Below, piece after piece: positions 1 to 36,022 of a stretch of 36,022 nucleotides of DNA (position 1 is its first letter; each line of letters starts with the position of its first letter). The notes beneath the pieces are model-generated. The model was not told where the DNA came from. It saw only the letters and a program-made list of their open reading frames with translations, and made no database searches. Origin of the DNA: a virus; the IMG/VR virus record IMGVR_UViG_3300030419_003641, positions 1-36,022 of that record; one strand, given 5' to 3'. Position numbers and translations under genes: made by a program.

Positions 1-278
1 ACAAAAGAGATGTTTGGACAGTTGCCACTAACGGATACAAAGGGGCACACTTTGCTGTATATCCACCGAAACTAATTGAACCTTGCATTCTTGCAGGATG
101 TCCCGATGGTGGAATTGTATTAGACCCATTTTCTGGTAGTGGTACGACAGGTGTTGTTGCACTAAACAATAATAAAAAATATATTGGAATTGAACTCAAT
201 CCAGAATTTGCAGATTTGTCACATCAACGAATCAAAGACCAAGTACCAAATACTTTAGTGGAGCATATGAGTGAGTGA
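1..278 (+). CDS. DNA methyltransferase, C-terminal part (partial, 5' end outside window)
   Basis: The open frame runs from the window edge (first full codon at base 3) to a TGA at 276-278. It contains VLDPFSGSGTTGVVAL (bases about 117-164), the AdoMet-binding motif I of DNA methyltransferases, followed by KYIGIELNPEF, the usual strand-2 acidic segment. Motif I near the C-terminus is typical of beta-type N6-adenine or N4-cytosine enzymes, whose catalytic (D/N/S)PP(Y/W) motif lies upstream and is out of view here. The likely role is modification of phage DNA against restriction, or regulation; target and base are unknown. It overlaps the polymerase start by 8 nt, so the two are probably co-transcribed. 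Confidence 0.85.
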   Translation, partial: KRDVWTVATNGYKGAHFAVYPPKLIEPCILAGCPDGGIVLDPFSGSGTTGVVALNNNKKYIGIELNPEFADLSHQRIKDQVPNTLVEHMSE

Positions 279-2841
279 GTTTTATACAAATATTGCAATG
301 AGGGGAAAGTATATTCTCTATCGTGGAGTGGATGAGAACGGTAATCGCATTTCACGACAAGAAGAATTTCACCCTACAATGTATGTTCCAACAAACGAAA
401 AAACCGAGTGGACAACACTTAACAATTATTATGTTGAAGAAGTAAAACCAGGCAACATTCCTGAAACAAGAGATTTTATAAAACAATATCAAGATGTTCG
501 TGGGTTCGACATTTACGGCAATACAGATTATGTTTGCCAATACATCGCAGAAAACTTTACAGAAGATATTGAACCAGATATATCAAAGATTGTAATTGCA
601 AACATTGACATTGAATGTGAATCTGAATACGGATTCCCAGATATTGCAGACGCACAAGAACGAGTGAATGCAATCTCTGTGGACTTCAATGGCAAAATGT
701 ATGCGTTTGGTTTAGGTGATTTTAATTTGAGTGCAAAAGATGTTCATTACCAAGAACAGTTTTCCCATGAAGAAGATTTACTCAAAGCATTTCTTGATTT
801 GTGGGAACATGAATCTCCAGATATTGTAACAGGTTGGAATGTAAGATTCTTTGACATACCATATCTTGTAAATAGAATTACAAATGTTCTTGGAAAGAAA
901 GAATCAAAAAGACTTTCGCCATGGAAGGATTATAGAGAACGAACAATTACAAAATTTAACAGAGAGAATGTTGTATATGAATTGGTGGGTATTTCTACAC
1001 TTGATTATTATGAATTATACAAAACATTCACTTATGTAAATCAGGCATCTTATGCATTAAATCATATTGCAGAGGTAGAACTTGGTGAGAAGAAACTCGA
1101 CTATTCCGAATATGATTCTATGTCTGACTTCTACAAAAATGATTTCCAAAAGTTTATGGAATACAATGTTCTTGATACACGGTTGGTAATGAAACTTGAA
1201 GACAAGATGAAGTTACTTGAACTGGCAATCACTCTCGCATACTCTGCAAAACTTGGAAACTATATGGATGTGTTTGGACAGTTGAGGACTTGGGACTCAA
1301 TCATTTATCACTTCCTGCACGAACACAAGATTGCAATTCCACCAAAAACATCTGGAAAGAAATCTTCACAGTATGCCGGTGCGTATGTGAAAGAACCTAT
1401 TGTGGGAATGCACGATTGGGTTGTGTCTTTTGACCTTGCAAGTTTGTATCCTTCTATTATTCGTTGGTTGAATCTATCTCCTGAAACAAAAACAGACGAT
1501 GGACTTCGTAGAACTCTTGACATAGGCGGTATCATCAACGGAACTGGTCAACATACACAAATGATGCTCAAGAAATGGAAAGATAAAGATTTGTGTATTG
1601 CCGCAAACGGAACTACTTACACAAAAGAACATCAGGGTTTCCTTCCTGCAATCATGGAGAAGTTGTACAACGAACGAAAGATGTACAAAGGAAAAATGAT
1701 TGAAGCACAGAAGCATCGACAAAATGTTGGCAAGATGGCTACTCCAAGTCTTGCAAAGGGCGGGATTGCAAATAAACTTGACAAAGAAATCACCAAGTAT
1801 TATAACTTCCAATTAGTACGGAAGATTCAGTTGAACAGTTGTTATGGTGCATTGGGAAATGAGTATGGAAGATATTACGACATTGATTTAGCAGAAGCAA
1901 TCACTTTGTCTGGTCAATTGATTATTCAATTCATTGCAGATAAACTCAATGAATTTTTAAACGAAACATTTAAGACGGAGGATTATGATTATGTTGTCGC
2001 ATCTGATACAGATTCTGTTTATCTTAGGCTTGGGAATCTTGTGGACAAAGTTTGTCCCACCAAGACGAAGCAAGAGGTGGTCGAATTCCTACACAAAGCA
2101 AGTGAAGAAATAATTTCACCATTTGTTGAAAAGAAATATGCAGAGTTATCTGAAACAATGAATGCAATGAGTCCAGAAGTTATTGCAATGGAACGAGAAG
2201 TTATTGCAGATAAGGCTGTCTGGACTGCAAAGAAAAGATATATGATGCGTGTATTTGATTCGGAAGGTGTTCGTTATGACCCACCGAAACAAAAGATTAT
2301 GGGAATTGAAACAACAAGGAGTTCTACTCCACAGGTTGTTAGAGATTCATTAAAGGAAGCAGTCAATCTTATTCTTACCACAGACGAAGACACGATAATT
2401 AAATTTATTGATGATTTCAGGGAGAAGTTTAAAACTTTTTCCGTAGAGGAAATTGCATTCCCAAGAGGTGTGAATGGAATTAAAAAGTATGCATCGCATC
2501 AAAGCATTTATCAAAAGTCTACGCCAATTGCAGTAAAAGGCAGTTTGATTTATAATCACTATGTGGATAAGTTGGGTATAGGAAAGAAACACCGTAAGAT
2601 TGTGGATGGAGATAAGATTAAATTTGTACATTTAAAATCACCGAATCCGTTGGGTGGTATTGCGGGACAAGACCAAGTGGTAGCATTTCCAAATACTTTA
2701 CCAAAAGAGTTTGAGTTAGATGGGTTTATAGATTACGACCACCAATTTGAAAAGGCATTCTTGCAACCATTGAAGACTATTCTAGAAAAGATTGATTGGA
2801 ACTGGGAAGAAGTTTCAACACTGGAAGGATTGTTTGCATGA
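271..2841 (+). CDS. 43: Family B DNA polymerase, T4 gp43-like
   Basis: The protein is 856 aa, close to T4 gp43 (about 900). It is the replicative polymerase with a 3'-5' proofreading domain. Exo I shows as NIDIECESE (D113, E115) and Exo III as YNVLDTRLV. Polymerase motif A is DLASLYPSII (D388), motif B is KIQLNSCYGALGNEYG (from K518) and motif C is ASDTDSVY (D579, D581). All key acidic residues are present, so it should be active. The start is a GTG at 271 inside the methyltransferase tail; the N-terminus MSEFYTNI resembles T4-type polymerases. It is the first gene of the replication operon, followed by an ATGA overlap with the next gene. Confidence 0.97.
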   Translation: MSEFYTNIAMRGKYILYRGVDENGNRISRQEEFHPTMYVPTNEKTEWTTLNNYYVEEVKPGNIPETRDFIKQYQDVRGFDIYGNTDYVCQYIAENFTEDIEPDISKIVIANIDIECESEYGFPDIADAQERVNAISVDFNGKMYAFGLGDFNLSAKDVHYQEQFSHEEDLLKAFLDLWEHESPDIVTGWNVRFFDIPYLVNRITNVLGKKESKRLSPWKDYRERTITKFNRENVVYELVGISTLDYYELYKTFTYVNQASYALNHIAEVELGEKKLDYSEYDSMSDFYKNDFQKFMEYNVLDTRLVMKLEDKMKLLELAITLAYSAKLGNYMDVFGQLRTWDSIIYHFLHEHKIAIPPKTSGKKSSQYAGAYVKEPIVGMHDWVVSFDLASLYPSIIRWLNLSPETKTDDGLRRTLDIGGIINGTGQHTQMMLKKWKDKDLCIAANGTTYTKEHQGFLPAIMEKLYNERKMYKGKMIEAQKHRQNVGKMATPSLAKGGIANKLDKEITKYYNFQLVRKIQLNSCYGALGNEYGRYYDIDLAEAITLSGQLIIQFIADKLNEFLNETFKTEDYDYVVASDTDSVYLRLGNLVDKVCPTKTKQEVVEFLHKASEEIISPFVEKKYAELSETMNAMSPEVIAMEREVIADKAVWTAKKRYMMRVFDSEGVRYDPPKQKIMGIETTRSSTPQVVRDSLKEAVNLILTTDEDTIIKFIDDFREKFKTFSVEEIAFPRGVNGIKKYASHQSIYQKSTPIAVKGSLIYNHYVDKLGIGKKHRKIVDGDKIKFVHLKSPNPLGGIAGQDQVVAFPNTLPKEFELDGFIDYDHQFEKAFLQPLKTILEKIDWNWEEVSTLEGLFA

Positions 2842-3281
2842 AATGTACATTTGAAATGTTAATAGATAGTGCAAGGGCAAATGAAAAAGCAAGAGCAAAG
2901 GGAAGCCAAACAGGTTCTACCGACCCAGTTCTTGCAGAGGAACGATATAAATTTTTTATGGATAGACTTGCGACAATGGATATCGATGTTTCATATTTAA
3001 AAAATCTATTTCAAGAACAAAATCAAAAATGCCCAATATCTGGAATAGAATTAGATATGTCATATAAACACATCAAAGATAAAGGAGATTGGAGATGGTG
3101 TTTATGTCCAAGTTTGGATAGGTTGGATAATGAACTTGGTTATGTTCAAGGGAATGTATCAATAGTTATTCGTTTTGTTAATGTAGGCTTCAAAGATTTT
3201 TCTGGCGACAGAGAACTTGTTGCCGATATTCTTTTTCGAGGTGAACCAAGACCATTAGTGGGAATGGAGTGTCTTGCATGA
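2838..3281 (+). CDS. HNH-endonuclease-like small protein
   Basis: A 147-aa protein when started at the ATG at 2838, which overlaps the polymerase stop (ATGA) and has a GGAAGG stretch about 10 nt upstream. An in-frame ATG at 2796 lies within the polymerase gene and is less likely. The middle reads KCPISGIELD, then CPSLDRLDNELGYVQGNV. This C-x2-SG ... SLDR(I/L)DN..GY..GN(V) pattern is typical of HNH-type nucleases found as free-standing phage genes. Its position beside the polymerase gene suits a homing-type endonuclease, but a housekeeping nuclease role cannot be excluded. The classical second HNH histidine is not obvious, so activity is uncertain. Confidence 0.6.
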   Translation: MKCTFEMLIDSARANEKARAKGSQTGSTDPVLAEERYKFFMDRLATMDIDVSYLKNLFQEQNQKCPISGIELDMSYKHIKDKGDWRWCLCPSLDRLDNELGYVQGNVSIVIRFVNVGFKDFSGDRELVADILFRGEPRPLVGMECLA

Positions 3282-3466
3282 AAGACCTATCCAGAAAATC
3301 TATAAAACTAATTCTAAATATATTAGAATCAGAACTACAAAAGAACAGAAAATATCTGAAGAAATGCCAATCAGATAAGAATTGTAATTTAGAAACTTAT
3401 GAAAATATAGTTGATAAATGTAATGATTTAGAGTATACTATAAAAGAAATAAAGGAGTTATTATGA
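3278..3466 (+). CDS. Small coiled-coil hypothetical protein
   Basis: A 62-aa Lys/Glu-rich, probably helical protein (MKDLSRKSIKLILNILESEL...). It has ATGA overlaps at both ends: the start overlaps the HNH-like gene stop, and its stop overlaps the next start. A GGAG sits 8 nt before the ATG at 3278. An in-frame ATG at 3269 lacks this spacing. No family is recognised. Its place in the replication operon suggests an accessory role, but nothing in the sequence specifies one. Confidence 0.6.
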   Translation: MKDLSRKSIKLILNILESELQKNRKYLKKCQSDKNCNLETYENIVDKCNDLEYTIKEIKELL

Positions 3467-3657
3467 TAACAGGAACATATATCGCAGACACAATTGACCG
3501 TGCATTTGACGGTTTAGACATTATGCTAGGAATACACAAAAGAGCCAGATTAAGTGATGGTACATTTAAAGCAGATGATAAATCTACACCAGATGTAAAC
3601 GAAGCGTGGAAGTCTGGCATAAGTCCAAAGAAAAAGAAAGCAAAGAAAACTAAATGA
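3463..3657 (+). CDS. Small hypothetical protein with Lys-rich tail
   Basis: A 64-aa protein that starts and stops in ATGA overlaps with its neighbours and is preceded by a strong AAAGGAG. The N-terminal half ([19 protein letters not shown]) looks folded. The last 12 residues are almost all Lys ([11 protein letters not shown]), which suggests nucleic-acid or protein contact. It sits directly upstream of uvsX. No family recognised. Confidence 0.65.
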
Positions 3658-4709
3658 CTGATTTTCTAAAAGACATTATTAAGAGTTCTGGTAATGAATA
3701 TGCTGGCGTTGCTTCCGAAGGAATTGACGGAAGTGATGTAACAGGATTCATAGACACAGGTTCTTATGCATTCAATGCTCTGTTGTCTGGTTCACTCTAC
3801 GGTGGCATTCCCAATAATAAAATAATGGCACTTGCGGGTGAATCAGCAACAGGCAAAACTTACTTTGCATTGGGGATGGCAAAGAAATTTCTTGACGATA
3901 ATCCTGATGGTGTTATTCTTTACTTTGATACAGAACAAGCAGTAACATCTGATATGATTGCAGATAGAGGAATGGACCCTGCAAGAGTTGCAGTATTTCC
4001 TGTTGCTACTGTCGAAAATTTCAGACATCAAGCAATTAGTATTGTTGACAAGTATATTGAAAGTAAAGATACTAAACCTGTATTTGTTATTCTTGACTCT
4101 CTTGGTATGCTTTCCACTGAAAAGGAAATGGCAGATACCGCAGAAGGTAAGACAACGAGAGATATGACCCGTGCCCAAGTTATCAAAGCAACATTTCGTG
4201 TGCTAACATTGAAACTTGGAAAAGCAGGCATTCCGTTGATTATGACTAATCACACATATTCAGTAGTTGGTGCATATGTTCCGATGAAAGAGATGGGTGG
4301 TGGTACTGGTTTGAAGTATGCCGCATCTACCATTGTTTATCTTTCAAAAAAGAAAGACAAGGACGGAACAGATATCATTGGAAATATTATTCGGTGTAAA
4401 TTGTTTAAGGGAAGGTTCACCAAAGAGAACAAAGAGGTTCAGGTTCAGTTAAATTATGACACTGGATTGAATCCCTATTACGGTCTTGTTCCAATCGCAG
4501 TAAAGTATGGAATCTTCAAGAAAGTTTCTACTCGTATTGAATTACCAAATGGAAAGACAGCATTTGAAAAGTCTATCAATAGTGAACCAGAAAAATATTT
4601 TACAGAAGATGTTATGAAAAGATTAGAAGATGCGGTTGCAAAAGAATTTAAGTATGGTAGTATAGATGAAACAGAAGAAAATATAGAATTGGAGAATGAA
4701 GATGTATAA
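3654..4709 (+). CDS. uvsX: UvsX/RecA-like recombinase
   Basis: The 351-aa protein is the size of T4 UvsX (about 390). Walker A is GESATGKT (residues 62-69), followed by a Walker B-like strand [11 protein letters not shown] and the segment [19 protein letters not shown], a hallmark of Uvs[10 protein letters not shown] and [14 protein letters not shown] match the L1/L2 DNA-binding region. It catalyses strand invasion for recombination-dependent replication and repair. It overlaps the upstream small gene by ATGA. The C-terminus is acidic ([14 protein letters not shown]), as in RecA-type proteins. Confidence 0.95.
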
Positions 4710-5001
4710 TTATAAATTTGATGATGAAAGTAGAATTCAACCTGTTCCTATTATTATAACAGAGGGAAAGTATGAAGGGTTGAGGTTTCAATATGGTAGA
4801 ATTTCATTTGATGAAAAAGAAAAAGGAAACATGTGTCTTACTTTTGATTACAATTTAATTGATAATCCCAATGATATAAAAGAAGACCAAGTGCTTATTG
4901 ATACTCTTGGTGAAGTATTAATGGATGTCATAAAAGTAGAACTAGATGAAGTTGATGAAGGGTTTTTGAGAGAACCAGTAGAAGTAAATGAAGACAGTTG
5001 A
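4702..5001 (+). CDS. Conserved-position hypothetical protein between uvsX and helicase
   Basis: A 99-aa acidic protein ([20 protein letters not shown]...). The ATG at 4702 is preferred because GGAG at 4691-4694 lies 7 nt upstream; an ATG at 4696 would leave a gap of one base. It overlaps the uvsX stop and the helicase start, so translation is coupled to both. Strand-rich first half, acidic helical C-terminus. No family recognised; it could be a recombination or helicase accessory factor by context only. Confidence 0.65.
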
Positions 5002-6397
5002 AACAGTAATACTACAAAACTTGCTATACGATGAAGAATATGCAAGAAAGGTTATCCCTTTTCTGAAGGGAGATTATTTTCATTCTAAGATAGAACGATT
5101 AGGGTTTGAGATGATTAAAAGTTTCATTATCAAATTCAATAACTTGCCAACCAAAGAAGCATTGAACATTGAATTAGATAAGAATACAACTCTTAACGAA
5201 GAAGAATATAAAAATGTTTCTGGTCTTATTGACTCTTTTATTTCTAACAATGATACCAACATAGATTGGTTAATATCAGAAACAGAAAAGTTCTGTAAGG
5301 ACAAAGCAGTATATAATGCCATAATGGAATCTATTCATATTATAGATGGGAAATCAAAAGATAAAACTGATACTGCTATCCCACACATTTTATCGGATGC
5401 ACTTGCAGTTTCTTTTGATACCCACATCGGACACGATTACATTGAAGATTCGGATGACAGATATAGGTTTTACCATCAAAAAGAAAAAAGAGTTCCGTTT
5501 GATTTAGAGTTCTTAAATGATATTACTGCGGGAGGAACACCAAGTAAAACATTGAACATTGTAATGGCAGGAACAGGTGTTGGTAAGTCTGCATTCCTTT
5601 GCCATCATGCCGCAAATTGTTTGACACAAAATTTGAATGTCTTGTACATCACTTGCGAAATGGCAGAGGAAAGAATTGCAGAACGAATAGATGCAAACTT
5701 GATGGACATCACACTAGATAACTTAAAAGAATTACCGAAAAATGTTTACGACAAGAAGATGAATACCATCAAGTCAAGTATGACAGGTAAACTTATTGTT
5801 AAAGAATATCCTACCGCATCTGCAAATGCAAATCATTTTCGTGCATTGATTGATGAGTTACAAATGAAAAAGAAATTCAAAGCAGATGTTATCTTTATAG
5901 ATTACCTAAACATTTGTGCATCTTCCAGAATCAAGGGTGGTGCGAATGTAAATTCCTATCAAATGATAAAATCGATTGCAGAAGAACTTCGTGGACTTGC
6001 AGTAGAAAAAGATGTTCCAATTTGGTCTGCGACACAAGTAAACCGAAGTGGTTTTGCCAATTCAGATTTTGGATTGGAAGATACAAGTGAATCGTTTGGA
6101 CTTCCTGCAACTTGTGACTTCATGATGGCACTTATTTCAACAGAGGAACTTGAAGAAAAGGGTCAGTTGTTGGTGAAGCAATTGAAGAACCGATACAATG
6201 ACACATATACAAATAGGAAGTTTATTCTGAATGTAAACCGTGCAAAGATGAAGTTTTCTGACCCACCAAAATTAGAACAGGTTGGATTAGTAGAGTCAAA
6301 TCAAAAGGAAGATTTAAAACTTGGTTCGGGATTTGACGGTAAACAGTTTGATGAAAAGTTTGCCACTTCTGAAAAATTTGATGATTGGAATATTTGA
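4988..6397 (+). CDS. 41: DnaB-family replicative helicase, T4 gp41-like
   Basis: A 469-aa protein, matching T4 gp41 (475 aa). It is the hexameric 5'-3' helicase that works with the primase encoded next. Walker A is GTGVGKSAF (from about residue 195), followed by VLYITCEMAEERIAERID, the DnaB motif 1a region. VIFIDYLNICAS is Walker B, and IWSATQVNRSG is the sensor/H3 region. Its start lies inside the preceding gene, and its stop (TGA 6395-6397) shares a base with the primase ATG. Confidence 0.95.
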   Translation: MKTVETVILQNLLYDEEYARKVIPFLKGDYFHSKIERLGFEMIKSFIIKFNNLPTKEALNIELDKNTTLNEEEYKNVSGLIDSFISNNDTNIDWLISETEKFCKDKAVYNAIMESIHIIDGKSKDKTDTAIPHILSDALAVSFDTHIGHDYIEDSDDRYRFYHQKEKRVPFDLEFLNDITAGGTPSKTLNIVMAGTGVGKSAFLCHHAANCLTQNLNVLYITCEMAEERIAERIDANLMDITLDNLKELPKNVYDKKMNTIKSSMTGKLIVKEYPTASANANHFRALIDELQMKKKFKADVIFIDYLNICASSRIKGGANVNSYQMIKSIAEELRGLAVEKDVPIWSATQVNRSGFANSDFGLEDTSESFGLPATCDFMMALISTEELEEKGQLLVKQLKNRYNDTYTNRKFILNVNRAKMKFSDPPKLEQVGLVESNQKEDLKLGSGFDGKQFDEKFATSEKFDDWNI

Positions 6398-7452
6398 TGA
6401 GTTCGTATATTGATAAGAAATTTATCAACATGATATCCCCTCAATTAGAAAAGTTCTCTTGGAAGAAAGATAATCTTGCGGCGTGTCGTTGTCCTATTTG
6501 TGGAGATTCACAAAAGAACAAAAATAAAACAAGAGGTTATTTTTATGTAAAGAATAATGATTTTTTCTTTAAATGTCACAATTGTGGAGTGGGATACAAC
6601 CTATATAATTTCTTAAAGGAGGTTTCTCCCTCGATGTGCAAAGAGTATTCTTTGGAAAGATACAGAAATGGTGAAACAGGAAAATCAAATTATAAAAAAC
6701 CAGAGGAAAAAGACTTGTTTAAATTTATAGATAATAAACCAAAATTTAAAAAGAAAGATGAAGTATTAAATACTATAGAATGCATCAAAGACTTACCAAA
6801 AGACCATATCGCAGTTAAGTTCGCCAATATGAGAATGATTCCAAAGCAACATTGGGGATTGCTATATTATTCAGATAACTTTGGTAATTTTGCAAAAGAA
6901 TTAGACCCATCTTCTGTGTCTATTGGAAGTGAAGAACGGTTAGTAATTCCGTTCTTCAATAGTCATGGAGATGTAGTCGGTTGTCAGGGTAGGGCATTGA
7001 AGATGGAAGATGAAGTAAATGCCAGGGAAACATTAAAATACATTACTGTCAAATATGATAAAGGAATTGACCGTCTTTGGTATGGTTTGTGGAGAGTGAA
7101 TCCAAATAAACGAGTATATGTTGTAGAAGGTCCTCTGGACAGTTTATTCCTCAACAATGCAACAGCAATGGTTGGTGCGGGTGCATTAAAACAAATTCCT
7201 GAAAGGTTTGACAACACACCAATGACATTTATTCTCGACAATGAACCACGCAATAGACAAATTTGTGCATATATTGAAAAATTAATTGAACTAGATAGAG
7301 AAGTTTGTATCTGGCCAGACAACATAAAAGAAAAAGATATTAATGATATGGCATATAGAATGTCCACTCGCAAAATTCAGAAGATGATTGATGAAAATAC
7401 ATATAGTGGTTTGCAAGCAAAGTTAAGATTTGCAGAATGGAGAAAGATATGA
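6397..7452 (+). CDS. 61: DNA primase, T4 gp61-like
   Basis: A 351-aa protein (T4 gp61 is 342 aa). The N-terminus carries a zinc-binding module, CRCPICGDS ... KCHNCGVG, as in DnaG/gp61 primases. The C-terminal half has a TOPRIM fold: VYVVEGPLDSLFL (Glu) and MTFILDNEP (acidic). The ATG at 6397 is used because it overlaps the helicase TGA; an upstream TTG at 6385 lies inside the helicase gene. It makes RNA primers and forms the primosome with the gp41-type helicase. Confidence 0.93.
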   Translation: MSSYIDKKFINMISPQLEKFSWKKDNLAACRCPICGDSQKNKNKTRGYFYVKNNDFFFKCHNCGVGYNLYNFLKEVSPSMCKEYSLERYRNGETGKSNYKKPEEKDLFKFIDNKPKFKKKDEVLNTIECIKDLPKDHIAVKFANMRMIPKQHWGLLYYSDNFGNFAKELDPSSVSIGSEERLVIPFFNSHGDVVGCQGRALKMEDEVNARETLKYITVKYDKGIDRLWYGLWRVNPNKRVYVVEGPLDSLFLNNATAMVGAGALKQIPERFDNTPMTFILDNEPRNRQICAYIEKLIELDREVCIWPDNIKEKDINDMAYRMSTRKIQKMIDENTYSGLQAKLRFAEWRKI

Positions 7453-7709
7453 CACATATTATTGCTGAACCCTGTATTGGAACGAAAGACACTGCTTGTG
7501 TGGAAGTTTGTCCAGTTGATTGTATTCATCCAGTCAAAGGAGCAGAAGACCATGAAGAAGCAGAGATGTTGTACATTGACCCAGACACCTGCATAGATTG
7601 TGGATTGTGTGTTGACGAGTGCCCTGTGCAAGCAATATTTACAGAAGAAGATTTGCCTGAAGAATGGAACAAATACATTCAAATTAATGCTGATTGGTTT
7701 GAAAAATAA
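7449..7709 (+). CDS. fdxA: 7Fe-type (FdxA-like) ferredoxin
   Basis: An 86-aa bacterial-type ferredoxin. Cysteines are at 9, 17, 21 and 25, then 48, 51, 54 and 58. The C-x7-C-x3-CP spacing of the first cluster, rather than CxxCxxC, is the signature of [3Fe-4S][4Fe-4S] seven-iron ferredoxins; CIDCGLCVDECP supplies the second cluster. Residues PEEW near the C-terminus also fit FdxA. The start overlaps the primase stop (ATGA), and ThyX follows 12 nt later, so it is integral to the replication and nucleotide operon. It is an electron carrier; partner candidates (ThyX flavin, the reductase, a host enzyme) are inference from position only. Confidence 0.93.
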   Translation: MTHIIAEPCIGTKDTACVEVCPVDCIHPVKGAEDHEEAEMLYIDPDTCIDCGLCVDECPVQAIFTEEDLPEEWNKYIQINADWFEK

Positions 7710-7721
7710 GTGGAGAAAACT

Positions 7722-8408
7722 ATGAAAGTGGAAGTATTAGACAAAGGGCATGTTCAACTTGTCGATTGTATGGGTAATGACCTTACAGTTGTTAATTCTG
7801 CTAGAGTTTCATTTGCAAATCACAAAAAAGAGTTTGAAGAAAAAGATGAAAAACTCATTCGTTATCTCGCAAAGCACAATCACTGGACACCATTCGCACA
7901 CCCGCAGATTACTCTGAGAATCAAAGCACCCATTTCAATTCGTACACAATTCTTTAAGCACAAGCAAGGATTTGTTGAGAATGAAATTAGTAGAAGGTAT
8001 GTTGATTTTGAACCAGAATTTTATCATCCCGAATTTCGTAAAAGACCATCCAAAGGAATGAAACAAGGAAGTGATGGAATATTAGAATGTATAGAAGGTG
8101 GTGGAGAAACTTCTGGTGGATTTGCAACATTCCCATTGTACAGAAATTTTGAACACCATATGTTAGAATCAGTTAAACTGTATGAAGAATTAATTGTAAT
8201 GGGGGTTGCACCAGAACAAGCAAGATTCTGTTTACCACAAGGAATGTATACCGAGTGGTATTGGACAGGTTCTCTTGCGGCATATGCAAGATTTTACAAA
8301 CAACGAATCGATGACCACGCACAATGGGAGATTCGACAATATGCAGATGCGGTTGGAAAAATTATTCAACCTTTGTTTCCAGTTTCTTGGGAAGAACTAA
8401 CAAAGTAA
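7722..8408 (+). CDS. thyX: FAD-dependent thymidylate synthase ThyX
   Basis: A 228-aa protein that makes dTMP from dUMP using methylenetetrahydrofolate and reduced FAD. LAKHNHWTPFAHPQITLRI is the conserved ThyX N-terminal motif (H..TPFEH). The signature region reads TQFFKHKQGFVENEISRRY: KHK replaces the classical RHR, and the loop to the Ser is one residue longer than RHR-x7-S. Such forms occur in phage ThyX. PEQARFCLPQGMYTEWYWT matches the C-terminal Q/R..LP motif. The ATG at 7722 has GGAG 6 nt upstream; an in-frame GTG at 7710 has none. Confidence 0.95.
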   Translation: MKVEVLDKGHVQLVDCMGNDLTVVNSARVSFANHKKEFEEKDEKLIRYLAKHNHWTPFAHPQITLRIKAPISIRTQFFKHKQGFVENEISRRYVDFEPEFYHPEFRKRPSKGMKQGSDGILECIEGGGETSGGFATFPLYRNFEHHMLESVKLYEELIVMGVAPEQARFCLPQGMYTEWYWTGSLAAYARFYKQRIDDHAQWEIRQYADAVGKIIQPLFPVSWEELTK

Positions 8409-8416
8409 TATAAATA
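8409..8416 (+). promoter_or_regulatory. T4-like late promoter box TATAAATA (candidate)
   Basis: TATAAATA, identical to the T4 late (gp55-dependent) promoter consensus, lies just after thyX and 24 nt before the nrdJ ATG. A late box before a reductase gene is unexpected, and this 8-mer can occur by chance in such AT-rich DNA, so the assignment is tentative. Confidence 0.4.
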
Positions 8417-8439
8417 AACTAAAAAAGGAACAGCATATT

Positions 8440-10362
8440 ATGACATACACAAGTGACATCCTCCCAGAACAATTTCTCCGTCCTTATATGAACATTAAAC
8501 CAAACTGGGGATACAACGGCCTTGGAGAAATTGTTTATAAGAGAACATACTCTCGAATTAAAGAAGATGGTACTAATGAAGAATGGTGGGAAACTGTTGC
8601 ACGATGTATCAATGGCGCACAGAAGATTGGTGCAGATTATACAACCAAAGAAGCACAACAACTTTATGATTATATTTTTAATCTCAAATGTAATTTTGCA
8701 GGTAGGATGCTTTGGCAACTTGGAACAACAACAGTAGATAGGTTCGGTGGCAATTCTCTACTAAACTGTTGGGGAATTTGTATTCGTGATATTGATGACT
8801 TCTGTTTCATCTTTGAAAACTTAATGCTTGGTGGTGGTGTCGGATTCTCTATTCGTAAAGAAGATGTCCACGAACTACCAAGAGTAAAAGAAGATGTTAC
8901 AGTAACACATGAAAAGACAAACGATGCAGATTTTATAGTTCCTGATTCTCGTGAGGGTTGGGTAAAACTTCTCAAGAAAACTTTGAAGTCGTATTTCTTT
9001 ACTGGTAAATCTTTTACATATTCTACTATCCTTGTTCGTTCATCTGGAGAATCAATCGGTGGGTTCGGTGGTAAAGCATCTGGTCCTGCTATTCTGATTG
9101 AAGGAATCGAAAATATTTGTGAAGTAATAAGAGAACGAGAAGGAAAGAAACTTCGTTCGATTGATGTGTTAGATATTTGTAATATTATTGGTTCGGTAGT
9201 GGTAAGTGGCAATGTTAGACGAAGTGCAGAAATTGCAGTAGGTGACCCAGATGACTATTTGTTCCTTCGTGCAAAACGATGGGACTTGGGAAACATTCCA
9301 AACTGGCGTGCAATGTCAAACAACACAATCTATGCAGATTCATACGACCACATCAGTGACGCAGTATGGAAAACTTATGATGGTTCAGGAGAACCTTATG
9401 GTTTCTTTAATTTGCCACTTGCACAAAAGTATGGCAGATTGCAAGACCGAAGTAAAGATAAATGTGAGATTATAAATCCATGTGCAGAGATTCTTCTTGA
9501 GTCCCACGAATGTTGTAATCTATCAGAGATATACTTGAATAACATTGAAACAAAAGCCGAATTAAAGAAATGTGCGAAACTGTTATACAAGACACAGAAA
9601 GCCATTTGTGCATTGCCATTTATTCATAAACAAACCGAAGAAGTGGTACATAAGAATATGCGTATCGGTGTGGGTGTAACAGGCATCTGTCAATCACTTA
9701 ATAAGATAGATTGGTTAGAGGATTGTTACAACGATTTAAAGGGGTATGACAAAGAATGGTCAAAAAGGAAGGGATACCCCACAAGTATCAGATTAACCAC
9801 TGTAAAGCCCTCAGGCACTCTCTCCTTGCTCTCAGGAAGCACGCCAGGTGTTCACCCTGCGTATGCAAATTACTTCATTCGTAGAGTAAGAATGTCTAGT
9901 AGTGATGCATTGGTGGATATTTGCAGAGATGCTAACTATCCTGTGGAGTATGCAAGAAGGTTCGATGGTACAGAAGACCACTCCACAGTTGTAGTGGAAT
10001 TTCCCTGTCATATAAATGGCAGAACAATACTTGCAGAGGACATGACTGCAATTAGGCAATTAGAATTAGTAAAGGAAATACAAACCAAATGGTCAGATAA
10101 TTCAGTATCAGTTACTGTATATTATCACCTTGATGAATTAGACGCCATTAAAGAATGGATGGAAAAGAACTATGAAAAATCACTAAAAACGGTAAGTTTC
10201 TTATTGCACTCAGAACATGGTTTTGAACAGGCGCCATATGAAGAAATTTCTAAGGAAGAATACGAAAAAAGAGTTTCAAAATTAAATGCAATAAAAAATG
10301 TTTCAAGTGGCGAAAATTTAAGTGAATTAGAGTGTGCTGGCGGTGCTTGCCCAATCAAATAA
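8440..10362 (+). CDS. nrdJ: Class II (adenosylcobalamin-dependent) ribonucleotide reductase
   Basis: A 640-aa protein that reduces ribonucleotides to deoxyribonucleotides with a B12-derived radical. NSLLNCWGIC carries the N-terminal redox cysteine. NPCAEILLESHECCNLSE (C348, C358, C359) is the active-site loop. VKPSGTLSLLSGSTPGVHPAY matches the reductase core, and the C-terminal CAGGACPIK holds the C-x4-C pair that shuttles electrons. The overall type is the monomeric B12-dependent triphosphate reductase, somewhat shorter than the roughly 740-aa Lactobacillus enzyme. There is no separate small subunit nearby, as expected for class II. An AAGGA lies upstream of the ATG. Confidence 0.95.
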   Translation: MTYTSDILPEQFLRPYMNIKPNWGYNGLGEIVYKRTYSRIKEDGTNEEWWETVARCINGAQKIGADYTTKEAQQLYDYIFNLKCNFAGRMLWQLGTTTVDRFGGNSLLNCWGICIRDIDDFCFIFENLMLGGGVGFSIRKEDVHELPRVKEDVTVTHEKTNDADFIVPDSREGWVKLLKKTLKSYFFTGKSFTYSTILVRSSGESIGGFGGKASGPAILIEGIENICEVIREREGKKLRSIDVLDICNIIGSVVVSGNVRRSAEIAVGDPDDYLFLRAKRWDLGNIPNWRAMSNNTIYADSYDHISDAVWKTYDGSGEPYGFFNLPLAQKYGRLQDRSKDKCEIINPCAEILLESHECCNLSEIYLNNIETKAELKKCAKLLYKTQKAICALPFIHKQTEEVVHKNMRIGVGVTGICQSLNKIDWLEDCYNDLKGYDKEWSKRKGYPTSIRLTTVKPSGTLSLLSGSTPGVHPAYANYFIRRVRMSSSDALVDICRDANYPVEYARRFDGTEDHSTVVVEFPCHINGRTILAEDMTAIRQLELVKEIQTKWSDNSVSVTVYYHLDELDAIKEWMEKNYEKSLKTVSFLLHSEHGFEQAPYEEISKEEYEKRVSKLNAIKNVSSGENLSELECAGGACPIK

Positions 10363-10382
10363 AAAAAATAATTAAAATTTAA

Positions 10383-10410
10383 TTGACACCCCTCATTTAT
10401 AAAGTATAAT
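10383..10410 (+). promoter_or_regulatory. Strong sigma70-like promoter of the porin cassette
   Basis: TTGACA (10383-10388) and TATAAT (10405-10410), both consensus, with a 16-nt spacer. Transcription should begin near 10417. It is the only perfect bacterial-type promoter I see in the window, which suggests expression by unmodified host RNA polymerase. A TATAAA stretch just upstream of the -10 box also faintly resembles the late box. Confidence 0.85.
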
Positions 10411-10416
10411 AGGGGG

Positions 10417-10551
10417 TTAATTCATTGTCGGAGATAGTGAAGTCACTACATAAGTGACATAATAAAAACGGAGTCGGAGTTGACTTCAAGGTGCATTCCG
10501 CACCAGCCTCATAGTCAGAGGTATACTAATTTCTATTAAAGGAGAAAAGTT
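10417..10551 (+). ncRNA. Structured 5' leader of the porin cassette
   Basis: About 130 nt separate the predicted transcription start from the first start codon, unusually long for this genome. Three hairpins are visible: GTCACT/AGTGAC (10442-10458, loop ACATA), GGTGC/GCACC (10490-10504) and CCTC/GAGG (10507-10521). TGAAGTCA (10438-10445) is also perfectly complementary to TGACTTCA (10481-10488), which would exclude the first hairpin. GTCGGAG occurs twice (10427 and 10473). No known riboswitch consensus, including cobalamin, was recognised. It may stabilise the mRNA or act as a switch. Confidence 0.5.
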
Positions 10552-10737
10552 ATGGCTAACAAAGAATGCCCTATGGGCGGATGTGATGATGTAGTGTCAA
10601 AGACTCTATGTCGTGTCGGTATTACTCGTGGTATGCTTGTTACTCTTGCATTAGTTCCATTCGCATGGGATGGTGTAACTTGGTGTGGTCAAGCAGTTAA
10701 TTCCCTATGGGGTTTAATTACCAACGCTGTTGGTTGA
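10552..10737 (+). CDS. Small membrane protein upstream of porin
   Basis: A 61-aa protein with AGGAG 7 nt before the ATG. The N-terminus has four cysteines (ECPMGGC...TLC, later WCG), followed by a hydrophobic stretch (GMLVTLALVPFAW) and an amphipathic end (LWGLITNAVG). There is no clear signal peptidase site. It is the first gene of the porin transcript, 31 nt upstream of the porin start. It could be a membrane or envelope factor supporting the porin, or a small lysis or exclusion protein. No family recognised. Confidence 0.7.
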   Translation: MANKECPMGGCDDVVSKTLCRVGITRGMLVTLALVPFAWDGVTWCGQAVNSLWGLITNAVG

Positions 10738-10768
10738 AACCGAACTATAAGAAAAAGGAGATACCATT

Positions 10769-11905
10769 ATGAATATCTCAAAAATTACAAAGTTCGGTAT
10801 TGCTTCATTACTTGCAGGGATTGCATGTGGTGCGGCAGGTGCTGACGAACTAGACCTTCAAGCAAGGCTTGAAGCGGCCGAAGCAAGGATTGCTGAATTA
10901 AGTACATCTCAAGATTCAAATTGGATTAACGATACTCGTGCAGACGAAATTCGTTCACTAGTCCATGATGTTCTTGCTGATGCAGATTCTCGTTCATCCT
11001 TTTTGGGTGACGGTTCAGGCGTTACAGTAAATGTTCATGGTTGGGTTCAAACTCGTTGGACTTACAACGATACACTTACTGAAGGTGTCGATGCGACACA
11101 TGGTTTTAGTGTTCCACGAACTCGTCTAAACATTTCTGGTGACATCTACGATTGGTCATACAAAGTAGGTGGTCAATGGACTGATGGTGGCGATTTCACT
11201 CTAATGGATGCTTATGCAAATTGGGGTGGACTTCGTGTTGGACAATTCAAGGCTCCCTTTATGAAGGAAGTTTCTGCATCTAGTGCAGACACACTTGCAG
11301 TAGACCGTTCGGTTATCTCAAGTCAATTCGGTCAAGGTCGAAGTCAAGGTGTCCAATACGGATATCGTACTCGTCTTGGTGGAGTAAGACTTGCATACAC
11401 TGATGGATTTAATACTGCAAATGGCGCAGGAGTTCAAAATGGTTATGCACTTACTGGTCGTATTGACTTTCGTGCAACTGATTGGGCTAGACTCGGTGTT
11501 GCTGTTTCGCACAACGACCTAGTTGATTCTGATTATAACACATGGACTGCTGATGCTACATTCAGTGCAGGTGGATTTGATTTCACTGGTGCTTATGTTG
11601 CAACAATGGACGATGTAAACGGTGATGATTGGGGTACAGTATGGACTGCTTCCTATCAATGCACAGACAAGATGCAAGGTTTCGTTCAATACGAAATGGG
11701 TCGTCTTGAAGGTGTTGAAACCGACTTGAGCATTGCAACAGTTGGTGTGAACTATGCATTAAACGATAATGTTAAGTGGACTACCGATTTTGGTAAAGCA
11801 CTAAACAGTGTCGATGCAGGTTGGGATTTGGGTAACAGTGGTTGGAATTCATCCGCAGAAGAAGGTCAATACCTTATTCGTTCCCAAGTTCAAATTAAAT
11901 TTTAA
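10769..11905 (+). CDS. Outer-membrane porin (planctomycete-like)
   Basis: A 378-aa complete porin. Residues 1-25 are a signal peptide with an AGA|D cleavage site. Residues 26-46 form a short coiled coil (LQARLEAAEARIAELS), then RADEIRSLVHDVLADAD leads into a beta-barrel rich in alternating aromatic and small residues (VHGWVQTRWTY, LRVGQFKAPF, VQYGYRTRLGG). The last residue is Phe (VQIKF), the outer-membrane assembly signal. LRVGQFKAPFMKE resembles the phosphate-selective OprP/OprO-type fold. The coiled coil plus ADEIR..V.DVLADAD module is one I associate with Planctomycetota porins. It has its own promoter and terminator, and looks richer in GC than the flanking genes by eye: an acquired host gene, apparently intact. 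Confidence 0.88.
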   Translation: MNISKITKFGIASLLAGIACGAAGADELDLQARLEAAEARIAELSTSQDSNWINDTRADEIRSLVHDVLADADSRSSFLGDGSGVTVNVHGWVQTRWTYNDTLTEGVDATHGFSVPRTRLNISGDIYDWSYKVGGQWTDGGDFTLMDAYANWGGLRVGQFKAPFMKEVSASSADTLAVDRSVISSQFGQGRSQGVQYGYRTRLGGVRLAYTDGFNTANGAGVQNGYALTGRIDFRATDWARLGVAVSHNDLVDSDYNTWTADATFSAGGFDFTGAYVATMDDVNGDDWGTVWTASYQCTDKMQGFVQYEMGRLEGVETDLSIATVGVNYALNDNVKWTTDFGKALNSVDAGWDLGNSGWNSSAEEGQYLIRSQVQIKF

Positions 11906-11909
11906 TACT

Positions 11910-11967
11910 TCAGGAAGATTCCTGATAATTAGCAACCCCCTTTTTAGGGGGTTGTTTTTTTTATTTT
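11910..11967 (+). terminator. Rho-independent terminator after porin
   Basis: CAACCCCC (11933-11940) pairs with GGGGGTTG (11947-11954) over 8 bp, followed by a run of about eight T. A smaller hairpin, TCAGGAA/TTCCTGA (11910-11925), precedes it and may protect the mRNA end. The pair closes the porin cassette. Confidence 0.93.
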
Positions 11968-12003
11968 TTTAAAAAAATAGCCACTTTTCGGTTCACAAAT
12001 TTC

Positions 12004-12011
12004 CATAAATA
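12004..12011 (+). promoter_or_regulatory. Late promoter-like box CATAAATA before protease gene
   Basis: CATAAATA lies 13 nt before the protease ATG. It differs from TATAAATA by one base and sits directly after the porin terminator, where a new promoter is needed. The predicted leader is under 10 nt, with GGAG only one base before the ATG. Confidence 0.45.
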
Positions 12012-12024
12012 GTATAGTAGGAGT

Positions 12025-12828
12025 ATGAAAAACTTAGTTTGGTATCTCTCAGCATCTTTGTTATTAATTACAGGGTGTAAAGTCCCACAGGCGTCAAATA
12101 CACCCCCTCAAAACGAACAAGTTATCGTTACAGAAGAATCATTTCCAGGATATTTGGATGAATGGTTTACCCCAACAACAGAAGAAAACGACCCATACCC
12201 ATCGGTGTGTAGTTTACACCTTGAGAATGGTCATCTAGTAGGAAGCGGAATACTTATCCGTCCAAATGTAGTTCTAACGGCTGGTCACTGTATAGATGGA
12301 GATGATATATTTTCAATTACTATAGGTGAAGAACAGATAATGGTGAAAGATATGGTTTTACACCCTAGTTACAGCAAAACATTTGGGCGGATAAAAAACG
12401 ATATAGGATTAATTTTCCTTGAGTGTGATTCCAACTATGAACCCGCCACAATAGGATGTGTAGAATGGATGGGTAGATACCAAAATATAACTACCGTTGG
12501 TTATTCGTTTAATTATAAGAAATACAGTAAAAGAGATGTGTTTAGGTATTTTGGGACTGTAGTAGAAGAACCAAATTATATGAAAGTTATTCCAAGACCA
12601 GCATCAATCTGGCCTGGAGATAGTGGTGGTGGAGTATTTGCTAAGTTTTATAATAAGGATTATGTTGTAGGAATTATTAGTAATTATATTGTTGTTAGAG
12701 TGCATGATGGTAGAACTGTAGTATCCGAATGGTCTGCCACAATTATTGCGAAGTACATTGATTGGATAAGAACGGAGATAGAAAATGAGATTGAACAGAA
12801 TAATAAAACTGTTGAGGATGGAAGGTAG
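12025..12828 (+). CDS. Secreted trypsin-like serine protease, lipoprotein
   Basis: A 267-aa S1-type protease. Residues 1-18 are a lipoprotein signal peptide ending LLLITGC, with Cys18 the predicted lipidation site. The triad is visible: His in VVLTAGHC, Asp in KNDIGLIFLE and Ser in GDSGGGVF. The mature part begins with an unstructured Pro/Asn/Glu linker. The start codon is fixed by the signal peptide, although GGAG lies only 1 nt before it. It would be anchored in the host envelope, where it could cleave surface proteins (superinfection exclusion, lysis or receptor shedding). That role is inference. Codon use resembles the phage. Confidence 0.88.
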   Translation: MKNLVWYLSASLLLITGCKVPQASNTPPQNEQVIVTEESFPGYLDEWFTPTTEENDPYPSVCSLHLENGHLVGSGILIRPNVVLTAGHCIDGDDIFSITIGEEQIMVKDMVLHPSYSKTFGRIKNDIGLIFLECDSNYEPATIGCVEWMGRYQNITTVGYSFNYKKYSKRDVFRYFGTVVEEPNYMKVIPRPASIWPGDSGGGVFAKFYNKDYVVGIISNYIVVRVHDGRTVVSEWSATIIAKYIDWIRTEIENEIEQNNKTVEDGR

Positions 12829-12919
12829 TCTTGGGGAGCGCATTGGAACTGGCATTGTTATTATCGTTGGTTTTTTTGTCGGGTTACATGTCGGACGATT
12901 CCTATTAAATATTTTTTGA
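12785..12919 (+). CDS. Small single-pass membrane protein overlapping protease gene
   Basis: A 44-aa reading frame, MRLNRIIKLLRMEGS then GTGIVIIVGFFVGLHVGRFL and so on to a TGA at 12917. GGAG sits 7 nt before the ATG, inside the protease gene, and the first 44 nt are in another frame of the protease. A basic N-terminus followed by one hydrophobic helix is typical of small phage membrane proteins. No family; function unknown. Translational coupling to the protease is likely. Confidence 0.6.
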   Translation: MRLNRIIKLLRMEGSLGERIGTGIVIIVGFFVGLHVGRFLLNIF

Positions 12920-12946
12920 AAAGGCTGATTTCAAGCAATTTGAAAT

Positions 12947-12954
12947 TATAAATA
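12947..12954 (+). promoter_or_regulatory. Late promoter box TATAAATA
   Basis: TATAAATA in a non-coding stretch, about 45 nt upstream of a terminator and with no gene between. If used, it would make a transcript of only about 70 nt. Confidence 0.5.
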
Positions 12955-12995
12955 GTTACAGTGATTAAAAATAATAAACATTTAATATAAAACAA

Positions 12996-13031
12996 AACAC
13001 CGAAACCCTTTTAGGGGAATCGGTGTTTTTT
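12996..13031 (+). terminator. Rho-independent terminator
   Basis: CACCGA (12998-13003) pairs with TCGGTG (13020-13025), extended inside by CCC/GGG around a short loop, followed by TTTTTT. It ends either the protease and small membrane gene transcript or the short RNA starting near 12960. Confidence 0.88.
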
Positions 13032-13048
13032 GTATTTGACAGATAAGC

Positions 13049-13166
13049 AGTGCAGGAGTCCGTTACTCCATTCATTGCACTAGGGATAGGGCTTGGAACT
13101 TCGCTACCTTAGAATCGTCAAACAAGAGGAGGAGCATTTGGTGGCTTGTGGACACTAAATGCTTTT
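13049..13166 (+). ncRNA. Candidate structured non-coding RNA or resolvase leader
   Basis: AGTGCA (13049-13054) pairs with TGCACT (13076-13081) around an inner hairpin GGAGT/ACTCC (13055-13069), giving a two-tier stem. At the 3' end GCATTTGGTG (13134-13143) pairs with CACTAAATGC (13153-13162) over 10 bp with one G-U, followed by TTTT, like a terminator. An AGAGGAGGAG stretch (13125-13134) resembles a strong ribosome binding site but is not followed by a usable gene. No known RNA family recognised. Confidence 0.4.
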
Positions 13167-13211
13167 CTATTAGTCTGTTCAATATATATAATATAGAAAG
13201 GTTTTATATTT

Positions 13212-13784
13212 ATGATAATTGCAGGAATAGATTACAGTTTAAGAAATCCATGCGTTTGTGTATTTGCAGGAATGGAAAAAGAAACATTTACTTTTGACCG
13301 TTGCACTTTTCATTTTCTTACCGACACAAAAAAATATGCGACATTCTTTTTAAAGAATATTTACGGCGAAAGATTTCAAGATTGGAATCAAGATTTCCAA
13401 AGATATAAATCAATTGCAGATTGGACAATGGATAAAGTTATAGGATGTGAACAAATTGCCATTGAAGGTTATAGCATGGGTTCAAAGGGTAAGGTGTTTC
13501 ACATTGCAGAAAACACTGGAGTTCTTAAATATAAAATTTATAACTCTGGTATTCCACTTGAAGTTATTCCCCCGACTACTGTAAAGAAATTTGCCACAGG
13601 TAAAGGAAATGCAGACAAACTAAAGATGCACAAAACATTTATCAATGATGTTGGAGTTGATTTAAGAGAAAAGATTACACCAGATAAAACTAAAATTAGC
13701 AACCCTGTTTCAGACATTGTTGATTCGTATTATATTTGTAAATTTCTTTACGATAAAATCATTGAGAATTCTACTAGAAGTTAA
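13212..13784 (+). CDS. RuvC-like Holliday junction resolvase
   Basis: A 190-aa RNase H-fold nuclease. The acidic residues stand in AGIDYSLRNP (Asp), IAIEGYSMG (Glu) and VSDIVDSYYI (Asp, C-terminal helix), the order seen in RuvC-type resolvases. GKGNADKLKMHK is the conserved basic loop. It would resolve branched recombination and replication intermediates before packaging, the job done by endonuclease VII in T4. AAGG lies 10 nt before the ATG. Its stop codon abuts the stop of the convergent gene with no gap. Confidence 0.8.
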   Translation: MIIAGIDYSLRNPCVCVFAGMEKETFTFDRCTFHFLTDTKKYATFFLKNIYGERFQDWNQDFQRYKSIADWTMDKVIGCEQIAIEGYSMGSKGKVFHIAENTGVLKYKIYNSGIPLEVIPPTTVKKFATGKGNADKLKMHKTFINDVGVDLREKITPDKTKISNPVSDIVDSYYICKFLYDKIIENSTRS

Positions 13785-14777
13785 TTACTTATGCCAACCA
13801 TTCTTAATCTTGATTTTAGCAATAAGATTTTTGGTTATTGGACTTGTCAATCTTGATGCAATACCATCTTGACCAAAGATTTCTTTTCTCTCTTTATCAC
13901 TAAGTCTTTCTTTCATTGCTTCTACAAGTTGTACAATCTCTAGGGTTGCTTTCTCGTTGTTTCTACCACTAATTAGCATATATGCAATGATTCCCATAGT
14001 GATTAAGAATCCACCAATCAATACATACAAACCAACTTGTGCAATTTCTTCCATATAATATTGAGATGCACTGGCAAAACCAACAGTCAATAAACCAACA
14101 CCGAGCAACACTGCACCAAGTTTTCTATTTACCCAGAATGCAATAAATGCACCACCAATAATCATTGCGAACCCTATTGTAAAGAATAGTGTTATAGAGT
14201 TGTGTAGGTTTTCGAGTGCTTCTTTCCGAACTTCCCTATCGGACTGTTCGTACTCTTTGACCAGTTCCTCTAGTTCCTCTATCTGCCCAATCGCTGCGGA
14301 AACCCTGTTGTTTGCTTGCTCCAAATCTTCGAGTGACTCGTCTATCCTTACTTGTTCCTTTTGAGCATCGTCCACAGTTTCCTTGATTGCTTCTGCTGAA
14401 TCCTCTATGCTTTCTAGAGTCGGGTCGATGTTGTAGTTTTTGTTCTCTGGAACTAGTGCGATGTCGTTCAGAATTGAATCTGCTTGGTCGTCTATCGTTT
14501 CCAAGTCGTTTCCAATCACCTCTGATGCGTTCGTGATTTCGTCCGTCTGTTCCTTCTGTTCTCTTACTGAATCCACGACTGTGCTTGATGTGTTCGCTGG
14601 ACTCTCGTTGCTTACCTCTTGAAGCATCTCGCATCCGTTTGTTGTCATCAACATTGCGGTGAACAATATTATTGTCACTCCTCCACTGAGAAATCTTTTC
14701 TCGGACTTGCTCTGGTGTAAGTTTTCCTTTTGCGTATGACTTTCCAATCTCAACAATTTTTGCATTAACTTTTTCAT
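13785..14777 (-). CDS. Coiled-coil membrane protein with lipoprotein-like N-terminus
   Basis: 330 aa from the ATG at 14777, which has GGAG 7 nt upstream; a GTG at 14804 lacks this. A hydrophobic segment ending in MTTNGC (an imperfect lipobox) follows a basic 35-residue lead. A long acidic coiled coil comes next (DEITNASEV to KEYEQSDREV), then three membrane helices (ITLFFTIGFAMIIGGAFIAF; LGAVLLGVGLLTVGFA; GLYVLIGGFLITMGIIAYML) and a basic cytoplasmic tail. The first 540 nt are overprinted by another frame of the same strand. Possible roles are spanin-like, envelope-spanning or superinfection functions. No family recognised. Confidence 0.75.
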   Translation of the reverse strand: MKKLMQKLLRLESHTQKENLHQSKSEKRFLSGGVTIILFTAMLMTTNGCEMLQEVSNESPANTSSTVVDSVREQKEQTDEITNASEVIGNDLETIDDQADSILNDIALVPENKNYNIDPTLESIEDSAEAIKETVDDAQKEQVRIDESLEDLEQANNRVSAAIGQIEELEELVKEYEQSDREVRKEALENLHNSITLFFTIGFAMIIGGAFIAFWVNRKLGAVLLGVGLLTVGFASASQYYMEEIAQVGLYVLIGGFLITMGIIAYMLISGRNNEKATLEIVQLVEAMKERLSDKERKEIFGQDGIASRLTSPITKNLIAKIKIKNGWHK

Positions 14778-14850
14778 TTTTAATCTCCGAATCTGCGTAA
14801 GCACTCACACATGCTAAACTAATTACTAACAACATTATTGTTTTTTTCAT
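14236..14850 (-). CDS. Signal-peptide protein overprinting the membrane protein gene
   Basis: 204 aa in a different frame from the gene above. The N-terminus MKKTIMLLVISLACVSAYA|DSE is a clean signal peptide, and the next 50 residues (VEIGKSYAKGKLTPEQVREK) look like a real small domain. After about residue 75 the chain becomes Arg/Ser/Gly-rich, as expected when one frame is shadowed by another that codes a coiled coil. The ATG has AGGA about 7 nt upstream and overlaps the previous stop (ATGA). The N-terminal part is very likely translated. Whether the basic tail has a function, or a frameshift joins the two frames, is open. Confidence 0.6.
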   Translation of the reverse strand: MKKTIMLLVISLACVSAYADSEIKNEKVNAKIVEIGKSYAKGKLTPEQVREKISQWRSDNNIVHRNVDDNKRMRDASRGKQRESSEHIKHSRGFSKRTEGTDGRNHERIRGDWKRLGNDRRPSRFNSERHRTSSREQKLQHRPDSRKHRGFSRSNQGNCGRCSKGTSKDRRVTRRFGASKQQGFRSDWADRGTRGTGQRVRTVR

Positions 14851-15047
14851 TTGGATTTCCTTTTTTTATATTTCAGAAATGCTTTAACTATTTCTCTGTA
14901 CTTCCCTACCCCTTTTGTGTCAGGGTTTATTTTAATTTTGCCTTGCTTTCTCTGTCTAGTAACATCTGCTGCCATTGTCAAGGGACTGTCGTGTTTGTCA
15001 AAGGTTTTTGACAGGGGACTTTCGGAAAATTGTTTAAAGGATTTCAT
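14847..15047 (-). CDS. Small basic protein with capsid-targeting-like N-terminus
   Basis: A 66-aa basic protein starting MKSFKQFSESPLSKTFD. The first ten residues match the style of T4 internal-protein targeting peptides (MKTYQEFIAE), though no (I/L)xE cut site follows. The C-terminus is Lys/Arg-rich (FLKYKKRKSK). Its start overlaps the stop of the 681-aa polyprotein (ATGA) and its stop overlaps the next start. Candidate internal head protein by sequence resemblance and context only. Confidence 0.6.
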   Translation of the reverse strand: MKSFKQFSESPLSKTFDKHDSPLTMAADVTRQRKQGKIKINPDTKGVGKYREIVKAFLKYKKRKSK

Positions 15048-17089
15048 TTCTTTTTCTTTTTCTTTGCCTTTATCGCCTTCATCGCCGCATTCATTTTCTT
15101 TCTAGACCGTGCATCTGCCTCTTTTTTCCATCTTTTTTGATTTCTTTCTGAGTACGCATCTAGGTCTGCTGGTACTCCCCATTCATCCAGTTCAACGGAT
15201 TCGTTCAGTCCAAGTGCTTTCACCCACTGGTCAACACCTGCACTGATGATGTTGCTAGTAATGTTACCATAACTAATGTTGTTCTTATCACGAACATTTG
15301 CGTTTGGTGCAACGACATCAAGAACCTTCTTACGAAGTTTATTGTCAATCTTATCTGCACGAACCATAATGAATCTGGTCTTACCACCCTTTGAACGAAC
15401 AACTAGTTTACCAGTCACATGCTTCTTGACTGCTTGCTTGACTTGCTTTGCAACTGCGGAGGTATTGTCTTCATCCAGTTCAACGGATTCACCAACCCAA
15501 AGGTCTTTTGGATTTCTTAGATTCCATTGGTCGATAGCCTCTTTTGTTTTTTTCTTATTTTTTCCTGCTTTTATGTATGCTTTATCTTTGTGTATGGGGT
15601 GTAAAGGTTTTTTGTCAGAATTTTCATTGATTCCCAATATTTTTGTATTATACCAATGTATTTCTCTTTTTAATTCTCTCAGTCTTGCTCTTTCTTTTCT
15701 ATCGAACTCTGTCATTTTCATCTTTTTCTGTACATCGTGTATAAATGATTTAAAATTTAACCCTTCTTTGACTTGCTTTGGATTTGGTTTACCCTGAATT
15801 GTATCTGGCACAATTGCATGTCCTGTACCCAATTTTTTTGGATTGATGTTTCTTCGTTTAAGACGATACGAGTCATCTTTTCCTTTACCTAATTTTTCCT
15901 TTGCTCGTTTCAGGTATTCTTTTCGTGGTTTATTGAAAATGCCTGCTTTTTTACCTGCTTTTTTACCTGCTTTTCTACTTGATGAAACTTGCATCGCCCA
16001 CTGTGCCTGTTTATGTCCTGCATCACTTGTTGCTGAATATTCATCAAGTTCAACGGATTCATTCTTCTTCGCATCTCTCTTTCGGATGTATTCATTCTTT
16101 TGTTCTTTTGACTTTCCAAACAACTTGTCTGCTTCCCATGCAGTGAGATTACCTTCTAAATCTCTCGCCTTTGATATTCTATCGCCTAGGCTCGCAATTG
16201 CTTTTTGTGTTGCTTTGCTTTTTGGAGTGTCTGGTGGGAATTTTGCTTCTTCAGATGTCATAGGATTTGTAAGTGTTCTGGTTTTTCTCGCCCTATTATT
16301 TGCCATTGCATTTCTTATTATTTGCTTTTGTCTTTCACTTCTTTTTTCCGCAGACTTGGGAAGTTTAGTGGCATACTTTCCACCACTGGGACGAATACCC
16401 TCTCCACTAAAATCAAGTTTAGTTTCGTGTTCATCCAGTTCAACGGATTCACCAAGTTCTTTCTTGACTAATGCAAGTTCTTTCTTTTGCTTTGCAGGAA
16501 GATTTCGTTCTTTGCTTGCCATTGTAAGAGTTTTTTGTACAACACTTTTAGGTAAAGTATGAACATTTTTGTGGTCTATCCAATCATCGTGGGTCGCAGT
16601 TTCATATGAGTTTGTCATATGTGCAAGGATTTCTTTACCCTTCTTACTCATCTTCTTGATTCGTGGGTCGTAATCGAATTTACCTTCATCCAGTTCAACG
16701 GATTCATTTACCTCTTGTTTTGGTGGAACAAAATATGACATTGTTCCATATCTTTCATCTTTGACAATGATTGGTTTGCCTGGATTACGATGTGCATATG
16801 TGCGAATCTCTTGATTTTCAATGTCTTCCATGTTTAATTTCTTGTTCCATCTTTCATATCGCATTCTACCATGCATACATTTGGCATAGTCATCATTGGA
16901 TAAAGTAAACACTGGACACCCAGCAAAGGATTCTCTCCTTTGTTTTCTTCTTTTAATTTTGCCAAAAGGAACATCAAACCCTGCAAGATTTGGTGAACCA
17001 TCTTGAGCCGCCTGACCAACACCAAATCCACCACCACCCATTGAATTTGCAGCCATTTCTTCTGTAAATTGTTTATATGTCTTTTTCAT
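15044..17089 (-). CDS. Basic internal-protein polyprotein with five ESVELDE sites
   Basis: 681 aa from MKKTYKQFTEE (ATG at 17089). An in-frame ATG at 17104 inside the upstream gene would add MIHNS; neither has a good ribosome binding site. Five ESVELDE heptapeptides split the chain into six segments of roughly 60-190 residues, beginning GKFDYDP, HETKLDF, YSATSDAG, DNTSAVAK and WGVPADLD. All segments are rich in Lys and Arg. LDE fits the (I/L)xE cleavage rule of T4 prohead protease gp21. A GKKAGKKAGKKAG tract lies in the fourth segment. I infer a packaged precursor cut into basic, DNA-contacting or ejected proteins. No enzymatic motif was recognised. Confidence 0.75.
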   Translation of the reverse strand: MKKTYKQFTEEMAANSMGGGGFGVGQAAQDGSPNLAGFDVPFGKIKRRKQRRESFAGCPVFTLSNDDYAKCMHGRMRYERWNKKLNMEDIENQEIRTYAHRNPGKPIIVKDERYGTMSYFVPPKQEVNESVELDEGKFDYDPRIKKMSKKGKEILAHMTNSYETATHDDWIDHKNVHTLPKSVVQKTLTMASKERNLPAKQKKELALVKKELGESVELDEHETKLDFSGEGIRPSGGKYATKLPKSAEKRSERQKQIIRNAMANNRARKTRTLTNPMTSEEAKFPPDTPKSKATQKAIASLGDRISKARDLEGNLTAWEADKLFGKSKEQKNEYIRKRDAKKNESVELDEYSATSDAGHKQAQWAMQVSSSRKAGKKAGKKAGIFNKPRKEYLKRAKEKLGKGKDDSYRLKRRNINPKKLGTGHAIVPDTIQGKPNPKQVKEGLNFKSFIHDVQKKMKMTEFDRKERARLRELKREIHWYNTKILGINENSDKKPLHPIHKDKAYIKAGKNKKKTKEAIDQWNLRNPKDLWVGESVELDEDNTSAVAKQVKQAVKKHVTGKLVVRSKGGKTRFIMVRADKIDNKLRKKVLDVVAPNANVRDKNNISYGNITSNIISAGVDQWVKALGLNESVELDEWGVPADLDAYSERNQKRWKKEADARSRKKMNAAMKAIKAKKKKKK
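15183..16705 (-). repeat. Five dispersed 20-nt repeats encoding ESVELDE
   Basis: The minus-strand 20-mer GAATCCGTTGAACTGGATGA occurs at 15183-15202, 15471-15490, 16432-16451 and 16686-16705. A one-base synonymous variant (CTT for CTG) is at 16041-16060. All are in the polyprotein frame. The sequence between copies is unrelated. Confidence 0.97.
15942..15977 (-). repeat. 12-bp tandem repeat encoding GKKA
   Basis: Plus-strand unit CCTGCTTTTTTA, two full copies and a third, diverging one, encoding alternating GKKA in the polyprotein. Length variation by slippage is likely. Confidence 0.85.
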
Positions 17090-17093
17090 ACTA

Positions 17094-19562
17094 TTATGTA
17101 TCATTTGTATATTCTTCCCAGAATTTTTGTCTTTCTATATTTGATTTTTTGAGAGGTTTGTTCCTGTTTCTCCTCTCATGTTTTCTCTCCTCAGTTTGTA
17201 CTATTCTAACACAATCGCAATCCGTTGGATTTGGACGGTAATACCCAAACGCACAAGGTGCTGTATAGCATGGGCAACAACCATTTTCTGGGTCTAACAT
17301 AAAACCGAAACAATCACTATGGTCACTTTGACATTTTCTCAATGCAACTAGTTGTCTTATAATTTCTTCTGGAGTCCAAGGAAGATGCCCCTGTAATCCC
17401 AATTCTTGTATCATACATTGACCACATGACATTGTGGGGCAACCCAGACAATCTTTCGGATTATATGGGTCGAAAAATGGTGTAATCGTTGGACCTACCG
17501 GCCAGTCTTCTGGTTGAGAAATCGGTTGTTCTGGACACAGACCTCGTGTAATGCATCTGTTCATTGCTTGATTCCACCATCTTGTAAAATTCATCAAGTT
17601 CCTATATGCTTTTGATAAACCACCACAACTCCTCAAGTTGTTAGATTGACAGTACGATTGGTCTATCGCACATAAGCAAGCATCTACTGCCGCCTTACAT
17701 TCATTACAATATGAATCGTCATGACTCCAGCCTGGTGGTGGTGGTCCACCCATTGCTCTTTCTTCATAAATTCCATCATCATCATCTTCTGATGTATGAG
17801 AACATTCTACACAATAAAGTCCGTTACAACAATGCCAACCCTCTGCCCATGCAAGTGGGTTATTGGTACATTGATAACAACTCTCCCCTGTGGCACAATC
17901 ACATAAAATATCGCCTGGTATTACTATATGTGGGCATCTACCCCCTACACAAGAACTTCCGTAACCTTGCCATATTGGTTTCTTAGTACCTCCAATGGGA
18001 CTTGGTGGTTGGTAATTCGCACAATCCTCTCTTGTAGTTTCAATACAATCTTCTCCATTACAACATGCACCAAGTGTAGGTGTTGTATCTAATTCATCAC
18101 CTTCATTATATCCACACTTGTTCTGCATACATGTTTTAATACTTCTCCAGTAGTTTTCAACATTTCGTAATGCCTTACCTGTTTTATGATTTCCACAAGG
18201 ACCACCATTATGAATTTGTGCTAAATCTTTGCAAGTATAGCATCCATCAGGTCCTTTTCCACCCCACTCTCCATCTGGACATGTTCTATCTGGATTATTT
18301 GTCCATCGTTCTTCCCAACATTTAATTAATAATTGACTTCTTCTTTCTTTTTCTGCACAACATGCAGACCTTAACTCTGGAGTTGCAAGTGTAGAGCAGT
18401 CGTTTCCGGGATAATGTGGTGGGTTATGGTCTGGGTCTGGATGACTACAAAGAAATTGTCCCCATCCCAATCCTTGACATATTTCATTACATTCTGGGGA
18501 CATATAACTTTTTGCTTGTCCAGATGGAGGGTTACAACTAGTACATATGTCAATACAATAATCTTCAAAGTCTATTTGATATGGACCACAATCACAACCA
18601 CTACCATAACCACAACCAGTATTGTTTGGATTACAATGCCCATCATCCTTGTTACCACCTTCCAACCATGTGCAGTCTGACGGTGGGTAGCATTCATGTT
18701 CTCCTATGCATTCCATTAAACATTGGTAATGTTCTCCATCACAACATGTGTTTACACCACCAGATGAAAGGCTTCCAGACATTGCTTTTTCTTCACCATA
18801 TGGTGATTCTATTTCTTCGTCAACAGGACTCGTGCCTCCAACTCCACAATCTCTTACGAAATCTTCCATACATACTTCAAAAAGTTGTCCTGCTCCACTT
18901 GTACCATGCTTTTGGTCAAAAATAGTTGCACATTTAAGTACCATTGCACAGTGTATAGTTTCTGCATTTTTCATACATTCACAATATTGTTCATTTATTT
19001 GTTCTAGATTATAATTTTGTTTCTTTAGGTTGTTCTCCCTTTCCTCGGCACATTCTGCCTTTAATGGACCAACAATCAGCACATCCATTGCACTAACACA
19101 GTCATTATAACACCACAAATTTATTGTTTCGAGTTGCTGGTCTATCGGAACATTTGGGTCTGGATATCCAGAGTCGCACGGTTCTGTATCTGGTCCTATA
19201 CAATCACTATACTTTAAATCTTGACAATTGATACCATTTCCCCAATAACCACAACTACTATAATATTGTGGCCACATGTCGCAAAAGGCCTTGCACTCTG
19301 CTTCAGTCATCCTTTCACAACTACAATAATCTATACCATCACTAGTACATGCACCTGTATTGGCGTTCCACCAAGCACAACTAGTTTCTTCTCCTTGGTT
19401 GTAAGTGTCTAAACAGGAACGACCAGTTTCAAAACATGTTGTACTTGGTACATTATCTTGGCAACTGGGTGGGTCTGAATTATAATCTACACATGTACAT
19501 AACATATGAAGACCATCATCAGGGGTTAAAAAATCATCAAAGTCTGGACCACTATTTACCAT
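17094..19562 (-). CDS. Giant cysteine-rich protein
   Basis: 822 aa with about 84 cysteines (about 10%), spread evenly as CC, CxC and CxxC. No signal peptide or membrane helix is seen. One module reads GACCNGEDCIETTREDC followed some 20 residues on by WQGYGSSC, the pattern of the GACC...C...C..G.W.G.G(T/S)SC repeats I know from Planctomycetota and related surface proteins. Two spacer motifs recur: YGEEKAMSG and YEERAMGG. The C-terminus is basic (ERKHERRNRNKPLKK). It could be a tail or head surface fibre, or a metal-binding or disulfide-stabilised internal protein. Its place among structural-type genes favours a virion role. It overlaps the polyprotein start region. Confidence 0.75.
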   Translation of the reverse strand: MVNSGPDFDDFLTPDDGLHMLCTCVDYNSDPPSCQDNVPSTTCFETGRSCLDTYNQGEETSCAWWNANTGACTSDGIDYCSCERMTEAECKAFCDMWPQYYSSCGYWGNGINCQDLKYSDCIGPDTEPCDSGYPDPNVPIDQQLETINLWCYNDCVSAMDVLIVGPLKAECAEERENNLKKQNYNLEQINEQYCECMKNAETIHCAMVLKCATIFDQKHGTSGAGQLFEVCMEDFVRDCGVGGTSPVDEEIESPYGEEKAMSGSLSSGGVNTCCDGEHYQCLMECIGEHECYPPSDCTWLEGGNKDDGHCNPNNTGCGYGSGCDCGPYQIDFEDYCIDICTSCNPPSGQAKSYMSPECNEICQGLGWGQFLCSHPDPDHNPPHYPGNDCSTLATPELRSACCAEKERRSQLLIKCWEERWTNNPDRTCPDGEWGGKGPDGCYTCKDLAQIHNGGPCGNHKTGKALRNVENYWRSIKTCMQNKCGYNEGDELDTTPTLGACCNGEDCIETTREDCANYQPPSPIGGTKKPIWQGYGSSCVGGRCPHIVIPGDILCDCATGESCYQCTNNPLAWAEGWHCCNGLYCVECSHTSEDDDDGIYEERAMGGPPPPGWSHDDSYCNECKAAVDACLCAIDQSYCQSNNLRSCGGLSKAYRNLMNFTRWWNQAMNRCITRGLCPEQPISQPEDWPVGPTITPFFDPYNPKDCLGCPTMSCGQCMIQELGLQGHLPWTPEEIIRQLVALRKCQSDHSDCFGFMLDPENGCCPCYTAPCAFGYYRPNPTDCDCVRIVQTEERKHERRNRNKPLKKSNIERQKFWEEYTNDT

Positions 19563-19564
19563 AA

Positions 19565-19825
19565 CTAACCGTCACAATCTCTTTTGCGAACTCGTTCATG
19601 CATCATATGGTCTGCTATATTTCTTTTTATTTGTTTGCGAACTTCTCTTGGATTTTTATTTCTTGTAGAAGCACTCTCATTATTAATTTTTGCAATGATA
19701 CTTCTCCGTTGGTTAGGAGTCATATTTTGCGGGACAGGTATATTTCCTATCTTCTTTGGTTTTGAGGATGGCATCCTAGAAGATTGTTTATTTTTATTTT
19801 TATTCTTTCCACACCCACATCCCAT
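19565..19825 (-). CDS. Small basic protein with N-terminal GCGCG
   Basis: 86 aa, starting MGCGCGKNKNKNKQSS, then a basic, mostly helical body (MTPNQRRSIIAKIN, REVRKQIKRNIADHMM). The start has AGGAG 6 nt upstream and overlaps the previous stop (TAATG). It lies 3 nt upstream of the Cys-rich gene. No family recognised; it may bind nucleic acid. Confidence 0.65.
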   Translation of the reverse strand: MGCGCGKNKNKNKQSSRMPSSKPKKIGNIPVPQNMTPNQRRSIIAKINNESASTRNKNPREVRKQIKRNIADHMMHERVRKRDCDG

Positions 19826-20205
19826 TACGAACTCCTAGTAATGTTCAATATCTTTTGAATTTGTAAATCACATTTTGCTTCTCTTTGACCTCCTGGCCAA
19901 TAGAGATAATCTTTTGTTTTATTCTTTTTCAAATTAACAAGTAATGGAAGTGTTGCTTTTTCAATTTCTTCCATTTTTGCTTTCAGTAATATATCGTATT
20001 GTTCTTTGACTGCACCTGTACCTTCACAAGTAGAATTCATTTCCAAGATAAGGTCTAACTTTTCTTGCATTTCTTTAATTTCATCTGGTGTAGTTTGGTC
20101 ATCCAGTTGAACCAGAGCATTTAATTCGTCTTCATCGGCTGCTGTAAATCCAAAATCAAAATCACCACTCGAATATTCTTCTGGAATTTGTGTGTCGTCT
20201 GGCAT
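19825..20205 (-). CDS. T4-like marine phage hypothetical protein
   Basis: 126 aa with an acidic N-terminus (MPDDTQIPEEYSSGDFDFGFTAADEDEL) and a helical C-terminal half ending CDLQIQKILNITRSS. I recall proteins with this layout (GFTAxDEDEL start, L..EKIL.ITRS end) from T4-like cyanophages, where they sit near structural genes without known function. AGGAG lies 7 nt before the ATG. It contains VQLDDQ, close to but not matching the ESVELDE cut site. Confidence 0.7.
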   Translation of the reverse strand: MPDDTQIPEEYSSGDFDFGFTAADEDELNALVQLDDQTTPDEIKEMQEKLDLILEMNSTCEGTGAVKEQYDILLKAKMEEIEKATLPLLVNLKKNKTKDYLYWPGGQREAKCDLQIQKILNITRSS

Positions 20206-20207
20206 TT

Positions 20208-20648
20208 TTATTCTCCTGTTATTTCTTCAAATGAATTATTGATTGTGTAGGTTTCAACATCTTCTATGTTAATACCATATTCTTCTTTTATATATTCTCT
20301 TATTTCTGATAAGACTTGCTCACCGTCAACGCCAAGTTTTTCCACATCATCTTTTAACAGAATCATTGCTGTTGGAAGTCTTTTTAGGTTTGCTTTGAGT
20401 GTTGGGTCGGGAACTTTTGCTACTATCTTTTTGAAGTTAATTACCAATCTGTTGAAAGCATCCACAGATTTTCTTTCTTGGTTTGTAGTAAGTTGGTCTA
20501 ACTTTTTTATAAACTTTCCATTAGAATCAATTATACCAAGTTTAAATGCATCCATCTGGTTGAATGGAGTTGTCATTGCTTTAATAAACTTAAACACAGT
20601 GAAAGCACTTATTACTTTGTTGAGTTCTTTTGTATCTTCGTATATCAT
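20208..20648 (-). CDS. T4-like marine phage hypothetical protein
   Basis: 146 aa. The segment TPFNQMDAFKLGIIDSNGKFIKK and the following TNQERKSVDAFNRLVINFKKI match, from memory, a small conserved protein of T4-like cyanophages found in this same run of genes. The start overlaps the preceding stop (ATGA). Predicted alpha-helical, no catalytic motif. Function unknown. Confidence 0.7.
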   Translation of the reverse strand: MIYEDTKELNKVISAFTVFKFIKAMTTPFNQMDAFKLGIIDSNGKFIKKLDQLTTNQERKSVDAFNRLVINFKKIVAKVPDPTLKANLKRLPTAMILLKDDVEKLGVDGEQVLSEIREYIKEEYGINIEDVETYTINNSFEEITGE

Positions 20649-21025
20649 TCTAATTTCTCCAATTCTGTTTTTATCCTATGTTCTGTTGGAATTTCATTTA
20701 ATATTGCTTCTGGAATTGAGTGAGGTAGATATTGAAGATATGAAAGAAATGATTTTAAATATGAATGAAATTTTCCTTCTATTCTGTAGAATAATATTCT
20801 ACAACATGCTTCTGAACCAAATACATTATTAAGGACTATTAAATGGTTTAAAATTAAACGAGTTCGCAAATCTCCACTTTTTTCATACTTCCCGAAAAGT
20901 CTTTTTATATACTTTATTCTGTTCATATCTTCGTAAAACTCGTCTATAGTTTCACATTGTGGATTTGTATACATTTTCATGGTATACATTGTAAAGTTAT
21001 TCTTATTTAATTTTTTAAAGTCCAT
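20645..21025 (-). CDS. T4-like marine phage hypothetical protein
   Basis: 126 aa. MYTNPQCETIDEFYEDMNRIKYIKRLF and LILNHLIVLNNVFG resemble a conserved T4-like cyanophage protein of unknown function (NPQC..EFYEDLNR.KYIKRL). The ATG lacks a clear ribosome binding site and is preceded by an AT-rich TTATATATT stretch, so a very short leader is possible. Its order with the two following genes supports a conserved block. Confidence 0.7.
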   Translation of the reverse strand: MDFKKLNKNNFTMYTMKMYTNPQCETIDEFYEDMNRIKYIKRLFGKYEKSGDLRTRLILNHLIVLNNVFGSEACCRILFYRIEGKFHSYLKSFLSYLQYLPHSIPEAILNEIPTEHRIKTELEKLE

Positions 21026-21048
21026 AATATATAATTTAATTCAATATA

Positions 21049-21528
21049 TTAACCCTCCATAGAAGGAACAATTTTAGCATCAAGTAGATACAGACCACCG
21101 TCTTCTTGGTTAGCATTTATTCTCAATGACAAACCAACACCATTATTGAATTCTTTGATATTATCGCCTCTATAGAATCCAGTTTTTAAATCGTGTGTGG
21201 GGGTTGTTCCAAACGACCCGCCCCACCGTTGTAACGGAAGGTTCATGGTTTCATTTGTAACTGTAGAACTGTTATTCCACTCAAAGTCTAAACCCGATGT
21301 ATTCAATTTATGACGAATTTGAACCATCGCTGTCTTTGGACTTAGAAATTCTTTATCTGTAAATGCATTCAAGAAGGCATTAAGTCTTCCGACCTGTTCC
21401 TCATCTTCTACACGATGAATACCAGAGTCATCCCTAGCACTTCTGGCTGCACCGCCATTTACAACTTCACCGCCACCACTTTCTGCGATGGTGTCTATCT
21501 TTTCTTGCAATTCTTTATATGTTTTCAT
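21049..21528 (-). CDS. Protein with capsid-targeting-like N-terminus
   Basis: 159 aa starting MKTYKELQEKIDTIAESGGG. The start resembles T4 internal-protein targeting peptides, with IAE|S a good (I/L)xE cut site at residues 14-16. The remainder (NAFLNAFTDKEFLSPKTAM, RWGGSFGTTPTHDLKTGFYRGD) looks like a compact domain, not the basic repeats of the other cargo. GGAG is 7 nt before the ATG. Function unknown; probably virion-associated. Confidence 0.65.
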   Translation of the reverse strand: MKTYKELQEKIDTIAESGGGEVVNGGAARSARDDSGIHRVEDEEQVGRLNAFLNAFTDKEFLSPKTAMVQIRHKLNTSGLDFEWNNSSTVTNETMNLPLQRWGGSFGTTPTHDLKTGFYRGDNIKEFNNGVGLSLRINANQEDGGLYLLDAKIVPSMEG

Positions 21529-21557
21529 ACATTTTCTCCATTAAGGGTTGTTTCATA

Positions 21558-21788
21558 TTATTTATTCTTTTTAGGCGTTTGATTTTTATTCCATTGAGCA
21601 AAACTTTGTATTTTTGTTCCTACATCTCCATTATTGTAAGGATATCCCTTTAAAGGGTCTTCAAATCCTGTTTTTGAATCTCTACCTGTGGTGGAAGTTT
21701 TATATCTTTTCCATGTTCCGTTTGAAGTTGCTGGCTCTTTTAACCTAGTAACATCATTTGGATTTGGTAGTTTTTTATTGTTTGCCAT
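21558..21788 (-). CDS. Small hypothetical protein
   Basis: 76 aa, polar, rich in Asn, Lys, Gly and Thr (MANNKKLPNPNDVTRLKEPA ... FAQWNKNQTPKKNK), probably largely unstructured. The start lies within the end of the upstream gene. No family recognised. Confidence 0.55.
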   Translation of the reverse strand: MANNKKLPNPNDVTRLKEPATSNGTWKRYKTSTTGRDSKTGFEDPLKGYPYNNGDVGTKIQSFAQWNKNQTPKKNK

Positions 21789-22443
21789 GTTTTTTACTCT
21801 TTAAAAGTTCTAATTGTATCTCAACTAAATTTCTAGCAGATTCTATATTTTCTGCAACTTCTACTTCATCAGTATCGTCTGTGTGTTTCCAACTGCACCA
21901 TTGAGCCATAACATATCCAACTGCTTGACCATGTTTCTTTAGGGGAAGGAAAGAAAATGCAATTACATTACTGCTTTCTAGAAATTGTTTACACCAACAA
22001 TCTTCTAGTTCATCTACAAGGTAGATTTTTGGGTCGTCTTCCAATAAAAGAATCAGTCCTTCTACACACATGGATAACAGCAAATTTTGTTTTAGGGACA
22101 TTTCAGACGAAACTCCCTTGTCTAATGATTCATGGGTGAGGGACATTTTCTTCATGGATATACCATCAAGGAATTCTCCACCATTATGGAATTGTACTAT
22201 TTGAGCCCTTGCACAATTGGTCTTTACTCTAAGTTCAGTAAGTGTTTCATGCAATACAGTATGAACATTCCAGAAACAATTATCTGGAAGGTCTACAGTT
22301 TGTTGCTTTTTAACTTCCCTTCTTTCCTTTAATAACATACCCAATTTACCCTTATTAATTAAATAATAAAATGCAGTACCTATACCTGCTAATATTGCTG
22401 TAATTATACCTCCGAATTCGTACCAATTTGTTAGGTTATTCAT
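21775..22443 (-). CDS. Membrane-anchored protein with GAF-like domain
   Basis: 222 aa. Residues 10-30 form one membrane helix (FGGIITAILAGIGTAFYYLI). A cytoplasmic domain follows, with ARAQIVQFHNGGEFLDGISMKK and VIAFSFLPLKKHGQAVGYVMAQWCS. These strand-helix patterns look like a GAF-type sensor domain, and I recall similar FHNGG..F.G.S..K proteins in other phages. Possible signalling, lysis-control or exclusion role; the ligand is unknown. AAGG lies about 9 nt upstream of the start. Confidence 0.6.
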   Translation of the reverse strand: MNNLTNWYEFGGIITAILAGIGTAFYYLINKGKLGMLLKERREVKKQQTVDLPDNCFWNVHTVLHETLTELRVKTNCARAQIVQFHNGGEFLDGISMKKMSLTHESLDKGVSSEMSLKQNLLLSMCVEGLILLLEDDPKIYLVDELEDCWCKQFLESSNVIAFSFLPLKKHGQAVGYVMAQWCSWKHTDDTDEVEVAENIESARNLVEIQLELLKSKKHGKQ

Positions 22444-22461
22444 ATATAGGTGCCTTGATTT

Positions 22462-25400
22462 TTATAGTTCTTTTGAGAATTTATCATTTATGGTCATGTA
22501 CGGAGTATCTTTTAAATACCGTTTGAGTAATTTTTTTGTTCCTTCTTCACCTGCACCATGTTCTTCGGTTCTTCCCTTGTTGTTGTTTCTTCCTCTGTTA
22601 TATTTTTGAGATGTTATGCTTATGTTGGATGCTGAATTGTTCATTGGATTGCCATCTTTATGGTCTATATCCTTTCCATCACCAACTGCTAACTGACCTT
22701 TTCTTATTCTTTTATTGCGCTCGTTAGTCCTCGCACTCCGTCTTTTTCTTTGTTCGGGTGTAGCATTATATTTCTTTAATCTCTTTGCTCTTTTTACTGG
22801 GTCCTCATCCTCTTTAATTTGATGAAGTCCTAATGGTTTTGTAGGGTCACCTAATTCCCAATCATCTCTACCCAATTTACTATCAAATAAATCTTTATCA
22901 TATATTTTTCTTTGATTAGGATAGTCTGGTAGGGCAAGAATTACTTCTTCATAAAATTGAGATTCATGTATGAAATTTGGACAATCTCCTTGCTCTATAA
23001 AATAATTTAATAGAGTTTTCCAAGTACCATTGTCTTCTTCAATTTTTATATGGTCATATCCGTCTGTCCATCTGATAACTTCATCTATGACTTGTCCAGT
23101 ATTTCCAATTTTACTAAGAATTGTTTCTAGAACATAGAAATAATCAATGAATAGTTCTTCACCTTCTTTAATTTCTTTTAATGCATGTGCGGTAAAGTTT
23201 CCATTATTTTCAAGCAATGAAATATTTTCATTTATATGAGAATGATTTGTCCATCTACAGAAATCTGTTCTTTGATATGTTGGAATATCTTCTAACAAAT
23301 TTAGATAGTATAGTGAAATTTCTTCTCCTGCTTTTATATCTCTTGTTGAAAAAGAACCTAAACCATGAACAGATGACTCTTTAAATTCATATGAATCGGT
23401 AACAGGTTTACGAGATTTGTACCCCTTATTCTTCATCCAATGAGCAAGAGCAAAGGGATTGTCAATGCTTTTATCTTTTTTCATTGCTTTGACAGTTCCT
23501 TCCCAACCTTCGGGAGCATCTTCAACAAACAAATTAAATTCTTCATTAAATAATGCATTTTCTTCTTCTGGGCTGAGTGCAAGGCCTTCTTCTTTTTCTT
23601 CATTTTCTTCTCTGTGTTTTAACACTGAAACTCTATGGGTTTTTGAACCTTTTTCACCATGTACTTTAATTTCGGTGGTTTCTTCAGAGTCTTGTTCTAG
23701 TCCTATGTCAGACCAGTCTTCAATTTCAGAAGATTCCATATCTTCTACATCCCATCCAAGGTGGTCTATTAGTTTAAGTGGGTCACCTTTTACATTGTCA
23801 AGTTCTTTAAAGTTCTGTGCCGCAATTTCTTTACCTGCATCTACATCCTGTTTGAATAACTGCATTGCTTCATCTTTGCTAATTTCTTCTAAGATTAACC
23901 CTTGATGATGTGCAAAGGAATCCATAGATTCTTTTGTATGAACTTGTAAGGCAGCGTATCCTTGATAGTCACCTAGTTTTAAACCAGAACCTTCTCCTTT
24001 ACCTGTTCTTTTCATCAATTCCTCAACACTTATTCCTAACTCTTTTGCGTATGCTTTCAATTTCTTTTCTTTTTGTCCAGTCTTCCAAGAAAAAGCAGTA
24101 TCAGATTTCTCCATAATTTTATTTACTGTTGCTTTACCAGCGTCAGTCCCTTTTCTGAGGTCGTTCATTGCAACATTAGTACCGTCTGCACTCATCGTCA
24201 ACATATATTCTGCTACTTTAGATGTGTTACAACCACAGTTACACCCAGTACTACAACACCCACAGAATTTACAACATCCTGTGGCTGCTTCGGTAAATAG
24301 TATTTCTTTAAATTGTTTATTGTTGTTAAAAACAGTATTAATTCTTTTTGCTAAATCTTTATGAAAAGCATTACCTTCTTTTATTTGGTTTACAATCTCT
24401 GGGTGATACTTTGAAATATCTGTACCTTCCCAATGTTCTGGTTTGGGTGCTTGACCATAAACAGAAGACCATGAAACTCCATTAGCACCAGGTCCAGAAA
24501 CATCCCACCACTTTGGTCCAGTATTTTCATTACACCCCGCACAACGATATGCACCACCTTCTGTAAACCATCCTAAAGGACCTACCCCGACTCCAGTTCT
24601 TAGATGTGTCTTCTGTCTATTCGTTAAGTCTTGAACTATCCCTTCTACTAATTCGTGTGTTTCTTTGTCCATTCCCATTGTGCTTTGACAATTTATGTCA
24701 CTTCCACATTTTTCTTTTAGCATTCCTCTTGCCATTTCAAACATTGCAACTGCTTCGCCTGGAGCAGAAGATATTAGTCTAGAAGGACCCGCTTTTACAG
24801 ATACACCATATCTTTTTTCTCTACCTTTACTATCTGTACGAACTAGAATGATATCACTTTTAGAAGTTGGACCACTTCTAGGCGCATGACTTTTCCAGTA
24901 CTTTGAGATTCCTTGTTTCTTTTCTCCAGGAATTTTCTTACCTGCATGGATTGCTTTCCATGTATATTCTTCGTTTTCATCACCCAGTTCACCTTTAGAA
25001 TTTGCATCCATAAAGTCTTTTATTCCACCAGGCTGTTCAAAAACTCTTTTTGCCACAGAACCTTCTTCAATACCATACATCTCTGCTTTTGCTTGACTCA
25101 TTGTAATACTTGAATCTATTTTATTTCTGTCTGATTTTGATATGTCACCATCATATCCATTATTAAAATGTAAATTAATATGGTCTACAATTCCTGCTTC
25201 TACATCAACCGCATCAAAGTCTGTTGGATATTTTGCTTTTCCTTTTGGTTTTTTCTTCATCAACCTATCAACTTGCTTCTGCATTTTTGCAGTTAGTTCT
25301 GCTTTGATTTCTTCATTTTCTGCATTATCATATTCTGCAATTTTTGCATCTGCATCCTTGCTTGCAAGTTCAATCTCTTTCTTTTGCAATTTCTTTTCTT

Positions 25401-26766
25401 CTGGACTTATTTCGGGTTTTACTTTACTTGGTGCTGGTGCTGATGCTGGTCCAGTTGTCGCAGTGGAATCTTTACCTTCTGGACAATTTACACCTAAGTT
25501 TTTTGAAGTTGTAGTACATTCAAAATTATCATCTTTCGATGCAGAATCCATTGCGCCTTTATTAGGTTTTGTATTTGTTATTTTGTGTGTGCCTGCTTTT
25601 TCCCCTGCCTTTGCATCACCTGCTGTCATAATGAGAACTTTTCCATCAGCAGTTCTTAAAGCAATTACTTCTGTTCCGTATTTTTCCTGTTCTCTTTGCT
25701 TTGCAATATTCTCTTGCTCTGCCTTTCTCATTTGTGAAGTATATTCGTTCAACACCTCTGTTTCAAAATTATAATCAACACTTTCAACTGCCTTTGATGG
25801 TTCTGTTGCTGTCATTCTTGCTCTCACTTGTGCTAGTCTTTCTTTCTCTTGTTTTTGCATTGTAGGCATAAGTTTCTTTGCAATCGCCGCAATTCTCTTT
25901 TTCTTTTTCTTTATTTTAGCATCAATTTTTTCTCGTTGCATAAATGGAACATCTTTCCACTTCATACCTCTGATTAATTTTGCTCTAACTTTTGCAATGG
26001 CGGCTTTATTGGCTTTCTTTACTAGTTCCTTTTTACCTTTTCTTCTCTTTTCTTTAAGTTTTCGTTTTCTTGCTCTAATCTTTGCAGTTCTCTTTGCAGT
26101 TCTTGCCATTTTTCTTCTTGTTTGAACAGAGATTTCATCCAGTTGATTATAATTCTCTGCAAATTCTACAAACTCGTCATAATCAAACCAAGATTCTTTA
26201 ATATTTCCACGAATTCCCATACCCTTTCGTACTGCTTTGAATAGTTTTAATCTATCTGCATCTGAAACATGAGAAGGCATTCCCAACTTGAATGCATTTA
26301 AATTTCCTTCAGCCGCTGCCGCCCTCATTTTAGATGCAGACATACCTTCAATACCTTCTGCATCTGGGTCCCTCTCTCCTGCGGATATAACATCAAAGTT
26401 TGCGATGTTTTCATATCCTTTTTTGCCAATATACTTCTTCATACCGTTCTTAAATTCAGGAACTCTGTCTGCACCCACCACCATAGTAACATCTGTATAT
26501 CCATCTTTGCTTAACTGTTGTAGTACTGCATAGGGATTACCTGAATCCTTATTTACTACAATGTTAGTATCTTTAAGTACCTTTTTCATAAATCTAGATT
26601 TATCCACCGCAGACAATGGATTTCTTTTAGGGTCTTTTGTGTTGCTTCCGTATATTTTATAATCTGCACCCCTTCGTCTTGCTTCTTCTTTTACTTTAGT
26701 TGCAAGTAAAAGGTGACCAGTGGTGGGTGGGTTAAATCTTCCGAATGTAAAAACAATTTTCTTCAT
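22462..26766 (-). CDS. Giant multidomain protein: nucleotidyltransferase, basic region, nuclease-like, Cys-rich, SET, HNH
   Basis: 1434 aa, with AGGAG 6 nt before the ATG. Residues 1-190 are a cytidylyltransferase-like fold (FTFGRFNPPTTGHLLL, ending SASKMRAAA; NMN adenylyltransferase-like). 210-320 are extremely basic. About 590-690 look PD-(D/E)XK-like (SDIILV ... YGVSVKAG). 831-846 are Cys-rich (CCKFCGCCSTGCNCGC). About 1087-1115 hold a WEGTVKAMKK module. 1125-1210 are a SET domain (SSVHGLGSFSTRDIKAGEEI, RWTNHSHINENISLL, GEELFIDY). 1335-1400 are HNH (GKDIDHKDGNPMNNSASN). Candidate prohead-protease sites are LDE (209-211), LNE (339-341) and LEE (959-961). I infer a packaged, possibly processed multi-effector. 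Uninterrupted frame; domain limits approximate. Confidence 0.85.
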   Translation of the reverse strand: MKKIVFTFGRFNPPTTGHLLLATKVKEEARRRGADYKIYGSNTKDPKRNPLSAVDKSRFMKKVLKDTNIVVNKDSGNPYAVLQQLSKDGYTDVTMVVGADRVPEFKNGMKKYIGKKGYENIANFDVISAGERDPDAEGIEGMSASKMRAAAAEGNLNAFKLGMPSHVSDADRLKLFKAVRKGMGIRGNIKESWFDYDEFVEFAENYNQLDEISVQTRRKMARTAKRTAKIRARKRKLKEKRRKGKKELVKKANKAAIAKVRAKLIRGMKWKDVPFMQREKIDAKIKKKKKRIAAIAKKLMPTMQKQEKERLAQVRARMTATEPSKAVESVDYNFETEVLNEYTSQMRKAEQENIAKQREQEKYGTEVIALRTADGKVLIMTAGDAKAGEKAGTHKITNTKPNKGAMDSASKDDNFECTTTSKNLGVNCPEGKDSTATTGPASAPAPSKVKPEISPEEKKLQKKEIELASKDADAKIAEYDNAENEEIKAELTAKMQKQVDRLMKKKPKGKAKYPTDFDAVDVEAGIVDHINLHFNNGYDGDISKSDRNKIDSSITMSQAKAEMYGIEEGSVAKRVFEQPGGIKDFMDANSKGELGDENEEYTWKAIHAGKKIPGEKKQGISKYWKSHAPRSGPTSKSDIILVRTDSKGREKRYGVSVKAGPSRLISSAPGEAVAMFEMARGMLKEKCGSDINCQSTMGMDKETHELVEGIVQDLTNRQKTHLRTGVGVGPLGWFTEGGAYRCAGCNENTGPKWWDVSGPGANGVSWSSVYGQAPKPEHWEGTDISKYHPEIVNQIKEGNAFHKDLAKRINTVFNNNKQFKEILFTEAATGCCKFCGCCSTGCNCGCNTSKVAEYMLTMSADGTNVAMNDLRKGTDAGKATVNKIMEKSDTAFSWKTGQKEKKLKAYAKELGISVEELMKRTGKGEGSGLKLGDYQGYAALQVHTKESMDSFAHHQGLILEEISKDEAMQLFKQDVDAGKEIAAQNFKELDNVKGDPLKLIDHLGWDVEDMESSEIEDWSDIGLEQDSEETTEIKVHGEKGSKTHRVSVLKHREENEEKEEGLALSPEEENALFNEEFNLFVEDAPEGWEGTVKAMKKDKSIDNPFALAHWMKNKGYKSRKPVTDSYEFKESSVHGLGSFSTRDIKAGEEISLYYLNLLEDIPTYQRTDFCRWTNHSHINENISLLENNGNFTAHALKEIKEGEELFIDYFYVLETILSKIGNTGQVIDEVIRWTDGYDHIKIEEDNGTWKTLLNYFIEQGDCPNFIHESQFYEEVILALPDYPNQRKIYDKDLFDSKLGRDDWELGDPTKPLGLHQIKEDEDPVKRAKRLKKYNATPEQRKRRSARTNERNKRIRKGQLAVGDGKDIDHKDGNPMNNSASNISITSQKYNRGRNNNKGRTEEHGAGEEGTKKLLKRYLKDTPYMTINDKFSKEL

Positions 26767-26788
26767 AAAAGACTCCTAATGCGTACTA

Positions 26789-26796
26789 TATGTATA
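26789..26796 (-). promoter_or_regulatory. Late promoter-like box TATACATA
   Basis: Minus-strand TATACATA followed by TAGTA, 22 nt upstream of the 1434-aa gene and directly after a terminator. The same box with a nearby AGTA recurs at 33668-33675, and with GTA at 32268-32275, each upstream of a minus-strand gene. Confidence 0.5.
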
Positions 26797-26836
26797 AAAA
26801 ACTAGAGAGCATACATATTCGATACTCTCTAGTTTT
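26797..26836 (-). terminator. Bidirectional intrinsic terminator
   Basis: A perfect 12-bp stem, AAAACTAGAGAG (26798-26809) with CTCTCTAGTTTT (26825-26836), 15-nt loop, and a T run on the minus strand. It ends the minus-strand transcript of the 37-aa gene and its hairpin region; it could also work on the plus strand. Confidence 0.9.
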
Positions 26837-26843
26837 AATTTAT

Positions 26844-26910
26844 CCCCACTGGCTTCAGCGGGTTAATTTATTAATTGACCACCTCCTCCTCTTATTAGAA
26901 GCCAGTGGGG
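26844..26910 (-). ncRNA. Long-range 13-bp hairpin, candidate RNA element
   Basis: CCCCACTGGCTTC (26844-26856) pairs perfectly with GAAGCCAGTGGGG (26898-26910), enclosing 41 nt. On the minus strand the loop contains AGAGGAGGAGG, a ribosome-binding-site-like run held between the stem arms but without a gene after it. The same AGAGGAGGAG occurs in the candidate RNA at 13125. On the plus strand the stem is followed by TTTT. No known family recognised. Confidence 0.5.
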
Positions 26911-26922
26911 TTTTCGTTTATA

Positions 26923-27036
26923 TTATTGATTCCACGGAAATTTTGTTTTTACCCAATCCCAAAGTGGTTTGCCAATAAATGCTCCCGCCACAAAAACTAA
27001 TGCTGTGAACCAAATTGTTCCTAAAATACCTTCCAT
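26923..27036 (-). CDS. 37-aa single-pass membrane protein
   Basis: The reading frame MEGILGTIWFTALVFVAGAF... ends in KTKFPWNQ. AGGAG lies 7 nt before the ATG at 27036. One hydrophobic helix with a basic, Trp-rich C-terminus. It sits just after the 106-aa gene on the same strand. No family; it resembles other tiny phage membrane proteins, including the 44-aa one at 12785. Confidence 0.6.
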   Translation of the reverse strand: MEGILGTIWFTALVFVAGAFIGKPLWDWVKTKFPWNQ

Positions 27037-27047
27037 AACAGTTCTCC

Positions 27048-27368
27048 TTATATTTTCTTACAAGTGTATCCTTTGTGGTGTGACCTCTCACCCTTTATAA
27101 CTTTATGTATTGCACCTTTATTTAAGTCGTTATCACGGCAAAATTTTGAAAGGTTTTCCACTATAGTTATATTTCCGTCAGCATCCTCAAATTCATATTT
27201 TGTCTTTTCGTCTATATGTATGCTTCGCCATTCCCAGAACCCACCATTTTTTACAAATTCACCACCATGTTCTAAAATAAAATTTTCACGATGTATTCTG
27301 GCTTTGGAATCTTCATTGCATTTTACCCATTCACGAGTGTTTCTTCGGTTTATTAAATCTTTATTCAT
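27048..27368 (-). CDS. Small protein with NUMOD1-like DNA-binding end
   Basis: 106 aa. The C-terminal half, VENLSKFCRDNDLNKGAIHKV then GERSHHKGYTCKKI, has the pattern of the NUMOD1-type helix-turn-helix element found beside homing endonuclease domains. No nuclease motif is present: either the catalytic part has been lost or it acts as a DNA-binding factor. AAGGA precedes the ATG, which follows the stop of the ligase-like gene closely. Confidence 0.6.
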   Translation of the reverse strand: MNKDLINRRNTREWVKCNEDSKARIHRENFILEHGGEFVKNGGFWEWRSIHIDEKTKYEFEDADGNITIVENLSKFCRDNDLNKGAIHKVIKGERSHHKGYTCKKI

Positions 27369-27371
27369 AAT

Positions 27372-28574
27372 TTATCCTTTAATCCAATTTTTATCTACTG
27401 TGAAGTTGGCTTTACTAAATTCTAATCTGTCTACGAATTTCACAGCATTGCTAGTATATTTATCAATCGCCACATATCCTTCTGGTGCAGTTACCTTGAA
27501 TCCGTTTGGAGTCTGAATAAATGTTCCTATGGATTTTACCGATTCTAATTTCCTCAAGAGTATAATCTTACCCTTTGCTATTGAGGACCTTAAAGAAAAA
27601 AGAGAATCCAATTCTTTATTTTTAGAGTTAAGATACTTAACTATCTCGTTTCTTACTGATTCTTTCTTCTTTTTTGCACCCTCAGTTTTAAGACCGTCAA
27701 TCTGTCCTTGTATTTTGTCATTCACAAATGTTGTGAATTCCTCAGAGGAAAGATTGAGTGAACCCTCTCTAACTTTAGAGTTTGCGTAAATATTTAAGTT
27801 GTCTATTACCATTTTGTTATTTACAACATCATCTAAAAATGATTTAGATGATGATAATTTTGTTTTTGCATCAGAGATTACACCTTCAATCGTGCTTGAC
27901 TCCGAACTGGTAAGTGTTGCTGTACCACTCACATCCCTGAAGTTTGCATCGTCCACCCACACCATTCTATTTTTCTTTAGTGATTTTACATTAACACCAA
28001 ACGATGCAGACATGCTTGATATATCTCTGCCTGAGTATGAAGTATGAAAAACTATACCCATCTTTGCACTTTTAATTCTTTTACCCTCACTCGAATCTAC
28101 AGGAATTGCATATGTAATTGTGTTGGGAGTAAAAACATAATGACTTACACCATCTATGGATTTTGTTTTTACATCACCTGGACCAAACATCATATCTCCT
28201 TGAAGTACCCCTTTGATTGGAAGTTTCTTCAAATATTTTAATGCGGTTGTAAGTTTACCTACGACACCACCAGAATGATTCTTTCGTATGTCTGACGGTG
28301 TGTAGTTTATCTTTGGTTTTTTATTAAACACACTCTTTGAACCAACAAAGAATTTGCCATTCTCTGGATTGATTCCACAGATTATAGCAGGTGCGCCATC
28401 CCACTTCACTGTTGCATTTGTTCTTGACTTGGTGTTGCCATTGAGCATTAATGCAATTTCTTCCAAAAATGAAATTGCTTCTGACGCTCTTTCACTTCCT
28501 TCAAACACCAAATCTTCCACATGTGTCATGTGAGTGTTTTTGCCCTCTACAAGATAATCTGTAAATGTTTTCAT
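27372..28574 (-). CDS. Ligase-like nucleotidyltransferase with capsid-targeting-like N-terminus
   Basis: 400 aa. NATVKWDGAPAIICG contains KWDG, matching motif I (KxDG) of ATP-dependent DNA/RNA ligases and capping enzymes; FFVGSKSVFNK, LQGDMMFGP and MGIVFHTSYSG fit later motifs. The N-terminus MKTFTDYLVE|GKNTHM resembles the T4 capsid targeting peptide with an LVE cut site. A second possible cut is near LVFE|GS (residues 23-26). It may therefore be packaged. A nick-sealing or nucleotidyl-transfer activity in virions would be unusual. Start overlaps the exonuclease stop (ATGA). Confidence 0.7.
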   Translation of the reverse strand: MKTFTDYLVEGKNTHMTHVEDLVFEGSERASEAISFLEEIALMLNGNTKSRTNATVKWDGAPAIICGINPENGKFFVGSKSVFNKKPKINYTPSDIRKNHSGGVVGKLTTALKYLKKLPIKGVLQGDMMFGPGDVKTKSIDGVSHYVFTPNTITYAIPVDSSEGKRIKSAKMGIVFHTSYSGRDISSMSASFGVNVKSLKKNRMVWVDDANFRDVSGTATLTSSESSTIEGVISDAKTKLSSSKSFLDDVVNNKMVIDNLNIYANSKVREGSLNLSSEEFTTFVNDKIQGQIDGLKTEGAKKKKESVRNEIVKYLNSKNKELDSLFSLRSSIAKGKIILLRKLESVKSIGTFIQTPNGFKVTAPEGYVAIDKYTSNAVKFVDRLEFSKANFTVDKNWIKG

Positions 28575-29251
28575 ACCATATTTAGGGTTTTATTATGTTT
28601 GTGATAATTTTGTATGGTTTTGTAAAGAGGTTTAACATAATCTATTGTATTCCCGCTGAATACTTGACATGGTACACCTTCTTCATTGGAAACAATGATA
28701 TTAAACTTCTTAATTTCTGTTCCTGTTCTTTCTTGCCACATCAGCGCATATGCTGTTCCTTGAAGAAAATAGTTCTGAATATCTTCTTCGTATTTTTCTC
28801 TTGTGCTTCCCTTGAAATCTATAATTGCCAATTCGCCATTATATTCTGCAACACAATCTACTCTCCCAGCAAGACCCAAAGTTTCACTCCAGAGTGGCAC
28901 TTCAAGTGCATGTACTTTTTCTATTTTGTCCAACTCTGATTTCATTTGTGTGAACAACGCAGAAACGGTTGGTGGTTTAGACATCAAATCAATATCTTTA
29001 TTGTTTAGATAGTCTTCAATGGTTTCATGAAGAATATTGCCTCTGTTGAGAACCCTTCTGGATTCTTTTGGATTCTTTTTTCTCCACTCCTTAAAGAATT
29101 GGCTTTTCTCCCAACCCACCACAGTAGTAACACTAGGATATGTACCCGATGGTGTTTCATAGTGCCTAGTGCCATTTGCGTTGGTTGTTGCAGGGATATC
29201 TAGAAAATCTATTCCAACCTCATCATGTTCAAACACTTTCTGCATATTCAT
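28571..29251 (-). CDS. PD-(D/E)XK exonuclease, RecB/Cas4-like
   Basis: 226 aa from the ATG at 29251, preceded by AGGAG at 7 nt; an ATG at 29272 lacks this. NRGNILHETIEDYL is the N-terminal helix (H...E), LAGRVDCVAEYNGELAIIDFK contains the catalytic D ... DxK, and QNYFLQGTAYALMW is the conserved QxxxY helix. This is the RecB-nuclease (PDDEXK_1) layout seen in phage and mitochondrial genome-maintenance exonucleases. It probably degrades or processes DNA ends. Confidence 0.85.
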   Translation of the reverse strand: MNMQKVFEHDEVGIDFLDIPATTNANGTRHYETPSGTYPSVTTVVGWEKSQFFKEWRKKNPKESRRVLNRGNILHETIEDYLNNKDIDLMSKPPTVSALFTQMKSELDKIEKVHALEVPLWSETLGLAGRVDCVAEYNGELAIIDFKGSTREKYEEDIQNYFLQGTAYALMWQERTGTEIKKFNIIVSNEEGVPCQVFSGNTIDYVKPLYKTIQNYHKHNKTLNMV

Positions 29252-29318
29252 ATTATAACTCCTTTTTATCACATGTCAATAATATAATAATATATAGTAT
29301 AGATTAAGGAGGCATTTC

Positions 29319-30326
29319 ATGGCACATCTAAACAGCAAAACAACAGATGGTACACTATCATTTGAAAAATATGTTTCAAAGAATCCAAAATGGCATTCTG
29401 GTATGGAATTTGTTGTAGAGAACGGGGTGAGTGAAGCACCAATAGTAGAAATAAAAGAAAACAGACCATTTGAAACAAAATTAACAGTGAGTCAGGGTGA
29501 TAAGTTATACATTCCAAATAAATCATATAAAACTATAAACAACAATAAAAGATTTGTAAAGGTAAGGGTTGCCAAAGGCGGTAGTGGATATTTAGAATTA
29601 AGATTTATACGAAAACCCACCAATGTAGATGTAATGAAAACAGAACTGAGAGCAATAAGAGATTTAGATAATGCCATAAGAAGTTCAAAAGCACCATTAA
29701 CAATAGTAGTAAATAAAACTGGTGGTAGAGGAAAGTATGAAGTTAAAGATATTGTGGGTGCGAGAAAGATAGGAGGCACACCAAAAGCAGACCTTGCATT
29801 GTTTGACAGTAGAGGTAATCCTGTGTTTTGGATATCTCACAAAAAAGCAGGGGATGCATTTGCATTCCAACAATATTCTGGTATATCTGCACAATCTGGT
29901 GCATCAATATATCAGCACCCAGAATGTCAAAGATTTATGAAAAGTGTTTCACAATATATTGAAGAAGATAAATTATCCGTACCTCTGTGGAGTGAGATAA
30001 AAGACTCCACACTAAGAAGGATGGCAATATATGGACCAGATGTATTATTTGGTAGTAAGTTTGGACAAAATAATATTCAAATGATTGGTCAGGGTGACCC
30101 AGTTCTTCAACCCATTAATGAAGATGTATTTAGTTTGAGTTTTTCTTCTCATGTTTCAACAAATGAAGATGTTTCTGGTTTGGGTGGTGACTATGAACCT
30201 GTATTTGTTGCTACCTATCGTGCTGGTAGAGGATTCACTGTCGGTGGTAAAACATATAAGGGAGCAAGATTAGGCATTGCTCCCTATGCTATGGTTAAAA
30301 ATAGAAAAGGAATACAAAAAGTTTAA
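29319..30326 (+). CDS. PD-(D/E)XK-like nuclease candidate
   Basis: 335 aa with AGGAGG 6 nt before the ATG. GGTPKADLALFDSRGNPVFW then ISHKKAG gives D ... (x)HK in the two-strand layout of restriction-like nucleases. The same region of the 1434-aa protein reads KSDIILV ... GVSVKAG. N-terminal MAHLNSKTTDGTLSFEKYV is not a signal peptide. It is a single plus-strand gene between two minus-strand runs, divergent from the exonuclease, and its stop abuts the next convergent stop (TAATTA). Function not certain; DNA degradation or a restriction-type role is inferred. Confidence 0.6.
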   Translation: MAHLNSKTTDGTLSFEKYVSKNPKWHSGMEFVVENGVSEAPIVEIKENRPFETKLTVSQGDKLYIPNKSYKTINNNKRFVKVRVAKGGSGYLELRFIRKPTNVDVMKTELRAIRDLDNAIRSSKAPLTIVVNKTGGRGKYEVKDIVGARKIGGTPKADLALFDSRGNPVFWISHKKAGDAFAFQQYSGISAQSGASIYQHPECQRFMKSVSQYIEEDKLSVPLWSEIKDSTLRRMAIYGPDVLFGSKFGQNNIQMIGQGDPVLQPINEDVFSLSFSSHVSTNEDVSGLGGDYEPVFVATYRAGRGFTVGGKTYKGARLGIAPYAMVKNRKGIQKV

Positions 30327-31016
30327 TTATTTACTTGCGGCAGCCATACCAGCGGCTTTTCTTGTCAACCATGCGCCTGCTTTGTTTGCTAACCTACCTA
30401 CTTTTTCTAATCCTTTGGTTGCAACTGCTCTTGATGCAGGGTCATTCTTGATTCTCTCTGATGCATAATCTTTTGCTTTTTGTACTGCCATACCGAGAAC
30501 TTCACGGCTTTGTTTTGACGGTGGTGTTGATGGTGTGTCTTCCGCATTACTTGCTTGAGTCGCTGCCTGTTTTGCTTTCCATTTGTTGCGGATTGCTTTT
30601 ACTCCCTTTACACCACCATATACTGCGGCGCCTGCTAATCCTGCCTTTACCATTCCACCAAGTAAACCTTCTTCTACATTTTCAGTTTTTTCTTTTGCTA
30701 ATTTTTCTTTTTGTTCTCGTTCTCGTCTTTTGTCACCAAAATTATATGGTCTTTCAGTAGTGCCACCATATGCATCCGCAGATGCTTGCGCTCGTTTTTC
30801 TATTGACTTCTTTTGTCTATCCCTTCCAGCCATCGCGGTAGCAACACCCAAACCAATACCAAGAGTGCCAGTGACTGGGTCTATTTCATCCAGTTGAACA
30901 GATTCTTTCGTAACTTGATTCATGGGATTGAAATGAGAACTACGAAAATCTTTCATAGTCACATTATCTTGTTGTGCTGATTTAGCCCAATTTATAAATT
31001 CGTTTTTATTGAACAT
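30327..31016 (-). CDS. Internal-protein-like basic protein with ESVQLDE site
   Basis: 229 aa. Residues 38-44 are ESVQLDE, a one-residue variant of the ESVELDE cut site, followed by IDPVTGTLGIGLGVATAMAG. Two Gly/Ala-rich hydrophobic stretches (the second GLLGGMVKAGLAGAAVYGG) alternate with very basic helical parts. This mixture suggests a membrane-active or DNA-binding peptide after cleavage. It begins 2 nt after the stop of the 414-aa gene. Confidence 0.65.
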   Translation of the reverse strand: MFNKNEFINWAKSAQQDNVTMKDFRSSHFNPMNQVTKESVQLDEIDPVTGTLGIGLGVATAMAGRDRQKKSIEKRAQASADAYGGTTERPYNFGDKRREREQKEKLAKEKTENVEEGLLGGMVKAGLAGAAVYGGVKGVKAIRNKWKAKQAATQASNAEDTPSTPPSKQSREVLGMAVQKAKDYASERIKNDPASRAVATKGLEKVGRLANKAGAWLTRKAAGMAAASK

Positions 31017-31018
31017 AA

Positions 31019-32263
31019 TTATGTCGTGGACGACTCTCCTGCTCGTTTATTCTTTTTGAACAGTTTTCCTGCAAGACCACCAACTACCGAACCTATTGCA
31101 GTTCCTACGCCTGGAACTAGAGAACCGATTGCACCACCAACTACCGAACCCATACCTTCTGCAATTCCATATCCTTGTTTCTTATATCTGTTCCAATCTT
31201 TTTTGTCGATAGTAGAAACTTTACCTTTTTTATCTACAACCAACATTTCTTTCTTTGGATTCTTTAATTGTCTTTGATGAGTTGCAACTGATTCTTTTTG
31301 TTGTTTTTTGCTTTTCTCGTAACTAAATCCATGATGTAAAAATCCTGTTTTGTCACTGATGGCATCACTGATTCGGTCTTCAGTTTCTTCTCCCTTTTTC
31401 ACATCCTTTGGTACATGTACTTTTAACTTTTTGGGTAATCTCTTTGCATCGTCTGGGTGGTCTGTTTCGTACTTGCTAACATGAACATCATATGTTGGCT
31501 TTTCGTCCAAAGATGCACCATCATGTTCTACATGGTCACCGAGTTTTCTTAATGCTTTACTAATGCCTCTCGCTCTTCTTTTCATTTTCCTTTGCTGATA
31601 GTCATGCGCCTTCGCAGGAGCAGAAGCATCTTGGCCTCTTGTTGCTGATTGAACCTTTTGTACATTTTGTCCAGCCGCATATGCTTGGTCTGCTTTATCT
31701 TGTGACGCTCTCCTTATATAACTCTTTAGTGTAGGCTTTTCCAATTCTTGAATGTCGTTACCATCATGTTCTACATGAGATAATACCCCAACTTTAGTAC
31801 CCTTTTTTTCGGGACTCATCAAACCTTTCAATGTACCACTTTTATCTTTTTGCCTTGCGCGTGCAATTGCAGATGCAGCGGTAGGGCGTGCGCCCAGTTT
31901 CTTGCGTGCCTGCTTGCTGAGTTCGAGTGCGCTCGTACCCATTTTTTGTTGTAATCTTTTAGCCGCAGGCTTAGCCGCAGGCTTTACACCTGACGCCCTT
32001 TCGCGATGCATAGAGTGAAGTCGATGACCAGCAGGGTAGCCGCGCTTACGAATCTTGAAGGCCGCACTTTCTTCTTCTACCTTATCGGTCCACCCACCAA
32101 ATGCTTTACCACCTGAAATTGCTTCTGTTGTTTTTGCGACTATATCATTAAGTTCTTTATTGTTATCTTCCATTGGTACACCTTTTTTATTGTTTTTATT
32201 AAATGGTCGTGGACCTGGGAGTCCACTTAGAGGTTCTTCTAGATTTCCTTGCTGTTCTTGCAT
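31019..32263 (-). CDS. Basic internal-protein-like protein with HVEHDG repeats
   Basis: 414 aa from the ATG at 32263. The ATG at 32173 (MEDNNKELND, with AAGG 8 nt upstream) is a good alternative, because the TATACATA box ends only 4 nt before 32263. The chain is Lys/Arg/Ala-rich. SHVEHDGNDIQELEKPTLK and DHVEHDGASLDEKPTYD are repeated joints, each with an (I/L)xE cut candidate (IQE, LDE). The C-terminus is Gly-rich and hydrophobic (MGSVVGGAIGSLVPGVGTAI), like a membrane-inserting peptide. Probably a packaged precursor by resemblance. No enzyme motif. Confidence 0.65.
   Translation of the reverse strand: MQEQQGNLEEPLSGLPGPRPFNKNNKKGVPMEDNNKELNDIVAKTTEAISGGKAFGGWTDKVEEESAAFKIRKRGYPAGHRLHSMHRERASGVKPAAKPAAKRLQQKMGTSALELSKQARKKLGARPTAASAIARARQKDKSGTLKGLMSPEKKGTKVGVLSHVEHDGNDIQELEKPTLKSYIRRASQDKADQAYAAGQNVQKVQSATRGQDASAPAKAHDYQQRKMKRRARGISKALRKLGDHVEHDGASLDEKPTYDVHVSKYETDHPDDAKRLPKKLKVHVPKDVKKGEETEDRISDAISDKTGFLHHGFSYEKSKKQQKESVATHQRQLKNPKKEMLVVDKKGKVSTIDKKDWNRYKKQGYGIAEGMGSVVGGAIGSLVPGVGTAIGSVVGGLAGKLFKKNKRAGESSTT
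31840..32060 (-). other. Local GC-rich patch inside basic protein gene
   Basis: By eye this stretch is far richer in G+C (roughly half) than its surroundings. It codes the Ala/Arg-rich part (KLGARPTAASAIARARQKD, KPAAKPAAKR). It includes a 12-bp repeat TTAGCCGCAGGC, twice near 31960-31985. This suggests a recombined or transferred segment. Confidence 0.6.
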
Positions 32264-32267
32264 GTAC

Positions 32268-32275
32268 TATGTATA
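32268..32275 (-). promoter_or_regulatory. Late promoter-like box TATACATA
   Basis: Minus-strand TATACATA then GTACATG. It lies only 4 nt before the ATG at 32263, so if it is a promoter, translation probably starts at 32173 instead. Confidence 0.45.
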
Positions 32276-32348
32276 AAATCTAAAAACACTACATATCTGT
32301 GTCTTATCACAGAAGGTTATATATATAATATAACAAGGAGATTTTCAT

Positions 32349-32612
32349 ATGGCTCAACCGCAATATAATTCTGTACAACAACTAAACACTGGTGGTTCTA
32401 ATCAAACTGGACGATGGAAAGGTTTCATGCAATCAAATGGTGCAGGTGCAACTGCCAGTATTAGTATTACTACATTTAATGGTGAAGGTTTAACCTTTGC
32501 AAATGTTAAAGCAGATACGGTCTATCCTATTGCTTTTAGGGAAACATATGCTGTGGGATGTACTGCTAATGATTCAGTAGGTAATCCTATGACATTTTAC
32601 GGTCTAAATTAA
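32349..32612 (+). CDS. Small Gly/Ser/Asn-rich protein, possible virion protein
   Basis: 87 aa with AGGAG 8 nt before the ATG. MAQPQYNSVQQLNTGGSNQT and the following ATASISITTFNGEGLTF look like an all-beta, decoration-type structural protein, but no family is recognised. It is a lone plus-strand gene divergent from the 414-aa gene. Its stop overlaps the stop of the convergent 64-aa gene by 3-4 nt. Confidence 0.65.
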   Translation: MAQPQYNSVQQLNTGGSNQTGRWKGFMQSNGAGATASISITTFNGEGLTFANVKADTVYPIAFRETYAVGCTANDSVGNPMTFYGLN

Positions 32613-32803
32613 TATTTATCTGTAGTAACCCACTCAATAAATTTTTCAGCAATTTCTGGATTGGATTGAAAAGAATCCCATCCAGAATCTTGTGTTTCAT
32701 TGAGTTTTTTCCACCTTCTGGTAGACTTCGATTCTTCTGATACGATATCTTCATATCGTTCTGGTTCTACCGATTCTAGATATTTCTTAAATGTTTTCAT
32801 CAT
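32609..32803 (-). CDS. Small protein with capsid-targeting-like N-terminus
   Basis: 64 aa starting MMKTFKKYLESVEPERYED, resembling MKTYQEFIAE of T4 internal proteins, although the (I/L)xE cut rule is not met exactly at YLE. A polar, partly acidic body ends EKFIEWVTTDKY. It starts at the stop of the next gene (shared base). Candidate small internal protein. Confidence 0.55.
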   Translation of the reverse strand: MMKTFKKYLESVEPERYEDIVSEESKSTRRWKKLNETQDSGWDSFQSNPEIAEKFIEWVTTDKY

Positions 32804-33057
32804 TATTGTTCTTTTGATAGATGTTCTGGTCTTTTACCCACACTTACTGCCCAACGAATTTGGTCTGCTTTATATTTAGCATCGGGTTTGGGTGGCCATT
32901 TTTCACTATCTCTTAATGCTTTATTAAATCCATGTTGATATGCAGGGTCATCAAAGTCTACCTGTTTGTCATCGCCTACATCTTTGCTTCGTTTCCTGTC
33001 TTCCGGGTCGAAGCGTCTTGTGGGTTCTTCATCAATATATTTCTTAAAAGATTTCAT
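32803..33057 (-). CDS. Small protein with capsid-targeting-like N-terminus (IDE site)
   Basis: 84 aa from the ATG at 33057: MKSFKKYIDE|EPTRRFDPE, with IDE fitting the prohead protease rule directly after a targeting-like peptide. Upstream residues (MVVFLYKYFH) would be read through the promoter and are unlikely. There is no ribosome binding site: TATAAATA ends 7 nt before the ATG, so a leaderless late mRNA is plausible. The body is charged (DRKRSKDVGDDKQVDFDDPA). Confidence 0.6.
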   Translation of the reverse strand: MKSFKKYIDEEPTRRFDPEDRKRSKDVGDDKQVDFDDPAYQHGFNKALRDSEKWPPKPDAKYKADQIRWAVSVGKRPEHLSKEQ

Positions 33058-33064
33058 GTGAAAG

Positions 33065-33072
33065 TATTTATA
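33065..33072 (-). promoter_or_regulatory. Late promoter box TATAAATA
   Basis: Minus-strand TATAAATA, immediately after an intrinsic terminator and 7 nt before the ATG at 33057. The position between a terminator and a gene makes it the best-supported late box on the minus strand. Confidence 0.65.
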
Positions 33073-33073
33073 T

Positions 33074-33102
33074 AAAAAAACAACCACACAATTGTGTGGT
33101 TG
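33074..33102 (-). terminator. Intrinsic terminator, perfect 22-nt palindrome
   Basis: CAACCACACAA/TTGTGTGGTTG at 33081-33102 is a perfect inverted repeat, with seven T on the minus strand (33074-33080). It ends the 170-aa gene transcript. Confidence 0.92.
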
Positions 33103-33124
33103 CTTATATTAAAATTAAAGACGC

Positions 33125-33637
33125 TTACTTTTTGCGCGCATCTTGTGCGGCTGCTTTTACACCCTTAGTTACGGCGCCTACCGCCTTCTTTAGTTTATCT
33201 CTATGCTTCCATGCTAGATATGCCGCTCCTGCACCTGCAGCGGCTTTTCCTGCCCTACTCCAGAATTTGGAATCTTTTTCTTCTTCTATAACCATTTCAT
33301 TCCAGAAATTTTCATCGATTTGGAAATATTCATTTATTGCATCGCATGTATAGTTTAGTTCTATAATTGCTTCTCTAATATCATTGTCGGTAGTATCTTC
33401 TGATAAATTACCACCAAAGTATGATTCTAGAAATTCTACAACAGGTTCGTCACTAAAGAACGATTCTTCAACTTCTTCTGCTTCAACTTCTTCTGCTTCA
33501 ACTTCTTCAACAGATTCTTCTGCTTCTTCTGCAATAAATTCTACAACTTCTTCTGTTTCTTCATAGAGATGTCGTTGATTGCTATTAAGTACATTATGAA
33601 TACTTTCTAAATGTCGTCTAAATTCATTTGGATTCAT
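33125..33637 (-). CDS. Acidic/basic two-part internal-protein-like protein
   Basis: 170 aa, with AGGAG 7 nt before the ATG. The start MNPNEFRRHLESIH parallels MQPKQFRNLMESAR of the 565-aa polyprotein. The middle is a Glu-rich tract with tandem VEAEE units, and FIAE|E is a good cut site (residues 34-36). A 60-residue helical part follows, then a Gly/Ala and Lys-rich tail (AGKAAAGAGAAYLAWK, KKAVGAVTKGVKAAAQ) that could be membrane-active or DNA-binding after release. Internal head protein candidate. Confidence 0.65.
   Translation of the reverse strand: MNPNEFRRHLESIHNVLNSNQRHLYEETEEVVEFIAEEAEESVEEVEAEEVEAEEVEESFFSDEPVVEFLESYFGGNLSEDTTDNDIREAIIELNYTCDAINEYFQIDENFWNEMVIEEEKDSKFWSRAGKAAAGAGAAYLAWKHRDKLKKAVGAVTKGVKAAAQDARKK
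33466..33510 (-). repeat. 15-bp tandem repeat encoding VEAEE
   Basis: Plus-strand unit CTTCAACTTCTTCTG, two exact copies and a third differing at its end. Confidence 0.9.
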
Positions 33638-33667
33638 GGAAAAACTCCTATTAATTAATGTTTACTG

Positions 33668-33675
33668 TATGTATA
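33668..33675 (-). promoter_or_regulatory. Late promoter-like box TATACATA
   Basis: Minus-strand TATACATA then CAGTA, about 30 nt upstream of the 170-aa gene. It is preceded by a T-rich run, as at 26789. Confidence 0.5.
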
Positions 33676-33687
33676 AAAAATAAAGTT

Positions 33688-33987
33688 TTAGCCATACCAT
33701 CTTCTGCCGGTTCTGTTGGTAGATTTGTCTATACCTTTATGATATCTCTTTGGTAGATTGTTTTTAATTCTTCCCATCATTTCCGACCATTGACCACCTG
33801 TTTTCTTGTCGGGTGTCATTGTAGCATCAGAACCAAGACCTGGTGTTACACCAGCCCAAGACTTCGTAACTTCCTTTTTTCCGCATTCTGGACAAGGTTC
33901 TTTTGTTGGTTTCATATCATCTGCCATCAGTTGGACGGATTCAAATATATGTTCACAGGCATTACATCGATAATCATATGTTGGCAT
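33688..33987 (-). CDS. FmdB-type zinc ribbon protein
   Basis: 99 aa, starting MPTYDYRCNACEHIFE, then CPECGKK: two CxxC pairs forming the zinc ribbon of the FmdB/RPxx family. The C-terminal half (WAGVTPGLGSDATM, basic end) is typical of phage members. AAGGA lies 8 nt before the ATG. The function of the family is poorly defined (regulatory or nucleic-acid binding). Confidence 0.85.
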   Translation of the reverse strand: MPTYDYRCNACEHIFESVQLMADDMKPTKEPCPECGKKEVTKSWAGVTPGLGSDATMTPDKKTGGQWSEMMGRIKNNLPKRYHKGIDKSTNRTGRRWYG

Positions 33988-34053
33988 AATATATTTCCTT
34001 TATTTTCATATTATTATATATATTAAGTAAAAATTATTTTAGAGAGGAATACC

Positions 34054-35751
34054 ATGCAACCAAAACAATTTAGAAATCTTATGGAATCTGCTAGAAGTAT
34101 TGTTCATCCTATAATTGAGAATGGTGACCACGACTGTAAGGGTGAAGATTGTCCAAAACATGACCACGAAAATGAAGACACTGGTCATCAAGAGATTAAA
34201 CATAAGGGAAAGACTTGTAAAGAAGCACATCCTGGCATGGAACACGAAGAATGGGAAATGTCACAGAATGAATCCATTGAACACTTGTATGAAGAAGACT
34301 TGAGCGATGCAATTGGAAATGCGATTCTCAAAAGCAAAAAAATTAAGAAGGGTGCTAAAGCATCCGATATAATTTCTGCAATCAGCAATGAATTGCGTAA
34401 TATGAAAAAACCCAAATTGTCACGGAATGCTTTAGCGTATTATATGAGGGATAGAGATTTTCTTGCTGATACAATAGATGTTGTCAAGAGAGGACTCAAA
34501 GAATCCGTTGAACTTGATGAATCAGTCTGGCGAACACTAGAACAACGACATCATACCTACCATGATATGGCGTTAGACCTTATTGCTCAGATTCAGGGTG
34601 TAGATTCTCCCCGCAAAGCAATCTCAGATGGAAAATGGATTGACTCATTTGGTTCTAAGATTAGTGCAAAATTACCTAAAGGTTTGGATGTTGAGAAGTC
34701 GGGCACTGTTGAATATCAGCAGAACAGAGGTAGAGGTGATTGGTCATTCACAATTGACACCCTTAAAGGGGATGTGAAATATATCCACAAGGGAAAGAGT
34801 GGCAAATTTAAGAATACCGTTGACTTTGGAAAGTATATACGGTCTATTGGTGAATCCGTTGAACTGGATGAAATAGACAGGACAAAACTAAAAAATAAAT
34901 TGGGTGCGGAAGTTGCTAGAGTCACTCATGGTGACAAAAAACATACTCCCAAGACAAATAAACAAGCAAAGTTACTTAGAAAACTGCAGCGGCAAGCGAG
35001 AACGCAAACTGACTTGGGGAAGCAAGTTGAAAGGCGTATTAAACGAGATGGACCATGGAACACCTATAAAGAATCCGTTGAACTGGATGAAGCAAGTCAA
35101 CGATTTGGTGGGGACACAAATATTCCTGCAAGTCCTGAAATTAAGAAGCACATCGAGAGTGGAAAAGCAAAGATTCTAATGAATGTAAAATCTGCCCTTC
35201 ATCCTTCTGCTCGGTTTCTTGTAATCAAAAACCCCAAGACTGGTTCAAACCAAGACAAAGTTCTAATGGCAATCACCAGTGACCCTGAGCGTAGTCGAAT
35301 TAAGATGTTCTCATTCCACGGTACTCATACCAATGAACAGGGAGCATTGAAATTTGCAAAACATCATAAACTTATTGCCAAACCTGTTACTCACTACCAG
35401 ACACACGAATCCGTTGAACTGGATGAAGTCAAGATTTCCAGAAACCCACAACTCAGAATTAGTTTGGATAAAGGAAGACCAGCAGGTCACTGGTTAAAAA
35501 CAAAGAGTGGCACCAAAGAAAAAGTGAGTCGTGATGACTTGCAAGCAGCCGGAGATTTGTATGACCGACTGAAGACGAAGAAAAATGAAGATTCAGATTA
35601 CAAACTATCAGAAGCAACAAAAGAAACTCTTGGTCGTTATATTGTAAAAGCAGTCGCTGATAAAAAGGACAGAGAGAAGGGTATCGAAAAGGCAGCGAAA
35701 AAACTGTGGGGTCGCAAAAGAAAAGGTTCTATTGGTTATTCGGAAAAATAA
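34054..35751 (+). CDS. Second internal-protein polyprotein with four ESVELDE sites
   Basis: 565 aa with AGAGAGGA before the ATG. The start MQPKQFRNLME|SARS has an LME cut candidate. A His/Asp/Cys-rich stretch (GDHDCKGEDCPKHDHENED) may bind metal. Four ESVELDE sites separate segments of about 65-110 residues beginning SVWRTLEQ, IDRTKLKN, ASQRFGGD and VKISRNPQ. Most are basic; the third looks like a folded alpha/beta domain (ARFLVIKNPKTG). The last ends in GIEKAAKKLWGRKRKG, a pattern seen in other phage head-associated proteins. Its DNA shares the 20-nt repeat with the minus-strand polyprotein. Followed by its own terminator. Confidence 0.75.
   Translation: MQPKQFRNLMESARSIVHPIIENGDHDCKGEDCPKHDHENEDTGHQEIKHKGKTCKEAHPGMEHEEWEMSQNESIEHLYEEDLSDAIGNAILKSKKIKKGAKASDIISAISNELRNMKKPKLSRNALAYYMRDRDFLADTIDVVKRGLKESVELDESVWRTLEQRHHTYHDMALDLIAQIQGVDSPRKAISDGKWIDSFGSKISAKLPKGLDVEKSGTVEYQQNRGRGDWSFTIDTLKGDVKYIHKGKSGKFKNTVDFGKYIRSIGESVELDEIDRTKLKNKLGAEVARVTHGDKKHTPKTNKQAKLLRKLQRQARTQTDLGKQVERRIKRDGPWNTYKESVELDEASQRFGGDTNIPASPEIKKHIESGKAKILMNVKSALHPSARFLVIKNPKTGSNQDKVLMAITSDPERSRIKMFSFHGTHTNEQGALKFAKHHKLIAKPVTHYQTHESVELDEVKISRNPQLRISLDKGRPAGHWLKTKSGTKEKVSRDDLQAAGDLYDRLKTKKNEDSDYKLSEATKETLGRYIVKAVADKKDREKGIEKAAKKLWGRKRKGSIGYSEK
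34501..35426 (+). repeat. Four dispersed 20-nt repeats encoding ESVELDE
   Basis: GAATCCGTTGAACTGGATGA occurs at 34852-34871, 35071-35090 and 35407-35426. At 34501-34520 there is the same CTT variant as in the minus-strand copy at 16041. Confidence 0.97.
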
Positions 35752-35774
35752 ACACATCACATAACAAGAAAAGA

Positions 35775-35799
35775 GGCACTCATTTGAGTGTCTTTTTTT
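35775..35799 (+). terminator. Rho-independent terminator
   Basis: GGCACTC (35775?-35781) pairs with GAGTGTC (35786-35792) around ATTT, with one G-U, followed by seven T. It ends the 565-aa gene. Confidence 0.9.
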
Positions 35800-35806
35800 A
35801 TAAATA
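35799..35806 (+). promoter_or_regulatory. Late promoter box TATAAATA
   Basis: TATAAATA begins in the last T of the terminator run and lies 20 nt before the next ATG, which has GGAG at 7 nt. It has the same terminator-plus-late-box layout as 33065-33102. Confidence 0.7.
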
Positions 35807-35826
35807 ATATAGCACGGAGAAATCAA

Positions 35827-36022
35827 ATGACAATAGATTGGATAGACATTGCTATAACTATTCTTACAGCAGGACTGTTTGCGTTGATTGGTTTTGTATG
35901 GAAATGGTCACACAAAGTTACAAAGATGGAACAGAAGGTAGGAGAGAATGGTAGAAGAATAAAACAGATAGAAGGTGACCACGATAAGGCAATGGATAGG
36001 TTATTTTCTATGAACAAGCAAA
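35827..36022 (+). CDS. Membrane protein with coiled coil, partial (3' end outside window)
   Basis: The first 65 residues are visible. MTIDWIDIAITILTAGLFAL continues IGFVWKW as one membrane helix, then a charged coiled coil (VTKMEQKVGENGRRIKQIEG). GGAG lies 7 nt before the ATG. This N-anchored helix plus coiled-coil layout occurs in phage lysis and inner-membrane spanin-type proteins, but no family can be fixed from the part seen. Confidence 0.7.
   Translation, partial: MTIDWIDIAITILTAGLFALIGFVWKWSHKVTKMEQKVGENGRRIKQIEGDHDKAMDRLFSMNKQ

Follow-up and report, generated by a model that had tools for sequence, protein, structure and literature searches.

A conserved porin operon with a structured leader RNA in marine T4-like phages

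Organization of the porin cassette

The cassette described here lies at positions 10383-11967 of the virus record IMGVR_UViG_3300030419_003641 (IMG/VR), the whole 36,022 nt of which were analyzed and are referred to below as the window. It comprises a promoter, a structured leader, a small open reading frame (ORF), a porin gene and a terminator (Table 1), and transcription probably starts near position 10417. The preliminary description of this locus had listed a perfect promoter, a leader, a small membrane protein, an intact porin with signal peptide and terminal Phe, and a terminator. All of these elements are in place, the signal peptide being assigned by inspection and the C-terminal F378 being invariant in 28/28 sequences, and the anatomy and identity of the cassette are firm.

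Table 1. Features of the porin cassette in the window and of the barrel-like protein genes that occupy the porin slot in two relatives
Feature	Position	Strand	Remarks
Sigma-70 type promoter, TTGACA-16-TATAAT	10383..10410	+	12/12 score, 16-nt spacer
Structured leader RNA, 141 nt	10411..10551	+	Five hairpins and a weak closing helix, from fold and covariation
Leader hairpin A	10421..10441	+	Loop GGA; GGAGUU in relatives
Leader hairpin B	10442..10458	+	Loop region CUAnAUA conserved
Leader hairpin C	10470..10487	+	Loop GGAGUU in most relatives
Leader hairpin D	10490..10504	+	Stem GGUGC/GCACC covarying
Leader hairpin E	10506..10522	+	Loop with AGUC/AGCC, stem covarying
Shine-Dalgarno AGGAG, small ORF	10540..10544	+	
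Small ORF	10552..10737	+	61-aa Cys-rich single-helix membrane protein
Shine-Dalgarno AAGGAG, porin	10756..10761	+	
Porin, 378 aa	10769..11905	+	16-strand barrel preceded by a signal peptide and a coiled-coil-like N-terminal segment; Phe at the C-terminus
Porin signal peptide	10769..10843	+	Cleavage probably AGA/D after residue 25, by inspection; A25 invariant
Intrinsic terminator	11931..11967	+	11-bp stem at 11931-11956, then T run
Unrelated barrel-like protein in porin slot	L152:5200-5970		
Unrelated barrel-like protein in porin slot	L136:3598-4452		

A second promoter with the same 12/12 score (TTGACA-16-TATAAT) occurs on the minus strand of the window (29279-29252), where it marks the start of an exonuclease-like ORF (28571-29272), and hence such a promoter is not unique to the cassette. 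From base composition, we estimate that chance would yield about 0.07 perfect promoters of this kind per 36 kb. Among relatives, a promoter-like site scoring at least 10/12 was located no more than about 200 nt away from the small ORF in 59 of 66 cases. The earlier suggestion that the cassette forms an independent unit holds only in part: no terminator was found between the stop codon of the preceding ribonucleotide reductase (RNR) gene, at 10362, and the cassette promoter, and read-through from the replication operon is therefore possible. The G+C content of the cassette stretch is ~0.42-0.43, versus 0.36 in its surroundings.

Conservation across related phage contigs

Scans of IMG/VR returned 38 relatives with the porin as query and then 100 with the porin alignment, which amount to 76 distinct porin loci after removal of duplicates. 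Of these 76, 66 have a complete porin frame, the remainder running into contig ends or not being scored complete, and this disposes of the concern that the porin might prove truncated in relatives. The small protein adjoins the porin in 67 of the 68 loci with enough upstream sequence for the test, and a class II RNR gene lies within 1.5 kb upstream in 60 of 68 loci. L100 has a porin without the small protein. Conversely, nearly all the relatives recovered through RNR alone (at least 80% identical, with more than 1 kb of downstream sequence) carry the cassette, which is missing from L200 and L211. Independent contigs repeat the arrangement in which RNR is followed by the small protein, the porin, the trypsin-like lipoprotein and RuvC. 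Relative to the window copies, dN/dS is 0.22-0.30 for the porin and 0.13-0.46 for the small protein; judging from these ratios, both are under purifying selection. In many loci the RNR gene ahead of the cassette is one of two divergent class II types, scoring ~1300 and 220 bits against the window RNR, a pattern that would fit replacement of the RNR with retention of the cassette.

Phage identity and genomic neighborhood

Upstream of the cassette, and on the same strand, lie genes for a T4-type DNA polymerase, UvsX, a gp41-like helicase, a primase, ThyX and a class II RNR, so that the cassette directly follows the nucleotide-metabolism genes thyX and RNR. Downstream come a gene for a trypsin-like protein (12025-12828) with a lipoprotein signal (LITGC) and TAGHC and GDSGG motifs, and then a RuvC-like gene; in 33 of 51 relatives, the trypsin-like lipoprotein gene lies no further than 3.5 kb downstream. 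As for gp23, the T4-type capsid protein, it was found in all seven relatives longer than 100 kb and in 8/8 of the largest relatives tested, one of these being a partial match at a contig end. It is absent from the 36,022-base window, which is therefore likely a fragment. With T4-type core genes in the window and gp23 in its relatives, the assignment of the cassette to a T4-like phage made in the preliminary description is borne out.

No match to PF00124 (psbA/psbD photosystem genes) was detected in 13 records, which argues against a cyanobacterial host, and the window DNA polymerase is only ~49% identical to those of cyanophages; on both counts a cyanophage (Kyanoviridae) assignment was rejected. 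In the same 13 records PhoH gave no match above the cut-off, and PstS was found in one only. The latter, a gene for a PstS phosphate-binding protein (G002:C1:48040-48780, L230), is situated ~9 kb from the porin.

The leader RNA

The window leader folds with a predicted energy of -41.6 kcal/mol (z = -4.68), and 0/200 shuffles were as stable. Leader coordinates were set by choosing the ATG with a Shine-Dalgarno sequence, a few long upstream ATGs being dropped by hand. For three hairpins compared across 28 relatives, 98% of cells are paired and 9 of 15 pairs have changed on both sides, a degree of covariation that no shuffle reached and that was lost when the partners were slid. The full five-hairpin structure, in 13 closer relatives, gives 90.5% of cells paired and 13 doubly changed pairs, with weak support for the closing helix P1, which is mostly G-U. 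In the window search, no Rfam family matched the leader at the gathering score. To judge from its covariation, the leader is a multi-hairpin RNA outside the known Rfam families.

With a covariance model of the leader, no record yields more than a single strong copy, which lies at the cassette locus; the model gives no match in two of 13 records and only a weak one in another. Weaker matches elsewhere in the window have E values of 0.075 and up and are probably due to chance. The leader is also present in G007, where the small protein stands without a porin. Of 84 leaders, 45 have a hairpin that presents GGA, whereas shuffles would lead one to expect 12, and the loop GGAGUU recurs on unrelated stems (L017 and L096, for example). 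In T4, RegB cuts GGAG in early mRNA. A search for RegB (PF10715) returned no match at E≤1 in the 13 records, several of which are fragments, and on this basis RegB-type processing of the GGAG loops was set aside as an explanation.

The small membrane protein

The small protein is predicted to begin with a Cys-rich N-terminus and to continue as a single long helix (residues 26-60), with W39, W44, W53 and the pair P36-F37 conserved. None of its 26 members examined against PHROG gave a significant match, holin families included. The small protein, and not the porin, is the constant element of the operon, for it is retained where the porin is missing or where another barrel stands in its place. 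It follows RNR in the absence of a porin in L126, L140 and L144, whereas in L136-L138 and L152 it is followed by an unrelated 256-aa barrel-like protein with signal peptide and C-terminal Phe. The order is swapped, with the porin first, in L148, L150, L151 and L154. In other phages (L143, L146, L155, L159, L164 and L167) a porin-less small protein stands beside a weak match to hemolysin (phrog_1193) and a lipoprotein, with the small ORF near position 5000 in most of them, and in L132 and L134 it is found near a destabilase-type lysozyme, in L132 with a GroES-like gene near as well. Given that the small protein occurs without the porin and has no known transport role, the operon may concern something other than uptake.

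Fold and lumen of the porin

An AlphaFold model built from 28 sequences (mean pLDDT 71, pTM 0.64), in which we place moderate confidence, predicts 16 strands following an N-terminal helical, coiled-coil-like extension of ~60 residues. The best folds in the PDB are general porins (E ~1e-14), with Omp32 at the top and OmpF types and OprP/OprO close behind. The predicted 16-strand barrel, with a long inward L3 loop whose region has a fixed length of 29 residues, is that expected of a 16-strand general porin. In terms of families, PF07396 (Porin_O_P) matches the window porin with 29.3 bits (cut-off 20.9) over residues 105-231 only. Of the 28 members of the family, 9 match it at E≤0.1, and eight match Porin_4.

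Eight lumen-facing positions (R96, R117, R119, K132, R156, R231, K336 and R371) carry a basic residue in no fewer than 24 of the 28 sequences, as do R180 and K166 in loop L3, and four lumen positions are conserved acidic. Lumen facing was assigned by strand alternation, which is approximate (strands 143-152 and 155-161 are ambiguous). Conservation is 0.70 for positions so assigned to the lumen versus 0.60 for lipid-facing ones. External loops are mostly short, nearly constant in length and not hypervariable, L4 being 91% identical across the family. Together, the conserved lumen and the nearly fixed loops look as though selection had acted on the pore and not on changeable epitopes at the surface, and a conserved basic lumen in a barrel lacking hypervariable surface loops favors uptake of solutes, presumably anions, over receptor masking. 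Because the inward assignment is approximate and acidic residues outnumber basic ones over the whole barrel, anion preference is a prediction only. The predicted lumen suggests a preference for anions, but it does not point to specificity for phosphate.

The likeness to phosphate-selective porins pointed out earlier is a weak link: PF07396 matches the window protein above its cut-off, but only 9 of 28 members match that family and the Omp32, OmpF and OprP folds fit alike. The structure prediction that had been recommended as a way of finding a phosphate-binding Lys/Arg ladder places eight conserved basic positions in the lumen, plus those of L3, but does not show specificity for phosphate.

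Origin of the porin and comparison with known systems

No close cellular relative of either the porin or the small protein was found in 84,980 GTDB species genomes, using pattern scans that reach only fairly similar proteins. The preliminary description had advised a phylogeny of the porin against bacterial genomes, for which these scans supplied no close cellular homologue. A tblastn search of 50,697 phage records with the porin gave one remote partial match (26%), in an unannotated record from human feces that is not lambdoid, and a sequence search of the PDB gave nothing useful. Plasmid porins from Sulfitobacter, Bacteroides and others match at 25-34%, a Sulfitobacter porin having ~27% identity over 82% of the length. 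With no donor found in the GTDB scans and plasmid porins at only ~25-34%, a close cellular source for the porin or the small protein was discarded. In the light of these remote phage and plasmid matches, the porin family is confined to phage contigs, as far as tested.

Phage-borne porins are represented by Lc of the temperate enterobacterial lambdoid phage PA-2 and by NmpC of defective lambdoid prophages. The present family shares with them the presence of a 16-strand outer-membrane porin gene on a phage, but no deposited lambdoid porin matches it in the tblastn search above and, unlike Lc, it belongs to T4-like marine phages, where its gene shares an operon with that of a small membrane protein behind a structured leader. 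Compared with general porins (Omp32, OmpF and that of Sulfitobacter), it has the same 16 strands, L3-type constriction loop, basic lumen wall and C-terminal Phe, whereas it differs in its coiled-coil-like N-terminal extension of ~60 residues and has so far been seen only in phage contigs. It resembles OprP and OprO in its 16-strand fold (TM-score ~0.6 to both), although most family members, unlike PF07396 porins, give no match to PF07396.

A viral OmpL-like porin has been reported beside glnK-amtB in phages of oxygen-minimum zones (OMZ), with which it was captured. Flavobacteriales have the same arrangement, Bacteroidetes are the predicted hosts of those viruses, and the porin has been discussed with genes for nutrient (nitrogen) acquisition (PMC8115048). 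A marine phage porin as such is therefore not new. Like the OMZ porin, the present one comes from marine virus contigs and belongs to a unit with a predicted promoter on one side and a terminator on the other; unlike it, the cassette has no amtB neighbor, its partner is the small membrane protein and it is linked to RNR. No description of this porin family was found in the searchable literature, outside of which most subscription journals lie; to judge from that literature, the family seems to be new, and so do the operon and the leader RNA.

Proposed function of the operon

We interpret the cassette as an envelope-modifying operon of marine T4-like phages, the likeliest benefit of which would be an influx of small anionic nutrients, a reading to which we assign a probability of about 0.45. 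For its function, we infer that host RNA polymerase would transcribe the operon early, as its consensus promoter suggests, and that the structured leader may stabilize the mRNA or control its translation. The small protein would insert in the inner membrane with its N-terminus in, as predicted from charge, and the porin would be exported by Sec and BAM to give the infected Gram-negative cell an additional 16-strand, basic-lumen pore in its outer membrane. The influx of phosphate, organic acids and other small anions might in this way be kept up or raised at the time of phage nucleotide synthesis by the adjacent RNR and thymidylate synthase.

Several lines of evidence suggest such uptake: the recurrence of the module in 76 loci under purifying selection, the top fold being that of Omp32, an anion-selective type, the conserved lumen basics, the adjacency to thyX and RNR, the PstS-bearing relative and the covariation of the leader. 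On the other hand, the lack of PhoH and the single PstS in 13 records, the net acidic barrel and the moderate pLDDT speak against it, as does the perfect -35 of the cassette promoter, in which it differs from typical PhoB-activated promoters. For phosphate in particular, the support goes no further than the basic lumen and the one relative with PstS.

It is also possible, if rather tentatively, that the leader and the small protein make up the core of an undescribed phage system for taking over the host envelope. A regulator would then recognize the GGA-presenting hairpin loops of the RNA, and the small protein would act with whichever outer-membrane barrel, this porin or an unrelated one, follows it.

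The PA-2 porin replaces host porins, and this precedent raises the possibility of superinfection exclusion by receptor replacement, with the phage porin displacing host porins that serve competitors as receptors. An early-type promoter would suit a protein acting before competitors arrive, and a porin without close cellular homologues in our scans may lack the host receptor loops. We nonetheless regard exclusion as rather unlikely, if still a serious rival to uptake, since the surface loops are short, nearly fixed in length and not hypervariable (L4 included), and neither the small protein nor the conserved lumen charges would have a role.

A lysis or envelope-breach module, with a holin-like or lysis-timing small protein and the barrel as its outer-membrane partner, seems to us slightly less probable still, though it too is a serious rival. 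The pairing of the small protein with an unrelated barrel, its position beside the hemolysin match and lipoprotein in the L143 group and its proximity to a lysozyme in L132 and L134 are all congruent with such a role, but the promoter is of the sigma-70 early type, the linked genes in this T4-like clade are those of replication rather than lysis, the small protein has no holin match and the barrel retains its lumen conservation.

We consider it improbable that the two proteins simply offset the halt of host outer-membrane synthesis in long infections, with no specific nutrient role. The ability of different barrels to fill the slot behind the small protein and the trypsin-like lipoprotein gene that follows in 33 of 51 relatives would fit such homeostasis, which leaves the conserved lumen residues unexplained and has no independent evidence in its favor. 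Finally, porins are normally cellular genes and the G+C content of the cassette departs from its surroundings, but an assembly chimera, as feared in the preliminary description, or a recently captured host gene with no phage role is ruled out for practical purposes by a gene order that dozens of independent contigs share, by dN/dS and by the lack of a close cellular homologue in our scans.

Phage-encoded porins have so far been seen as rare captures. Here, a promoter-driven porin operon of an apparently phage-confined family, which has a structured leader RNA of its own and in which the small membrane protein is an almost constant companion, is conserved next to the nucleotide-synthesis genes of a widespread clade of uncultured marine T4-like phages, and it suggests that infection by these viruses involves a remodeling of the bacterial envelope. 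Were the operon to raise anion uptake, they would feed their replication directly at the outer membrane; were it instead a system for envelope takeover or exclusion, the small protein and the RNA would be new parts to study.

Additional open reading frames in the window

Two large ORFs (686 and 822 aa) on the minus strand at 15044-19562 have no PHROG or Pfam match. A further minus-strand ORF, of 1434 aa (22462-26766), joins a cytidyltransferase-like N-terminus to other domains, a weak HNH match among them.
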